From Blastococcus haudaquaticus (GTDB taxonomy: Bacteria; Actinomycetota; Actinomycetes; Mycobacteriales; Geodermatophilaceae): DNA of 64,000 nt. Position 1 is the first letter of the stretch; every line of letters starts with the position of its first letter. Shown here one piece after another: positions 1-64,000 of this stretch. Position numbers and translations under genes: made by a program. The notes under the pieces were generated by a model, which saw only the letters and a list, made by a program, of their open reading frames with translations, did not search any database and was not told the origin of the DNA. The stretch covers positions 62,001-126,000 of the forward strand of contig NZ_OCNK01000003.1 of the NCBI RefSeq assembly GCF_900230285.1. The letters run 5' to 3'.

Positions 1-591
1 GACCCCGGCGAACCGGGGGTGGTGCGCGTAGACCGCGGCGGTGATCGTGCTCTCCCGGTGGCGGGCCGGCATGGCCAGCGAGGTCACGGCCACCTCGTCG
101 GCCACCCAGACCGAGGAGTCGCGGGTGAACAGCAGATTGGGCAGCGGGGGGACGACGAAGTCGCCGCGGTCCATGACCTCGTAGGCGAGCCCCTTGCCAC
201 CGCGCAGCTCGTCATGGGCGAGCCCGGCGATCAGCGTGTTGGCCAGCACCTCGGGATCCATGTCGGACAGGTGCGCCGTGGTGGACCGCTGCAGGGTGGC
301 GCCCAGCCGCGGGTCGTCGACCGCCGCCGAGATGAGCTCCGTCCGCGCCGAGGGGAAGGACAGCACCTCGGCCAGCAGCCGGTCCAGGTGCAGCACCTCG
401 ACCCCGCGGTCGGTCAGGGCCTGGGCGAACGCGTCGTGCTCCTCCTGCGCGCGGTCCACCCACGGGACGCCGTCGAAGAGCAGCTGGTCGTTGTTGCGCG
501 GGGTCAGCCGGCGCAGCTCGGCACCCGGTCGGTGGAGCAGCACCGTGCGCAGCCGGCCGACCTCGCTGGTGACGGAGCAGGGGGCGGTCAT
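1..591 (-). CDS. arcA: Arginine deiminase, N-terminal part (runs off the window)
   Basis: This is the first 197 codons of an arginine deiminase, which hydrolyses L-arginine to citrulline and ammonia in the cytoplasm (arginine dihydrolase route). The ATG at 591 opens MTAPCSVTSEVGRLRTVLLH, and the family motif LLFTRDSSVWV lies near residues 155-165. The GRLRTVLLHRPG start and the DGVPWVDRAQEEHD segment are also typical of ArcA. The reading frame is still open at base 1, so the C-terminal half with the catalytic His and Cys is outside the window. It follows the LacI-type regulator gene by 64 nt on the same strand, so it may share its transcript or have its own promoter. No arcB or arcC is visible here. 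The family call is firm. Confidence 0.9.
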   Translation of the reverse strand, partial: MTAPCSVTSEVGRLRTVLLHRPGAELRRLTPRNNDQLLFDGVPWVDRAQEEHDAFAQALTDRGVEVLHLDRLLAEVLSFPSARTELISAAVDDPRLGATLQRSTTAHLSDMDPEVLANTLIAGLAHDELRGGKGLAYEVMDRGDFVVPPLPNLLFTRDSSVWVADEVAVTSLAMPARHRESTITAAVYAHHPRFAGV

Positions 592-655
592 GCGACGAGC
601 CTCGCCGATGGCCTCCGAGCCGGCCAACCCGGGTCGCCGTCGCGCGGGCACCCGC

Positions 656-1732
656 TCAGGGCTGCGGAGGTGGGTTCCGCGGCGGCGCGGTGGAGTCGCG
701 GACGAGCAGCTGCGCCGGGACGACCACCGGTGGACCGTCGAACCAGGTGACCTCGGTGGCGATCCGGGCCAGCAGGACGTCGACGCAGCGCCGTCCCACC
801 TCGGCGAAGTCCTGCCGCACCGTGGTCAGCGGCGGGCGGAGGAACTCGGCCTCCGCGATGTCGTCGAACCCGACCACGCTCATGTCCTCCGGAACCCGTA
901 TCCCGGCCTCGGACACCGCCCGGATCAGCCCGAGCGCCATGTGGTCGTTGGCGACGAACACCGCCGTCGTGTCCGGGAGCTCGGTGAGCAGCCGGCGACC
1001 CGCCTCGTAGCCCGATCGCGGACTCCAGTCCCCGGCGAGCGGAGGGGGCACCGCGAGGCCGGCCGCCGTCAGCGTCTGCTCCCATCCGCGACGCCGGGCG
1101 TCGGCCTCGATCCAGTCCTCCCGGCCGGAGACGTGGGCGATCCGGCGGTGGCCGAGCTCGATCAGGTGCCGCGTGGCCGCCATGGCGCCCCCAACCTGGT
1201 CGACGACCACCGACGGGATCCCGGGGGCGGCCCCGCCCTCCACGGCCACGGCCGGCAGGTGCGGGGGCAGGCCGGTCATGACGCGGACGGCGGCGCGTTG
1301 CGGGGCCAGCACGACCACGCCGGTCACCGACTGCTCGAGGAGCCGGTCGACCGCTTCGGCGAAGGCGTCCTCGTCCGGGTCCTGAACGGTCACGACGCTC
1401 ACCCGGTAGTCGCGGGCCCGGGCCGCCTCCTCCATGCTGAACAGGGTGCTGGCCGGCCCGTGCAGCGTGGTGTCGAAGGCGACGACACCGATGGTCGCGG
1501 TCGACCGGGTGACCAGTGCGCGCGCCGTGAGGTTGCGCCGGTAGCCCAGCTTGACCATCGCCTCGAGGACCCGCTCCCTCGTCTCCTGGCGGACGTGCGG
1601 ATGGCCGTTGAGCACCCGGGACACCGTCTGGTGGGAGACCCCGGCCAACTGGGCGACGTCGGTCATGACCGCCGGGCGGGCCGCGCGTGCGGGCGTGCGA
1701 CCGCCGTCGGTCCGCGGCAGCGTCCCGCTCAC
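656..1732 (-). CDS. LacI-family transcriptional regulator of the sugar ABC operon
   Basis: A 358-residue LacI/GalR regulator. The N-terminal helix-turn-helix (MTDVAQLAGVSHQTVSRVLN, residues about 23-42) and hinge are followed by a periplasmic-binding-protein-like sugar sensor, with VVGFDDIAEAEFLRPPLTTV near the C-terminus. I chose the GTG at 1732 because it overlaps the TGA of the upstream permease (GTGA, 1729-1732), which suggests translational coupling. An ATG at 1666 just before the HTH is a shorter alternative. As the last gene of the transporter operon it probably binds the AGCGCT-containing sites near 6728-6838 and so controls its own operon and the divergent dehydrogenase. The inducing sugar is unknown. 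Confidence 0.93.
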   Translation of the reverse strand: MSGTLPRTDGGRTPARAARPAVMTDVAQLAGVSHQTVSRVLNGHPHVRQETRERVLEAMVKLGYRRNLTARALVTRSTATIGVVAFDTTLHGPASTLFSMEEAARARDYRVSVVTVQDPDEDAFAEAVDRLLEQSVTGVVVLAPQRAAVRVMTGLPPHLPAVAVEGGAAPGIPSVVVDQVGGAMAATRHLIELGHRRIAHVSGREDWIEADARRRGWEQTLTAAGLAVPPPLAGDWSPRSGYEAGRRLLTELPDTTAVFVANDHMALGLIRAVSEAGIRVPEDMSVVGFDDIAEAEFLRPPLTTVRQDFAEVGRRCVDVLLARIATEVTWFDGPPVVVPAQLLVRDSTAPPRNPPPQP

Positions 1733-2781
1733 CCGCTGGACCCGGCGCTGCGGGTGGACAGCCGCTGGACGACGACGAAGGCCAGCAGCAGGACGCCGAT
1801 GGTGATCCGGGTCCACCACGAGCTGAGGCCGCCGTCGAAGGAGATCAGCGCCTGGATGGTGCCCAGGACCAGCACGCCCAGCAGGGAGCCGAAGACGTAG
1901 CCGGCCCCACCGGTCAGCAGCGTGCCGCCGATCACCACCGCGGCGATGGCATCGAGCTCCATGCCGATCCCGTGCAGGCTGTAGCCCGACAGCATGTAGA
2001 GGCTGAACAGCAGGCCGGCCAGAGCGGAGCACGTGCCGCTGATGACGTAGACGCCGACCTTGGTGCGGCTGACCGCCAGGCCCATCAGGGCGGCGGAGTT
2101 CTCGTTCCCGCCGACCGCGTAGACCGTGCGGCCGAAGCGCGTGCGGTGCAGCACCCACATCGCGGCGATCAGGACCGTCAGCGCGATGAACACGCTGTAG
2201 GTGAGGAAGGTGCCTCCGGGGAGCTCGACGAAGTTCGTGGCCAGCGACGTGAACGCGGGATCGCGGATCGGGATGGACGGCACGCTGATCACGAAGCACA
2301 GGCCGCGGGCGAGGAACATCCCGGCGAGCGTCACGATGAACGGCTGGAGCTGCAGGTGGTGCACCGCGGCGCCCATGGCCCAGCCCAGCAGGGCGCCGGT
2401 GGCCAGCACCGCGAGGACGGTGAGCGGCGCCGACCAGCCGGCCTCGAGCATGCGCGCCGCCATGACCGTGGACAGGGCCACGACCGCCCCGGCGGACAGG
2501 TCGATGCCGCCGGTGAGGATCACGAAGGTCATGCCGACCGCGAGGACGATCAGGTGCGCGTTGTCGACGAACAGGTTCAGCACGACCTGCGGCGTCCCGA
2601 AGTTCTCGTACCGCACCGAGCCCGCGCCGAAGAGCACGACGAGCAGGACCGCGGTGACGAGCACCGAGAACGTCCGCGACCCCGTGGTGCTGGCCCGCAG
2701 CCAGGTCTGCCACGCGGGCGGCGGTGCGGGCGCGGTCGAGCCGGCCCCCTCGCTCGCGGGGCGGGTGTCGGAGACCGTCAT
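1729..2781 (-). CDS. yjfF: Sugar ABC transporter permease, YjfF type
   Basis: Inner-membrane permease of the BPD_transp_2 (ribose/galactofuranose) family, 350 residues with about eight to ten hydrophobic segments. The conserved core reads VGMTFVILTGGIDLSAGAVV, followed by GGNENSAALMGL and ELDAIAAVVIGGTLLTGGAG, the EAA-like region that contacts the ATPase. Its ATG overlaps the stop of ytfT (ATGA at 2778-2781), and its own stop overlaps the regulator start. The gene order ytfQ-ytfR-ytfT-yjfF matches the E. coli galactofuranose importer, but substrate cannot be read from sequence. Confidence 0.92.
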   Translation of the reverse strand: MTVSDTRPASEGAGSTAPAPPPAWQTWLRASTTGSRTFSVLVTAVLLVVLFGAGSVRYENFGTPQVVLNLFVDNAHLIVLAVGMTFVILTGGIDLSAGAVVALSTVMAARMLEAGWSAPLTVLAVLATGALLGWAMGAAVHHLQLQPFIVTLAGMFLARGLCFVISVPSIPIRDPAFTSLATNFVELPGGTFLTYSVFIALTVLIAAMWVLHRTRFGRTVYAVGGNENSAALMGLAVSRTKVGVYVISGTCSALAGLLFSLYMLSGYSLHGIGMELDAIAAVVIGGTLLTGGAGYVFGSLLGVLVLGTIQALISFDGGLSSWWTRITIGVLLLAFVVVQRLSTRSAGSSG

Positions 2782-3956
2782 CGGAGCGCTCCCTCGGCCG
2801 GGTCGTTCCCTGCTCCCACCACGGTCGAGCCGGACGGCTCCCTGCCGGTCGGGACCGCCGGTGCGCCGACGGCCGTCGGGGTGGGGCCGAGGTCAGTGCC
2901 CACCGGCACCGGGCCGGAGGGCAGGCCGCCGGAGGCGGGCGGGGGTGGTGCCGGGCGCCGACGCCGGCGCAGCGCCGCCCGCAGCCGCGGTGCCTGGAGG
3001 AGGAAGACCACGATGATGACGACGGCCTTGAACAGCGTCGAGTACTGCGACGGAATGCCGACGCTGTAGACCGTCGTGGTCAGCGTCTGCAGGACCAGGG
3101 CGCCGATGACCGTGCCGGTCAGCGAGTAGCGCCCACCGGCCAGCGAGGTGCCGCCGATCACCACCGCCAGGATGGCGTCGAGCTCGATGAACAGGCCCGC
3201 GCGGTTGGCGTCGGCGGCGTTCACCTGCGCACTGATCATCAGCCCCGCGACGGAGGCCGCGAAGGCGGCGAAGACGTAGACGGTCCAGGTGATGCTGCGC
3301 GAGCGGACGCCGGCGAGCCGGGCGGCGGCCGGGTTGATGCCGACCGCCTCGACCAGCATGCCCAGGGCGGTCCGCCGGGTGAGCACCGCGACCAGCAGCA
3401 GGATCAGCCCGGTCACCACCACCTGGGCCGGGAGGCCGAGCACGTGCCCACCGCCCAGCCACGAGTAGGTCTCGTTGTTCACCGTGATGATCTGGCCGTC
3501 GGTGATCAGCATGGCGATCCCGCGTCCGGCGGTCATCAGCACCAGCGTGGCGATGATCGGCTGGATGCCGAAGACCGAGACCAGCAGCCCGTTCCAGGCG
3601 CCGAGCAGCAGGCCCACCCCGATCGCCGACGTCATCGCGACGATGGCCGCGCCGGGGGAGGACGGGTCGTCGGCCGACGCGATGGAGGTGCAGGCGATCG
3701 CCGCCGAGATCGCGACGACGGCGCCGACGGACAGGTCGACCCCGCGACTGGCGATGACCAGCGTCATGCCCAGCGCGATGAGCAGCGTCGGGGAGCCGTT
3801 CTTGAGGACGTCGACGAGGGAGCCGAACAGGTGTCCGTCCTGGATGCGGACGGTGAAGAACCCCGGATTCACCACGAGGTTGAACAGGAGCAGCGCGAGC
3901 AGCGCCGCCAGCGGCCACAGCAACGGGGAACGGCTGATCCGCACCGGAAGCGTCAT
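2778..3956 (-). CDS. ytfT: Sugar ABC transporter permease, YtfT type
   Basis: First permease of the importer, 392 residues. It carries the family core GMTLVIASRGVDLSVGAVVA and ELDAILAVVIGGTSLAGGRY and a run of hydrophobic helices. The ATG at 3956 overlaps the ytfR stop (ATGA, 3953-3956), so translation is probably coupled. The last roughly 70 residues are an unusual cytoplasmic tail: an Arg-rich patch followed by Pro/Gly/Ala-rich low-complexity sequence not typical of E. coli YtfT. It should pair with YjfF as a heterodimeric channel powered by YtfR. Confidence 0.92.
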   Translation of the reverse strand: MTLPVRISRSPLLWPLAALLALLLFNLVVNPGFFTVRIQDGHLFGSLVDVLKNGSPTLLIALGMTLVIASRGVDLSVGAVVAISAAIACTSIASADDPSSPGAAIVAMTSAIGVGLLLGAWNGLLVSVFGIQPIIATLVLMTAGRGIAMLITDGQIITVNNETYSWLGGGHVLGLPAQVVVTGLILLLVAVLTRRTALGMLVEAVGINPAAARLAGVRSRSITWTVYVFAAFAASVAGLMISAQVNAADANRAGLFIELDAILAVVIGGTSLAGGRYSLTGTVIGALVLQTLTTTVYSVGIPSQYSTLFKAVVIIVVFLLQAPRLRAALRRRRRPAPPPPASGGLPSGPVPVGTDLGPTPTAVGAPAVPTGREPSGSTVVGAGNDPAEGALR

Positions 3957-5497
3957 GACCGTCCTCCACGGGCGATGAGGTCGACGACATCGTCCACCGA
4001 GGTGTCGGCACCGTCGAGTTCGGCGATCTTGTGCCGGTCGCGCAGCACCACCACCCGGTCGCAGATCCGCACCACCTCCTCCAGTTCGGCCGAGACGAAG
4101 ACCACCGACATCCCCTCGCCGGCGAGCTCGGCGACGAGTTGCTGGATCTGCGCCTTGGCGCCGATGTCGATGCCGCGGGTCGGTTCGTCGAGCAGCAGCA
4201 GCCGCGGTTCGGTGAGCAGCCACCGGGCGAGCAGGACCTTCTGCTGGTTGCCGCCGGAGAGGTTGCGCAGGAGCGCCTGCGGGTCGGCGGGGCGGATGTC
4301 GAGGGCGCGGATGTAGCGCTGGACCAGTTCGTCGCCGGTGCGTCGGGGGATCGGCCGCAGCCAGCCGCGGCGGGCCTGCATGGCCAGCAGCAGGTTGTCG
4401 CGGACGGTGAGGTCCCCGACGACGCCCTCGCCCTTGCGGTCCTCCGAGGAGAAGCCGATCCGCCGGGCGATGGCCGACCGGGGGGTGCGGAAGCGGACGG
4501 GTCGTCCGTCGACGTGCAGGTCACCGGTGCTGATCCGGTCGGCGCCGAAGAGCAGCCGGGTGAGCTCGGTGCGGCCCGAGCCGAGGAGGCCGGCGAGGCC
4601 CACGACCTGACCGGCGTGGACGTCGACGTCCACCGGAGCCAGGGCCCCGGCGCGTCCGACCCCGCGCGCGGACAGCCGGGGGACGGCGCCGGGCGGCACC
4701 TGGCGGGTGGCCGCGCGCTCGAGGTCCTCGAGCGTGGTCAGCTCGCGGCCGATCATCTCCTGGATGAGCTGCAATCGGGGCAGGTCGACGGTGCGGTGCT
4801 CGCCGACCAGCTGGCCGTTGCGCAGCACCGTCATCCGGTCGGAGATCTCGTAGACCTGGTCCAGGAAGTGGGAGACGAACAGGATCGCCACCCCCTCGTC
4901 GCGCAGGGCGCGGACGACCCGGAAGAGCTCGGCCACCTCGTCGGCGTCCAGGCTGGACGTCGGCTCGTCGAGCACCAGGACCCGGGCGTCGGTGTCGACG
5001 GCGCGCGCGATGGCGACCAGTTGCTGGACCGCGATCGGATGGGTGGCGAGCGTGGAGTCCGGGTCGATCCGGAGGTTGAGCCGCGCGAGGACGGCCCGCG
5101 CCCGCTCCCGTGCGGCGCGACGGTCGATGCGGCCCAGCCGGCGGGGCTCCCGGCCGAGCGTGATGTTCTCGGTCACCGAGAGGTTCGCGCAGAGGTTGAC
5201 CTCCTGGTAGACCGTGCTGATCCCGGCCGCCTGGGCGTCGGCCGGCGAGCTGAACTCCCGCTGCTCGCCCGCCACGGTCACCGTCCCGGTGTCGTACGCG
5301 TAGACGCCGGTCAGGGCCTTGATCAAGGTGGACTTGCCGGCACCGTTTTCGCCCATGAGGGCATGCACCTCGCCGGGGAACAGCCGCAGGTCCACCGCCT
5401 GCAGGGCCTTGACGCCGGGGAACTCGACGGTGATGGCGGACATCTCCACGACGGGGGCATCGCGCCCGTCGGACGGCTGGAGCCTGGCTGAGGTCAT
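3953..5497 (-). CDS. ytfR: Sugar ABC transporter ATP-binding protein with two ATPase domains
   Basis: A 514-residue tandem-ATPase subunit of the RbsA/MglA/YtfR kind. The N-terminal half has Walker A GENGAGKST (about residue 50), a degenerate signature region IAVQQLVAIARAV and Walker B VLVLDEPTSSLD. The C-terminal half has SEDRKGEGV, signature LSGGNQQKVLLARWL and Walker B LLLLDEPTRGIDIG; its P-loop region (LAGLLGSGRTEL) is altered, as usual in this family, which generally leaves one competent site. It energises import through YtfT/YjfF. ytfQ ends 77 nt upstream, and a perfect stem-loop lies in that gap. Confidence 0.94.
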   Translation of the reverse strand: MTSARLQPSDGRDAPVVEMSAITVEFPGVKALQAVDLRLFPGEVHALMGENGAGKSTLIKALTGVYAYDTGTVTVAGEQREFSSPADAQAAGISTVYQEVNLCANLSVTENITLGREPRRLGRIDRRAARERARAVLARLNLRIDPDSTLATHPIAVQQLVAIARAVDTDARVLVLDEPTSSLDADEVAELFRVVRALRDEGVAILFVSHFLDQVYEISDRMTVLRNGQLVGEHRTVDLPRLQLIQEMIGRELTTLEDLERAATRQVPPGAVPRLSARGVGRAGALAPVDVDVHAGQVVGLAGLLGSGRTELTRLLFGADRISTGDLHVDGRPVRFRTPRSAIARRIGFSSEDRKGEGVVGDLTVRDNLLLAMQARRGWLRPIPRRTGDELVQRYIRALDIRPADPQALLRNLSGGNQQKVLLARWLLTEPRLLLLDEPTRGIDIGAKAQIQQLVAELAGEGMSVVFVSAELEEVVRICDRVVVLRDRHKIAELDGADTSVDDVVDLIARGGRS

Positions 5498-5520
5498 CGG
5501 GCGCCCCTTCGGCGAGGTGC

Positions 5521-5554
5521 CCCGCCGCCCGCCTGGTCGCAGGCGGGCGGCGGG
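5521..5554 (-). other. Perfect 14-bp stem-loop between ytfQ and ytfR
   Basis: Arms 5521-5534 and 5541-5554 are exact reverse complements (14 bp, nearly all G/C) around a 6-nt loop. The hairpin begins about 20 nt after the ytfQ stop and ends 24 nt before ytfR, with no T-run. A likely role is to stabilise the ytfQ message and attenuate read-through, giving more binding protein than membrane subunits, as in other binding-protein operons. The structure is seen directly; the role is inference. Confidence 0.75.
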
Positions 5555-5574
5555 ACGGGGTGGAGCGGTGCGGG

Positions 5575-6564
5575 TCAGTACTGCCGGTCGGGCAGTGCTT
5601 CCTTCGCCTGCTCCTGGGTGAAGGTCGTCTCCTCGGTCACCACCCGGCTCTCGACCTCTTCCCCGGCCACCACCTTCTTCGCCAGCTCCATCAGCTGGTC
5701 ACCCAGCAGCGGGTTGCACTCGACGATGAAGTTGATCTTGCCGTCGGCGAGTGCCTGCATCCCGTCCTTCACCGCGTCGACGGTGATGATCTGGATGTCC
5801 TTGCCGGGCACCTTGCCCGCGGCCTCGATGGCCTCGATCGCCCCGAGTCCCATGTCGTCGTTGTGGGCGTACACGGCGTTGATCTCCGGGTTGGAGTTGA
5901 GCATCGCCTCCATGACCTCTCGGCCGCCGGAGCGGGTGAAGTCGCCCGTCTGGGAGGCGACGATCTTCAGGTTCGGGGTGTCGGCGATGGCGTCGGCGAA
6001 GCCCTCCTGCCGGTCGAGGGCCGGCGCTGCGCCCGTCGTGCCCTGCAGCTCGGCGATGTTGACCTGGCCCAGGGGACCCCAGTTCTCCACCGCCCACTCG
6101 CCGGCCTTGCGGCCCTCCTCGATGAAGTCCGACCCCAGGAAGGTCACGTAGAGGGACTCGTCCTCGGTGTCGACGGAGCGGTCGGTGAGGATGACGGGGA
6201 TGTTGGCCCGCTTGGCCTCCAGCAGGACGGCGTCCCACCCCGTCTCGACCACCGGGCTGAAGGCGATGACGTCGACCTTCTGCTGGATGAACGAGCGGAT
6301 CGCCGAGATCTGGTTCTCCTGCTTCTGCTGCGCGTCGGAGAACTGGAGCTCGATACCGGCGTCCTCGGCGGCCCGCTGGATGTCGGCGGTGTTGGCGGTC
6401 CGCCAGCCGCTCTCCGCGCCGACCTGGGCGAAGCCCATCGTGATCGTGTCGCCGCCACCACCACCGCCGCCGCTGCCGCTGTCGTCACCGTCGCCGCTCC
6501 CGCAGGCCGCGGTGCCCAGGGCCACCGCCGCCGCCATCGCGGCCACCATCGTCTTCTTGAACAC
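5575..6564 (-). CDS. ytfQ: Sugar-binding lipoprotein of the ABC importer (YtfQ type)
   Basis: A 329-residue extracellular substrate-binding protein. The GTG start at 6564 is set by a GAGGAGG ribosome site a few bases upstream, giving a signal peptide VFKKTMVAAMAAAVALGTAA with the lipobox Cys at residue 21 and then a Gly/Ser/Asp linker. The periplasmic-binding-protein fold follows (GFAQVGAESGWRTANTADIQ; NAVYAHNDDMGLGAIEAIEA), closely matching YtfQ, the E. coli galactofuranose binder. It is the first gene of the operon and its promoter region carries LacI-type operator sequences. A reading frame extends upstream of 6564 but lacks a signal peptide, so it was not used. Confidence 0.93.
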   Translation of the reverse strand: MFKKTMVAAMAAAVALGTAACGSGDGDDSGSGGGGGGGDTITMGFAQVGAESGWRTANTADIQRAAEDAGIELQFSDAQQKQENQISAIRSFIQQKVDVIAFSPVVETGWDAVLLEAKRANIPVILTDRSVDTEDESLYVTFLGSDFIEEGRKAGEWAVENWGPLGQVNIAELQGTTGAAPALDRQEGFADAIADTPNLKIVASQTGDFTRSGGREVMEAMLNSNPEINAVYAHNDDMGLGAIEAIEAAGKVPGKDIQIITVDAVKDGMQALADGKINFIVECNPLLGDQLMELAKKVVAGEEVESRVVTEETTFTQEQAKEALPDRQY

Positions 6565-6727
6565 AGGTCCTCCTCGTCGAGGTGTGCCGTGCGGGTCGTC
6601 CCGTCCGGTCCGGGGTGGTGCACGAACGCGCGGGTCGCAGCGAGGCGTGCCGCCGATGGCGGATGGCGCCGTGTACAGGGCGTCTCCGGCCGGGTCGCGC
6701 GACGTTGCTGGCTCGTTCGAGGCGGAA

Positions 6728-6756
6728 GTGTGAGCGCTATCACTCTGAGGTGTCAA
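6728..6756 (-). promoter_or_regulatory. ytfQ promoter with overlapping LacI-type operator
   Basis: Reading the minus strand, a perfect -35 TTGACA (6756-6751) is followed after 17-18 nt by a weak -10 (CACACT or TCACAC). The interval contains an AGCGCT-centred operator (plus-strand GTGAGCGCTATCAC at 6730-6743) that overlaps the -10, the right place for repression by the operon's LacI regulator. The TSS would lie near 6720, leaving a leader of about 155 nt before ytfQ. Confidence 0.6.
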
Positions 6757-6815
6757 GGCACCGGTGCGCCTCCTGATCGACCGCGTTTTCGCAGGTCACA
6801 GGTGTGTTGTGATCC

Positions 6816-6845
6816 TTGACACAGCGCTGTTATCGCTCACATAAT
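6816..6845 (+). promoter_or_regulatory. Divergent promoter toward the dehydrogenase, with operator between -35 and -10
   Basis: TTGACA at 6816-6821 and CATAAT at 6840-6845, spaced 18 nt, form an unusually consensus-like promoter for this genome. Between them sit ACAGCGCTGT (6821-6830, a perfect palindrome) and TTATCGCTCAC, whose reverse complement closely resembles the E. coli lac operator half GTGAGCGATAA. The stretch 6565-7056 holds no gene that I can support. A second possible -10 (TACAGT, 7002-7007) lies nearer the dehydrogenase. Confidence 0.6.
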
Positions 6846-7056
6846 GCGGTCCGGGTGCGAACGAGGCCGGCCGGCTGCCGGCCCGCTGCCGCGCGGGCCG
6901 GGGACCACCGGATCAGGCGTCGGCGGCGTCACCCATCGGCCCCCGTCGGGCCGTGCGGGCCGATGGCTTCTACACGCCGATGGCCCTCGCGCGCGGCTGG
7001 CTACAGTGCGGGCCGGGTCCTGCGGCGCGGCCGGACCCCCTGGACGGAGGCAGCTC

Positions 7057-7824
7057 GTGGACCTGTTCGATCTGACCGGCAAGGTGGCCGTCGTCACCGG
7101 TGGCACCCGCGGCATCGGGCTGATGATGGCGCGCGGACTGCTCCAGGCGGGGGCGCGCGTCTACATCAGTTCGCGCAAGGCCCAGGCCGGCGACGCCGCC
7201 GTCGCCGAGCTCGCCGAGTTCGGGACCGCCGTCTCCATCCCCGCGGACCTCTCCACCGAGGCCGAGTGCGTCCGGCTGGCCGAGGAGGTCGGCCGCACCG
7301 AGGAGCGGGTGCACGTCCTGGTCAACAACGCCGGGGCCACCTGGGGCGAACCGCTGGAGACCTTCCCCGAGTCGGCGTGGGACAAGCTGCTCGACCTCAA
7401 CCTGAAGTCCCCGTTCTTCCTCACGCGCGCCTTCCTGCCGATGCTCGAGGCGGCGGCGGGCGAGGGTGACCCGGCGCGCATCGTGAACGTCGGCAGCATC
7501 GACGGCCTGCACGTCAACCCGATGCCGACCTACTCCTACGCCGCCAGCAAGGCCGGCCTGCACCAGCTCACCCGCGTCCTGGCCAAGGAGCTCGGCCCGA
7601 GGGGCATCACGGTCAACGCCGTCGCCCCCGGGCCGTTCGAGTCGAAGATGATGGCCGCCACCCTGGACGCGTTCGGTGCCGAGATCGCCGCCAAGTCACC
7701 GCTGGGCCGCATCGGCCGCCCCGACGACATGGCCGGCGTCGTCGTCTACCTGGCCAGCCGTGCCGGTGCCTACGTCACCGGCGCCGTCATCCCGGTCGAC
7801 GGCGGGATCGCCACCACGGCGTAG
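7057..7824 (+). CDS. Short-chain dehydrogenase/reductase (SDR), RhlG-like
   Basis: A 255-residue classical SDR. The GTG start at 7057 has GGAGG at 7046-7050. The NAD(P) fingerprint TGGTRGIG is at about residues 15-22, NNAG near 90, the catalytic Ser in NVGSIDG and the YxxxK pair in YSYAASK near 160, and the C-terminal PVDGG is present. The VYISSRKAQAGDA segment resembles RhlG-type 3-oxoacyl reductases, but substrate is not readable. It is divergent from the sugar importer across a shared regulatory region, so it may oxidise the imported sugar or its product; this is inference from context only. Confidence 0.88.
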   Translation: MDLFDLTGKVAVVTGGTRGIGLMMARGLLQAGARVYISSRKAQAGDAAVAELAEFGTAVSIPADLSTEAECVRLAEEVGRTEERVHVLVNNAGATWGEPLETFPESAWDKLLDLNLKSPFFLTRAFLPMLEAAAGEGDPARIVNVGSIDGLHVNPMPTYSYAASKAGLHQLTRVLAKELGPRGITVNAVAPGPFESKMMAATLDAFGAEIAAKSPLGRIGRPDDMAGVVVYLASRAGAYVTGAVIPVDGGIATTA

Positions 7825-7852
7825 CGGGTCGACCGCGCCGTACGGCTGCCGT

Positions 7853-7891
7853 CCGCGGGGTCTGCGGCGTGGTCGGCCGCCGTCCCCGCGG
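7853..7891. terminator. Bidirectional hairpin between the SDR and SARP-like genes
   Basis: CCGCGGGG (7853-7860) pairs with CCCCGCGG (7884-7891), and inside it GCGGC (7864-7868) pairs with GCCGC (7876-7880), making a two-part GC stem that ends exactly at the stop codon of the minus-strand gene. It separates two convergent genes, as expected for an actinobacterial terminator without a T-run. Confidence 0.6.
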
Positions 7892-10800
7892 TCAGGGCGC
7901 GGTGGAGAGCGGTTCGGTCGGCCGCCGCGGGGCAGGGACGCCGTCGATCCGGGCCAGGTGCGAGTCGGCCAGTGCCACCTGGTGCGGCGAGCCGACCAGC
8001 ACGCCCTGCTCACGGGCCGCGTCCCACCACTCGCGGGCGGCGGGCAGGTCGCCGCGGCGCTCGGCGATCCGGCCGAGCAGCTCGTCGTAGGCACCCAGCG
8101 AGAGGGCCGGCGTTCCCAGGACCGCCTGCCGTCCTTCGTAGGGGAGCAGCGCCTGGACCGCCGACGCCCACTCGGGCTCGTCGCCCAGCCGCAGGGCGGA
8201 CTCGGCCTGCAGCAGGACGGCCACGTCGCTGGCCCAGTCGCGGATCCGGGTGCGTCCCCACCGCGCCCGCAACCGCCGGGCCTCGTCGACGTCTCCGGAC
8301 TCCGCCGCCGCGAGCACGGCCATCTCCTGCAGCAGCGGGCTCCCTTCGTCGCCGGTCTCGACCAGCAGCGGGATGACGTCGCCCAGCCGGCCGTCGGCGC
8401 GGCGCAGGGTGAACTGGTGCGCGGCGTAGGCGTGCCGCGCGTGCGGGGTGACGCGGCGGTAGAGCTCGTACGCCTCGGTGGTCAGCTCCTCCGCGCGATC
8501 GGCGTTGCCCCGCAGCCAGGCCAGGCCGCCGGCCTGCCACAGCACGTGCGGCCGCACCTCCGGCCCGCCCAGCGACACCGCCAGTCGCCGGGCCTCGGCG
8601 TGGTCGGCCTCGAAGCCGGCGAGGTCGGTCAGGTGCAGCCGGATCGCCGCCCGGTGCAGCCGCGCGACGAACTCCGTCCACCGCGGCAGGCCGGAACCGG
8701 CCATCGCGAGGGACTCGTCGGCGGCAGCCAGCCGCAGCTCCGCCGCTCCCGGGCGACCCCAGACCGCGAGGCAGAAGTTGTTCAGCGTCCGGCCGAGCAG
8801 CTCCGGGTCGCCGGTGCCGCGGGCGATCCCGACCGCCTGCCGGGCGGCCTGCACGCCGCGGTCGTCCGGGCTGAAGGCCAGCTCCACGCCGAGCGTGCCG
8901 AGCAGCTGGGCGGTGGTCCGTTCGTCCGCGTCGTCGGCGAGCAGGTCCTCGAGCAGCGCGACCATGTCGTCGTCCACCACGCCGTGCGGACGCCAGTTCC
9001 AGACGGTGACGCTGCCCCACACCGCCGCGGCCCGAGCCAGGCAGGCCCGGTCGTCCAGCTGCCGGGCGACCGTGATGGCCTGGGCGACGACGTCGCGGGC
9101 CTCGGTGCGGGAGCCGCTGCGCAGCAGGTCGTTGCCGAGCGCGGTCAGCAGGTCGTGCCGGGTGCGCGCGGCGTCGGGCTCGGCGGGGTCGACGAGCTCC
9201 AGCGCACGGCGGGTGTGCACCGCGGCTTCGCCGTGGGCCAGACGAGCGCGGGCGGCACGGGCGGCGGCGGTCGAGTACATCCGCGCCGGCGCCGGGCCGG
9301 TGACCGGCAGCGCCTCGACGAAGTGGTGCGCCAGCCGCTCCACGAGGGCGTCGTCCGTGGTCGTGGCGATCCGGCGCTCCAGCGCCTCGCCCAGCCGGGC
9401 GTGCAGCCGCGCCCGGCGCAGCGCGGGCAGGTCGCCGACCAGCACCTCCTGGACCAGTGCGTGGGCGAACCGCCAGCTCCACGGCCGCCGGCCCTCGACG
9501 ACCAGGCCGACCGCGACGGCGGAGTCCAGCGCGCCGAGCGCGTCCTCTGCGGGCATGCGTGCCGCCTCGAGCAGGTCCAGCGTCACCTCGCGGCCGGCCA
9601 CCGCGCACAGCTCGAGCACCTCGCGGGTCGCTGCCGGTAGCCGGGCCACCCGGGTCCGCAGCACCTCGCCGACGGACGGCGGCACGGGCACGTGGTCCAG
9701 GTGCAGGTCGTGGGCGCCCACCATCCACCGGGAGAGCTCCACGACGAAGAACGGGTTGCCGCCGGTGCGGTCGTGCACCGCGGAGGCCAGCGACCGGTCG
9801 CCGGGGGAGCCCAGCTGGGCCGCCAGCAGCGCGGCGACGTCGTCGGCGTCCAGACCGGACAGCTGCAGGCAGGTGGCCGACGGCTCCCGGGCCAGGCGGG
9901 CGAGGCAGTCGGTGACCGCCTCCGGCAGCCGCTCGCCGACGGTCCGGGCGGTGACCACGAGCAGCACCGGGGCGCGCGGGAGGTGCCGGGCGAGCAGCCC
10001 GAGCAGCTGCACCGAGGTCGTGTCGGCCCCCTGCAGGTCGTCGAGCACGACGAGCACCGGACCCGTGCCGGCCGCGGCCTTCAGCCGGCCGCGGAGGTCC
10101 TGGAACAGCCGGAAGCGGGCGGCGTCCGGGTCGTCGTCGGTCTGCGACAGCGGGGTCAGCTCCTCCTGGCCGAGCTGCTCGAGGACCTGCGTCCACGGCC
10201 ACAGTGCCGGCGCGCCGGTGTCGTCGGCGCAGCGGCTCCAGGCGACGGACCAGCCGGCCGCGCGGACGGCCTCCGCGGCGGCCTCGGCCAGCCGCGTCTT
10301 CCCGATGCCGGCCTCGCCCTGCAGGACGACGACGGCGCCACGTCCCGAGCCGACCTGCTCGGCCACGGCCTGGAGCCGGGACAGCTCGGCGCGTCGACCG
10401 ACCAGCAGCTCGCTGCCGGGGGCGAGGGACGGGGCGGGCGGCTGGGCCTTGGTCGCGGGGAGGACCGGGCGCGGCACCCGCTCCAGCAGCCGCGGATCCT
10501 GCCGCAGCACGGCCTGCTCGAGGTCGCGCAGTTCCGGGCCGGGGTCGATGCCCAGCTCGTCCCGCAGCAGCTCGGCGCACCGGCGGAGGGCTTCCAGCGC
10601 CTCGGCCTGCCGGTCGGCGGCGTAGAGGGAGGTGACCAGTCGCGCCCAGAGCCGCTCGCGCAGCGGGTGCTCGGCGACCAGGTGCTGGAGGTCGGTGACG
10701 GCGGCGTCGGCCCGCCCCGCGGCGAGCAGGGCGTCGCACCGACGCTCGCGGGCCCGCACGTGCAGCTCGGTGAGGCGCAGCCGGTCGGTGGCCGCGGCGG

Positions 10801-11248
10801 GCAGGTCGCCCAGCTCGGCGAGCGGCTCGCCCCGCCACAGGCCGAGGGCCTCGTCCAGGAGTGCGATGCCCCGCTCCGGGTCGCCGGCGCCCACGGCCCG
10901 GTCGCCCGCCTCGACCAGCTCCGGGAACCGCAGCAGGTCCAGATCCGCGGCGTCGGTACGGATCAGGTAGCCGGGCGGACGGGTCAGCAGCACGGTCGGC
11001 GCCTCGCGCGGGCCGCGTTCCGGCTCGAGCACCCGTCGGAGGTGGGAGACGTATGCCTGCAGCGTGCCGGTCACCGTCGGGGGCGGGTCCTCGCCCCACA
11101 GCGCGCCGACGATGCGGTCGATGCCGACCACGCGCCCGGGCTCGGCCAGCAGGAGGGTCAGCAGGGCGCGCGGTTTGGCCCCGCCGACGTCCAGCGGGCT
11201 GCCGTCGGGCCCCGTGACCTCGAGCGGGCCGAGGACGCGGAATGGCAC
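7892..11248 (-). CDS. SARP/AfsR-like regulator: winged helix, BTAD, ATPase and TPR-like regions
   Basis: A 1118-residue cytoplasmic transcription factor. Residues 1-95 are an OmpR-like winged helix (FRVLGPLEVTGPDG, then GGAKPRALLTLLLAEPGRVV). About 100-245 form the bacterial transcriptional activation domain. Residues 285-600 are an AAA/NACHT-like ATPase with Walker A GEAGIGKT (311-318) and Walker B VLVVLDDLQGAD. The remainder is alpha-helical, Ala/Leu-rich TPR-like sequence. The start is the GTG at 11248 giving VPFRVLGPLEV; in-frame sequence farther upstream is not conserved-looking. This architecture is that of AfsR-type activators. It is divergent from a flavoenzyme that it may control. 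Confidence 0.9.
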   Translation of the reverse strand: MPFRVLGPLEVTGPDGSPLDVGGAKPRALLTLLLAEPGRVVGIDRIVGALWGEDPPPTVTGTLQAYVSHLRRVLEPERGPREAPTVLLTRPPGYLIRTDAADLDLLRFPELVEAGDRAVGAGDPERGIALLDEALGLWRGEPLAELGDLPAAATDRLRLTELHVRARERRCDALLAAGRADAAVTDLQHLVAEHPLRERLWARLVTSLYAADRQAEALEALRRCAELLRDELGIDPGPELRDLEQAVLRQDPRLLERVPRPVLPATKAQPPAPSLAPGSELLVGRRAELSRLQAVAEQVGSGRGAVVVLQGEAGIGKTRLAEAAAEAVRAAGWSVAWSRCADDTGAPALWPWTQVLEQLGQEELTPLSQTDDDPDAARFRLFQDLRGRLKAAAGTGPVLVVLDDLQGADTTSVQLLGLLARHLPRAPVLLVVTARTVGERLPEAVTDCLARLAREPSATCLQLSGLDADDVAALLAAQLGSPGDRSLASAVHDRTGGNPFFVVELSRWMVGAHDLHLDHVPVPPSVGEVLRTRVARLPAATREVLELCAVAGREVTLDLLEAARMPAEDALGALDSAVAVGLVVEGRRPWSWRFAHALVQEVLVGDLPALRRARLHARLGEALERRIATTTDDALVERLAHHFVEALPVTGPAPARMYSTAAARAARARLAHGEAAVHTRRALELVDPAEPDAARTRHDLLTALGNDLLRSGSRTEARDVVAQAITVARQLDDRACLARAAAVWGSVTVWNWRPHGVVDDDMVALLEDLLADDADERTTAQLLGTLGVELAFSPDDRGVQAARQAVGIARGTGDPELLGRTLNNFCLAVWGRPGAAELRLAAADESLAMAGSGLPRWTEFVARLHRAAIRLHLTDLAGFEADHAEARRLAVSLGGPEVRPHVLWQAGGLAWLRGNADRAEELTTEAYELYRRVTPHARHAYAAHQFTLRRADGRLGDVIPLLVETGDEGSPLLQEMAVLAAAESGDVDEARRLRARWGRTRIRDWASDVAVLLQAESALRLGDEPEWASAVQALLPYEGRQAVLGTPALSLGAYDELLGRIAERRGDLPAAREWWDAAREQGVLVGSPHQVALADSHLARIDGVPAPRRPTEPLSTAP

Positions 11249-11308
11249 GGCCGGCGATGCTCCCAGTGCCGGCGCCCGGGCGGCACCCCTTTGCGTGCGC
11301 TGATGTGC

Positions 11309-11367
11309 GGCCCCCTGCAGGGTCCCGGGCGCGAGCTTGCGAGCGCTTGGGGGGCAGGGGGTCCTTT
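11309..11367 (-). repeat. Intergenic structured element, copy A
   Basis: On the minus strand this begins AAAGGACCCCCTGC, has the central motif CTCGCAAGCTCG, and ends GCAGGGGGCC. The ends pair as GG/CC, a bulged A, then eight pairs. Copy B lies at 17137-17193 with the same centre and bulge but different, still complementary, stem bases. It lies 61 nt upstream of the SARP-like gene, in the leader region if transcribed from farther out. Confidence 0.65.
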
Positions 11368-11432
11368 CGCAAGTCGGCCGCAAGTATCCGCCAAGGGGTC
11401 GTCGCGACTCTTCCTCCGTCCGAACGAGCTGC

Positions 11433-11475
11433 GCGGTCACCGCCGCGAGCCATCCGATCCGCGGTCACCGCCGCG
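11433..11475 (+). repeat. 15-bp direct repeat upstream of the flavoenzyme gene
   Basis: GCGGTCACCGCCGCG occurs at 11433-11447 and exactly again at 11461-11475, 28 bp apart, just upstream of the flavoenzyme start. SARP regulators bind direct repeats, so this could be a site for the divergent regulator, although 28 bp is not the classical 11-bp periodicity. The repeat is exact; the role is speculative. Confidence 0.4.
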
Positions 11476-11499
11476 GCCGCGAAGAGGAAAACCCCGCTG

Positions 11500-12942
11500 A
11501 TGAGCCTCACCGAGAAGTCCGGGCCCCTGCCGTCCGCCGTCATGGGCGACGCCGTCCTCGACACCCTCGTGCCGTCGTTCCCGGCCGGCGCGATCGACGA
11601 GCTGCGCAGCCAGGTGCACGGCCCGGTCTACGCGGCGGGCGACGACGGCATGGCCGCCGAGGTCGCCACCTGGAACGTCGCGATCCAGCACACCCCCGCC
11701 GTCGCCGTCGGTGCCACCTGCGCCGAGGACGTCTCCGCCGCCGTCACCTGGGCCGTCGCGCACGACCTGCACGTCGCCGTCCAGGCCACCGGCCACGGGC
11801 CGGTCCGGAACGCTGCCGGCTCCCTGATGATCACCACCCGGCGGATGCAGGGCACGAGCGTCGACCCCGAGCGGCGCGTAGCCCGCGTCGAGGCCGGGGT
11901 GAAGTGGAAGAAGGTCCTCGAGGCCGCCGCCGACCACGGCCTCGCCGGGCTGTGCGGCTCGACCTCCGACGTCGGCGTCGTCGGCTACACCCTCGGCGGT
12001 GGCATGGGCTCGCTCGGCCGGCGGTTCGGCTTCGCGGCCGACCACGTGCAGGCCGTCGAGCTCGTCACCGCCGACGGCCGGCTGCGCCGTCTCTCTGCCG
12101 ACAGCGAGCCCGAGCTGTTCTGGGCGGTGCGCGGCGGGAAGGGGAACTTCGGCATCGTCACCGCCATGGAGATCGACCTCGTGCCGGTCGGCTCCCTGTA
12201 CGCCGGTGGCATCTTCTTCACCGGCGACGACGCCCCTGCCCTGCTGCACCGGTTCCGCCAGTGGGCGCCGACGCTGCCCGAGGAGGTCGGCACGTCGATC
12301 GCCGTCATGCGGATGCCTCCCATGGAGGAGCTGCCCCCGCCGCTGCGCGGGCAGACCGTCGTCCACCTGCGCTACGCCTACTCGGGCACCGACCACGCCG
12401 AGGCGGAGAAGCTGCTGTCGCCGATGAAGATCCTGGGCACGATCGTCATGGGCTACGTCGGACCGATCCGCACCGACGAGATGGACTCCATCCACATGGA
12501 CCCGGTCGACCCGATGCCCGCGTGGGAGAAGGGCATGCTGCTCACCGACCTCCCCGAGGAGGCGGTCGACGCCCTGCTCGAGGCAGCCGGACCGCAGGTC
12601 GACATCCCCCTCTTCATGACCGAGATCCGGCTCATGGGTGGCGCGCTCGCCCGGCAGCCCAGGGTGCCGAACGCGGTGCCGGGCCGGAGCGGTGCCTTCG
12701 CCGTCGAGGTGGTCGGCCCCGGGATCCCGGAGCTCGCCCAGGTCGTGCCGATGGTCGGCAAGGGGGTGCTCGGGACGCTCGCCCCGTGGAAGGCCCCCGA
12801 GACGATGATCAACTTCCTGGGCGAGGTCTCCGGCCCGGAGGAGGTCGCGGCGGCCTACCTGCCCGAGACCATCGAGCGGCTGCGCGCGGTCAAGAGCCAG
12901 GTCGACCCGGCCGGGGTCTTCTCCTTCGGCCACGCCTTCTGA
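11500..12942 (+). CDS. FAD-linked oxidase, berberine-bridge-enzyme-like
   Basis: A 480-residue flavoprotein with an N-terminal PCMH-type FAD domain (about residues 50-220) and a C-terminal substrate and BBE region ending VDPAGVFSFGHAF. The likely flavin-linking His is in VQATGHGPVRNAAG. The second position, where bicovalent BBE enzymes have Cys, reads GSTSDVGVVGYTLGGG with no Cys, so a single covalent link is expected. Such oxidases act on alcohols, sugars or secondary metabolites; the substrate is unknown. ATG at 11500 follows a weak purine-rich site (AGAGGA). It is divergent from the SARP-like regulator. Confidence 0.85.
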   Translation: MSLTEKSGPLPSAVMGDAVLDTLVPSFPAGAIDELRSQVHGPVYAAGDDGMAAEVATWNVAIQHTPAVAVGATCAEDVSAAVTWAVAHDLHVAVQATGHGPVRNAAGSLMITTRRMQGTSVDPERRVARVEAGVKWKKVLEAAADHGLAGLCGSTSDVGVVGYTLGGGMGSLGRRFGFAADHVQAVELVTADGRLRRLSADSEPELFWAVRGGKGNFGIVTAMEIDLVPVGSLYAGGIFFTGDDAPALLHRFRQWAPTLPEEVGTSIAVMRMPPMEELPPPLRGQTVVHLRYAYSGTDHAEAEKLLSPMKILGTIVMGYVGPIRTDEMDSIHMDPVDPMPAWEKGMLLTDLPEEAVDALLEAAGPQVDIPLFMTEIRLMGGALARQPRVPNAVPGRSGAFAVEVVGPGIPELAQVVPMVGKGVLGTLAPWKAPETMINFLGEVSGPEEVAAAYLPETIERLRAVKSQVDPAGVFSFGHAF

Positions 12943-12998
12943 GGACGCCGGTGCCGTGGACCCCTGACCCCGGTCCGCGGCACCGGAAGGATCGACAG

Positions 12999-13060
12999 GA
13001 CGAGATCTGCACACTCGCCCGCATCAGCGCGCTGAAGGCGGCGAGTGTGCAGATCTCGTC
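12999..13060. terminator. Long perfect inverted repeat between convergent flavoenzyme genes
   Basis: Arms 12999-13019 and 13040-13060 are exact 21-nt reverse complements. The 20-nt loop contains the palindrome TCAGCGCGCTGA (13024-13035), which can extend the structure. It fills the gap between two converging genes, so a bidirectional terminator is the simplest reading. Confidence 0.7.
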
Positions 13061-13062
13061 GG

Positions 13063-14724
13063 TCACTCGGGGAGCAGGACGCCCGGGTTGCAGATGCCGT
13101 TGGGGTCGAGCCGCTCCTTGACCGCGCGCAGCACCTCGACGCCCAGCGGGCCGATCTCGCGCTCCATCCACGGGCGGTGGTCGGCCCCGACGGCGTGGTG
13201 GTGGGTGAGCGTTCCGCCAGCGCCCAGCAGTGCATCGGTGGCGGCGCGCTTGGCCGTGAGCCACTGCTGGATGGGCAGCGTCTCGTCGCGGTCGGCCAGC
13301 ACGGTCACGTACAGCGAGGCGCCGGTCGGATACCCGTGCGAGACGTGGCTCATGATCAGCGGCCGCCGCCCCGCCCGGGTCAGCGACTCGCGCAGGGCCC
13401 GGCGGACGGCGTCGTAGACGGTGGGCAGCGCCGACCACGTGGCCGCCGTCTCCAGCGTCTCCACCAGCAGGCCGCCGTCCATGAGCTGGTCGCGCAGGTA
13501 GGGGCCGTGGAACCGGTTCTTCTTCCACGCCTGGCCGACCTTCGGACCGAGCCGGATCGCGCCGCCGTCCCGGAGCGAGGCAGCGGCCGCCTTCATCCGC
13601 GCGCGCACCAGCGGAGGCAGGCCCTCCCAGCCGAGCACGAGCAGGCAGCCGTCCGCGTGACCCCGGGCCCGCAGGCTGCCGCGCAGCAGCTTCGCCCCCG
13701 TGCCGGATGCCATGAGCAGGTTGGCCCGCGTCTCGTCGGCGTCGGAGAGCCGGACGACGTCGGGCAGCAGGTCGTGGCGGGCGAGCTGCTGGAGCGCGGC
13801 GAGCCCGGCCACCCAGGAGCGGAACGACCAGCCCTCGTAGGAGCTCGTCGCCGGCTTCGGCCGCACCCGCAGGGACAGCTCGGTGATGATGCCGAGGGTC
13901 CCCTCCGACCCCAGGGCGACGCCGAGCAGGTCCGGGCCGGCCGCCGTCGCCGGGGGATGCCCCAGCTCCAGGACACCGGACGGCGTGGTCAGGGTCAGAC
14001 CGGCCACCAGCTCGTCGAAGCGGCCGACGCCGGTGCTGCTCTGCCCCGCCGACCGCGTGGCCGCGTAGCCGCCGAGGGTGGCGAACTCCCAGCTCTGCGG
14101 CAGGTGGCCGAAGGTGAGCCCGTGCTCGTCGAGCGCCTGCTCCAGCGCCGGGCCGCGCATGCCGGGGCCGACGGTCACCAGGGACGACGGCACGTCGAGC
14201 GACTGCACCGACGACATGCGGGACAGATCGACGGAGATGGACGGCCGGTCGTCGGGGTCCACGCCCGCCAGCCCGCCCACGACGCTGGTGCCCCCACCGA
14301 ACGGGACGACGACGATGCCGAGCTCGCTGCAGAGGCTCAGCAGTGCGGCGGTCTCCTCGGTGCTGCCCGGCAGGACGACCGCGCACGGTGCGTCGGACGC
14401 ATCGCCCTCTCGACGGCGGAGGAGGTCCAGGTAGCTCTTGCCCCCGGCCCGGCGCAGCCGCGACTCGCGGTCGGTGCGGACGTTGTCCTCGCCGAGCAGC
14501 TCGACCAGCCGGGTCCGGGCCTGCTCGGGGAGGCGGGACGGCCCCAGCCGGATGTCGGCGACGGCGACCGGCGGTGTCGGCCGAGGGGACCAGCCCAGCT
14601 CGCGGGTCAGGTAGCGGCGGGCGGCCTTGGGCAGCGTGTCGCTCAGGTCGCTGTCGGGCGCGCTGGACGGCAGGGGGTCGGCCGGACCCCAGCCCTGGAT
14701 CGTCAGTTCCGGCTGCGTTGCCAC
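13063..14724 (-). CDS. FAD-binding oxidase, alkyl-dihydroxyacetonephosphate synthase-like
   Basis: A 553-residue PCMH/VAO-family flavoprotein. The FAD-binding part includes VVPFGGGTSVVGGLAG and LALGSEGTLGIIT-like sequence (GVALGSEGTLGIITELSLR), and the C-terminus ends DPNGICNPGVLLPE. The His-rich THHHAVGADHRPW near residue 505 matches the active-site loop of AGPS, which exchanges the acyl chain of acyl-DHAP for a fatty alcohol in ether-lipid synthesis. Bacterial homologues may instead be glycolate/lactate-type oxidases. The GTG at 14724 is 35 nt from the divergent glpD start, and both proteins use triose phosphates or glycerol phosphate, which supports a lipid-backbone role. Confidence 0.82.
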   Translation of the reverse strand: MATQPELTIQGWGPADPLPSSAPDSDLSDTLPKAARRYLTRELGWSPRPTPPVAVADIRLGPSRLPEQARTRLVELLGEDNVRTDRESRLRRAGGKSYLDLLRRREGDASDAPCAVVLPGSTEETAALLSLCSELGIVVVPFGGGTSVVGGLAGVDPDDRPSISVDLSRMSSVQSLDVPSSLVTVGPGMRGPALEQALDEHGLTFGHLPQSWEFATLGGYAATRSAGQSSTGVGRFDELVAGLTLTTPSGVLELGHPPATAAGPDLLGVALGSEGTLGIITELSLRVRPKPATSSYEGWSFRSWVAGLAALQQLARHDLLPDVVRLSDADETRANLLMASGTGAKLLRGSLRARGHADGCLLVLGWEGLPPLVRARMKAAAASLRDGGAIRLGPKVGQAWKKNRFHGPYLRDQLMDGGLLVETLETAATWSALPTVYDAVRRALRESLTRAGRRPLIMSHVSHGYPTGASLYVTVLADRDETLPIQQWLTAKRAATDALLGAGGTLTHHHAVGADHRPWMEREIGPLGVEVLRAVKERLDPNGICNPGVLLPE

Positions 14725-14727
14725 GGC

Positions 14728-14733
14728 TACAGT
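14728..14733 (+). promoter_or_regulatory. Candidate glpD -10 box
   Basis: TACAGT sits 26 nt upstream of the glpD ATG in a 35-nt divergent spacer. It resembles the actinobacterial TAnnnT -10, predicting a short leader starting near 14740. No clear -35 is visible. Confidence 0.4.
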
Positions 14734-14759
14734 CTGCCGGTGCTGCTCCCCGAGCGATC

Positions 14760-16280
14760 ATGGTGACCGCCGCGCTGCCCGGGACGCTGTCCCCGGCCCG
14801 CCGCGCGGAGGACCTGGCCGAGCTCGCCGGTGGCTCCGTCGACGTCCTCGTGGTGGGTGGGGGAGTGACCGGCGCCGGGGTCGCCCTGGACGCCGCGAGC
14901 CGCGGCCTTTCGGTGGCCCTGCTCGAGCGCACCGACCTCGCGGCCGGCACCAGCCGGTGGTCGTCGAAGCTGGTGCACGGCGGCCTGCGGTACCTCGCGC
15001 ACGGCGAGATCGGCCTGGCGCGGGAGAGCGCCCGCGAGCGCGCCGTCCTCATGGGATCGACGGCGCCGCACCTGGTCCGGCGGCTGCCGTTCCTGGTCCC
15101 CGACGTCGCAGGGCGGGACGTGACCGCCCTGGCCGCGGCGGGCGGCCGGCTGGGCGACGCGGTGCGGCTGTCGGTGCCCGGCGGCCGCGGCTCGCTGCCC
15201 TCGACCCGGCGGGTGTCCGCCGACGAGGTGTCGCGGCTCGTCCCCGGTGTGCGGGCCGGCCGCGGCGGCGTCGTCTTCTGGGACGGGCAGCTCGTGGACG
15301 ACGCCCGGCTCGTGGTCGCGCTGACCAGGACTGCCGCTGCGTACGGCGCGCGGGTGCTCACCGGCGCGACCGTGACCGCGGTGGACGGCGCTGAGGTGCA
15401 CGCGGTCGTGGACGGGGTCTCGCTGACGCTGCGGGCCGGGGTGGTCGTGAACGCCGCCGGGGTGTGGGCGCAGCGCCTGGCGCCGTCGATCCGGCTGGTG
15501 CCGTCGCGAGGGTCGCACCTGGTGGTGCCGGGGACGCTGCTCGGCTCGCCGACGGCGGCGCTGACCGTGCCGCTGCCCGGCTCGCGGTCCCGCTACGTGT
15601 TCGCGCTGCCGCAGGCCGACGGGCTGGTCTACCTCGGCCTCACCGACGAGCCGGTCGAGGGCCCGGTGCCCGACGAGGACCCCGTGCCCAGCGACGCCGA
15701 GGTCACGCAGCTGCTCGAGACGGTCAACCAGGTGCTGGCGACGCCGCTGACCCGTGACGATCTCGTCGGCGCCTACGCGGGGTTCCGGCCCCTGGTGCTG
15801 CCCGCGTCGGCCGGCACCGGTCCCGGGGACGCGACCGCGGACCTCTCGCGCAGGCACCTGCTGACGTGGGACGGAACGGTCCTGTCCGTGGTGGGCGGGA
15901 AGCTGACCACCTACCGGGCCATGGCCGAGGAGGCGGTGGACGCCGTGGTCGCGCGCCTGGGCCGCGGTGCCGCGCGCTCGCTGACCGGTCGGCTGCCGCT
16001 GGTGGGCGCGGCGCCGCGGTCGGCGCTCGAGCGGGTGCACGCGCCCGGACGGCTCGTGGCCCGGTACGGGACGGAGGCGCCGGTCGTGGAGGCGCTCGGG
16101 CCGGCGGCCGTCGTCGCCGGGCGGCCCGAGACGGTGGGGGAGCTGCGGTTCGCCGTCCGGCACGAGGGTGCCCGGACCGTCGACGACCTGCTGGACCGGC
16201 GGACCCGCTTCGGCCTGGTGCCGGCCGAGCGGGCGCGGGCCGTGCCCGAGGCCGAGAGGGTTCTGGCCGAGGAGCTGTAG
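14760..16280 (+). CDS. glpD: Glycerol-3-phosphate dehydrogenase (FAD)
   Basis: A 506-residue respiratory flavoprotein that oxidises glycerol-3-phosphate to DHAP at the membrane. It shows the FAD fingerprint VLVVGGGVTGAGVALDAASRG (about 30-50), the GlpD signature SRWSSKLVHGGLRYL, NAAGVWAQ, and GKLTTYRAMAEEAVD toward the C-terminus, followed by a DAO_C domain. ATG at 14760; a GTG one codon later is equally possible. Divergent from the AGPS-like gene. Confidence 0.93.
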   Translation: MVTAALPGTLSPARRAEDLAELAGGSVDVLVVGGGVTGAGVALDAASRGLSVALLERTDLAAGTSRWSSKLVHGGLRYLAHGEIGLARESARERAVLMGSTAPHLVRRLPFLVPDVAGRDVTALAAAGGRLGDAVRLSVPGGRGSLPSTRRVSADEVSRLVPGVRAGRGGVVFWDGQLVDDARLVVALTRTAAAYGARVLTGATVTAVDGAEVHAVVDGVSLTLRAGVVVNAAGVWAQRLAPSIRLVPSRGSHLVVPGTLLGSPTAALTVPLPGSRSRYVFALPQADGLVYLGLTDEPVEGPVPDEDPVPSDAEVTQLLETVNQVLATPLTRDDLVGAYAGFRPLVLPASAGTGPGDATADLSRRHLLTWDGTVLSVVGGKLTTYRAMAEEAVDAVVARLGRGAARSLTGRLPLVGAAPRSALERVHAPGRLVARYGTEAPVVEALGPAAVVAGRPETVGELRFAVRHEGARTVDDLLDRRTRFGLVPAERARAVPEAERVLAEEL

Positions 16281-16340
16281 TCGTCCCATCTCCTGGGAAG
16301 GCGGTTCCACTTTATGGGATAACGGGTCCACACTGCCGTC

Positions 16341-17138
16341 GTGGACACGTACACGCACGGCCATGCGGACTCGGTGCTGCAGTCGCACCGATGGCGGACG
16401 GCGGAGAACTCGGCCGCCTACCTGCTGTCCTCCCTGCGCCCCGGGCTCGACCTGCTCGACGTCGGCTGCGGGCCCGGGACCATCACGGTCGACCTCGCCG
16501 GTCGCGTCGCCCCCGGCCGGGTGGTGGGCCTCGACGTGTCAGCCGATCCGCTCGTGGAGGCCCGCGCGGCTGCCGAGCGCGCCGGTGTGGACGTGACCTT
16601 CGAGGTCGGGAGCGTCTACGCGCTGGCCGCCGCGGACGACTCCTTCGACGTGGTGCACGCCCACCAGGTGCTGCAGCACCTCACCGATCCGGTCGCGGCG
16701 CTCCGCGAGATGGCGCGGGTCTGCCGCCCGGGCGGTGTGATCGCCGTCCGGGACGTCGACTACGCCGCCTTCGTCACCTTCCCCGCCGACCCGGGCCTGG
16801 ACCGATGGCTGGACCTGTACCACCGCGTCGCACGGGCGAACGGCGCCGAGCCCGATGCCGGGCGGCGGCTGCTGTCGTGGGCGCACGCGGCCGGGCTGCG
16901 GGACGTCACCGCGACCGCGAGCACCTACTGCTACGCCTCGGCCCGGGAGCGGGAGTGGTGGGGCCGGTCGTGGGCGGGCCGGGCGACGTCGTCGGCGTTC
17001 GCCGAGCAGGCGCTGGGCTACGGCCTGGCGACGGCGGACGACCTGGACGAGATCGCCGCGGCCTGGCTCCGGTGGTCCGAGGCCGACGACGGCTGGCTCG
17101 GCATGCTGCACGGCGAACTGCTCATCCACATCTGGTGA
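16341..17138 (+). CDS. Class I SAM-dependent methyltransferase
   Basis: A 265-residue methyltransferase of the Methyltransf_11 kind: motif I LLDVGCGPGTITVDLA (about 37-52), acidic loop VVGLDVS, motif FDVVHAHQVLQHLTDP and CRPGGVIAVRDVDYA. The substrate is unknown; the C-terminal helical part (WWGRSWAGR) is seen in UbiE-like small-molecule methyltransferases. GTG at 16341 follows an AT-rich patch (TTTATGGGATAAC, 16311-16323) with a possible -10 GATAAC. TCCCAT (16284-16289) and ATGGGA (16314-16319) form a loose inverted repeat. Element B of the intergenic repeat begins at its stop codon. Confidence 0.88.
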   Translation: MDTYTHGHADSVLQSHRWRTAENSAAYLLSSLRPGLDLLDVGCGPGTITVDLAGRVAPGRVVGLDVSADPLVEARAAAERAGVDVTFEVGSVYALAAADDSFDVVHAHQVLQHLTDPVAALREMARVCRPGGVIAVRDVDYAAFVTFPADPGLDRWLDLYHRVARANGAEPDAGRRLLSWAHAAGLRDVTATASTYCYASAREREWWGRSWAGRATSSAFAEQALGYGLATADDLDEIAAAWLRWSEADDGWLGMLHGELLIHIW

Positions 17139-17193
17139 AGGACCCCGTCCTCCCCACCCCTCGCAAGCTCGGCGCGGGCCCCTGGACGGGGCC
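17137..17193 (+). repeat. Intergenic structured element, copy B
   Basis: It starts GAAGGACCCCGTCC in the methyltransferase stop codon, carries CTCGCAAGCTCG in the middle, and ends GGACGGGGCC. Pairing is GG/CC, bulged A, then eight pairs. Relative to copy A (11309-11367) two stem positions have swapped C-G for G-C on both sides. It may terminate the methyltransferase transcript. Confidence 0.65.
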
Positions 17194-17212
17194 GACACGG
17201 ACGACGCGCCCC

Positions 17213-17218
17213 TAGGCT
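17213..17218 (+). promoter_or_regulatory. -10 box for a leaderless TMEM175-like mRNA
   Basis: TAGGCT lies 8 nt upstream of the ATG at 17227, which has no ribosome-binding site. Transcription would start at or next to the A of the ATG. Confidence 0.5.
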
Positions 17219-17226
17219 CGCGGCGC

Positions 17227-17856
17227 ATGGACGGCGGAACCGACACCCCCAGCCGGGACGTGACGCGGCTGGTCAACCTGAGCGATGCGGTGGTGGCCAT
17301 CGCGGCCACGCTGCTCGTCCTGCCGCTGGTCGACCAGATCGACTCGATGCCCGGCGCGACGGTGGCGGAGATGCTCGGCGACGCCGGCCGGCAGTTCGGC
17401 GCCTTCGTGCTGAGCTTCGTCGTCGTCGGCCGGTTCTGGCTCATCCATCACGGCGTCTTCAACGACGTCCGCGAGATGACCGGGACGCTGTTCTGGCTGA
17501 ACCTCGTCTGGCTCATCGGCATCGTGTTCCTGCCGTACCCGACCGAGCTCATCGGGGTCGTGGACTCCGACGACGTGTGGGCGCCGGTGCTCTACATCGG
17601 GACGTTGGCCGTCACGACGCTGGCGGGGCTCGGCATGGACGCCGTCATCGCGCGGTCGCCGGAGATCCGGCACCCCGGAGCGGTCGGGGACCGCGACCTC
17701 GTGTCGGGGCTGGTGACGGTCGCGGTGCTGCTGCTGGCGCTCGTCCTCGCCCTCGTGGCGCCCCGTGTCGGGATGGCGTCGCTGCTCCTGCTCGTCGTCG
17801 CACCGGCCGTCAGCCGCCTCCTGTCACGCGGGCGGCGTCCCGACGGGGGGCGCTGA
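17227..17856 (+). CDS. DUF1211/TMEM175-like integral membrane protein
   Basis: A 209-residue membrane protein with about six hydrophobic helices. Helix 1 reads RLVNLSDAVVAIAATLLVLP, matching the (R)FSDAVxAIxxTLL signature of the TMEM175/DUF1211 family, prokaryotic members of which form potassium-permeable channels. The usual Phe before Ser-Asp is Leu here. The conserved helix-3 RFWLIHHGVF (W, H, H) is also present. The gene is probably leaderless, and its stop codon lies inside the left arm of a long terminator hairpin. Confidence 0.85.
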   Translation: MDGGTDTPSRDVTRLVNLSDAVVAIAATLLVLPLVDQIDSMPGATVAEMLGDAGRQFGAFVLSFVVVGRFWLIHHGVFNDVREMTGTLFWLNLVWLIGIVFLPYPTELIGVVDSDDVWAPVLYIGTLAVTTLAGLGMDAVIARSPEIRHPGAVGDRDLVSGLVTVAVLLLALVLALVAPRVGMASLLLLVVAPAVSRLLSRGRRPDGGR

Positions 17857-17892
17857 TGCGCAGTTCCGGGCCCGGGAACTGCGCATCAGCGC
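17850..17892. terminator. 18-bp inverted repeat between TMEM175-like and MerR genes
   Basis: Arms 17850-17867 and 17875-17892 are exact reverse complements around a 7-nt GGGCCCG loop. The left arm includes the TGA of the plus-strand gene; the minus-strand gene ends at 17909. A compact bidirectional terminator is likely. Confidence 0.7.
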
Positions 17893-17908
17893 ACAGTGGT
17901 GCCGTGCA

Positions 17909-18661
17909 TCAGCCCTGACGGGCGGCGTTGGCCTGGACGGCGGTGCTGACGTACTGCGCCAGGCCGGGTGCGATCCGCTCGTAGTACGCGGTGAACCGCT
18001 CGTCCTCGACGTACATCCGGCCCAGGCCGGCGTGCATCTCGGGAGAGCAGTCGTAGAAGTTCCGGCTGATCTGCTGCCGGTGCTCCTCCGCGGCGTCCAT
18101 CGCCCGCTCCGAGTCGGCCGGGACGCCGGCGTGCAGCGCCTCGGCGAAGCGACGCTCGACGGCGTCGCTCTCCGCCTTCACGCGCAGCCAGTCGTCCTTG
18201 GTCATGGCGCGGGTCCGCTGCTGGGACTGCGCCCAGGCCGCGGTGTCCCCCCACTTCTCCTCGGCCTCCGCGGCGTACTCCTCCGGCAGCCAGTCGCCGA
18301 ACACCTCGAACCGCTCCTCCGGGGTCAGTGACATCCCCATCGATCGTGCCTCCATCTCCTTCTCGACGGCCGCCACCATCGCCGACGTCCGGTCCAGCCG
18401 GTCCCGCAGCAACCGGTGCTGCCGGCGCAGGTGCGCCTCGGGATCGGCGGCCGGGTCGTCGAGCAGGGTCGCGACCTCCTCGAGGGGAAACCCGAGCTCG
18501 CGGTAGAGCAGCACCTGGTGCAGCCGATCCAGATCGGACGGCGAGTACTGCCGGTAGCCCGTCGCCGTCCGCCCGGACGGCGACAGCAGCCCGATCCGGT
18601 CGTAGTGGTGCAGCGTGCGCACCGTGACGCCGGCGAGTGCGGCGACCTGACCCACGTTCAC
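17909..18661 (-). CDS. MerR-family regulator with TipAS-like C-terminal domain
   Basis: A 250-residue regulator. Residues 1-70 are a MerR winged helix-turn-helix (VGQVAALAGVTVRTLHHYD, IGLLSPSGRTATGYRQYS), then a coiled-coil helix (about 78-115), then a TipAS/albicidin-binding-like domain from about residue 125 (the family drug-binding globin-like fold). GTG at 18661 is preceded by AGGAGGGAGGA. TipA-type proteins sense thiopeptides or other drugs and activate exporters or themselves. A perfect 17-bp palindrome 39 nt upstream is the likely operator, suggesting autoregulation. Confidence 0.9.
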   Translation of the reverse strand: MNVGQVAALAGVTVRTLHHYDRIGLLSPSGRTATGYRQYSPSDLDRLHQVLLYRELGFPLEEVATLLDDPAADPEAHLRRQHRLLRDRLDRTSAMVAAVEKEMEARSMGMSLTPEERFEVFGDWLPEEYAAEAEEKWGDTAAWAQSQQRTRAMTKDDWLRVKAESDAVERRFAEALHAGVPADSERAMDAAEEHRQQISRNFYDCSPEMHAGLGRMYVEDERFTAYYERIAPGLAQYVSTAVQANAARQG

Positions 18662-18699
18662 TCCGGTCCTCCCTCCTGTTGACGAGGAGAAGGGAACAG

Positions 18700-18716
18700 C
18701 CTGACGCAACGTCAGG
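18700..18716 (-). promoter_or_regulatory. MerR-type operator in the merR-like promoter
   Basis: CCTGACG-CAA-CGTCAGG is a perfect inverted repeat (7-bp arms, 3-nt centre). On the minus strand it lies between a -35-like TTGACC (just upstream, ending near 18715) and a poor -10 with the long 19-nt spacer typical of MerR-activated promoters. Confidence 0.65.
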
Positions 18717-18728
18717 GTCAAGCAGGAT

Positions 18729-20192
18729 TCAGGCGCGCGAGGTCCGCGTGCGCCGACGGGAGGCCTTGACGAGGTACATCGCGGCGTCGGCGGCGTGCAG
18801 CGCGGACTCCGGGGTGTCGTCAGCCGAGCAGACGGCGACGCCGATGCTGATGCCGACGGCGTAGCCGGTGCCGTCCGTGGTGCGCAGCGGTTCGGCGAAC
18901 GCCGCGGTCACCCGGTCGGCGATCTCCTGCGCCACCTCCTCGTCGCGCACGCTGGGGCAGAGGACGACGAACTCGTCCCCGCCGATGCGGGCCACCGTGT
19001 CGCCGGGGCGCACGGCCGACTCCAGCCGCCGCCCGGCCTCGGCCAGCACCTCGTCCCCGACCGCGTGGCCGGCCGTGTCGTTCACCGGCTTGAAGCCGTC
19101 GAGGTCGCAGTAGAGGAGCGCGGCCGGCTGGAGCGCCCGGCGGGCGGCGGACAGCGACTGCTCGAGCCGGTCGAGCAGCAGGCTGCGGTTGGGCAGCCCG
19201 GTCAGCGGGTCGTGCAGGGCCGCGGTGCGCAGGGCCTCCTCCAGCTTCCGCTGGGCGGTGATGTCGATCATGGTGACCAGGGCCCCGAGCAGCTGGTCGT
19301 CCTCGTCGCGGATCGTGGCGCCCGAGGCGGACAGGAGCCGGAGGGGCTGACCGGGGGCGGAGAGCCCCATCTCGGCGTCGGAGACCCGGCCCTCGCGGTA
19401 GACGCGGGTCAGGGGCACGCGGTCGGCGGGGAGCGGATCGCCCTTCCCGTCGGTGATGCAGAAGCTCGTGGGCAGGTCCTCGACGGCCACGGTCGGGTCG
19501 GCGTCGAGACCGTGCCATTCGCGGCTGACCTGGTTGAACAGCTCGACGCGCCCCTCGGCGTCGCCCGCGACGATCCCGACGGGCAGGGCCTCGAGCAGCG
19601 CACGGATGAACGCCTCGGACCGGACGAGGTCGGCGTGCGCGCGCTCCATGCCGACCCGGGCCACCTGGGCGGCGGCCGCCACGTCGGCCAGCTGCCCGGC
19701 CTGCTGCCGGGAGCGGAACAGCGAGACGGTGACGGCGGCGAGGTCGTCGAGGCGGTCGCACTCGGCCTGGGTGAACTCGTGCGGCTCCTCGTCGAAGACG
19801 CTCAGCGCCCCCAGCAGGACGTCGTCCACCACGATCGGCGCGCTCGCGTAGGCGCGCACGCGGCCGCGACGGCCGTCGACCCAGGGGTTGCCGGCGAACT
19901 CCGGTTCGGCGGCGAGGTCGGCCACGGCCTGGGTGCCGGAGCCGCGCTGGGCCAGGGCCGCGCCGATGGACTCGTCCCGCGGCGAGGCGGCGCCGCGGAA
20001 GCCGTGGGCGGCGAGCGCGTGCTTGACCGGCGTGTCGAGGGTGTTGACGGCGGCGCAGCGCAGGCCGGCCACCGCGGCGGCGATCCGCACGATGCCGTCC
20101 AGTTCGGCGTCCGCGCTCATGCCGGGGACGCCGAACTCGTGCACGAACGCGGGCTGGCGTGCCCGCGCGTGCTGCCGTCCGGTCGTCGTCAC
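18729..20192 (-). CDS. GAF-PAS-GGDEF diguanylate cyclase
   Basis: A 487-residue soluble signalling protein. A GAF domain (about 30-165), a PAS domain (about 190-310, LLEALPVGIVAGDAEGRVEL) and a GGDEF domain (325-480) with intact GGDEF at 404-408 and DPLTGLPNRSLL. No EAL domain. It should make cyclic di-GMP from two GTP in response to a GAF/PAS-sensed signal. The GTG at 20192 is chosen because AGGAGG lies 8 nt upstream; an in-frame GTG at 20198 would leave only 2 nt. Confidence 0.92.
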   Translation of the reverse strand: MTTTGRQHARARQPAFVHEFGVPGMSADAELDGIVRIAAAVAGLRCAAVNTLDTPVKHALAAHGFRGAASPRDESIGAALAQRGSGTQAVADLAAEPEFAGNPWVDGRRGRVRAYASAPIVVDDVLLGALSVFDEEPHEFTQAECDRLDDLAAVTVSLFRSRQQAGQLADVAAAAQVARVGMERAHADLVRSEAFIRALLEALPVGIVAGDAEGRVELFNQVSREWHGLDADPTVAVEDLPTSFCITDGKGDPLPADRVPLTRVYREGRVSDAEMGLSAPGQPLRLLSASGATIRDEDDQLLGALVTMIDITAQRKLEEALRTAALHDPLTGLPNRSLLLDRLEQSLSAARRALQPAALLYCDLDGFKPVNDTAGHAVGDEVLAEAGRRLESAVRPGDTVARIGGDEFVVLCPSVRDEEVAQEIADRVTAAFAEPLRTTDGTGYAVGISIGVAVCSADDTPESALHAADAAMYLVKASRRRTRTSRA

Positions 20193-20299
20193 GTCCACTG
20201 CCTCCTGGCACGGCACCCCTCGTGGGTCCGTCTCGGTTCCGGGAACGGCAGGACTCGGTGTCGAGTTGAGGCGAGTCCCCCCATGGGGTGCCTGGCCGC

Positions 20300-20896
20300 T
20301 CAGCCGGTGAGGGCGCGGACGGTCTCGACGACGGCGAAGACCGCGAAGACGACGAAGAGCACGGCGGCGACCCGGCGGATGAGCGCGATGGGCAGCCGGT
20401 CGGCGAGCTTCTTCCCCAGGAAGACGGCGAGGCCGGAGACGACGAGCAGCGCGGCCCATGCGCCGATGAACACCGACAACGGCTCGTCGTAGCGCGCCGC
20501 GAGGCCGGCGGTGGCCAGCTGCGAGAGGTCGCCCCACTCGGCGGCGAACAGGACGCCGAAGGAGATGGCGGCCACGCGGAGGAACGAGGTGCCCTCCCTG
20601 GTCTCGTCCAGGTCCTCGTCCTCGGGCCCGCTGTTCGCGCTGCGCCACAGGATGACCGCGCCCACGAGGAAGAGCACCGCGACGACACCGCTCACCAGCG
20701 CCTCGGGAAGCAGGGAGAGCAGCGAGCCGGCGGTGACCGCGATCGCGACCTGGAGGCCGAACGCCGCGCCGACGCCGACGAACACCGGCAGCGGTGGGAA
20801 GCGGGTGGCGAGCACCAGGCTGGCGAACAGCGTCTTGTCCGGCAGCTCGACGGGGAGCACCAGGATGAACGCCGTCGCGATGACGGACAGGACCAC
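20300..20896 (-). CDS. Gdt1/TMEM165 (UPF0016) family Mn2+/Ca2+ exporter
   Basis: A 198-residue membrane protein with six predicted helices in two repeats. The two family motifs are ELPDKT (helix 1) and EWGDLSQ (second repeat), the acidic sites for divalent-cation transport. Bacterial members export manganese. GTG at 20896 with GGAGGAGA upstream. The 5' leader carries a manganese-sensing riboswitch-like structure whose downstream hairpin overlaps this ribosome site, which supports Mn2+ as substrate. Confidence 0.9.
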   Translation of the reverse strand: MVLSVIATAFILVLPVELPDKTLFASLVLATRFPPLPVFVGVGAAFGLQVAIAVTAGSLLSLLPEALVSGVVAVLFLVGAVILWRSANSGPEDEDLDETREGTSFLRVAAISFGVLFAAEWGDLSQLATAGLAARYDEPLSVFIGAWAALLVVSGLAVFLGKKLADRLPIALIRRVAAVLFVVFAVFAVVETVRALTG

Positions 20897-20906
20897 GGGA
20901 CTTCTC

Positions 20907-21068
20907 CTCCGCTGGGCGCTGCCGGGCGGAGACAGGGACGGCCTCCGACCGGGCAGCGCAGGGCTGCTGGTCGAAGGTCTCGCCCATCCACGAGGACGTG
21001 GACCCGCTGACCGGGCGCCCCGGGGGGCGCCAGCATGTCGACCAGCGGACGGGGGGCTACTCCCCTTC
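20907..21068 (-). promoter_or_regulatory. yybP-ykoY-like manganese riboswitch upstream of the exporter
   Basis: On the minus strand, AAGGGGAGTAGC (about 21066-21055) and GGGCGAGACCTTCGACC (about 20986-20970) are the two hallmark loops of the yybP-ykoY aptamer, about 80 nt apart. CGACC then pairs with GGTCG near 20945. Just downstream, CTCCGC (20931-20926) can pair with GCGGAG (20912-20907), which contains the exporter's Shine-Dalgarno, an obvious on/off hairpin. A -10-like TACCCT (21082-21077) would start transcription near 21070, right at the aptamer. Confidence 0.82.
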
Positions 21069-21118
21069 GCCACGTGAGGGTAGCGAGAAAACGGCTGCGG
21101 GAGCGCCGCTGCCGGAGT

Positions 21119-21145
21119 TAGCCTCCGCACATGCCGTTCCGTTGA
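21119..21145 (+). other. -10 box and 4-codon leaderless ORF in frame with the MFS gene
   Basis: TAGCCT (21119-21124) lies 6 nt before ATG 21131. That ATG reads Met-Pro-Phe-Arg then TGA (21143-21145), and the same frame continues open into the MFS gene (RLAPNTLPPAARPLARLAVG). It is either a tiny leader peptide or a true start interrupted by a nonsense codon. Confidence 0.5.
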
Positions 21146-21199
21146 CGCCTCGCACCGAACACCCTCCCGCCCGCTGCCCGGCCGCTCGCCCGCCTGGCC

Positions 21200-22309
21200 G
21201 TGGGCTGGGCCGCGCTGTCCGAGCTGGTGCCCCTCTATCCGCTCTACGCACTGCTGTTCCTCGACACCGGGCTCTCCGGCGCGCAGATCTCGCTGCTCTT
21301 CGCCGTATGGTCGGTGACCTCCTTCGTCACCGAGGTGCCCGCCGGGGTCCTCGCCGACCGGTGGTCGCGGCGGGGCGTCGTGGTGCTGGCCGGGGTCCTG
21401 CAGGCGGCCGCGTTCGCCGTCTGGACGGCGGCGCCCGAGGCGTGGGCCTTCGCGGTCGGCTTCGTCGTCTGGGGTGTCTCCGGCGCGCTCGTCTCCGGAG
21501 CGAGCGAGGCGCTGGTCTACGACGGCCTGGTCGCCGTCGGCGCCGGGGACAGCTACGCCCGGGTCAACGGCTGGATGACCTCCGCGGAGCTGCTCGTCCA
21601 GGTGCCGACGGCGTTCGCCGCCGGCGCCCTGTTCGCCGTCGGCGGGTACGAGCTCGTGGGCTGGGCGAGCGTGGTCGCCTGCCTGGCCGCCGCCGCGCTC
21701 GCGCTGCGGTTCCCCGAGGCGCCCCGGACGACGGACGACGACGAGGAGGAGGAGCCGCTGCGCCGGGGCGTCGTCGAGGCGCTCCGGTCCCCGAGCCTGC
21801 GGGTGCTGGTGCTCGCCGTGGCGCTGGTCGGCGGCCTGGACGCGATCGAGGAGTACTTCCCCGTCCTCGCCGGCGACTGGGGCGTCCCGACCACCGCCGT
21901 CCCGGTGGCGGTCCTGGTGATCGCCCTCGCCGGTGCCGCCGGTGCGGCGCTGGGCGGCCGGGCCGACCGGCTCCCCGGGAACGCGTTGCTCGGGCTGCTG
22001 GTCGCCGCGGCCGGCTGCCTCTCCCTCGCCGCGGTGTGGGCCCGTCCGGCCGCGCTCGGCGCGGTCGCGATCTTCTACGCCCTCTACCTGGCGGTGCTCG
22101 TCGTCGCCGAGGCGCGGCTGCAGGAGGGCATCGCCAGCCGGCACCGGGCGACGATCACCTCCGTCGCGGGGCTGGGCATCGAGGTCGCCTCGCTGCTGGT
22201 CTTCGCCGCGTGGGCACTGGCGGGACCGTTCGCGGTGGTGGCGCTGGTACTGGCCGTGGTCCCCGTCGTCCGGGCGGGCCTGCGGACGAGCGGCCCCGTC
22301 CACCGCTGA
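21200..22309 (+). CDS. Major facilitator superfamily transporter
   Basis: A 369-residue MFS protein with about eleven to twelve hydrophobic helices. It has the loop 2-3 signature GVLADRWSRRGVVV and an acidic cytoplasmic loop (TTDDDEEEEPLRRG) between halves. The substrate is unknown. The first usable start after the in-frame TGA is GTG 21200, but this has no ribosome-binding site and cuts close to helix 1, while a promoter-linked ATG exists at 21131 upstream of the TGA. The gene may therefore be mutated, initiated weakly at 21200, or carry a base error. Confidence 0.82.
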   Translation: MGWAALSELVPLYPLYALLFLDTGLSGAQISLLFAVWSVTSFVTEVPAGVLADRWSRRGVVVLAGVLQAAAFAVWTAAPEAWAFAVGFVVWGVSGALVSGASEALVYDGLVAVGAGDSYARVNGWMTSAELLVQVPTAFAAGALFAVGGYELVGWASVVACLAAAALALRFPEAPRTTDDDEEEEPLRRGVVEALRSPSLRVLVLAVALVGGLDAIEEYFPVLAGDWGVPTTAVPVAVLVIALAGAAGAALGGRADRLPGNALLGLLVAAAGCLSLAAVWARPAALGAVAIFYALYLAVLVVAEARLQEGIASRHRATITSVAGLGIEVASLLVFAAWALAGPFAVVALVLAVVPVVRAGLRTSGPVHR

Positions 22310-22398
22310 GCCCGCCGGACGGGTGTGCGCGGGCGAGGTGCCGTGCCAGACTCCCCGCGGCCGGGGCCCCGGCCCTGATCCCGACGGAGGGAAGTGCG

Positions 22399-23079
22399 AT
22401 GACCGCCACGCTGGTCCTCGTCCACGGTGCCTGGCACGGCTCCTGGTGCTGGGCGGAGCTCCTCGACGCGCTCGGGAACGTGCCGGTCACGACCGTCGAC
22501 CTGCCCAGCGTGGGGGACGACCCGACCGCGCTGGGCGACCTGTACGCCGACGCGGCGGCGGTCCGGTCGGTGCTGTCCGGGATCGAGGGGCCGACCGTGG
22601 TGCTGGGGCACTCCTACGGCGGAGCGGTGATCACCGAGGCGGTCACCGCCGACAGCGGCGTCGCGCACCTGGTCTACCTGTGCGCCTTCCTCCTGGACGA
22701 GGGGGACTCCCTGCTCGGTGCCGTCGGTGGGAACCCGCCCCCGTGGTGGGACGTCCGTGGCGACCACGTCGCGGTGAGGACGCCGGCGGAGGTCTTCTAC
22801 AACGGGGTCTCCCCAGAGCTGACCGAGCGGTCGGTCGCCCGCGTCGCGTCGCACTCCCTGGCCGCCTTCGAGCAGCCGCTGACGAACGCCGCGTGGAAGG
22901 TGGTGCCCAGCACCTACGTGGTCGCCGAGCAGGACCAGGCCATCCCCGCGTTCGCGCAGGAGGCGATGGCCCAGCGGGCCGGCGAGGTGCTCCGGATGGA
23001 CACCGGCCACTCGCCGTTCCTCGCGCAGCCCCAGGCGCTCGCGGCGCTGCTGCGCCCGATCCTCGACCGGGCCGGCTGA
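22399..23079 (+). CDS. Alpha/beta-fold hydrolase
   Basis: A 226-residue hydrolase similar to the MhpC/esterase-like group. The oxyanion region LVHGAWHGSWCWAEL is near the N-terminus, the nucleophile elbow GHSYGG (about 74-79), and a terminal His in MDTGHSPFLAQP. The acid is probably Asp in VVAEQDQAIP. ATG at 22399 follows GGAGGG. Substrate unknown. It converges with the AraC gene, only 4 nt apart. Confidence 0.87.
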   Translation: MTATLVLVHGAWHGSWCWAELLDALGNVPVTTVDLPSVGDDPTALGDLYADAAAVRSVLSGIEGPTVVLGHSYGGAVITEAVTADSGVAHLVYLCAFLLDEGDSLLGAVGGNPPPWWDVRGDHVAVRTPAEVFYNGVSPELTERSVARVASHSLAAFEQPLTNAAWKVVPSTYVVAEQDQAIPAFAQEAMAQRAGEVLRMDTGHSPFLAQPQALAALLRPILDRAG

Positions 23080-23083
23080 GCCG

Positions 23084-23944
23084 CTAGGGAGCCGCTCGCG
23101 CCCGCTGGAGGTAGGCCGACGGCGTCATGCCGACGACGGCGCGGAAGTCGCGGCTGAAGTGCGCCTGGTCGAACCAGCCTAGGGACGCCGCCAGGCCGGC
23201 CAGGTCCTGCACCTCCCCCGCGTCCATCGCGGCGGCGGCGTCCTGCAGCCGGTAGCGGGCCAGCACCGCCTTGGGGCTCACCCCGACGTAGCCGGCGAAC
23301 AGCCGCTGGAGCGAGCGCACGCCGAGGCCGCCCAGCGCCGCGACCTGGTCGACGCGGACAAGCCCGCGGTCGGAGATCATCGCGCCGATCAGCCCCAGCA
23401 GGTCGAGGTAGGCGTCCGGCGGATCCGTCGCCAGCGGCGCGAGGGCGCTGTCGAGGGCGGCGGCGCGGTCGTCGTCGTCCTCCGGTGCGGTCACCTCGGC
23501 CAGCAACCGGGCTGCCGGGACCCGGAGCTGGTCGCCCAGCGGCGCCACGGTGTTGCGCCCCGGAAGGGCGCCGGTGAGGGCGGTGAACCCGCCGGGGCGG
23601 AACTTCACCGCGGTCACCCGGCCGGCACCGGTCAGGTCGACGGTGAACCGCCGGGTGACGACGCCGTGCACGAGCACCGCGGGCATCTCGAAGCCGAAGC
23701 GCGGTTCGGTGCCGGACTCCACCGACACGTTCACGCTGGGGTGGCTCAGCACCTCCGACCGGAAGGGCGGCCTGCCGGTCAGGTCCCAGCGCACCGACCA
23801 GTACCGCTCGACGAAGGGCCGCAGCCCCTCGCTCACCGGCGCGTCGCGGCGCAGGTCGGCCTGCTCGGCGGTCTCGGCCGGGCGGAGGACGCCGCGCAGG
23901 GACGACGCCCGGTCGAGGGTTGTCGCGTTCTTCCAAGACGCCAC
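23084..23944 (-). CDS. AraC-family transcriptional regulator
   Basis: A 286-residue regulator with an unclassified N-terminal sensor (ERYWSVRWDLTGRPPFRSEV, a DUF6597-like start) and a C-terminal AraC DNA-binding domain (VDQVAALGGLGVRSLQRLFA; GWFDQAHFSRDFRAVVGMTP). GTG at 23944 has no ribosome site but has TAGGCT 6 nt upstream, implying a leaderless mRNA. It is divergent from the VOC gene, which it may control. Confidence 0.88.
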   Translation of the reverse strand: MASWKNATTLDRASSLRGVLRPAETAEQADLRRDAPVSEGLRPFVERYWSVRWDLTGRPPFRSEVLSHPSVNVSVESGTEPRFGFEMPAVLVHGVVTRRFTVDLTGAGRVTAVKFRPGGFTALTGALPGRNTVAPLGDQLRVPAARLLAEVTAPEDDDDRAAALDSALAPLATDPPDAYLDLLGLIGAMISDRGLVRVDQVAALGGLGVRSLQRLFAGYVGVSPKAVLARYRLQDAAAAMDAGEVQDLAGLAASLGWFDQAHFSRDFRAVVGMTPSAYLQRARAAP

Positions 23945-23950
23945 GGCAGC

Positions 23951-23960
23951 AGCCTAGGCA
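23951..23960. promoter_or_regulatory. Overlapping divergent -10 boxes for araC-like and VOC genes
   Basis: The stretch AGCCTAGGCA contains TAGGCT on the minus strand (23956-23951, 6 nt before the GTG at 23944) and TAGGCA on the plus strand (23955-23960, 11 nt before the ATG at 23972). The centre CCTAGG is self-complementary, so RNA polymerase can load in only one direction at a time. Confidence 0.5.
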
Positions 23961-23971
23961 GCATCGGGGAC

Positions 23972-24445
23972 ATGACGATCACGAATGGCAAGCCCGAGGG
24001 CTACACGACCCTGACCCCGTTCCTGGTCTGCTCCCCGGCGGCCGAGGCCATCCGCTTCTACGAGGACGTGTTCGGCGCGACGCTGGTCAGCCGGATGGAC
24101 GGTCCCGGTGACACGGTCATGCACGCCGAACTCGACCTCGGGGACGGCCGCCTGCAGCTGTCCGACCCGAACGAGCAGTTCGGCCTCGTCGTCCCGGACC
24201 GGTCGGGTGACGCCGTCAGCGGCTCGACCTGCATCTACGTGCCCGACGTGGACGCCGTCTTCGCGAAAGCCGTCGAGCGCGGGGCAACCGTCCGCGAGAA
24301 GCCCGACACCTTCGTCACCGGCGACCGGTTCGCCTCCATCTACGACCCGTTCGGCCACCGCTGGGCGGTCATGACCAAGGTCGAGGACGTCAGCCCCGAG
24401 GAAGCGGAGCGGCGGCTGGCCGAGTGGGGCGCCCAGCAGGGCTGA
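23972..24445 (+). CDS. VOC/glyoxalase-like (PhnB-type) protein
   Basis: A 157-residue vicinal-oxygen-chelate protein: TPFLVCSPAAEAIRFYEDVF, HAELDLGDGRLQLSD and DPFGHRWAVMTKVEDVS. The pattern matches the PhnB/YdhR-like glyoxalase fold proteins, often of unknown substrate and sometimes resistance related. Its last 56 nt overlap the convergent YczE-like gene. Confidence 0.87.
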   Translation: MTITNGKPEGYTTLTPFLVCSPAAEAIRFYEDVFGATLVSRMDGPGDTVMHAELDLGDGRLQLSDPNEQFGLVVPDRSGDAVSGSTCIYVPDVDAVFAKAVERGATVREKPDTFVTGDRFASIYDPFGHRWAVMTKVEDVSPEEAERRLAEWGAQQG

Positions 24446-25052
24446 CAGAGAGCAGCGGCAGCAGGACCTGCACCAGCGGACCGATCGCCACCGCGTAGAG
24501 GACGGTGCCGATCCCGAGCGTGCCGCCGAGCAGCCAGCCGACGGCCACGACGGCGACCTCGATGGACGTACGGACCAGCCGCACCGACCGGCCGGTGCGC
24601 CGGACGAGACCGGTCATCAGCCCGTCGCGGGGACCGGGGCCCAGGTGCACCCCGATGTAGGCCGCGGTGGCGACGCCGTTCAGCAGGATCCCGGCGACCA
24701 GGAAGCCGGCCCGAGCGGGGAGGGACGTGGGGTCGGGCAGGACCGCGAGCGTCGCGTCCAGGACGAGCCCGAGGACGACGACGTTGCTGACCGTCCCCAG
24801 GCCCGGTCGCTGGCGGAGGGGGAGCCAGGCGAGCAGCACCAGCGCCCCGACGGCGATCGCCACGGTGCCGATGGACCGGTCCAGCCGGTCCGCGAGCCCC
24901 TGGTGCAGCACGTCCCACGGCATGTTGCCCAAGGTCGAGGTGACGATCAGCGCCATCGAGACGCCGTAGAGCGCCAGACCCGCGTAGAGCTGGACGAGGC
25001 GGCGGGGCAGTTGCCGACCGGTGGACTGGAGCACCTCCCGAGTTTCGCGCAT
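24390..25052 (-). CDS. YczE/YyaS-like integral membrane protein
   Basis: A 220-residue membrane protein of about five helices. LYGVSMALIVTSTLGNMPWD and GTVLYAVAIGPLVQVLLPL match the YczE family (UPF0750-related), which has no firmly assigned function. It overlaps the convergent VOC gene by 56 nt; its Pro/Ala-rich C-terminus (PAGRPTRPAAAPLPRG) is encoded there. ATG at 25052. Confidence 0.83.
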   Translation of the reverse strand: MRETREVLQSTGRQLPRRLVQLYAGLALYGVSMALIVTSTLGNMPWDVLHQGLADRLDRSIGTVAIAVGALVLLAWLPLRQRPGLGTVSNVVVLGLVLDATLAVLPDPTSLPARAGFLVAGILLNGVATAAYIGVHLGPGPRDGLMTGLVRRTGRSVRLVRTSIEVAVVAVGWLLGGTLGIGTVLYAVAIGPLVQVLLPLLSVSPAGRPTRPAAAPLPRG

Positions 25053-25110
25053 GAGTGGCCTGCCGGCTCCGGGCCAATCGGCCCAGTGGCCTGGTCGTCG
25101 TGGCCTGACC

Positions 25111-26283
25111 TCAGCCGACGGGGTGGGCGGCCTCCGCGGCCGCGGTGGCGGCTCGGAGGACCTCCTTGACCGGCAGGCCGCGCTCGCGGGCCAGCGCGGC
25201 GACGTCCTCGTACTCGACGCTCACGTTGACCACCCGCCCGTCGTGGACGGCGACCTTGGCCCCCACGGTGCCCCCGAGCACCGCCACCGACGTGTGCTCC
25301 CGCTCGAGGGCGACCTTGCCGACCGGGACCATCCGCAGGCCGATGCTCGTCGTCGTCGCGAAGACCGCGGCCTGGACGGCCGCCACGGCGTCGGGGCGGC
25401 ACAGCGCCGACAGGGTGTGCGCGGCGCGCCCCTTCTTCATCAGGATCGGCGTCAGCCAGGCGTCGGACGCCCCGGCCGCGAACAGCGCCTCGAGCACGCC
25501 GGGCCACAGGCGGGGATCGAGGTCGTCGACGTTGGTCTCCAGCACCACCGGGCCGGCCGGCTGCGGCCCGGCCGGTGAGCCCAGGACCAGCCGGACGACG
25601 TTCGGCAGCTCGACCGGATCGCGGCCACCGGCGCCCATGCCCACGCGCTCGACCCGCATGGGCGGCAGCGTCGTCCACTCGTGCACCCGGGCGGCGACCA
25701 GCGCGGCCCCGGTCGGCGTGCACATCTCCGCCGGGACGGGCCCCGCCACCACCGGGACGCCGGCCAGCAGTTCCAGCACGGCCGGGCCCGGGACCGGCAC
25801 CACACCGTGCGCGCCGCGGGCCGACCCGCTGCCCAGCGCGACCGGGGAGGCGGTCAGCCGGCTCAGTCCCAGGTGCTCGAAGCCCGCGACCACCCCGACG
25901 ACGTCGGCCAGGGCGTCGAGCGCGCCGACCTCGTGGAAGTGCACGTCCTCGGGGGAGACCCGGTGCACGCGGCCCTCGGCGACGGCGAGCCGCTCGAACA
26001 CGGCCAGCGCGCCGTCCCGGACCGGCGTCGCGAGGTCCGCAGCGAGCAGCAGCTCCCGGACGGAGGCCCAGGTGCGGTGCTCCGAGGACGGCGGCGCGTG
26101 CACGTGCACCCGCGTGGCGCCCAGGCCGTGCCGGCTCGTCTGCTCGGTGACCAGCCGGATCTGCTCGACCGGCAGGGCGGCGACCGCGCCGGTGAGGACG
26201 TCCAGCGGCACCCCGACGTCGACCAGGGCACCCAGGAGCATGTCGCCCGAGGCGCCCGCCGAGAGGTCGAGCCAGCCGATCAT
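25111..26283 (-). CDS. larC: LarC, nickel insertion enzyme of nickel-pincer nucleotide synthesis
   Basis: A 390-residue LarC (DUF111) protein, which inserts nickel into the pyridinium-dithio pincer nucleotide in a CTP-dependent reaction to make the LarA-type racemase cofactor. The N-terminal part begins MIGWLDLSAGASGDMLLGAL and includes EDVHFHEVGALDALADVVG. The C-terminal part has ETNVDDLDPRLWPGVLEALF and LMKKGRAAHTLS. It is one uninterrupted frame, unlike the frameshifted larC1/C2 of Lactiplantibacillus. A LarB domain is encoded at 30756-33587, but no larE or larA is in the window. Confidence 0.92.
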   Translation of the reverse strand: MIGWLDLSAGASGDMLLGALVDVGVPLDVLTGAVAALPVEQIRLVTEQTSRHGLGATRVHVHAPPSSEHRTWASVRELLLAADLATPVRDGALAVFERLAVAEGRVHRVSPEDVHFHEVGALDALADVVGVVAGFEHLGLSRLTASPVALGSGSARGAHGVVPVPGPAVLELLAGVPVVAGPVPAEMCTPTGAALVAARVHEWTTLPPMRVERVGMGAGGRDPVELPNVVRLVLGSPAGPQPAGPVVLETNVDDLDPRLWPGVLEALFAAGASDAWLTPILMKKGRAAHTLSALCRPDAVAAVQAAVFATTTSIGLRMVPVGKVALEREHTSVAVLGGTVGAKVAVHDGRVVNVSVEYEDVAALARERGLPVKEVLRAATAAAEAAHPVG

Positions 26284-26312
26284 GCGGTGATGATCGCGCA
26301 CCGGCGGTCCGG

Positions 26313-27125
26313 TCAGGCTTCCTGGTAGGCAGCGTCCGGGACGTCGGTGACGAACATGTGGCCCGGCGCGTGCGTGATCGCGAACGGTGGGCGGGAGGCC
26401 ATCAGCGCCGCCTGCGGGGTCACGCCGCATGCCCAGAACACCGGGACGTCACCCTCGGCGAACTCCACCGGGTCGCCGAAGTCCGGCCGCCCGAGGTCGG
26501 CGATGCCCAGGGACGCGGGTGCGCCCACGTGCACCGGCGCCCCGTGCACCTGCGGCATCCGCCCGGTGACCTGCACCGCGGCGACGACGTGCTCGGCCGG
26601 CACCGGGCGCATCGACACCACGAGCGGCCCGGAGAGCCGCCCGGCCGGTCGGCAGGCGCGGTTGGTCCGGTACATCGAGACGTTGCGACCCTGCTCGATG
26701 TTGCGGACCGGCACGCCGGCGTCCAGCAGGGCGGTCTCGAAGCTGAAGCTGCAGCCGATCAGGAAGGCGACCAGGTCGTCGGTCCACAGGTCGGTGACGT
26801 CGGTCGGCTCGTCGGCGAGTTCGCCGGCGCGCCAGACGCGGTACCGCGGCAGGTCGGACCGGAGATCGGCATCCGGGGCGAGGACGGTGCGGAACGAGCC
26901 CGGGTCGGTCACGTCGAGGAGTGGCACCGGCCGCGGGTTCCGCTGCCCGAACAGCAGCATGTCGAAGGCCCAGTCCCGGGGCACCACCACGAGGTTGGCC
27001 TGGGTGAAGCCGGGTGCCTCACCGGAGCTCGGCACCGCCAGGCCGGCGCGGTAGCGGGCACGGGCGTCGGCCGGCGTCCGGCCCGCGGACGTGCGGGCGG
27101 GCGCGGCAGCGCTGGTGGCGGTCAC
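26313..27125 (-). CDS. DUF1445 hydro-lyase family protein (YcsI/D-glutamate cyclase-like)
   Basis: A 270-residue protein of the DUF1445 family. It shows [51 protein letters not shown] and [13 protein letters not shown]. The family includes B. subtilis YcsI and is related to D-glutamate cyclase, which makes 5-oxo-D-proline; its location beside pxpABC fits feeding 5-oxoproline to the hydrolase. GTG at 27125 is preceded by AGGAG at 6 nt. larC follows 29 nt downstream on the same strand, probably in one transcript. Confidence 0.87.
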
Positions 27126-27281
27126 AGGAGGCTCCTCGGCAGGCTCGAATTGCCCGGCGTCCCACTCGAACCTACGGTCGGCGACGACGAGGCGAAAGCG
27201 CACAGTCGTCCCCGGCACCGGCGCCGGACCCGGAGATGCCGAACCACCCGGACCGCCGGCCGCGAGCTCTCAGGAGCGCCC

Positions 27282-28520
27282 ATGTCGCACCCCCCGGACC
27301 AGCCGACCGCCACCGCGCCGTCGGGGAAGTTGGCCTCGAGCACCCGTTCCACCCTGCTGGGCGCCATGTTCCTCATGGCCACCTCGGCCATCGGACCGGG
27401 CTTCATCACCCAGACGACGGCGTTCACCGTGCAGCTCGGGGTCGCGTTCGCCTTCGCGATCGCCGTCTCCATCGTCATCGACATCGCACTGCAGCTGAAC
27501 GTGTGGCGGGTCATCGGGGTCTCCGGCCGACGCGCCCAGGAGCTGGGCAACCTGGTCCTGCCGGGGCTCGGCTGGGTCATGGCCGCGTTCCTGCTCGTCG
27601 GCGGCCTGGTGTTCAACATCGGCAACGTCAGCGGCGCGGGCCTGGGCACCGACGCGATGTTCGGGCTCGACCCGAAGATCGGCGGAGCCCTGTCGGCCCT
27701 CATCGCGATCGGCGTCTTCCTCAGCAAGCGGGCAGGGGTCGCCGTCGACCGGATCGTCGTCGTCCTCGGGCTGCTGATGATCGTGCTGACCACCTACATC
27801 GCGATCACCTCCGGCCCGCCGGTGGGGGAGGCGCTGAAGAACGTCGTCCTCCCCGAGGAGGTGTCCTTCCTGGCGATCACGACGCTGGTCGGCGGCACCA
27901 TCGGCGGCTACATCGTCTACGCGGGCGCCCACCGGCTGCTCGACTCCGGGGTCGCGGGACCCGAGCACGTCCGTGACATCACCCGGGGCTCGATCACCGG
28001 GATCGTCATCACCGGGATCATGCGCGTCGTCCTGTTCCTGGCCATCCTCGGCGTGGTCACCGGCGGTGCCGACCTCGGTGCCGAGAACCAGGCGGCGAAC
28101 GCGTTCCAGCAGGCGGCCGGCGAGGTCGGCCTGCGCGTCTTCGGCGTCGTCCTGTGGGCGGCAGCGATCACCAGCGTGATCGGCGCCTCGTACACGTCGG
28201 TGTCCTTCGTGACGTCCCGTACCCGCACCAGCGACCGCACCCGGACGATCCTGGTGTGCGCCTTCATCGCGGTCACCACGCTGGCGTTCGTGCTGGCCGG
28301 CGCCGCGCCCACCACCCTCCTGGTGTTCGCCGGCGCTTTCAACGGGCTGCTCCTGCCGATCGGCATCGCCGTGCTGCTGTGGGTGGCGACGCGTCGGACC
28401 GACCTGCTGAACGGCTACCGGTACCCGCGGTGGCTGCTGGTCATCGGCTGGGCCGCCTGGCTGCTGACGCTCTACCTGGCGGTCAACTCGATCCGCCCCG
28501 TCATCGAGCTCTTCTCGTGA
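27282..28520 (+). CDS. NRAMP-family transporter, YcsG-like
   Basis: A 412-residue protein with about eleven helices of the NRAMP/LeuT fold. Helix 1 is [17 protein letters not shown], where true Mn/Fe NRAMPs have DPGN, and helix 6 has YAGAHRL, where they have MPH. The metal-liganding residues therefore appear lost, as in the YcsG group linked to 5-oxoprolinase operons. The cargo could be Mg2+ or an organic acid; this is open. ATG at 27282 with CAGGAG. It leads the operon with pxpA-pxpB-pxpC, 7 nt before pxpA. Confidence 0.88.
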
Positions 28521-28527
28521 GCGCGCG

Positions 28528-29289
28528 ATGACCGCCGTGGACCTGAACTCCGACCTCGGCGAAGGGTTCGGGCAGTGGATGCTCGGCGACGACGACGCCC
28601 TGCTCGGGATCGTCACCAGCGCCAACGTCGCGTGCGGATTCCACGCGAGCGACCCCTCGATCATGAGCCGGGTGTGCGCGCGGGCCGTCGAGTCCGGCGT
28701 CGCGATCGGCGCCCAGGTCGGCTACCGCGACCTGGCGGGGTTCGGCCGCCGGTTCATCGACATGGAGCCCGACGCGCTCACCGCCGACGTCATCTACCAG
28801 ATCGGCGCGCTGGAGGCCTTCGCCCGCGTCGCCGGCGACCGGGTCCGCTACGTCAAGCCGCACGGCGCCCTCTACAACGCGATCGTCTCCCACGAGGAGC
28901 AGGCGGCCGCCGTCGTCCGGGCCGTCGTCGACTACGACCGGACGCTCCCGGTGCTGGGGCTGCCCGGCTCGGCCTGGCTCCGGCAGGCGGCCGACGCCGG
29001 GCTCACCGTGGTCCACGAGGCGTTCGCCGACCGCGCGTACACCCCCGAGGGCACCCTGGTGTCGCGGCGGCTGCCCGGTGCGGTCCTGCACGACCCGGAC
29101 GAGATCGCCCGGCGCTGCGTCGCGATGGCGGCCGGCGAGCCGATCGCGGACGTCGAGGGCGGTCCCCTGAGCCTGCGACCGGGCTCCATCTGCGTGCACG
29201 GCGACACCCCGGGCGCGGTGGAGATCGCCCGGCAGGTGCGGGAGGCGCTCACCGCGGCCGGCGTGACCCTGACCCCGTTCGCAGCGTGA
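28528..29289 (+). CDS. pxpA: 5-oxoprolinase subunit A (LamB/YcsF family)
   Basis: A 253-residue PxpA, part of the ATP-dependent 5-oxoprolinase PxpABC that opens 5-oxoproline to glutamate. It begins [20 protein letters not shown] and carries [23 protein letters not shown] and [14 protein letters not shown], all family hallmarks. ATG at 28528; its TGA overlaps the pxpB ATG (TGATG, 29287-29291). Confidence 0.95.
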
Positions 29290-29915
29290 TGCGGGTCCTG
29301 CCGAGCGGCACGACGGCGCTCCTCGTGGAGCTGGACGACCTTGATGCCGTGCTGGCCCTCTACGCCGCGCTCGCCGAGCAGCCGCCGGACGGCGTCGTCG
29401 ACATCGTCCCTGCCGCGCGCACCGTGCTGCTGATCACCGATCCGGCCCGGTCCTCCCTGTCGGACGTGGCTGACGCGGTCCGGCGGACAGCGAGGTCCGG
29501 GCCGCGTCCCGATGCCCGGACCGGCGGAGATGTCGTCGAGCTGCCGGTGCACTACGACGGGGAGGACCTCGAGGAGCTCGCGGGCCTCCTGGACCTGACC
29601 CCGGAGGAGCTCGTGCGACGGCACACCGGCGGTGAGTGGACCGTCGCCTTCGGCGGGTTCGCCCCCGGCTTCGGCTACCTCACGCAGTCCGGCGGGGCGT
29701 GGGACGTGCCGCGCCGGTCGACGCCGCGCACCAAGGTGCCGCCGGGATCGGTCGCACTGGCCGGTGAGTTCAGCGGCGTCTACCCGCGCGAGTCGCCCGG
29801 CGGCTGGCAGCTCATCGGCCGGACCGACGTCGCGGTCTTCGACCTGGACCGCGACCCGCCCGCGCTGCTGCGGCCCGGGGCCCGGGTGCGCTTCGTCGAG
29901 GCGGGCCCGCGATGA
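29289..29915 (+). CDS. pxpB: 5-oxoprolinase subunit B (KipI family)
   Basis: A 208-residue PxpB/KipI homologue (carboxyltransferase domain C/D). The conserved block GGFAPGFGYLTQSGG followed by PRRSTPRTKVPPGSVALAG is diagnostic. It works with PxpC and PxpA on 5-oxoproline. Start and stop both overlap neighbours, indicating coupled translation. Confidence 0.95.
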   Translation: MRVLPSGTTALLVELDDLDAVLALYAALAEQPPDGVVDIVPAARTVLLITDPARSSLSDVADAVRRTARSGPRPDARTGGDVVELPVHYDGEDLEELAGLLDLTPEELVRRHTGGEWTVAFGGFAPGFGYLTQSGGAWDVPRRSTPRTKVPPGSVALAGEFSGVYPRESPGGWQLIGRTDVAVFDLDRDPPALLRPGARVRFVEAGPR

Positions 29916-30772
29916 CGCGTGCCCTCACCGTCCTGGCCGCGGGCCCCCTGACCACCGTGCAGGACGCCGGCCGGCCCGGGCAGGGCGCGCTCGGCGTCGG
30001 CCGCTCCGGCGCCTGCGACCGCGCCGTGTACCGGCAGGCCAACCGGCTCGTGGGCAATCCCGAGGACCTCGCGGTCCTCGAGGTCACCTATGGCGGCCTG
30101 GCCCTGCGGGCGGAGGCCGACCTCCTGGTGGTGACGACGGGCGCGCGATGCGCGGGGCCGTTCCCGCATGCCGCGCCCACGTCGCTCCGGCGCGGAGCCG
30201 AGTTGCGACTGGGAGCCCCGGAGACCGGGCTGCGCACCTACCTCGCCGTCCGCGGGGGCATCGACGTCCCCCCGGTACTCGGGTCCCGCGCCACCGACGT
30301 GCTGTCCGGCCTGGGGCCGGCGGTGGTCGCCGACGGCGACGTGCTGCCGGTCGGTCCGCCGGTCGATCCGATGCCCGGGGTCGACGTCGCGCCGGTCCCC
30401 GGCATACCTGGCGGGGAGGTGACCGTGGCGGTGCTGCCCGGCCCGCGTGCGGACTGGTTCGGCGACGCGGGGTGGGCGGCGCTGACGGGGCAGGCCTGGA
30501 CGGTCACCGACGAGAGCAACCGGGTCGGGCTGCGCCTGGCAGGCGTTCCCCTGGAACGGGTGCGGAACGGTGAGCTGCCGAGCGAGGGGATGGTCCGGGG
30601 GGCGCTGCAGGTGCCGCCGTCGGGAACGCCGGTGCTGTTCCTCGCCGACCACCCGGTCACCGGCGGCTATCCGGTGATCGGCTACGTGGCGGACGAGCCC
30701 GTCCGCAGCGACGTCGACCGGTGCGGGCAGCTGCGTCCAGGTCAGACGCTGCGTTTCAGGGCCTCGCAGTAG
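29912..30772 (+). CDS. pxpC: 5-oxoprolinase subunit C (KipA family)
   Basis: A 286-residue PxpC/KipA protein: TTVQDAGRPGQGALGVGRSG and ANRLVGNPEDLAVLEVT at the N-terminus and VLFLADHPVTGGYPVIGYV toward the end. ATG overlaps the pxpB stop (ATGA). Its last 17 nt overlap the end of the convergent GGDEF-LarB gene. Confidence 0.95.
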   Translation: MTRALTVLAAGPLTTVQDAGRPGQGALGVGRSGACDRAVYRQANRLVGNPEDLAVLEVTYGGLALRAEADLLVVTTGARCAGPFPHAAPTSLRRGAELRLGAPETGLRTYLAVRGGIDVPPVLGSRATDVLSGLGPAVVADGDVLPVGPPVDPMPGVDVAPVPGIPGGEVTVAVLPGPRADWFGDAGWAALTGQAWTVTDESNRVGLRLAGVPLERVRNGELPSEGMVRGALQVPPSGTPVLFLADHPVTGGYPVIGYVADEPVRSDVDRCGQLRPGQTLRFRASQ

Positions 30773-33587
30773 TCATCGCGCGGCGGGCCACGCGGGCGGC
30801 GAACACGCCGGCCGAGTAGCCGTTGTCGATGGCGCTGACCGCGACGCCCGGCGCGGCCGAGTTCAGCATCGTCATGAGCGCGCCCAGGCCGGCGAAGGCG
30901 TTGGGCGCACCGGTCGACGTCGGCACCGCGACCACCGGGACGTCGGCGGTCGCGCCGACCAGCGCGGCCAGCGAGGCGTCCATCCCGGCGACGACGACCA
31001 GGCAGTCGGCGTCGGCGAACAGCGAGCCGTCGGCCAGCAGCCCGCGGATCCGGCTGCCGGCGACGTCGTCCACGCGGACCACCTCCGAGCCCGCGATCCG
31101 GGTGACGAACGCGGCCTCGGCCGCCACCGGACCGTCGGCGCCACCGGCGCACAGCACGTGCACGCGCCCCACCGGTTCCGGGAGCGGCCCGACGGCTGCG
31201 GCCATCGCGGCGGCGTCCATCGTCGTGTAGGCGTCGTGCTCCGAGGCCACGGCGACGAGCGTCTCGGCGGCGGCCCGCAGCACCAGCGCCGGGCGGTCGG
31301 GGTGTTCGCGACGGGCCTCGCGGACCAGCGCGAGGACCTGCTCGGTGGTGCGGCCGGTCGCCCAGATGACCTCGGGCTCGACCGCCGGGGGACGGGGCGC
31401 CGCCACGTGCGCGACGACCTGCTCCGGCACCTGCTCCAGCACGACGGCGGGCTCGAGCACCGGCCCGAGCAGCGGCTCGGACGGTGTGCCCGAGCCGAGC
31501 GGCGGGTCGACCAGCACGGGGGCGAACGCGGCGGTCTCGGACGGCGCGGGGCGGGGATCCAGCGGGGAAGGCTGCACGGCCGCGACGGTAACCGCCGCGT
31601 CGTCCTCCTCCGGGGACTCCACCGGGGCCGTGTCGTCGGCCGGCCCGGTCGACGGAGGCGGGCCGAAGAGGGCGTCGAGCGGGCTGGTGCCGGGGGCCCG
31701 GGTCTGGGTCACGCCGGAGAGCCGTACGACGCGGTCGCGGCCGCTGCGCTTGGCGTCGTAGAGGACGCCGTCGGCGGCCGCGAACAGCGTCCGGCGGTCG
31801 TCGCCACGGGCGGCGGAGGCGATGCCGACGCTGATCGTGACCGGGATGTCGATGCCGAGCCGCGACCAGTCGTAGGTCGCCACGGCCCGGCGGATGCGCT
31901 CCAGCGCCCGCTCGCCCTGCTCGGCGGTCGTGTCGGGCAGCAGGATGACGAACTCGTCGCCGGCCCAGCGGCAGACCTCGTCGGTGTCGCGGACCCCGTC
32001 GACCAGCAGGTCGGCCACGGTGCGCAGGGCGGCGTCCCCGGCCGGGTGCCCGAAGGCGTCGTTGATCGTCTTGAACCGGTCCACGTCGACCACGGCGAGC
32101 GCGGGCGCCCCGCCGGTGGCGAGCAGGCCGTCCAGCCGGGCCTCGGCGTAGCGGCGGTTCGGCAGGTGGGTGAGCGGGTCCTCGTACGCCTGGCGGCGGA
32201 GCTGACCGGCGGCCCGCTCGGTCTCCAGCAGGCTCTTGCGCCGGCCGAAGAGCTCGACCCAGCGGGTCCGGCGCTCGTCGACCCGGTCGAGCTCGTCGGA
32301 GAGGTAGGCCTGCAGGTAGGGCAGCGCGCGGCCGGCGTCGTCCAGCTCGGCGTGCAGCGTGCAGAGCTCGCGCAGCGCGGCCCGGCGCAGGCGGGGGAGG
32401 CCGTGCTCGGTGGCCAGGTTCAGCGCGGAGACCAGGTGCTCGTCGGCCCCGCCGACGTCCCCCTGGCGGCGCAGCGCCCGGCCGAGGGCGAGCTGCGCGG
32501 AGGCGAGCTGGGCACGGTCGGCGGTCGCGGAGGTGATGCGGACGGCGGCGCGGAGCGGGCCGACGGCGGCGGCGTGCTCGCCGAGCCCGACGAGGGCCCA
32601 GCCGTGCACCACCTGTGCGGTGACGATGCCCGGGTGCTCCGGCGGCAGCAGGGCCAGGGCCTGCTCGGCGAGCGCGCGGGCCTCGGCGAAGTGCGGGACC
32701 GCCGACTCGGGGACGCCGTCGTCCAGCAGGCCCTCGCCCAGCTCGGCGCAGAGCTCGCCCAGGCTGGTGGCCGTGGTGGCGACCAGCACGTCGGGATCGC
32801 CGTCGTCCGGTCCCAGCGTGCCGGGCTCGGCGGCCGCGGTGATCGCGACCTCGTGGCCCCGGCGCTGGTAGTCCAGCGCCAGCGGCATGAGCTCCAGGTC
32901 GGCGAGCACGCCGGCGAGGGTGCCGAGGGTGTCCACGAGCAGCGCGCTCGGCGGCAGGACGGGGTCCAGGAGGCTGGCGGCCTCGACCGCCTCGTCCATG
33001 GCGGCGTCGATGCGCCGGGAGAGCAGCTCGATGCGCGCGTGCCGGGCCAGGCCGGCGGCGCGCTGCAGGTCGTCGTCGGTGGCGTCGAAGGCGGCCTTCG
33101 CCGACCGGACCAGCGCGATCGCGAGCGCGGCCCGGGAGGCGGACTCGGCGCGCGGGTCCTCGCCGCCGCCGTCGCCGTCGATCAGCTTCTCGACCCCGGC
33201 GTGCAGGTCCAGGGCCTCCTCGGAGGAGTCGCCGCCGGTGACCGGGTCGCCCACGAGCGTGAAGCCCGCGACGCGCAGCCGGCGGACCAGCAGCTCGGCG
33301 CGCAGCGTGTCGGCCCAGGCCTTGCCGAGCGAGACGGGGGCGTCGTCGGGCGCGTCGGCGCCCGGGTCCGCGGCCACGTAGGGCGACGGCTCCTGCTCGA
33401 CGTCGGCGAGGAGGTCCTCGGCGTCGTCGAGCTGCCAGTTCGCCAGGGCGGCGGTCACCCGATGATGCAGAGCTCCGGGCGGCACGAGCGCACTGTGCAC
33501 GGCGGGGGGAGCGGTGTCGAGCACCTGTTCGGGAACGCGCCGCAGGCCGCCCGATGCGTCCCACGCGTCCCACGCCGAGCGCGTCAC
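30756..33587 (-). CDS. Fusion protein: helical repeats, GGDEF (AGDEF) domain, LarB domain
   Basis: A 943-residue single reading frame. Residues 40-455 are Ala/Leu-rich TPR-like helices. A GGDEF domain spans about 465-625 (YEDPLTHLPNRRYAEARL, DVDRFKTINDAFGHPAGD), with the motif altered to AGDEF at 542-546. A Pro/Glu-rich linker (about 630-735) leads to a LarB domain (736-940): EVIWATGRTTEQV, CAGGADGPVAAEAAF, VVVAGMDASLAALVGATADV, VAVPTSTGAP and IDNGYSAGVFAARVA. LarB carboxylates and hydrolyses nicotinate adenine dinucleotide for the nickel-pincer cofactor. LarBs usually read MLNSC; here it is MLNSA. GTG at 33587 overlaps the upstream stop (GTGA), so it is coupled to the preceding GGDEF gene. 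Confidence 0.88.
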   Translation of the reverse strand: MTRSAWDAWDASGGLRRVPEQVLDTAPPAVHSALVPPGALHHRVTAALANWQLDDAEDLLADVEQEPSPYVAADPGADAPDDAPVSLGKAWADTLRAELLVRRLRVAGFTLVGDPVTGGDSSEEALDLHAGVEKLIDGDGGGEDPRAESASRAALAIALVRSAKAAFDATDDDLQRAAGLARHARIELLSRRIDAAMDEAVEAASLLDPVLPPSALLVDTLGTLAGVLADLELMPLALDYQRRGHEVAITAAAEPGTLGPDDGDPDVLVATTATSLGELCAELGEGLLDDGVPESAVPHFAEARALAEQALALLPPEHPGIVTAQVVHGWALVGLGEHAAAVGPLRAAVRITSATADRAQLASAQLALGRALRRQGDVGGADEHLVSALNLATEHGLPRLRRAALRELCTLHAELDDAGRALPYLQAYLSDELDRVDERRTRWVELFGRRKSLLETERAAGQLRRQAYEDPLTHLPNRRYAEARLDGLLATGGAPALAVVDVDRFKTINDAFGHPAGDAALRTVADLLVDGVRDTDEVCRWAGDEFVILLPDTTAEQGERALERIRRAVATYDWSRLGIDIPVTISVGIASAARGDDRRTLFAAADGVLYDAKRSGRDRVVRLSGVTQTRAPGTSPLDALFGPPPSTGPADDTAPVESPEEDDAAVTVAAVQPSPLDPRPAPSETAAFAPVLVDPPLGSGTPSEPLLGPVLEPAVVLEQVPEQVVAHVAAPRPPAVEPEVIWATGRTTEQVLALVREARREHPDRPALVLRAAAETLVAVASEHDAYTTMDAAAMAAAVGPLPEPVGRVHVLCAGGADGPVAAEAAFVTRIAGSEVVRVDDVAGSRIRGLLADGSLFADADCLVVVAGMDASLAALVGATADVPVVAVPTSTGAPNAFAGLGALMTMLNSAAPGVAVSAIDNGYSAGVFAARVARRAMTTARP

Positions 33588-35320
33588 GCGGGTGCCTCGT
33601 CGTCGGTCGGGTCGTCGGTCGGGTGGTCGTCGGTCGGGTGGTTGTCGGTCGGGTGGTGGCCGGACGGCTCCTCGCCGGCCGACGCCCCGGGGGCGCGGAC
33701 GCGGTTGCGACCGCTCCGCTTGGCCGAGAACAGGTGCAGGTCGGCGGTGTCGAACAGCGCCTTCCAGCCCACGACGGTGGCCGGCTGGCCCTCGTCGACC
33801 GCCGGTGCTGTCGCGACGCCGATGCTGACCGTGACCGGGCCCGGGATCAGGTCGCTCCAGTCGGCCGCGGCGACCGCGGCGCGGAGCCGCTCCATCACCA
33901 CGACGGCCTGTGCCTCCGTCGCGGTCGGGAGCACGACGAGGAACTCGTCGCCGGCCCAGCGGTAGACCTCGTCGCCGGTGCGGATGTGCTCGCGCAGCAG
34001 GTCGGCGACCCGGCGCAGGACGGCGTCCCCGTGGGTGTGGGAGGCCTCGTCGTTGACCTTCTTGAACCGGTCGACGTCCACGACCGCCAGCGACAGCGGC
34101 TCGTCGCCCAGCCGCATCGCCCCCAGGCGCCGCTCGGCGCTGCGGCGGTTGCCCAGCCCGGTCAGCGGGTCCTCCAGCGCGTGCCGGCGCAGCAGGGCCG
34201 CCTGGCGCTCGGCCTCCCGCAGCCGGCTGCGGCGGACGAACATCTCCGCCCACATCTCGCGGGAGCGCGAGTGCGCCCGGCCGCTGTCGGCGCGGTAGGC
34301 CTCCAGCCAGTGCAGCGCTTCGGCGGGGCGGCCCAGGTCGGCGGAGTTCTGGCCGAGTTCCAGCAGGCACTGCCGGTAGCGACGGCGGTCGCCGGAGGCG
34401 ACGAAGCCACCGGCGGCGTCGACCAGCAGGCCGATCGCCTCTTCCCCGTACTCCTCGTCCTCGTCGCGCCGGGCCACCCGCACGAGCAACCGGGCCAGCA
34501 CCAGGTCGGTGTAGGCGCGCAGCCACAGGCCGCCGTGCTCCTGCACCCGGCGGCGGACGCGGCGCAGCGGGCCGACGGCGCCGTCCAGGTCGTCGGAGCT
34601 GTTCAGGGCCCACGCCTGGACGACGTCGAGCAGGTCGGCGTCGGCGGGGTCGGGCTCCCACGCCATCTCGCGGGCCTCGGTCGCCTGGGCGATGGCGACG
34701 GCGGCCAGCGCCCGGGCGCGCTCGGAGTCCCCGCGACGGCGGAGGGTCTGGGCGAGCTCGGCGTGCTGCTGGGCGGAGAGCTGCAGCATCTGCCACTGGT
34801 CGGCCAGGTCGGGCAGCACGGCGGCGATCCGGTGGCCCCGGCCGGCGTGGCTGACGGCCAGCTCCTCGAGGTCCAGGCCCGACAGGGAGAGGGACAGCCA
34901 GCGGTGGGCCTGGTGCAGCGCCCGGGTGGGCTCCCCGGCGTTGGGGCCCTCCGTGAGCAGGCTGGCGTCGACGGCGAGGAGCATCGCGGCGTCGAAGTGG
35001 TCGGCGGTGACCTCGACGTGGGCCAGGTAGGCGAGCGTGAGCGCGGTGTCCGCCGACGGCGGGCACTTGTCGAGCGCCTCACGGGCGGCGGCGACCGCCT
35101 CGGCCGCGCCCTCCGGGTCGCTCTCGATCAGCGCGCGCCGGGCCGTGAACGCCTGACCCCAGGCGGTCCACCGGGGTTCGGTCGACTCCGCGAGCGCCCC
35201 GTCGGCGTCGTCGAGGAGGGTCAGGAAGGCGGTGGAGTCCTCGCGCGAGCTGGCATCGAGCAGGCGCCACAGCACGGCGGTCAGGTCGCCGGAGGCGACG
35301 CGTGCCGGGCCGGAGTTCAA
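33584..35320 (-). CDS. TPR-like plus GGDEF-domain protein
   Basis: A 578-residue cytoplasmic protein with a long helical-repeat region (about 10-365) and a GGDEF domain (380-545): LEDPLTGLGNRRSAERRL, DVDRFKKVND, and AGDEF at 456-460 in place of GGDEF. Some AGDEF proteins are active cyclases, so activity is open. The start is a TTG at 35320, supported by GGAGGG 5 nt upstream. The C-terminus is a repetitive His-Pro-Thr-Asp tail encoded by 15-bp repeats. It resembles the N-terminal two thirds of the next gene, suggesting an old duplication. Confidence 0.88.
   Translation of the reverse strand: MNSGPARVASGDLTAVLWRLLDASSREDSTAFLTLLDDADGALAESTEPRWTAWGQAFTARRALIESDPEGAAEAVAAAREALDKCPPSADTALTLAYLAHVEVTADHFDAAMLLAVDASLLTEGPNAGEPTRALHQAHRWLSLSLSGLDLEELAVSHAGRGHRIAAVLPDLADQWQMLQLSAQQHAELAQTLRRRGDSERARALAAVAIAQATEAREMAWEPDPADADLLDVVQAWALNSSDDLDGAVGPLRRVRRRVQEHGGLWLRAYTDLVLARLLVRVARRDEDEEYGEEAIGLLVDAAGGFVASGDRRRYRQCLLELGQNSADLGRPAEALHWLEAYRADSGRAHSRSREMWAEMFVRRSRLREAERQAALLRRHALEDPLTGLGNRRSAERRLGAMRLGDEPLSLAVVDVDRFKKVNDEASHTHGDAVLRRVADLLREHIRTGDEVYRWAGDEFLVVLPTATEAQAVVVMERLRAAVAAADWSDLIPGPVTVSIGVATAPAVDEGQPATVVGWKALFDTADLHLFSAKRSGRNRVRAPGASAGEEPSGHHPTDNHPTDDHPTDDPTDDEAPA
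33602..33658 (-). repeat. 15-bp tandem repeat coding the His-Pro-Thr-Asp tail
   Basis: Plus-strand units GTCGGTCGGGTGGTN (33614-33628, 33629-33643, 33644-33658) with a 12-bp partial unit at 33602-33613. They encode HPTDD/HPTDN at the end of the upstream GGDEF protein, so unit gain or loss would change tail length without shifting the frame. Confidence 0.8.
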
Positions 35321-35420
35321 CGCTTCCCTCCACTGACGGGTCGGGCCGGCCGTCGCGGGCCGGGCGTGTCGGTGACGACGCAGTTCCCCCGGGCCGCCAC
35401 CGTCGCCGACCCGCCCGCAC

Positions 35421-35426
35421 TACCCT
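35421..35426 (+). promoter_or_regulatory. -10 box for leaderless pheA mRNA
   Basis: TACCCT lies 7 nt upstream of the pheA ATG (35434), with no convincing ribosome-binding site between, so the transcript probably begins at the start codon. Confidence 0.5.
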
Positions 35427-35433
35427 CCTCGGA

Positions 35434-36378
35434 ATGTCCGGGATGCCACCCAGAACGCCCCCGACGAGGTTCGCCTATCTCGGGCCCGAGGGTACCTTCG
35501 CCGAAGCGGCGCTCCGCAGCGCCGTTGCCTCCTCCGAGGGAGCCCGGTACCCCCACCCGAGTGTGGCCGCCGCACTGGCCGCCGTCCGATCGGGCGACGC
35601 CGACGCCGCGCTGGTTCCGCTGGAGAACTCCGTCGAGGGTTCGGTGCCCGCCACGATGGACGGGCTGGCCGACGGCGAGCCGCTCGTCGTCACCCGCGAG
35701 GTGTTCCTGGACGTCGCGTTCGTCCTCGCCGTCCGGCCCGGCACCGCGCTCGGCGACGTGCGCTCGGTGGTCAGCCACCCCCACGCGCTGGCGCAGACCG
35801 CCGGGCGGCTGGCGGACCTGGTCCCCGACGTCGTCCCGCTGCCGCTGTCGTCCACCGCGGTCGCGGCCGCGGCCGTCGCCGCGGGGGAGTACGACGCCGC
35901 CGTGTGCGCCCCCATCGCGGCCGAGCGCTACGGGCTGGTGCCGCTGGTCGAGGACCTCGCCGACACCCCCGGCGCGGTGACCCGCTTCGTCCTGGTCGAG
36001 CCGGCCGGCGCGCTGCCGGCGCCGACGGGCAACGACAAGACCTCGCTGGTGGCGGTCGTGGAGGACCGCACCGGCGCGCTGCTCGACGTGCTGCGGGAGT
36101 TCGCCGTCCGCGGCATCAGCCTCTCCCGGATCGAGTCGCGCCCCACCCGGGACCGGCTCTGGGTGTACTCGTTCTCGCTGGACTGCGAGGGCCACGTCGC
36201 GGAGCGGCGGGTGGGCGAGGCGCTCGCCGCGCTGCACCGGGTCTGCGAGGACGTCCGCTTCCTCGGGTCCTACGCCCGCGCCGACGGCCGGGAGAACCGC
36301 CCCGTGCAGCCGGGGGCGGACGACGCGGCCTTCACCGAGGCCGACGCCTGGCTGGCCGCCATCCGCGGAACCGCCTGA
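35434..36378 (+). CDS. pheA: Prephenate dehydratase
   Basis: A 314-residue monofunctional prephenate dehydratase (prephenate to phenylpyruvate, phenylalanine synthesis). The PDT domain starts RFAYLGPEGTFAEAAL and holds PLENSVEGSVPATMDGL and the catalytic Thr-Arg-Phe in AVTRFVLVE. A C-terminal ACT domain (GALLDVLREFAVRGISLSRI, ESRP) gives phenylalanine feedback control. It is divergent from the GGDEF gene. Confidence 0.95.
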   Translation: MSGMPPRTPPTRFAYLGPEGTFAEAALRSAVASSEGARYPHPSVAAALAAVRSGDADAALVPLENSVEGSVPATMDGLADGEPLVVTREVFLDVAFVLAVRPGTALGDVRSVVSHPHALAQTAGRLADLVPDVVPLPLSSTAVAAAAVAAGEYDAAVCAPIAAERYGLVPLVEDLADTPGAVTRFVLVEPAGALPAPTGNDKTSLVAVVEDRTGALLDVLREFAVRGISLSRIESRPTRDRLWVYSFSLDCEGHVAERRVGEALAALHRVCEDVRFLGSYARADGRENRPVQPGADDAAFTEADAWLAAIRGTA

Positions 36379-36394
36379 CCGGCTGCCCCGCCCG

Positions 36395-37273
36395 TCAGGC
36401 CGGCTGCGCGCGGAGGTGCTCGACGACGCGGGTCGTCACCGGCACGTCCACGCCGTGCCGGGCGGCCGCCCGCAGCACCGCGCCGCCGATGGCCTCCAAC
36501 TCGGTCTCGTGGCCGGCCGCGGTGTCGCGCTGCAGCGACGACGTCATGGCGGCGGGGACGGTCTCCATGAACGCGAGCGTCGCGGCCGCGTCGGCCGGCG
36601 CGCCCTCGGCCCGGGCGACCGCCGCCACCTCCTCGACCAGGGCCCGCAGGTCGTCGCCGAGCTGCTCGCGGACGGCGCCCAGCGGCGCGTCGAGGGTCGT
36701 CGTCAGCAGGGCGACCGGAGCGAGGAAGGCGAGCTTGGCCCAGAGCAGGCCGGCCTCGTCGGGGCGGACGGTGACGTCGAGCCCGGCGTCGGCGAGGGCG
36801 TCGGCCAGCGCCTCGGCCCCCGGCGCCAGCTCGACGGCGGCGAGGGTGCCCTCGTGGCGCGCGACGCCCGGCGCCGGCCGGCTCGCGACCACCCGGATGG
36901 CACCGGCGACGACGCGGGCGTCGGGGTAGCGCCTCCGCAGCACGTCCATGTGCTCGACCCCGTTGAGCAGCGGCACCACGACGGCCTCGCCGAGCACGGG
37001 CGCGGGCACCCGCTCGAGGGCCTCGGTGAGCCGGGTGGCCTTGGGCGTCACCAGGACGACGTCGACCGGGTGGGTGAGCACCTCCGCACCGGAGGCGGGC
37101 GCGGTCACCTCCCCGTACCGGTCGCTGTCCAGCCGGAGCCCGTGCCGCTCGATGTGCGCCGCGGTGTCCGGTCGGGCCAGGCAGGTGACGGCGTGCCCCT
37201 GCCGGGCGAGCAGCGTGCCGAGCAGGCCACCGACGCCGCCCGGTCCCAGGACGGCCACGCGCAGGGTGCTCAC
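36395..37273 (-). CDS. 2-dehydropantoate 2-reductase-like (ApbA/PanE family)
   Basis: A 292-residue NADP-dependent reductase: the Rossmann start LRVAVLGPGGVGGLLGTLLA, then VLVTPKATRLTEAL, LLNGVEH, and a helical C-terminal domain with TSSLQRDTAAGHETELEAI (the conserved S-S-x-x-Q-D-x-x and E of PanE). It may make pantoate or act on a related 2-keto acid. GTG at 37273 follows GGAAGGTGG. Confidence 0.87.
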   Translation of the reverse strand: MSTLRVAVLGPGGVGGLLGTLLARQGHAVTCLARPDTAAHIERHGLRLDSDRYGEVTAPASGAEVLTHPVDVVLVTPKATRLTEALERVPAPVLGEAVVVPLLNGVEHMDVLRRRYPDARVVAGAIRVVASRPAPGVARHEGTLAAVELAPGAEALADALADAGLDVTVRPDEAGLLWAKLAFLAPVALLTTTLDAPLGAVREQLGDDLRALVEEVAAVARAEGAPADAAATLAFMETVPAAMTSSLQRDTAAGHETELEAIGGAVLRAAARHGVDVPVTTRVVEHLRAQPA

Positions 37274-37357
37274 AGCTGCCACCTTCCCCAGCGGGTCAAG
37301 GGGCCGAGTGATCGGTTGCGGTCGCCGCGCTCGGCGCGCCGGCGCGTGTCGGCGACA

Positions 37358-37373
37358 CCGACTGCTCAGTCGG
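37358..37373 (-). terminator. Small hairpin spanning the MMPL stop codon
   Basis: CCGACT (37358-37363) pairs with AGTCGG (37368-37373) around GCTC, overlapping the TGA of the MMPL gene at 37366-37368. Short and without a T-run, so a weak terminator call. Confidence 0.35.
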
Positions 37374-39516
37374 CGCGCGGTGTGCCGCGGAGCAGCTCCC
37401 GTTCCCGCTCGGGTTCCGGCGCGGTCGGGCCCTGCGCGAGCGCGCTGGGCCACCAGACCCGGTCCCCGAGCAGGTGGACGGCCGCCGGAACGAGCAGCGT
37501 GCGGACGACGAAGGTGTCCAGCAGGACGCCGAAGCCGACCAGGAAGCCGAGCTGGATCAGGATGACCAGCGGCAGCACGGTCAGCGCGCCGAAGGTGGCC
37601 GCGAGGACCAGCCCGGCCGACGTGATCACCCCGCCGGTGACGGCGAGCGCCCGCAGGACGCCGTCCCTCGTGCCGTGCCGGATCGACTCCTCCCGGGCCC
37701 GGGTCATCAGGAAGATGTTGTAGTCGATGCCCAGGGCGACCAGGAACACGAACCCGATGAGCAGCACCTGCGGATCGCTGCCCGGGAACCGGAACAGGTG
37801 GTCGAACACCAGCGCGCTGACGCCGACGGTCGCCGCCGTGCTGAGTGCCACCGTCGCGACGAGCAGCAGGGGCGCCAGGATCGCCCTCAGCAGCAGGGCC
37901 AGCACGACCGTGATGACCAGCAGGACCAGAGGGACGATCACCAGCAGGTCGCGGGCCGCGGTCTCCTGGGTGTCCAGGTCCCCGGCGCTGGAGCCACCGA
38001 CGAGGGCGTCCGCGTCCACGTCGCCGACCGCCGTCCGCAGCGCGCCGACGGTGGCCTGTGCGGCCTCGCTGTCCGGGGCGTCGTCCAGCGTGGCGTCCAG
38101 CCGGACCAGGCCGTCGACCTCGATCGGCTGGGCCGCGCCGGCGCCGGGCGGTCCGCCCTGCTGCCCGGTGAAGGGCTCGACCCCGGCCACGCCGTCGGTC
38201 GCGGCGGCGGCATCGGCGACGTCCCGCCAGCCGTCGGCCGGGGTGATGATCACCGCGGGGCTGGCGGCGCCGGCCTCGTAGTGCCGGGCGAGGGCCTCCT
38301 GGCCCGCGCCGGACTCCGATCCGCCGCGCACGCCCTCCGACAGCGGGATGCCGCCGGAGTCGAACGTGGGCAGGAACAGCGCGAGGACGACGAGCGCGCC
38401 CACGCTGCCGAGCAGGTACCGGCCCGGGCGGCGTCCGACCGAGGCCGAGATGCCCTCCCGGCCGCGGCCGTGGGCGTGCTCCTCGCCGTGCTTCGGGCGG
38501 AACGGCCAGAACGCGGCCCGGCCGAACAGCACGAGCACCGCAGGCAGGAAGGTGAGGGCGGCCAGCATGGCGAACGCGATGCACACCGCGGAGATCGGGC
38601 CGAGGCCCCGGTTGGACCCGAGGTCGGAGAACAGCAGGCAGAGGACGCCGAGGATCACCGTGCCGCCCGAGGCGAGGACCGGCTCCCACGACTGCCGGAG
38701 GGCCACCCGCATCGCGGTGTACGCCGACTGCTCCCGGCGCAGCTCCTCGCGGTAGCGGGCGACCAGCAGGAGGCCGTAGTCGGTGGCCGCGCCGACGACC
38801 AGGATCGAGGCGATGCCCTGGCTCTGGCCGTTGACCGCGATCCAGCCCTGCTCCGCCAGGAAGTACGCCACGGCGAGCGAGACGACCAACGCCATGCCGG
38901 CGGTGCCGATGACCAGCAGCGGGAGGAGCGGGCTGCGGTAGACCACGAGCAGGATCAGCAGGACGACGCCGAAGGCGGCGAGCAGCAGCAGGCCGTCGAT
39001 GCCGGCGAAGCCCGCCGCGAAGTCGGCGAACACCGCGCCGGGGCCGGTCACGAACGAGGTGGTGCCGTCGATCCCGGGCAACTCGCGGAGCTCGGCGATC
39101 ACGTCGGGCAGCGCGTCGCCGAGGTCGGGGTCGAACGGCAGGACGGCCTGGACGGCCTCGCCGTCCTCCGACGGGATCGCCGGGGACGGGTCGCCCTCCA
39201 GGGCGTCGGCGTCCTCGGCGATGCCGACCGCCTCGTCGACGCGCTCCTGCGCCTCGGCCAGCGCGGCGGGGTCGAGCGCACCGTCCTCGCTCTCCCAGAG
39301 GAGGATCACCGGCAGCGTGCGCTCGGTCTGGAAGGTCCGCTGGAGCTCGGTGACCCGCGTGGACTCGGCGCTGTCGGGCAGGAAGGCGGCGGAATCGTTC
39401 TCCGAGACCTCCGCGAGCTTGCCGCCGAACGAGCCCAGCGGACCGGCGAGGGCCAGCCAGGCCACGGCGACGAGGGCCGGGACCAGCCAGCGGAGGACGG
39501 ACGTCCGGCGAGGCAT
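37366..39516 (-). CDS. MMPL-family RND transporter
   Basis: A 716-residue inner-membrane exporter with two repeats of one helix, a large extracytoplasmic loop and five clustered helices. Features include VVGAATDYGLLLVARYREEL in the first half and FLVALGIDYNIFLMTRAREE in the second, with the Asp residues expected for proton coupling. MMPL proteins export lipids or drugs. It is divergent from a marR-type gene with a strong operator between them, so drug- or lipid-induced export is likely. Confidence 0.92.
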   Translation of the reverse strand: MPRRTSVLRWLVPALVAVAWLALAGPLGSFGGKLAEVSENDSAAFLPDSAESTRVTELQRTFQTERTLPVILLWESEDGALDPAALAEAQERVDEAVGIAEDADALEGDPSPAIPSEDGEAVQAVLPFDPDLGDALPDVIAELRELPGIDGTTSFVTGPGAVFADFAAGFAGIDGLLLLAAFGVVLLILLVVYRSPLLPLLVIGTAGMALVVSLAVAYFLAEQGWIAVNGQSQGIASILVVGAATDYGLLLVARYREELRREQSAYTAMRVALRQSWEPVLASGGTVILGVLCLLFSDLGSNRGLGPISAVCIAFAMLAALTFLPAVLVLFGRAAFWPFRPKHGEEHAHGRGREGISASVGRRPGRYLLGSVGALVVLALFLPTFDSGGIPLSEGVRGGSESGAGQEALARHYEAGAASPAVIITPADGWRDVADAAAATDGVAGVEPFTGQQGGPPGAGAAQPIEVDGLVRLDATLDDAPDSEAAQATVGALRTAVGDVDADALVGGSSAGDLDTQETAARDLLVIVPLVLLVITVVLALLLRAILAPLLLVATVALSTAATVGVSALVFDHLFRFPGSDPQVLLIGFVFLVALGIDYNIFLMTRAREESIRHGTRDGVLRALAVTGGVITSAGLVLAATFGALTVLPLVILIQLGFLVGFGVLLDTFVVRTLLVPAAVHLLGDRVWWPSALAQGPTAPEPERERELLRGTPRAD

Positions 39517-39534
39517 GAGTTTCCTTGATGGTCG

Positions 39535-39559
39535 ATAATCTCGATTGTCGAGAGATTAT
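39535..39559. promoter_or_regulatory. MarR-type operator between mmpL and marR genes
   Basis: ATAATCTC (39535-39542) and GAGATTAT (39552-39559) are exact inverted arms around 9 nt, and CTCGA-TTG-TCGAG forms a second, nested repeat. It is AT-rich against a GC-rich background and overlaps likely -10 sites in both directions (GATAAT, TTATCG), ideal for a repressor controlling both genes. Confidence 0.8.
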
Positions 39560-39593
39560 GACGGAACGGGGCGCAGGGCGAATGGAGGCGGGC

Positions 39594-40052
39594 ATGGCGG
39601 ACGCCGACGAGCGGCGGGAGCTGGCACTGCTCCTTCGCCGGCTGAACGTCGAACTGGATGCAGTCGGTCAGCGATTCGCCGATCTGCACGGCCTCAACCG
39701 CACCGACGTGCGCGCGCTGGTGGCGATCATGGACGCCGCCCGGCGAGGGGAGGCGCTCACCGCGGGCCGGCTCGGGGACGCCGTGGACCTGCGGTCCGCG
39801 TCGGTCACCGCGCTGGTCGACCGGCTGGAGAAGGTCGGTCACGTGCGGCGCGTGCGCGACCCCCAGGACCGGCGCCGGGTGGCCCTGGAGATGTCGGACA
39901 CCGCGATGGCGGCGGGGGCGGAGCACTTCGGCGCCCTCGCGCAGGACCTGACCGCCGCGATGGAGGACTACTCCGACGAGGAGCTCGCCGTCGTCCGCCG
40001 GTTCCTGACCGACATGACCGACGTGATCACCCGCCACTCCCGCGGGTCATGA
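39594..40052 (+). CDS. MarR-family regulator
   Basis: A 152-residue winged-helix repressor: NRTDVRALVAIMDA, LTAGRLGDAVDLRSASVTAL recognition region, RLEKVGHVRRVRDPQDRR wing. ATG 39594 is chosen because GGAGG (39584-39588) is 5 nt upstream; in-frame ATGs at 39558 and 39582 lack this, and the first overlaps the operator. It very likely represses the divergent MMPL exporter. Confidence 0.88.
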   Translation: MADADERRELALLLRRLNVELDAVGQRFADLHGLNRTDVRALVAIMDAARRGEALTAGRLGDAVDLRSASVTALVDRLEKVGHVRRVRDPQDRRRVALEMSDTAMAAGAEHFGALAQDLTAAMEDYSDEELAVVRRFLTDMTDVITRHSRGS

Positions 40053-40054
40053 CC

Positions 40055-40107
40055 ACTGTGCGCTGATCCACCTCATCCGACGCAGATGGGGTGGATGAGC
40101 GCACAGT
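40055..40107. terminator. Long hairpin between marR-like and GroES-like genes
   Basis: Arms 40055-40072 and 40090-40107 match at 17 of 18 positions, with further CATC/GATG pairing inside. It separates converging genes. The outer sequence ATCAGCGCACAGTG also occurs in the hairpin region at 17885-17898. Confidence 0.65.
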
Positions 40108-40119
40108 CGCGCGGCCCCC

Positions 40120-40458
40120 CTACAGGTAGAGGCCGGTCGATTCCTCGATGCGCTCCGCGGCGACGGCGTGCACGTCGCGCTCGCGCAGGATGATCAGGTC
40201 CTCGCCGTGCACCTCGACCTCGTGCTGGTCCTCGGGGGAGAAGAGCACCTGGTCGCCGACCTTCACCTGGCGGACGCCCGCCCCCACGCCGCGGGCCTCG
40301 CCCCACACCAGCCGCTTGGCGACCTGTGCCGTCGCCGGGATGAGGATGCCGCCGGTGGAGCGGCGGTCGCCGTCGTCCTTGCGCAGCGCCACCAGGACGC
40401 GGTCGTGCAGCATCTTGATCGGCAGCTTGCCGACAGCGGGGGCGATGTCGTCGGGCAC
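40120..40458 (-). CDS. GroES-family co-chaperonin paralogue
   Basis: A 112-residue Cpn10-fold protein: IKMLHDRVLVALRKDD, the mobile-loop region RRSTGGILIPATAQ, VGDQVLFSPEDQHEVEV and EDLIILRERDVHAV. It diverges from the main GroES and has no groEL beside it, so it may cap a particular chaperonin or act elsewhere. GTG at 40458; TAACGT 8 nt upstream suggests a leaderless mRNA. Confidence 0.82.
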   Translation of the reverse strand: MPDDIAPAVGKLPIKMLHDRVLVALRKDDGDRRSTGGILIPATAQVAKRLVWGEARGVGAGVRQVKVGDQVLFSPEDQHEVEVHGEDLIILRERDVHAVAAERIEESTGLYL

Positions 40459-40513
40459 GTCGTCCCACGTTACGCGCGGGCGTCGAGGGCCTTCATGGCC
40501 ACTATGGCCCTGA

Positions 40514-43734
<3,221 letters not shown>

Positions 43735-43738
<4 letters not shown>

Positions 43739-45228
43739 GAGCCGACGGGCACCAGACGTTCGGCGGGCACCAGCACGTCGGCGGGCACGGGTCGTCCGGC
43801 GGATGCCGGGTGCCCGGAGAAGCCCACCCGGGGCATCGCCGTCCACACCGGCGACCGGCGGGTGAGCGCGGCCACCAGGCCCCGCAGCCGGTACCAGGAG
43901 TGCGCCCAGCGGAACCAGAGGTGCTCCACGAGGGCGGCGGCCATCAGTCCGAGCAGGTCCCGGCCGCGGCCGTAGCGGTGGTAGGTGAGCTCCTCGACCG
44001 CGATCGCGGTGGCCGAGAGCAGCACGCCGAGCGCGATGGCGAGGACCAAAACCGCTCCCGCGATCGCCGGCTCGACCAGCCCGAGGACCATCGAGGTCAC
44101 GACGGCGGCGACACCCACGATCTCCACCACCGGCCCGAGCAGCTCGAAGAGCAGGAAGAACGGCAGGGCCAGCACGCCGATGGGGCCGTAGCGCGGGTTG
44201 CCGATCATCCGGCGGTGCTTCCAGAGCAGCTGACCGAGGCCGTGCGACCAGCGCTTGCGCTGCCGGCCCAGCACCTGCCAGCTCTCGGGCACCTCGGTCC
44301 AGCAGACGGTCTGGGGGACGAACACCACGCGGTGCGGGCGCCGCCGGCGGCGCAGGTGCTCCTGGATCGTGACGACGAGCTCGGCGTCCTCCGCGAGGGA
44401 GTTCGGGTCCATGCCGCCGACCTCGAGGACGACGTCGCGCCGGAAGAGCCCGAAGGCCCCGGAGATGATGAGCAGGGCCTGCGCGTCGGCCCAGCCAGTG
44501 CGCCCGAGCAGGAACGAGCGCAGGTACTCGATCACCTGGACCCGGACGACCCAGCGCCGGGAGAGCCGCGGCTCGAGCATCGTCCCGCGGTCGGTGAGCG
44601 CGCCGTTGGCGGCCCGGATGACCCCGCCGGCCGCGACGACGTTGTCCGGGTCCTCGACGAAGGGCCGGGAGACCTGCAGGAGGGCCTCGGTCTCCAGGAG
44701 CGAGTCGGCGTCGACCATGCACACCAGCGGGTGACGCGCGTGGTTCAGGGCGGCGTTGAGGGCGTCCGAGCGCCGGCCGACGCTGTGCTTGCGGAGAACC
44801 AGCAGCGGGTCACCGGTGGTGGCGCGGTGGACGGAGAGGATCTCGCCGTCGACCGGCAGGTCGGCGGTGGGCCGCGGCGCGACCTCGCGGAGCGCGTAGC
44901 GCGCGGCGACGAGGGCGAACGTGCGATCGGTGGAGCCGTCGTCCACGAGCACGACCTCGAGGGCCGGGTACTTCTGGCCCAGCGCCGCGGACAGCGTGTC
45001 CAGGATGCCGGCCTCCTCGTCGTGCGCGGGCACGAGGATCGAGACGGCGGGGGTCAGCGGGCTGGCGAAGGTCTCGTCGTGCCCCTCCACGCCGCGCCAG
45101 TGCCGGTTGCGCCAGACCCGCCGGGCACCCGCGAGGACGAGCAGCAGCGTGACCAGGTGGAACAGCGCGACGTGGGCGGTGAGGACCCAGCCGGCGGTGA
45201 GCAGGGCGTCGACGAGGAACTCGCGCAT
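43735..45228 (-). CDS. Family 2 glycosyltransferase, membrane-bound
   Basis: A 497-residue processive-type GT2. N-terminal membrane helix, then SILVPAHDEEAGILDTL, LVDDGSTDRT, the MVDADS metal motif, AEDAELVV and QRKRWSHGLGQLL (QxxRW), then several C-terminal helices. This resembles enzymes that polymerise or export an extracellular polysaccharide. It is coupled to the HEAT-repeat gene (TGATG overlap), forming an operon with the response regulator. Confidence 0.9.
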
Positions 45229-46292
45229 CAGGAGGCTCCGGCCAGCGAGCGCGGGGCCGCCGAGGAGACCGCGTCGAGAGCGGCGCGGGCAGCGGGGGCC
45301 GCGGGGCCGTCGAGGGCGCCGAGGGCGCGGAGCCGGTCCCGGCCCTCGGGCGTGATCGAGGCCAGCGCGTCGGCGCAGGCGGTCCGCACGCGCAGGTCGG
45401 ACGCCGACATCCCGGCGGCCAGCGCCGGGACGCAGTCCGGGTCGCCGATGCGTCCCAGGGCCTCGGCCGCCGCCTGACGCAGCGCGGGATCGACGGCGAA
45501 CACGGTCACCCGGCTGAGGGCGTCACCGGCCTGCGGGGCGCCGATGCGGCCCAGCGCTCCGGCCGCGGCGCGGCGGACGTGGGGAGGGGCGCCGGGATCG
45601 TCGAGGGCGGCGGTGAGCGCGGCCACGGCGGGGAGGTCACCGTGCAGGCCGAGCAGGCTGGCCGACAGCGCCCGCGCGGACGCGGTGCCGGAGTCCAGCG
45701 CGGTGCGCAGGGCCGGCAGGGCGGGCGTGCCGAGGTCGAGGACGGCCATGCCGACGATGCCGGAGGGCACCGGCCGGAACGTGGTGAGGGCCGCCAGGAG
45801 GTACGGCACGGCGGCGACGTCGCCGGCCTTGCCCAGCGCGCGCGTGGCGGCGGAGCGGACGTCGGGGGAGCGGTCCTCCAGCAGGGTGACCAGGTCCGGG
45901 GTGTGCCGCGTGCTGCCGGTGGCGCCGAGCAGCATCGCGGCGCGCCCGCGGCGCCACGGCGCACGGGCGGAGAGCTGCTCCGCGGCGCGGTCGACCACGC
46001 CGCGGGCGACGAGGAGGTCGCGCAGCACCTGACGGTCGTTGCCGCGCAGCTGCGGGAGCAGGTGCAGGACGACGTCGTCGAGCACGGCGGGGGCGTCGGC
46101 GAGCGACTGGGCGGTCTGCTCGCCGTCGAGAAGGTTGTAGACCAGCGGCGTCAGCGCCGCGCGACGGGACGCGTCCCGCTGCTCCCGGCGTCGGCGGGCC
46201 AGGTGGGCCCCGCCGACCGAGAGGAGCAGGAGCACGACCAGGCCGGTCACCCCGGTGCTGAGGAGCAGCACGGGGCCCGGCAACGCGGTCAC
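45228..46292 (-). CDS. HEAT-repeat protein with N-terminal membrane anchor
   Basis: A 354-residue protein: one N-terminal transmembrane helix (TGVTGLVVLLLLSVGGAHL) then about eight HEAT/PBS-lyase-like repeats, for example DRSPDVRSAATRALGKAGD and VRRAAAGALGRIGAP. It is probably a protein-binding scaffold for the glycosyltransferase. GTG at 46292 overlaps the response-regulator stop (GTGA). Confidence 0.87.
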   Translation of the reverse strand: MTALPGPVLLLSTGVTGLVVLLLLSVGGAHLARRRREQRDASRRAALTPLVYNLLDGEQTAQSLADAPAVLDDVVLHLLPQLRGNDRQVLRDLLVARGVVDRAAEQLSARAPWRRGRAAMLLGATGSTRHTPDLVTLLEDRSPDVRSAATRALGKAGDVAAVPYLLAALTTFRPVPSGIVGMAVLDLGTPALPALRTALDSGTASARALSASLLGLHGDLPAVAALTAALDDPGAPPHVRRAAAGALGRIGAPQAGDALSRVTVFAVDPALRQAAAEALGRIGDPDCVPALAAGMSASDLRVRTACADALASITPEGRDRLRALGALDGPAAPAARAALDAVSSAAPRSLAGAS

Positions 46293-46675
46293 GCCGGGAT
46301 GCTGCCGGGCGGCAGCGCAGCGGTGACGCGGCTGATGAGCTCACGGGTGCTGAACGGCTTGGCGACGAAGTCGGTCGCCCCGGCGGCGAAGCCGCGCTCG
46401 AGGTCGGGCTCCTGCGCCTTGGCGGTGAGCAGCAGCACCGGCGTACGGGCGAGCCCGGCGTCGGCGTCGGCGCGCAGGGCGGCGCAGACCTCCAGGCCGT
46501 TCATCCGCGGCATCATCCAGTCGAGGACGACGAGGTCGGGGTGCAGTGCTCGGGCGGCCGCCAGGCCGGCCTCGCCGTCGGCCTCGACCGAGACCTCGAG
46601 GCCGAGCCGGCCGAGCCGGAAGGCGACGAGGTCGGCGATCACGGGATCGTCGTCGACGACCAGGACGTGGGGCAT
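46289..46675 (-). CDS. Single-domain response regulator
   Basis: A 128-residue CheY-like receiver: acidic pocket VLVVDDDP, phosphorylated Asp in LVVLDWMMPRMNG, Thr in LLLTAKA and Lys in FVAKPFSTREL. No output domain. It is the first gene of the coupled regulator-HEAT-glycosyltransferase operon, so it may switch polysaccharide synthesis by protein contact. The divergent hybrid kinase with an HPt domain is the obvious phosphodonor. Confidence 0.92.
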   Translation of the reverse strand: MPHVLVVDDDPVIADLVAFRLGRLGLEVSVEADGEAGLAAARALHPDLVVLDWMMPRMNGLEVCAALRADADAGLARTPVLLLTAKAQEPDLERGFAAGATDFVAKPFSTRELISRVTAALPPGSIPA

Positions 46676-46704
46676 GGGGCTCCGATCAGAAAAGGTGTGG
46701 CACA

Positions 46705-46727
46705 ACCAGCATCGGCACGTTGCTGGT
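46705..46727. promoter_or_regulatory. Inverted repeat in the regulator/kinase divergent region
   Basis: ACCAGCA (46705-46711) and TGCTGGT (46721-46727) are perfect 7-bp inverted arms with a 9-nt centre, roughly midway in the 137-nt gap. A transcription-factor site is plausible; the binding protein is unknown. Confidence 0.5.
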
Positions 46728-46812
46728 GTCCCTGTAGCCCCGTGCGTCACACGGGCGGCCGCGCCGGCACCGGTTCGGGTGGAGGCGGCCCTGCACCGGT
46801 CGAGACAGAGGT

Positions 46813-49629
<2,817 letters not shown>

Positions 49630-49657
49630 CCCCGGGCAGGCGGTACCGGCCCCTCCG

Positions 49658-49663
49658 TACGAT
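49658..49663 (+). promoter_or_regulatory. -10 box for leaderless serS mRNA
   Basis: TACGAT lies 6 nt upstream of GTG 49670 with no ribosome-binding site, predicting a transcript that starts at the GTG. Confidence 0.5.
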
Positions 49664-49669
49664 CGGGTC

Positions 49670-50971
49670 GTGATCGACCTCCGGCTCGTGCGTGAGAACC
49701 CCGACCTCGTCCGTGCCAGCCAGCGGGCCCGGGGTGCCGACGAGTCCCTGGTGGACGCGCTGCTCGCCGCCGACGCCGCCCGCCGCGAGGTGGTGAAGCG
49801 GGCCGACGACCTGCGGGGCGAGCAGAAGAACGCGTCGCAGGCGGTCAAGAAGGCCACCCCCGAGGAGCGCCCCGCCGTCCTGGAGCGGGCCAAGGCCCTG
49901 GCCGCCGAGGTCAAGGACGCCGAGGAGGCGCAGCGGACCGCCGACGCCGCGCTGCGCGAGGCGCACCTGAGGATCCCGAACGTCGTGGCCGACGAGGTGC
50001 CGCCCGGCGGTGAGGACGACGCCGTGACCCTGCGGACGGTCGGCGAGGTCCCCGCGTACGACTTCCCGGTGCGCGACCACATCGAGATCGGCGAGGCGCT
50101 GGGCGCCATCGACATGGAGCGCGGGGCGAAGGTCTCGGGGGCCCGCTTCTACTTCCTCACCGGCCCCGGCGCGCTGCTGGAGTTCGCGCTGGCGCAGCTG
50201 GCCATCAGCCGGGCGGTCGCCGCGGGCTTCACGCCGGTCATCGCGCCCGCGCTGGTGAAGCCCGAGGCCATGGAGGGCACCGGTTTCCTCGGCGAGCACG
50301 ACGAGGAGGTCTACCGGATCGAGCGCGACGACCTCTACCTCGTGGGCACGTCCGAGGTCGCGATCGCGGGCATGCACGCCAAGGAGGTGCTCGACCTCTC
50401 CGCCGGTCCGCGGCGGTACGCGGGCTGGTCCTCCTGCTTCCGCCGGGAGGCCGGCTCCTACGGCAAGGACACCCGCGGCATCATCCGCGTGCACTGGTTC
50501 GACAAGGTCGAGATGTTCAGCTTCTGCCGGCCGGAGCAGACCGAGGCGGAGCACCTGCGGCTGCTGCAGTGGGAGGAGGAGTTCCTCCAGGCCCTCGAGC
50601 TGCCCTACCGGGTGGTCGACATCGCGGCCGGTGACCTGGGCACCAGCGCCACCCGCAAGTACGACATCGAGGCGTGGTTCCCGACGCAGGGCACCTACCG
50701 CGAGCTCACCTCCACGTCGGACTGCACGACGTTCCAGGCCCGGCGGCTCAACATCCGCTACCGGGACGAGGACGGGAAGCCGCAGACGGCGGCCACGCTC
50801 AACGGCACCCTCTGCGCCATCGCCCGCACCATCGCCTGCCTGCTCGAGGTGCACCAGCAGGCCGACGGCTCGGTGCACGTCCCCGTCGCCCTGCGGCCCT
50901 GGCTCGGTGGCGTCGAGCGGCTCGCCCCCGGGATGACCCTGGTGCCGCCGGTCCCGGTGCCCACCGCATGA
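49670..50971 (+). CDS. serS: Seryl-tRNA synthetase
   Basis: A 433-residue class II synthetase charging tRNA-Ser. The N-terminal coiled-coil arm (about 30-100, Ala/Glu/Lys-rich) is followed by motif 2 [20 protein letters not shown] and motif 3 [17 protein letters not shown]. Tyr/Thr-rich [18 protein letters not shown] is the serine pocket region. It starts a three-gene overlapping set with two HAD phosphatases. Confidence 0.97.
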
Positions 50972-51900
50972 CCGCGGAGCGACCGAAGGCACTCAAGGCG
51001 TACGGCGTGCTCGCCGACGCCGACCGCGTGGTCGAGCTGGACGCCGCCGCGGTCGGCTCCTGGCGTCCCAAGCTGGTCGCGACCGACCTCGACGGCACCC
51101 TGCTCGACTCCGACGGCGAGGTCGGCCCGCGCACCCGCGCCGCCCTGGAGGCGTGCTGGGACGCCGGCATCCCGGTCGTGGGTGTGACCGGACGCGGACC
51201 GCGGCTGCTCGAGAGCGTCCGCGCCGCCCTCGACGGCCGCGGCATCGCCGTCCTGGCGCAGGGCGGTTTCGTCGTCGACCTCGAACGCGACGAGGTGCTG
51301 CGCACCGTCGGGCTGCCCCGCGACCAGGCGCAGGCGGTGATCGAGCGCATCGAGGCGGTTGCCGGAGAGCTGATCGTCGCCGTCGAGGACGCCGCCGAGC
51401 AGAGCGAGGTCGCCGGTCCGCTGCGCGTGCAGCACGGGTTCGACTGGCCCTATCCCGAGCCGGCGCACCTGCTCCCGCGGCAGGAGGTGCTCCCCGAGGG
51501 CGCCGTCCTCAAGGTGTTCCTGCGCTCGGCGACGGTGGGCCAGGACGAGCTCCTGGCCCGCGCGAAGCGCGTCGTCGACCCGGTCGACGCGGAGGTGACC
51601 CACGCGGGGCTCGGCTTCATCGAGGTGCTGCCGCCCGGGATCACCAAGGCCACCGGCCTGGCGATCGCGTTGGAGCGGTACGGCGTGGGCTTCGGCGACG
51701 TGCTCGTCTTCGGCGACATGCCCAACGACCTGCCGATGATCGGCGCGGTGGCCGAGGCGGGCGGGCGGGCGATCGCCGTCGCCAACGCGCACCCGACCGT
51801 CCGCGCGGCAGCGACGGGCCTCACCAGCGGGCACGACGCCGACGGGGTGGCGCGCTACCTGGAGGCCCTGCTGTTCGACGGCGGGCCCAGCGATGTCTGA
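50968..51900 (+). CDS. HAD-superfamily phosphatase, Cof type
   Basis: A 310-residue HAD hydrolase (Cof-like, class IIB cap). Motif [15 protein letters not shown] near residue 40, motif II VGVTGRG, the Lys of motif III in GITKATGLA, and motif [13 protein letters not shown]. An N-terminal extension of about 35 residues precedes motif I. The substrate is probably a sugar phosphate or nucleotide. ATG overlaps the serS stop. Confidence 0.9.
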
Positions 51901-52696
51901 CTGGAAGCCGCGGCTGATCGCCAGCGACATGGACGGCACGCTGCTGCGCTGGGACGACACGGTGAGCGACGCCACGGTGGCCGAGCTCGAGCGGTGGCGG
52001 GCCGACGGCGTCCCGGTGGTGCTGGCCACGGGCCGGCCGCCGCGCTGGATGTACCGCATCCGCGACGTCCTGGGCTCCGGGACGGCGGTCTGCTGCAACG
52101 GTGCGGTGATCATGGACCTGGAGCGGTTCGAGATCGTGCACGAGGAGCTCCTGCAGGCCGACGTCCTCCGCTCGGTCACCGACGGGCTGCGCCGGCGCCA
52201 GCCGGACACCTGGTTCGCGGTCGAGTACGGGCTGGAGTTCCGACACGAGCCGATCTACAAGCCGCGCTGGGACGTCGACGCCCCCGGGGTCGCGGAGGCG
52301 ACCCTGGACGAGCTGGTCGCCCAGCCCGTGGCCAAGCTCCTCGCCCGGCACGAGGAGCTCCCGCGGGACGAGTTCGTCGCGCTGGTCGAGGACGTCGTCG
52401 CCGGGCGCGCGACGGTCACCCACAGCTCCACCGACGCCCTCGCCGAGATCTCCGCGGCCGGGGTCACGAAGGCGTCCGGCCTGGCGCGGGTCGCGGCGAG
52501 CCACGGCCTCGGTCCCGAGGACGTCGTCGTCTTCGGGGACATGCCCAACGACATCGCCGCCTTCGAGTGGGTGCGGGCCGCCGGTGGGCGCGCCGTGGCG
52601 ATGGCGCACGCGCATCCCGACCTCCTGGCCGTCGCCACCGACGTCACCGGTACCAACGAGGACGACGGCGTCGCGTCCTTCCTGGCCTCCCTGTAG
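51893..52696 (+). CDS. HAD-superfamily phosphatase, Cof type (second copy)
   Basis: A 267-residue HAD hydrolase related to its neighbour: motif [14 protein letters not shown], motif [12 protein letters not shown], motif III Lys in [11 protein letters not shown], motif [13 protein letters not shown]. It overlaps the previous gene by 8 nt. Both follow serS, a common actinobacterial arrangement. Confidence 0.9.
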
Positions 52697-52734
52697 TCAC
52701 TCCTCCGCTGGACCCGCTCCATGGATGGATCGAC

Positions 52735-52761
52735 TCAACATCGACCGGAAGGTGCCGTCAA
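52735..52761 (+). promoter_or_regulatory. Sigma-28 (FliA/WhiG)-like promoter for the first chemoreceptor
   Basis: TCAA (52735-52738), exactly 15 nt, then GCCGTCAA (52754-52761) is close to the TAAA-N15-GCCGATAA consensus of flagellar/WhiG sigma factors. It ends 51 nt before the ATG of a chemoreceptor, the usual target of such sigma factors. Confidence 0.6.
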
Positions 52762-52812
52762 TCCGGACAGATGACCGCCGAGGGGGCGGTCCAGGTTCGG
52801 AAGAGGGTCGGC

Positions 52813-54468
52813 ATGGCCGCCGCCGTCACATCCCCGCACGACCCGGCGCTCGATGGACGGGAGAAGACCACGGAGGGGCTGTTCGCGCGCGTCGGCCTGC
52901 AGGGGCGGCTGCTCGTGGCCATCCTCCTGGTCGCCCTGACCACCCTCGCGGTCGGGCTCATCGGGGCCTCTCGCATGACCGTGCTCAGTGAGCGGGCCGA
53001 GCAGGTGTACGAGGAGGGGACGGTGCCTCTCGACGACATCCGGCTGCTGCAGTCGTACTGGTGGGAGTACCAGACGCATTCCGCGCGAGGCGCCATGACG
53101 ACCCTCTCGCCGGACCTCCTGGCGGCGTCGCAGGCGAAGGGGGTCGAGGTGCAGGCCATCATCGAGGAGCTCACCGCGACCGTCGGCGCCGCGCCCCTCG
53201 GCCCCGAGGCCAGGGCGGCCTTCCAGCGCTTCGAGCCGGCGGTCGCCCGGTACTTCGAGGCGCTCGGCCGGCTGATCCAGGCGTCGCAGTCGGGCGCCCC
53301 GGCCCAGCTCGCCCAGGTCGGCACGTTCATCGCCGACCTGCAGGCTGCCGAGGTGGAGGCGGTCGCCGCGCTGACGGAGGCGGCTGACGCCCAGTCCGAG
53401 TCCGCCCACCGGGTGGCCGACGAAGCGATCGCGGCCGCGAAGTCCGCACGCACGCTGACCTTCCTCGTGATCGGCGTCGGCCTGGCGGTGTCGGTGGCGC
53501 TGGCAGTGCTGGTGGCGCGCAGCGTCAACCGGCCGGTCCAGCGGATCAGCGAGGTCCTCGACCGCGTCGCGGACGGCGACCTCACGGTCCGCGTCGGTCC
53601 CACGGGGGGCGCCGAGCTGTCCCGGGTCGCGGCGTCGCTGGACCGCACGCTGGACGCGATCAGCGGGATCCTCACCTTGGTCTCGGACTCTGCCGGGCGC
53701 CTCGGTGACGCCTCCCAGAAGCTCGACGGCGCCGCTGCCGGCATCGCCGCGAACGCGCGCACGGCCGCAGGCCAGGCCGAGGACGTCGTCGCCACGGCCG
53801 GCGCGGTGGCCACGAGTGTGGACACCGTGGCGACGGGCTCGTCGCAGATGGAGTCGGCGATCCGGGAGATCGCGCAGAACGCCAGCGAGGCCTCCCGGGT
53901 GGCCGGCCAGGCGGTGTCGGTCGCCGAGGACACCACGCGGACCGTCGGCAAGCTGGGCGACTCCTCGCAGGAGATCGCGACGGTGGTCAAGCTGATCAAC
54001 GGGATCGCCGAGCAAACCAACCTGCTGGCGCTCAACGCCACCATCGAGGCGGCGCGGGCCGGTGAGGCCGGCAAGGGCTTCGCGGTCGTGGCCAGCGAGG
54101 TCAAGGAGCTGGCGCAGGAGACCGCGCGGGCGACCGAGGACATCTCCAAGCGGGTCGAGGCCATCCAGGCCGACACCGCCGGCGCCGTCGAGGCGATCAG
54201 CCGGATCTCCGGTGTGATCGGCGAGATCAACGACTTCCAGGCGACCATCGCCGCGGCGGTCGAGGAGCAGACGGCGACGACCAACGAGATGAACCGCAAC
54301 GTGGCCGAGGCCGCCAGCGGCTCGCAGGACATCGCGGCCGCCATCACCGGGCTGGCAGCAGGAACGCAGGCCACCAACGAACGGGTCGAGGAGGCGCAGC
54401 GCGCCGCCGGCGAGCTGGCCCGCATGAGCGGGGACCTCCAGGAGGCCGTCAGCCGCTTCACCGTGTGA
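52813..54468 (+). CDS. Methyl-accepting chemotaxis protein 1
   Basis: A 551-residue chemoreceptor: TM1 about 32-54, extracytoplasmic four-helix (4HB_MCP-like) sensor to about 210, TM2 215-236, HAMP ([19 protein letters not shown]), then a long signalling coiled coil with the tip [20 protein letters not shown]. No CheR-binding pentapeptide at the C-terminus (it ends SRFTV). ATG 52813 has GGAAGAGGG upstream; an in-frame ATG at 52771 lacks one. It is a tandem near-duplicate of the next gene; no other chemotaxis genes are in the window. Confidence 0.93.
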
Positions 54469-54500
54469 GGAGCTCGCTGCTGCGGCAGCGAGGCAGGACA

Positions 54501-54544
54501 GCGCGACGGCGCCGGACCCCGGGTGGGGTCCGGCGCCGTCGCGC
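54501..54544 (+). terminator. 20-bp GC hairpin after chemoreceptor 1
   Basis: Arms 54501-54520 and 54525-54544 are exact 20-nt reverse complements with a 4-nt GGGT loop, 33 nt after the stop. The core GACGGCGCCGGACCCC recurs in the hairpin after the second chemoreceptor. Confidence 0.8.
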
Positions 54545-54673
54545 TTCCGGCAGGTGAGCCGCCCGACTGGAGTGCGAGGTCGCGCTGCCGAAGAAGCTCA
54601 GGACGACAGGCGCGTCCTCCTGCACGGCGTGGGCGGACAGATGCGTCCTTCTACCGATGGAAGCGAGCAGGCG

Positions 54674-56323
54674 ATGGATGACGAGCGCAATCCCGGGATC
54701 CCGGCGGCGGAGCAGCCGCCGGACGAGTCCCCCCGGCGGACCCTGGCCGACGTCGGTCTCCGCGCGCGGCTGCTGGGGGCCATCCTCGTCGTAGCCCTCA
54801 CGACGGTCGCCGTCGGCGCGTTCGGCATCCAGCGGATGTCGGTCCTCAGCGACCAGGCGCAGGTGGTCTACGACGACGGCGCCCAACCCCTGGACGCGCT
54901 GCGCACCCTGCAGGCGGACTGGTGGCAGATGTCCACCAACACCGCGCGCGCGAACATCCCGTCGCTGCCGGCCGAGAGCCGCGTCCGGGCCCAGCAGGCA
55001 GCCCAGGAGCTCGGCCAGAAGCTGGTCGAGAACCGAGCCGCCGTGGCCGACATGCCGCTCTCCGCGGAGACCCGCGCCCACTTCACCGAGTTCGAGGGCG
55101 CCGTCGACACCTACCTCGGCGTTCTCCAGCAGCTGATCGCCAGTGCCGCAACGCCCGCCGCCCCGGCTCAGGTCGGCCAGCTCGTGGGGCAGCTGAGCGA
55201 GCAGGAGCTGATCATCGCCGACTCCATCGCGGCGGCCACCGAGTCGGCCTCGGTCACGGCCCAGGAGACAGCCACGGAGGCGCAGAACGCCTACGAGACC
55301 GCCCGCACGCTGACGCTGGTCATCATCGTCGCCGGCCTGCTGCTCTCCCTCGTCCTCGCTGTCCTCGTCTCCCGCAGCGTCACCCGCCCGGTCCAGCGGA
55401 TCCGCGAGATCCTCGGTCAGGTGGCCGCCGGTGACCTCACCGTCCGCGCCGGCCGCACCGGCGGCGGGGAGCTCGGCGAGATGGCCGAGTCCCTCGACCA
55501 GACCCTCGACGCCCTCGGGTCCGTGCTGACCCTGGTCGGCGACTCCTCCACGCGGCTGGCCGCAGCGTCCTCGCAGTTGAAGAACGCCGCCGAGGGCATG
55601 CGCGTCAACGCGCAGACCGCCGCAGGCCAGGCCGACGAGGTCGTCACCTCCGCCGGCGCCGTCGCCTCCAGCGTCGACACCGTGGCCACGGGCTCCTCGC
55701 AGATGGAGTCGGCCATCCGCGAGATCGCCCACAACGCCACCGAGGCCGCCCGTGTCGCGGGTCAGGCCGTGGCGGTCGCGGAGAACACGACGAAGACCGT
55801 CGGCAAGCTGGGCGACTCCTCGCAGGAGATCGCGACCGTCATCAAGCTGATCAACGGGATCGCCGAGCAGACCAACCTGCTGGCGCTCAACGCCACCATC
55901 GAGGCGGCGCGGGCCGGCGAGGCGGGCAAGGGCTTCGCGGTCGTGGCCAGCGAGGTCAAGGAGCTGGCGCAGGAGACCGCGCGGGCGACCGAGGACATCT
56001 CCAAGCGGGTCGAGGCCATCCAGGCCGACACCGCCGGCGCCGTCGAGGCGATCAGTCAGATCTCCACCGTCATCGGCGAGATCAACGACTTCCAGGCGAC
56101 CATCGCCGCGGCGGTCGAGGAGCAGACCGCGACGACCAACGAGATGAACCGCAACGTCGCCGAGGCCGCCACCGGCACCCAGGGCATCGCCGCGGCGATC
56201 TCCGGTCTGGCCGCGGGCACGCAGGAGACCAACCAGCAGGTCGCCGACGCCCAGCGCGCCGCCGGTGAGCTGGCCCGCATGAGCGGGGAGCTGCAGGAGG
56301 CCGTCGGCCGCTTCACCGTCTAG
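54674..56323 (+). CDS. Methyl-accepting chemotaxis protein 2
   Basis: A 549-residue chemoreceptor with the same plan as its neighbour. The sensor region differs markedly (Trp-rich [20 protein letters not shown]; many Ala/Gln), whereas HAMP and the signalling region are nearly identical, including [20 protein letters not shown]. It ends GRFTV, without a CheR pentapeptide. ATG 54674 is chosen as the start of the family-like N-terminus; ATG 54641 is an alternative, and the ribosome site is weak for both. Confidence 0.92.
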
Positions 56324-56374
56324 CAGGACCCCGCCGCCCCACCGCTCGCGGCGGGACCCATGCAGCGGGCCGTA

Positions 56375-56416
56375 CACGACGGCGCCGGGCCCCCGCAGGG
56401 GTCCGGCGCCGTCGTG
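56375..56416. terminator. 19-bp GC hairpin after chemoreceptor 2
   Basis: Arms 56375-56393 and 56398-56416 pair at all positions but one, which is a G-T wobble, around a CGCA loop. Nearly the same sequence as the terminator at 54501-54544. It lies between converging genes. Confidence 0.78.
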
Positions 56417-56425
56417 CGTCCTACC

Positions 56426-56719
56426 TCAGCTGGTGGTGGCGACGACCGCGGCGACGACGAGGATCGCCACGACGACGGCCAGCACGCCGAGGACCACGCC
56501 CGCGATGGCCAGGCCGGTCTTGGCCCCGGTCCGGCGGCCCTGCGAGATGCCGACGCCACCGAGGACCACGCCGAGGACACCGAGGATGATGCCGACGATC
56601 GGGATCACCCAGGACAGGCCGAGGCCCACCAGGCCGGTCACGAACCCGGCGACGGCCATGCCGTTGGGCCGGGTGCCGCTTCCCGTGGTCGTGGACGTGG
56701 TCGAGTGCTCTGTGGTCAC
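56426..56719 (-). CDS. DUF4190-type small membrane protein
   Basis: A 97-residue protein with two long hydrophobic segments. NGMAVAGFVTGLVGLGLSWV then LGVVLGGVGISQGRRTG and GLAIAGVVLGVLAVVVAILV match the DUF4190 pattern (GMAIAGLVLG repeated). The N-terminus is Thr/Ser-rich and soluble. Function unknown. GTG at 56719 with GGAGG upstream. It follows bpa by 122 nt. Confidence 0.85.
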   Translation of the reverse strand: MTTEHSTTSTTTGSGTRPNGMAVAGFVTGLVGLGLSWVIPIVGIILGVLGVVLGGVGISQGRRTGAKTGLAIAGVVLGVLAVVVAILVVAAVVATTS

Positions 56720-56841
56720 GGTTCCTCCGCTTCCTGGTGACCGGGGTCTCCGGCCGGACGCCCCAGAGGGTGCGGACGCCGGGAACGGCGGGCAACCGGT
56801 GTTGCGGCCTTTCACCTGGTCGAGGGAACCGGTGCGTCTCG

Positions 56842-57390
56842 TTAGAGGTACTGACCCCCACCGGGGCGGAAGTCGGGCTGCTGTCCGGGCGCCTGCCCCC
56901 CGGGCAGGGCCTTGCGGCGGACCTCCTCGAGCTGCGCGCGGGCGGCCATCTGCTGGGCGAAGATCGCCGTCTGGATGCCGTGGAAGACGCCCTCCAGCCA
57001 GCCCACCAGCTGGGCCTGTGCGATGCGCAGCTCCGCGTCCGACGGCGTCTCGCCCTCGGTGAAGGGCAGCGTGATGCGCTCCAGCTCCTCGCGGAGCTCC
57101 GGCGCCAGCCCGTCCTCCAGCTCGCGGATCGAGGCGGCGTGGATGTCGCGCAGCCGGTTGCGGCTGGCGTCGTCCAGGGGAGCGGCGCGGACCTCCTCGA
57201 GCAGCTGCTTGATCATCGTGCCGATGCGCATGACCTTGGCCGGCTGCTCGACCATGTCGCCCACGCCGGCCGACCCGTCCCCGTCGCCGTCGTCGCCCTG
57301 CGGCATGGCGAGGGCGCCGACCGGCTGCCCGTCAGGGCCCACCACGACGACCTGCTGGGGGCGCTCGCTGCCGTTCCCGGGTGCAGTCAT
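56842..57390 (-). CDS. bpa: Bacterial proteasome activator (Bpa)
   Basis: A 182-residue ATP-independent proteasome activator. The helical core is VMRIGTMIKQLLEEVRAAPL through QLVGWLEGVFHGIQTAIFAQ, and the chain ends Gly-Gly-Gly-Gln-Tyr-Leu, the HbYX-type tail that opens the 20S gate. Long acidic/Gly-rich N-terminus (GDDGDGDGSAG). ATG at 57390 is used; spacing from the nearest GGAGG is tight, so a start a few codons upstream (GTG 57417) is possible. It implies a 20S proteasome in this organism. Confidence 0.93.
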   Translation of the reverse strand: MTAPGNGSERPQQVVVVGPDGQPVGALAMPQGDDGDGDGSAGVGDMVEQPAKVMRIGTMIKQLLEEVRAAPLDDASRNRLRDIHAASIRELEDGLAPELREELERITLPFTEGETPSDAELRIAQAQLVGWLEGVFHGIQTAIFAQQMAARAQLEEVRRKALPGGQAPGQQPDFRPGGGQYL

Positions 57391-57435
57391 GCCTCCATCC
57401 TGCCCCGGCGCCGCCACCGCCGAACGGGGGGCCGG

Positions 57436-58428
57436 TCAGGCCTCCGGGAGGAGCAGCACCTTGCCGACGTGCTCGCTGGCCTCGACGACGCGGTGCGCCT
57501 CCGCCGCCCGCGACATGGGCAGCCGGCGGTCGATGATCGGGCGGACCACGCCGCGCTCGACGTCGGGCCACACGTCGTGGCGGACCGCCGTCACGATGTC
57601 GGCCTTCCCGCCCCGCCCGGTCGCCGGTCGCGACCGCAGGGCGGTGGCGTGCACCGAGGCGCGCTTGCCGAGCAGCGTGGCGATGTTCAGCTCCGCCTTG
57701 GTGCCGCCCTGCATGCCGATGATCACCAGGCGGCCACCGACGGCCAGGGCGTCGACGTTGCGGGCGAGGTACTTCCCGCCCATGTTGTCCAGGACGACGT
57801 CCACCCCACGGCCGCCGGTCTCCTCGCGGACGCGGTCGAGGAAGTCCTCGTCGCGGTAGTTGATGCCCACGTCGGCGCCCAGCTCCCGGCAGACGTCGAG
57901 CTTGGCCGCCGTCCCCGCGGTGGTGAGCACCCGGGCGCCCGCGCGGGCCGCGAGCTGGATCGCCATCGTCCCGATGCCGCTGGAGCCGCCGTGCACCAGG
58001 AACGTCTCCCCCCGCTGCAGGCCGGCGAGCTGGAAGACGTTGGACCAGACCGTGCAGGTGACCTCCGGGAGCCCGGCGGCGGTGGCCAGCTCCACCCCCG
58101 ACGGGCGGGGGAGCAGCTGACCGGCCGGGACGGCGACCCGCTCGGCGTAGCCGCCGCCGGAGAGCAGCGCGCACACCTCGTCGCCCACGGTCCAGCCCTC
58201 GACCCCCGCGCCGACCTCGCTGATCACGCCGCTGCACTCCAGGCCGAGGATCTCGCTGGCGCCCTTCGGCGGCGGGTAGAAGCCCTGTCGCTGGAGGAGG
58301 TCCGCCCGGTTCACGGCGGTGGCCGCGACGTCGACGATCACCTCGCCGGGCCCGCAGACCGGGTCGGGGACCTCCGACCAGCTGAGCACCTCGGGTCCGC
58401 CGGGCTCGGTCACCGTCACCGCACGCAT
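57436..58428 (-). CDS. NAD(P)H:quinone oxidoreductase, TP53I3/PIG3-like (MDR family)
   Basis: A 330-residue zinc-free medium-chain dehydrogenase: NRADLLQRQGFYPPPKGAS, LGLECSGVISEVG, the dinucleotide site VHGGSSGIGTMAIQLA and VVLDNMGGKYL. It reduces quinones or enoyl compounds with NADPH. Likely leaderless (TAGGGT 6 nt before the ATG). The downstream bpa gene begins 46 nt after its stop. Confidence 0.9.
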   Translation of the reverse strand: MRAVTVTEPGGPEVLSWSEVPDPVCGPGEVIVDVAATAVNRADLLQRQGFYPPPKGASEILGLECSGVISEVGAGVEGWTVGDEVCALLSGGGYAERVAVPAGQLLPRPSGVELATAAGLPEVTCTVWSNVFQLAGLQRGETFLVHGGSSGIGTMAIQLAARAGARVLTTAGTAAKLDVCRELGADVGINYRDEDFLDRVREETGGRGVDVVLDNMGGKYLARNVDALAVGGRLVIIGMQGGTKAELNIATLLGKRASVHATALRSRPATGRGGKADIVTAVRHDVWPDVERGVVRPIIDRRLPMSRAAEAHRVVEASEHVGKVLLLPEA

Positions 58429-58434
58429 CCCCCG

Positions 58435-58440
58435 ACCCTA
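58435..58440 (-). promoter_or_regulatory. -10 box for leaderless quinone oxidoreductase mRNA
   Basis: On the minus strand TAGGGT precedes the ATG (58428) by 6 nt, with no ribosome-binding site. Confidence 0.5.
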
Positions 58441-58660
58441 AGGCCCGGTCCCTGGCCCGGTCCCGGCCCGGTTGCCCACCGGCGACGCGGCCGCTGACGG
58501 TCATGCCCCCTCACCGTCCGCGGCGACCGGCCGTCCGCGCCCGGCCCGGGTCGCCGGCCGGGACACCGGCACTGACGGGTACCCCTGCCGGTGCCAGGGT
58601 GGACGGACCGCCGGCACGCGCCGCGGCATCCGCGGCCCGGCGGCCGCCAGGAGGTGCCGC

Positions 58661-59524
58661 ATGGCCGCCAACCCGTCAGCTGCGTGGGTCCCGCCACCGC
58701 CGCCGGCCCGGATGGGCGCCGGGCGGGTGCTCGCCGTGGTCCTCGGCGCCCTGGTGCTCCTGCCGGCGATCGGCCTGCTCACCGGCGGTGGGGTCCTGCT
58801 GTGGGCCGACACCTGGGGGCGCGAGGACGACGACTACCTGTTCACGGCCACCGATGAGTTCTCCACGGCCGGGCACGCGATGCAGAGCGACCGGATCGAC
58901 CTCGAGACGGACGCCGACTGGGTGCCGTTGTCCGCGGCGCTGGGCACCGCACGCGTCGAGGTGACGAGCGCCGACGCCGGCGAGGACGTCTTCATCGGCG
59001 TCGGTCCGACCGCCGACGTCGAGGCGTACCTGGGCGGGGTCGAGCGCACCGTCATCGACGACCTGGGGCTGGACACGTCGGCCGGCCAGGAACTCCTCCC
59101 GGGAGGCGCCCCGTCCGGGCCGCCGACCCAGCAGGACTTCTGGACCGTGGAGGCCAGCGGTCCGGGCACGCAGCAGCTGAGCTGGGAACCGGCGGACGGT
59201 TCCTGGACGCTCGTCATCATGAACGCCGACGGCTCGGCGGGCGTCTCCGTCGACGCCCGCATCGGGGCGACCGCTCCGGCGCTCGGTGGACTGGCGTGGG
59301 GAATCCTGGCCGGGGGGCTGTTCCTCGGCCTCGTGTCCGTGCTCGTCCTGGTGCTCGCGGCCCGTCGTCGTCCGGCTGCCGCAACCGGGTCGACGTACGG
59401 CATGTCGCCCGGCGGTCCGCCTCCCTACTGGACCCCGCCCGCGCCGGTCGACCGGACGACGGCGGCCGACGCCGCGTCGTCGCCGGTTCCCGACCCGGCC
59501 GCCCGGCGGCCGCCGGACGCCTGA
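58661..59524 (+). CDS. Membrane-anchored protein of unknown function
   Basis: A 287-residue protein: Pro-rich N-terminus (SAAWVPPPPPARMGAG), TM1 about 22-50, a large extracytoplasmic beta-rich domain (about 55-205), TM2 about 208-235, and a Pro/Ala-rich cytoplasmic tail. The domain has the look of a sensor or adhesion region, but I recognise no family. ATG with AGGAGG upstream. Its last 100 nt overlap the convergent NAD(P)-binding gene. Confidence 0.8.
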   Translation: MAANPSAAWVPPPPPARMGAGRVLAVVLGALVLLPAIGLLTGGGVLLWADTWGREDDDYLFTATDEFSTAGHAMQSDRIDLETDADWVPLSAALGTARVEVTSADAGEDVFIGVGPTADVEAYLGGVERTVIDDLGLDTSAGQELLPGGAPSGPPTQQDFWTVEASGPGTQQLSWEPADGSWTLVIMNADGSAGVSVDARIGATAPALGGLAWGILAGGLFLGLVSVLVLVLAARRRPAAATGSTYGMSPGGPPPYWTPPAPVDRTTAADAASSPVPDPAARRPPDA

Positions 59525-60177
59525 CCTCCGGCCCCGGACACGGAGACGCAGGAACCGACGTCGTCGCTGCCGGTCGCGAGACGGGCGAGGACCCCGCCGA
59601 CCGCGCGTCGGGACACCTTCATCCCCTCCACCGACCCGTCGATCGACACGGTGGCCCCCTCGTCGCCGTCGGTCAGGTAGACCGGCTGCACCAGGGTCCA
59701 GTCGAGCCCGCTGCGGCGGACCGTTCGCTCCTGCACCTCGTGATCGGCGATCTGCGGCTTGAGGAGGAGGCCGAAGACCACGCGGGAGGCGAACGGCAGC
59801 AGGCCGCGCGTGTCACCGACGCCGTAGGACGACTGCACCACCAGCCGGCGCACCCCGTGCTCACGCATCGCCGCCACCACGGCCGCGGTGCCCGGCGACC
59901 GCACGTCCAGCGGCGTCCCGGACGGCCCGCGCAGCCGGACCCGCACCGCGCTCTCGGCGATGCCCAGCGTCACCACGACGGCGTCCTGGCCGTGCACGGC
60001 CCGGGTCACGTCCGCTGCCGCCGTCGCGTCCCCGTCCACGGTGCGCACGCCCGGCAGTCCGCCGAGCGCCTCGCCGGCCCGCCGGGCGAGAGCGGTGACG
60101 TCGTGACCTCCCGCGAGCAGGGCGTCGACCGTCGCCCGTCCGGTACCGCCTGTTGCTCCGACCACGAGCACCTTCAT
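59425..60177 (-). CDS. NAD(P)-binding (NmrA/atypical SDR) protein
   Basis: A 250-residue atypical SDR: MKVLVVGATGGTGRATVDAL is the dinucleotide motif, followed by VVVTLGIAES, VVQSSYGVGDTRGLLPFASR and SGLDWTLVQPVYL. It lacks the YxxxK catalytic pair, so it may be a redox sensor or NAD(P)-dependent reductase. The C-terminal 33 residues (ASGGRRAAGSGTGDD...) are low complexity and lie wholly in the overlap with the convergent gene, suggesting a lost stop codon and extended frame. Confidence 0.85.
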   Translation of the reverse strand: MKVLVVGATGGTGRATVDALLAGGHDVTALARRAGEALGGLPGVRTVDGDATAAADVTRAVHGQDAVVVTLGIAESAVRVRLRGPSGTPLDVRSPGTAAVVAAMREHGVRRLVVQSSYGVGDTRGLLPFASRVVFGLLLKPQIADHEVQERTVRRSGLDWTLVQPVYLTDGDEGATVSIDGSVEGMKVSRRAVGGVLARLATGSDDVGSCVSVSGAGGQASGGRRAAGSGTGDDAASAAVVRSTGAGGVQ

Positions 60178-60199
60178 GATCCGCTCCGTCCCTCGCCGG

Positions 60200-60219
60200 C
60201 TGCCGGCGATCGCCGGCAG
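60200..60219. promoter_or_regulatory. Perfect 20-bp palindrome upstream of the NmrA-like gene
   Basis: CTGCCGGCGATCGCCGGCAG is fully self-complementary, 23 nt from the NmrA-like ATG and within the 152-nt gap to the divergent AraC gene. It could be an operator for that regulator or simply a GC-rich coincidence. Confidence 0.4.
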
Positions 60220-60329
60220 ACCCAGCCTGCGCGGACGACCAGTGCGTCGGAATGCCTGTGCCACCAGTTTCCATGACCGTTCGTCCACGGCGGGTGGACG
60301 GGCGGACGTCAGGGCGCAACCATCACGAC

Positions 60330-61292
60330 ATGACGGCGGACCGCGTCCTGCCCTGGAGCCCGAGCGACCCGCTCGGTGGCGTGCTCGGTGATCTGCGCAT
60401 GCGCGGGACGTTCTACTGCCGGGCCGAGGGCGCCGCCCCCTGGGGCGTGGAGATGCCCGCGCTGGACGGCTGCATGAGCTTCCACGTCGTCACCGAGGGC
60501 AGCTGCCTGCTCGAGGTGGACGACGCGGTGCACGAGCTGCGGGCCGGGGACCTGGCGCTGGTCCCGCACGGCCGCGGGCACCTGCTCCGCAGCGGCCCGG
60601 GTGCCCCGATCGCCGGCCGCGCCGACCTGCTGCCGCAGGACTACCTCGGTGAGCACTACTCGGTGCTGCGGATCGACGGCGGCGGGGCGGAGGCCCGGCT
60701 GGTCTGCGGCGTCCTCGAGCCCGAGCGGCACGGAGCGGCGCACCTGCTGGACCTGCTGCCACCCGTGCTGCTGGTCGAGGCCGACGACGCGGCTCGCGGC
60801 GGCTGGCTGACCGTGCTGCTGGGGATGATCACCGACGAGGTCCGCCGCGACCGCCCCGGCGCGGAGGCCGTCGTCACCCGGCTCGCCGACGTGGTGGTCA
60901 TCCAGGCGATCCGCGGTTGGCTGGACACCGGCGGCACCGGTCCCGGGTGGCTCCGCGCGCTGCGGGACCCGCAGGTCGGCGGGGCGGTGGCCCTGGTGCA
61001 CCAGGACCCCGGCGCACCGTGGACGCTCGACCGGCTGGCGCGGGAGACCCGGATGTCCCGCTCGGCGTTCGCGGCCCGCTTCACCGAGCTCGCCGGCGAG
61101 CCCGCGCTGCGCTACGTCACCCGGTGGCGGATGCACCTCGCCACGGTGGAGCTGGCCCGCGGCGCCCGGGTGGGTGAGCTCGCCCGACGGCTGGGCTACG
61201 ACTCGGAGGCGGCGTTCTCCCGGGCCTACAAGCGGGTGTCGGGCGTCCCCCCGGTGTCCGTCCGCGGCCGGCAGGACGCGGCGGCGGGCTGA
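60330..61292 (+). CDS. AraC-family regulator with cupin sensor
   Basis: A 320-residue regulator with an N-terminal cupin-type (Cupin_6) sensor (CMSFHVVTEGSCLLEVDDAV, LRAGDLALVPHGRGH) and a C-terminal AraC DNA-binding domain (WTLDRLARETRMSRSAFAAR, YDSEAAFSRAYKRVSGVPPV). Such proteins often control adjacent reductases, here the divergent NmrA-like gene. Confidence 0.92.
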   Translation: MTADRVLPWSPSDPLGGVLGDLRMRGTFYCRAEGAAPWGVEMPALDGCMSFHVVTEGSCLLEVDDAVHELRAGDLALVPHGRGHLLRSGPGAPIAGRADLLPQDYLGEHYSVLRIDGGGAEARLVCGVLEPERHGAAHLLDLLPPVLLVEADDAARGGWLTVLLGMITDEVRRDRPGAEAVVTRLADVVVIQAIRGWLDTGGTGPGWLRALRDPQVGGAVALVHQDPGAPWTLDRLARETRMSRSAFAARFTELAGEPALRYVTRWRMHLATVELARGARVGELARRLGYDSEAAFSRAYKRVSGVPPVSVRGRQDAAAG

Positions 61293-61311
61293 CACCCGAC
61301 GCCGGACGACG

Positions 61312-61359
61312 ACGGCGCCGGGACCGCCGGACGACGCTGTCCGGTGGTCCCGACGCCGT
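61312..61359. terminator. 21-bp imperfect hairpin between AraC-like and CoA-ligase genes
   Basis: Arms 61312-61332 and 61339-61359 match at 19 of 21 positions around a 6-nt loop. It begins with the same ACGGCGCCGG core as the chemoreceptor terminators and separates converging genes. Confidence 0.65.
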
Positions 61360-61377
61360 GGTCGGGTCTGCGCCGCG

Positions 61378-62973
61378 TCAGCGGGCCTTGAGGTCCTTGC
61401 GCAGGATCTTGCCGGCGGCCGACTTCGGCACCGCGTCGATGAACTCGACGAAGCGCACCTTCTTGTGCGGCGCGACCTTGACGGCCATGTACTCCATGAC
61501 CGCCTCCTCCGTCAGCTCCGAACCCGGGGCGCGGACGACGAACGCCTTGGGCAGCTCCTCGCCGCTCTCCTTGTCCGGCACACCGATGACCGCCGCGTCG
61601 GCGATCTCGTCGTGGCCGATCAGCACGGCCTCGAGCTCGGCCGGGGCCACCTGGTAGCCCTTGTACTTGATCAGCTCCTTGACGCGGTCCACCACGGTGT
61701 AGCGGCCCTCGTCGTCGACGATCGCGACGTCCCCGGTGTGCAGCCAGCCCTCGCCGTCGACCGTGTTCGTCGTCGCCTCGGCGTTGTTGAGGTAGCCCTT
61801 CATCACCTGCGGGCCGCGGATCCACAGCTCACCGCGCTCGCCCGGGGCGGCGTCCTCGCCCGTGCCCGGGTCGATCAGCCGGCACTCGGTGTTGGGCACC
61901 GCGTAGCCGACCGAGCCCTTGGGGACGTCGGTCTGCGAGCCGGGCGGCTCGCAACCGGGGTCGGGGGACGTGTGCGAGACCGGGGACAGCTCGGTCATCC
62001 CGTAGCCCTGACCGACGTTGACGCCGTCCGCCGCGCCCTTGCGCAGCCGGTTCTGGGCGGCGAGCGCCAGCTGCTCGTCGAGCGGGGCGGCACCGGAGAG
62101 GATCGACGTCAGCGACGACAGGTCGTACTGGTCGACCAGCGGGTGCTTGGCCATGGCCAGCAGGATCGGCGGGGCGACGAATGCCCGGGTGATCTTCTGG
62201 TCCTGGATGGTGCGCAGGAAGTCCTCGAGGTCGAAGCGGGGAAGGGTCACCACCGCGCCGCCCCACGCCAGGCCCTGGTTCATCAGCACGGTCAGGCCGT
62301 AGATGTGGAAGAACGGCAGGACGGCGATGATCCGCTCGTCCTCGCCCAGGCTGATCAGCGGCCGGCACTGCGCCACGTTGGCCACCAGGTTGCGGTGGGT
62401 GAGCATGACGCCCTTGGGCAGGCCGGTCGTGCCGCTCGAGTAGGGCAGCGTGACCAGGTCGTTCGCCGGGTCGATGTCCACCTGGACCGACGGAGCGTCG
62501 GCGCCCAGCAGGTCGAACAGGTTGGCGTGCCCCTCGGCGCCGTCCAGCACGACGATTTCGTCGAGCGGCGACTTCTCGGCCGCCGCTTTCGCGCGGTCGA
62601 GGAACAGCGAGATGGTGATCAGGACCTTCGCGCCGGAGTCCTTGAGCTGGAACGCGATCTCGTCGGGCGTGTAGAGCGAGTTGATCGGGCTCATCACGCA
62701 GCCGGCGGCGGCGATCCCGTGGAAGACCACCGGGAACCAGGGCGTGTTGGGGCAGAACACCGCGACGACGTCGCCCTTGCGCAGGCCGCGGGCGTGCAGG
62801 TTCGCGGCGACCCGGTCGACGTAGGCGGCCAGCTGACCGTGCGTGATCACGTCACCCTTGAGGCCGTCGATCAGAGCGGGCGCGTCGGGCCGGTCCTTGC
62901 CGGCCGCGAGCACGAACTCGGGCACCGACAGGTTCGGGATCTCGACATCGGGATACGGGCTGGCCAGGGCCAC
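61378..62973 (-). CDS. Acyl-CoA synthetase, 4-coumarate:CoA ligase-like
   Basis: A 531-residue adenylate-forming ligase: P-loop LPYSSGTTGLPKGVMLTHRN, LPFFHIYGLTVL, the adenylate site GYGMTELSPVSH, and hinge and catalytic Lys region VDRVKELIKYKGYQVAPAEL through PKSAAGKILRKDL. It activates aryl, fatty or related carboxylates to CoA thioesters; the 4CL-like substrate pocket cannot be resolved here. GTG at 62973 with GGAGG upstream. A PaaI-like thioesterase follows upstream on the same strand, fitting acyl-CoA turnover. Confidence 0.93.
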   Translation of the reverse strand: MALASPYPDVEIPNLSVPEFVLAAGKDRPDAPALIDGLKGDVITHGQLAAYVDRVAANLHARGLRKGDVVAVFCPNTPWFPVVFHGIAAAGCVMSPINSLYTPDEIAFQLKDSGAKVLITISLFLDRAKAAAEKSPLDEIVVLDGAEGHANLFDLLGADAPSVQVDIDPANDLVTLPYSSGTTGLPKGVMLTHRNLVANVAQCRPLISLGEDERIIAVLPFFHIYGLTVLMNQGLAWGGAVVTLPRFDLEDFLRTIQDQKITRAFVAPPILLAMAKHPLVDQYDLSSLTSILSGAAPLDEQLALAAQNRLRKGAADGVNVGQGYGMTELSPVSHTSPDPGCEPPGSQTDVPKGSVGYAVPNTECRLIDPGTGEDAAPGERGELWIRGPQVMKGYLNNAEATTNTVDGEGWLHTGDVAIVDDEGRYTVVDRVKELIKYKGYQVAPAELEAVLIGHDEIADAAVIGVPDKESGEELPKAFVVRAPGSELTEEAVMEYMAVKVAPHKKVRFVEFIDAVPKSAAGKILRKDLKAR

Positions 62974-63056
62974 GGTGGTCCTCCTCAGTGCTGGTGTGGC
63001 GCCAGTCTCACACCTGGAGTGTCCGCCGCCACAGGGGGGTTACCCGCCAGTTCGGT

Positions 63057-63482
63057 TCATCGGGGCCAGAGCACCGACTGCGTGCAGCGGAACAGCGCGA
63101 GCGTCTTCCCCGACTCCGCGTTCGTCACCACGGCGTCCCAGACCTGCGTCGTCCGGCCGGCGTGCACGTTGGTGGCGGTGCAGGCGATCCGCCCCTCGCG
63201 CGCCGTCCCCAGGTGGTTGCTCTTGAGCTCGATCGTGGTGAAGCCGCTGGCTCCCTCGGGCAGCAGCGCGCGGGTGGGCAGCCCGCAGCTGGTGTCGGCG
63301 AGCGTGACGACGGTGCCCGCGTGCAGGTAGCCGTTCGGGGCCAGCAGCTCGGGGCGGACGTCGAGGTGGCTGGTGAGCCGCCCCCGCTCGTGGGTGTCGA
63401 TGACGATGCCCAGGAGCCCGGGGAAGGTGCCCGGGAGGAGGGCGTTGAGCTCGTCGGCGGTGTGGAACCCGGTGGCGGCCAT
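63057..63482 (-). CDS. Hotdog-fold thioesterase, PaaI-like
   Basis: A 141-residue PaaI/YbgC-type hotdog protein: NGYLHAGTVVTLADTSCGLP (the catalytic loop HAGTVVTLAD) and IELKSNHLGTAREGRIACTA. It would hydrolyse an aromatic or short acyl-CoA. It lies just upstream of the CoA-ligase gene on the same strand. Likely leaderless (TAGGTT 7 nt before the ATG). Confidence 0.9.
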   Translation of the reverse strand: MAATGFHTADELNALLPGTFPGLLGIVIDTHERGRLTSHLDVRPELLAPNGYLHAGTVVTLADTSCGLPTRALLPEGASGFTTIELKSNHLGTAREGRIACTATNVHAGRTTQVWDAVVTNAESGKTLALFRCTQSVLWPR

Positions 63483-63489
63483 GCGGGGC

Positions 63490-63495
63490 AACCTA
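63490..63495 (-). promoter_or_regulatory. -10 box for leaderless thioesterase mRNA
   Basis: On the minus strand TAGGTT lies 7 nt upstream of the ATG at 63482, with no ribosome-binding site. Confidence 0.5.
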
Positions 63496-63557
63496 ACCCG
63501 GTCTCCCGGCACCCCGACGGCGGTAGCGTGCGCCCGCATCCCCTCGTGGAGGTCCCG

Positions 63558-64000
63558 ATGGACGACGCGGTCATGGCAGCAGCGCGCATCCTCCGGGCGG
63601 GCGACGGCGAGCCGCTGGGCGACCCGGCCGGCGTCCGCGACCGGTTCATGATCGACGGCGGCGACGCGGGCGGCCGGTTCGCGCTCGTGCAGCACCTGTT
63701 CCCGCCGAGGGCCCTGCTCGCGCCGCTGCACCGGCACCACCTGGAGGACGAGTACTCCTACGTCCTGTCGGGGCGCATCGGCGGGATCCTGGGCGAGCAG
63801 GAGGTGGTCGCCGAGCCCGGAGACCTCGTGTTCAAGCCGCGCAACCAGTGGCACACGATGTGGAACGCCTCCGACGAGCCCGCGGCCGTCCTCGAGCTGA
63901 TCTCCCCGGCGGGGCTCGAGCAGTTCTTCCGCTGGATCGACTCGCAGACGGAGTTCCCATCACCGGAGGAACTGGCCGAGAAGGGCGCGCCCTACCGGTG
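63558..64000 (+). CDS. Cupin-domain protein, 5' part (runs off the window)
   Basis: At least 147 codons from ATG 63558 (GGAGG at 63548-63552). The cupin core reads FPPRALLAPLHRHHLEDEYSY, LSGRIGGILGEQEVV, EPGDLVFKPRNQWHTMWNAS and LELISPAGLEQFF: motif 1 His, His and Glu and motif 2 His are in place for a metal site. The function is unknown; small cupins of this kind are enzymes, isomerases or ligand sensors. The frame is still open at base 64000. Confidence 0.85.
   Translation, partial: MDDAVMAAARILRAGDGEPLGDPAGVRDRFMIDGGDAGGRFALVQHLFPPRALLAPLHRHHLEDEYSYVLSGRIGGILGEQEVVAEPGDLVFKPRNQWHTMWNASDEPAAVLELISPAGLEQFFRWIDSQTEFPSPEELAEKGAPYR

Follow-up and report, generated by a model that had tools for sequence, protein, structure and literature searches.

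Catalysis by LarB, the pyridinium-3,5-biscarboxylic acid mononucleotide synthase, is said to involve a cysteinyl-pyridine intermediate, as the title of the LarB structure paper has it, and we take Cys221 to be the catalytic residue. The roles assigned to active-site residues here follow from that title and from PDB titles, which include S127A variants. No mention of LarB Cys221 was found in open-licence literature, and the parts of the LarA/NPN literature consulted describe octamers of LarA but give no oligomeric state for LarB. LarB is represented in the PDB by entries 7mj0-7mj2, 8soq, 8stc and 8std. Among signalling enzymes, the closest described systems are the PleD-type GGDEF diguanylate cyclases, which carry GGEEF at the signature motif, and the ammonium transporter-GGDEF proteins (PDB 8qj3, 8qj4 and 8qpf, considered by their molecule names), in which a metabolic protein is likewise joined to a GGDEF domain. 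The titles and abstract openings of open-licence literature yielded no report of a LarB-GGDEF fusion, and the same literature yielded nothing linking nickel pincer with diguanylate cyclase, GGDEF with AIR carboxylase, or GGDEF with a pseudoenzyme fusion.

The window, a stretch of 64,000 nucleotides from Blastococcus haudaquaticus, contains such a fusion (Table 1). The uninterrupted 943-residue frame reported by the initial annotation is borne out by a translation with zero stops and a predicted mass of 98.0 kDa; the strand, which had gone unstated, is minus. Pfam GGDEF (PF00990) matches residues 467-619 (E 1.2e-38; 132.9 bits, cut-off 23.8), the motif reads AGDEF as had been claimed, and the NCBIfam LarB profile NF033503 matches residues 738-935 (E 1.1e-43). 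The N-terminal helices fared less well as TPRs, with a best Pfam match of 30.8 bits (TPR_MalT) against a cut-off of 45; the model is all-helical, and the region is classed here as TPR-like only. Structure models were built from alignments of 40 and 27 rows. While the ammonium transporter proteins pair a transporter with a C-terminal GGDEF domain, here the GGDEF domain is N-terminal to an enzyme fold without its catalytic Cys.

Table 1. Features of the fusion locus, in window coordinates
Feature	Coordinates	Strand	Basis and remarks
larC	25159..26274	-	PF01969, 434.6 bits; only copy found in genome
TPR-like/GGDEF/LarB-like fusion gene	30756..33587	-	943 codons, GTG start; open frame, domain matches, conserved architecture
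LarB-like domain without catalytic Cys, residues 738-935	30783..31376	-	
Codon of Ala911, equivalent of LarB Cys221	30855..30857	-	0/92 fused copies have Cys here
Disordered Pro-rich linker, residues 626-731	31395..31712	-	pLDDT <50
GGDEF domain, residues 467-619	31731..32189	-	AGDEF at residues 542-546, I-site RxxD; profile matches, PleD alignment, motifs intact in 86/86 copies
Helix leading into GGDEF, residues 418-467	32187..32336	-	Modelled as one helix; pLDDT <50 at 446-458 and 460-464
TPR-like helical region, residues 39-417	32337..33473	-	Weak Pfam TPR matches; all-helical model, block pLDDT 88-98 over residues 151-430
Upstream TPR-like/GGDEF paralogue	33584..35320	-	TGA overlaps fusion GTG by 4 nt (GTGA)
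pheA-like gene, divergent	35434..36378	+	Marks ancestral larB place; name read from sequence, found near larB in other loci

The fusion is not peculiar to this genome. A fused gene is present in 92 of 97 Geodermatophilaceae genomes spanning nine genera, and the sole apparent loss (G075) is a contig-end case rather than a demonstrated loss, the match stopping at base 119610 on a contig of 119818 bases. Fused and stand-alone copies were separated at 56% identity to the LarB-like domain of the window, a threshold picked after the values had been seen and without use of the cysteine; identity is 45-55% for stand-alone copies and 57-100% for fused ones. The 22 stand-alone copies compared comprise four from genera g5 and g6 and 18 others, the family holding more than these. 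The survey was extended to 396 order-level and 393 class-level genomes, both draws including family members. An in-frame GGDEF next to LarB was found in none of the 18 outside loci examined at order level (among the matches listed) and in none of the 12 at class level, which include the six non-family hits whose frames are longest (735-1250 aa). Cys at LarB position 221 is present in all of these outside loci (18/18 and 12/12).

Spurious long frames are common in this high-GC DNA, which speaks for an assembly or gene-calling artefact. That explanation is scarcely conceivable and was rejected: the fusion recurs across many genomes, appears in named records and carries a codon-level signature of selection. 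The doubt about a frame break between the domains is likewise settled by the 88 fused-type family copies that no contig end truncates: in 86 of them LarB follows the GGDEF motif without a change of frame. The two others, G046 and G085, have LarB out of frame relative to GGDEF, and one in-frame copy (G008) has a single stop within the GGDEF match; sequencing error is possible in each.

The GGDEF part has the appearance of a working cyclase. All 86 copies retain the metal/GTP motif, [A/G]GDEF, the product-binding I-site and the AK..GR motif (by a pattern not demanding Arg in 'DRFK'), AGDEF being present in 83 copies and AGDEY in three. Aligned with PleD, the window protein shows its metal/GTP motif, the RxxD of its I-site and AK..GR at matching places; the fusion differs from PleD-type cyclases in the signature motif itself and in the addition of a TPR-like input and a C-terminal LarB-like module. 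Synthesis of c-di-GMP by this part is thus predicted from the intact motifs.

The LarB-like domain, by contrast, has kept the fold and lost the catalytic Cys along with other active-site residues. It scores 149.4 bits on NF033503, below the equivalog cut-off of 175, whereas the stand-alone LarB of the same genome reaches 241.6 bits. Its resemblance to the PurE/AIR carboxylase fold is weak (AIRC over residues 860-935, 30.9 bits against a cut-off of 30; purE 21.8 against 149.6), and the strong AIRC match of this genome, at 220 bits, sits elsewhere. The catalytic Cys is found in 0 of 92 fused copies as against 22 of 22 stand-alone family copies, among which Cys221 is the only Cys in columns at least 90% conserved. 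Ser127 is absent from 92 of 92 fused copies, Tyr204 and its loop are gone, His158-Arg159 is mostly lost, and the window protein lacks Cys221, Ser127, His158-Arg159 and Tyr204-Gly205 alike. Position 184, mostly Ala in fused copies and Pro in the 22 stand-alone ones, appears to be no argument against activity, the L. plantarum enzyme also having Ala there. To judge from these substitutions, it is very unlikely that the fused domain is a working LarB.

The suggested tie between cofactor supply and a nucleotide signal is therefore not supported. The window genome has a separate, Cys-bearing LarB adjoining larE, and such a second larB is found where the NPN pathway survives. Presence lists of larE, larC and LarB, read by eye and compared across the family, reveal that the fused domain outlives the rest of the pathway: 35 genomes are without larE and stand-alone LarB, the fused domain is retained in 34 of them, and 28 of these 34 are also without larC, so that the co-occurrence with larE and larC looked for in a LarB is not seen. 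It could be supposed that the domain forms the LarB product through different chemistry and so couples NPN synthesis to c-di-GMP, as might be suggested by the 22 of 31 fused loci in which the examined stretch has larC downstream of the fusion. One genome, G057, combines the fusion with a LarC that is nearly normal (of 120 near-invariant residues, one is changed) in the absence of larE and stand-alone LarB, which also speaks for this possibility and which the account proposed below cannot explain. Set against the missing Cys221 and Ser127, the persistence of the fusion without larE or larC and the Cys-bearing LarB by larE, such coupling is highly improbable, and a working LarB tied to signalling was rejected. 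A LarB or AIRC domain match in these genomes is hence no sign of NPN synthesis.

Selection nevertheless appears to have maintained the domain. All 13 pairs compared have dN/dS values below 1 in each of the four regions of the fused gene; the linker has the highest value in 12 of 13, and the LarB-like domain has a median of 0.16. Among the 92 copies, 71 columns are at least 95% conserved, 27 of them differing from the stand-alone majority residue. These ratios indicate purifying selection on the fused domain, including in genomes without larE and stand-alone LarB. Constraint seems to vary between copies, as judged from the exceptional pair G036/G037, whose LarB-domain dN/dS of 0.49 exceeds the 0.45 of the linker, and from the more diverged copies G020, G034, G035 and G096, at 57-59% identity. 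This unevenness, together with a long branch to the fused clade (0.71 changes per column), is what a roleless passenger of the fusion in slow decay might leave behind; the occurrence of the domain throughout the family, its low median dN/dS and its own set of conserved columns render that reading quite unlikely.

Gene order points to the origin of the fusion. Other lineages have the order pheA-larB-larC, with larB bearing the catalytic Cys, and from this synteny larB seems to have been captured in place by a neighbouring signalling gene. Two TPR-like/GGDEF genes now separate pheA from the ancestral larB-larC pair, the second of them fused in frame with larB. The upstream paralogue shares 40% identity with the fusion protein across 157-666, and each of the 31 fused loci examined has a match to it upstream. 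After capture, the LarB part would have lost Cys221, Ser127, the Tyr204 loop and, mostly, His158-Arg159 while retaining its fold. In the tree, the sampled fused copies form one clade; since the tree is midpoint-rooted and includes 30 of 92 fused copies (beside 15 of the 22 stand-alone ones and 18 from outside the family), it is not in itself proof of descent from a pheA-linked larB. Any 'basal' placement of g5 and g6 would be a deduction from gene order. The whole looks like a clear case of enzyme recruitment in place, the same slot holding a Cys-bearing larB in neighbouring lineages and a domain without that Cys, fused to a signalling enzyme, in Geodermatophilaceae.

Alongside what is directly supported (the fusion, the single fused clade of the sampled tree, the loss of catalytic residues, the decoupling from NPN synthesis and the constraint), we hold with moderate confidence that a diguanylate cyclase captured its neighbour larB and now carries it, dead as an enzyme, as a flexibly tethered C-terminal module. 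The TPR-like region would receive a signal, the helix would relay it to the GGDEF domain, and the latter would make c-di-GMP under I-site feedback. The LarB module, on a linker of 65-180 residues among 86 fused copies, would most likely serve as an assembly domain gathering cyclases, a role proposed tentatively; its remodelled nucleotide pocket may modulate that assembly. Ligand sensing is a possible but less probable role, and partner docking is unlikely. The initial annotation had spoken of a regulator or binding module, which was right in direction, except that LarB is the partner that has changed, the GGDEF fold having intact motifs. Genomes with the dead domain and without the pathway make the new role directly testable.

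A more specific proposal is that the module is a metabolite sensor: NaAD, NAD, AMP or some other nucleotide would bind in its remodelled pocket, and the module would tune c-di-GMP synthesis to the pyridine-nucleotide state. Going by PDB titles, solved LarB structures hold AMP and NAD. In fused copies, Glu134, Thr200-Ser201 and Asp231 stay invariant and Asp128 nearly so, and two residues invariant in the 22 stand-alone copies have been exchanged for fixed ones, Lys57 for Arg746 (91/92) and Gly181 for Ala871 (92/92). Active-site positions 159, 185 and 204-206, however, differ among the fused copies themselves, and across a disordered linker of roughly 100 residues direct allosteric control of GGDEF by the module would be less natural, which leaves this sensor somewhat improbable. 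We know of no earlier LarB-type sensory domain, and it is rather doubtful that one responding to pyridine or adenine nucleotides governs c-di-GMP synthesis family-wide.

The 943-codon product is, judged from its sequence, a predicted diguanylate cyclase that carries a probably captured LarB domain lacking the catalytic Cys. The initial annotation had placed GGDEF and LarB in one frame, which is confirmed: both share a frame in 86 of the 88 family copies uncut by a contig end. Among 97 Geodermatophilaceae genomes, each at least 85% complete, LarB was matched in 96, and the fused type, split from the stand-alone type at 56% identity to the window domain irrespective of Cys, in 92. Stand-alone larB is the sole type in four (genera g5 and g6), and in G075 (1/97) a contig end interrupts the fusion locus past the linker; four of the 92 fused-type copies are truncated ahead of GGDEF, leaving the 88. 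All 16 genus genomes hold one fused-type and one stand-alone-type match, as typed by match, with the in-frame state checked for part of them.

In a scan of named records, the best 80 of 90 loci bear titles from Blastococcus, Geodermatophilus, Modestobacter, Klenkia, Goekera, Trujillonella and unclassified Geodermatophilaceae, along with a MAG assigned to 'Frankiales' and an unverified 'Bacillus'; the family assignment of the window is deduced from these titles. The 'Bacillus' record (locus L180, 'UNVERIFIED_ORG: Bacillus sp. AZ43') has the fused-type domain at 86% identity and looks mislabelled. Outside the family, in-frame GGDEF was found in 0/18 and 0/12 fetched LarB loci, and term searches of open-licence papers found no published report of the fusion.

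The LarB portion is very unlikely to be a functional LarB enzyme, as read from an alignment of 92 fused and 22 stand-alone copies against L. plantarum LarB. At position 221, Cys occurs in 22/22 stand-alone copies and in 0/92 fused ones, which carry Ala (70), Ser (10), Thr (6), Gly (4) or Pro (2). Ser127, the residue altered in S127A LarB structures according to their titles, is likewise retained in 22/22 and 0/92. Four other residues invariant in the stand-alone set are lost or rare in the fused copies: Tyr204 (0/92), Gly181 (0/92), Gly205 (4/92) and His158 (8/92). Asp128 is kept in 90/92, and Glu134, Thr200, Ser201 and Asp231 each in 92/92. Position 184, mostly Ala in fused and Pro in the 22 stand-alone copies, is uninformative on activity because Ala likewise occupies it in the active enzyme of L. 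plantarum. New residues appear at two positions where stand-alone copies invariably hold another: Arg746 (91/92) and Ala871 (92/92; window protein numbering). The earlier interpretation is partly supported, for the fusion and the domain names but not for a LarB tied to supply of the nickel-pincer cofactor (NPN), from which the domain is decoupled.

In the cyclase portion, 86/86 copies preserve the metal/GTP motif, the I-site and either AGDEF or AGDEY, and the GGDEF motifs align with PleD, so the fused protein likely synthesises c-di-GMP. AGDEY replaces AGDEF in three copies (G007, L102; G003, L104; G005, L113). Receptors probably exist in the family, since the c-di-GMP-binding, twin-motif RsiG is reported in 16/16 Geodermatophilaceae species (PMC8325347). 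Signals would pass from the TPR-like region through the helix preceding GGDEF. Because the linker spans 65–180 residues (median 109), a tethered assembly or docking role for the LarB module would fit better than rigid allostery; titles of some PurE entries name an octameric state. The main rival would make the module a nucleotide sensor.

Synteny was examined in 31 fused loci over at most 19.5 kb each. All 31 show divergent pheA, TPR-like/GGDEF and TPR-like/GGDEF/LarB in this order, and larC lies downstream in 22; in G031 (L111) the match to the upstream TPR-like gene is divided between two frames. Three of the four g5/g6 genomes have pheA-larB-larC without GGDEF genes, and the contig of the fourth stops at larB. 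Of 18 loci taken from the order's other families, 16 have larC next to larB and 6 have a nearby, divergent pheA, and none has a GGDEF match. In the tree, 30/30 fused rows fall on one side of a single branch (support 100/100, length 0.71); descent from a pheA-linked larB rests on synteny, because the root is the midpoint. Three of the 31 loci (G001, G003 and G033) gave matches to the NRAMP-like/pxpABC-like set of the window, which is named from sequence, and several relatives share a GGDEF match lying a few kb 3' of the fusion.

Features of the fusion neighbourhood and of the NPN pathway in the window genome
Feature	Position	Strand	Remark
GAF-GGDEF protein	18729-20987	-	3' of larC
larC	25159-26274	-	only copy found in the genome
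NRAMP-like and pxpABC-like genes	~27280-30772	+	between fusion and larC
TPR-like/GGDEF/LarB fusion	30756-33587	-	GGDEF 467-619, LarB-like 738-935
TPR-like/GGDEF paralogue	33584-35320	-	
pheA-like gene	35434-36378	+	
stand-alone larB beside larE	G000:C2:8560-10004		LarB 241.6 bits, catalytic Cys present

Across 13 pairs, of which 11 lie within the larE-less set, dN/dS is 0–0.14 for GGDEF, 0.06–0.49 (median 0.16) for the LarB domain and 0.28–0.70 (median 0.43) for the linker. Since larE-less genomes keep the fused domain at low dN/dS, selection appears to serve a role other than NPN synthesis. Several observations count against the main reading of a cyclase with a captured, non-enzymatic LarB module: constraint is uneven, the LarB-domain value of pair G036/G037 (0.49) exceeding that of its own linker; the copies of G020, G034, G035 and G096 are more diverged (57–59% identity); one in-frame copy (G008, L100) has a single stop within the GGDEF match; and LarB and GGDEF lie in different frames in two of the 88 (G046, L138; G085, L164).

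Decoupling extends across the pathway. larC was matched in 68/97 family genomes, LarA in 30/97 and larE above its cut-off in 61/97, while 35/97 lack a larE match beyond weak background; G089, with a larE fragment of only 71 bits, was left out of this set. All 35 lack stand-alone LarB at E 1e-5 and 29 also lack larC, and 34 retain the fused domain, G075 being the exception. LarC may be following LarB's path of degeneration. Against the reading of a captured, dead LarB stands G057, with a nearly normal LarC yet neither larE nor stand-alone LarB. The window genome has larB, larC and larE and gave no match to LarA (PF09861); NPN may there be made for a user protein other than LarA. Five genomes without larE and stand-alone LarB (G030, G033, G017, G026, G028; L075, L105, L117, L124, L126) carry a degenerate, stop-free larC 3' of the fused domain, with 18–29 of 120 near-invariant LarC residues altered, among them a His/Glu/Asp cluster.
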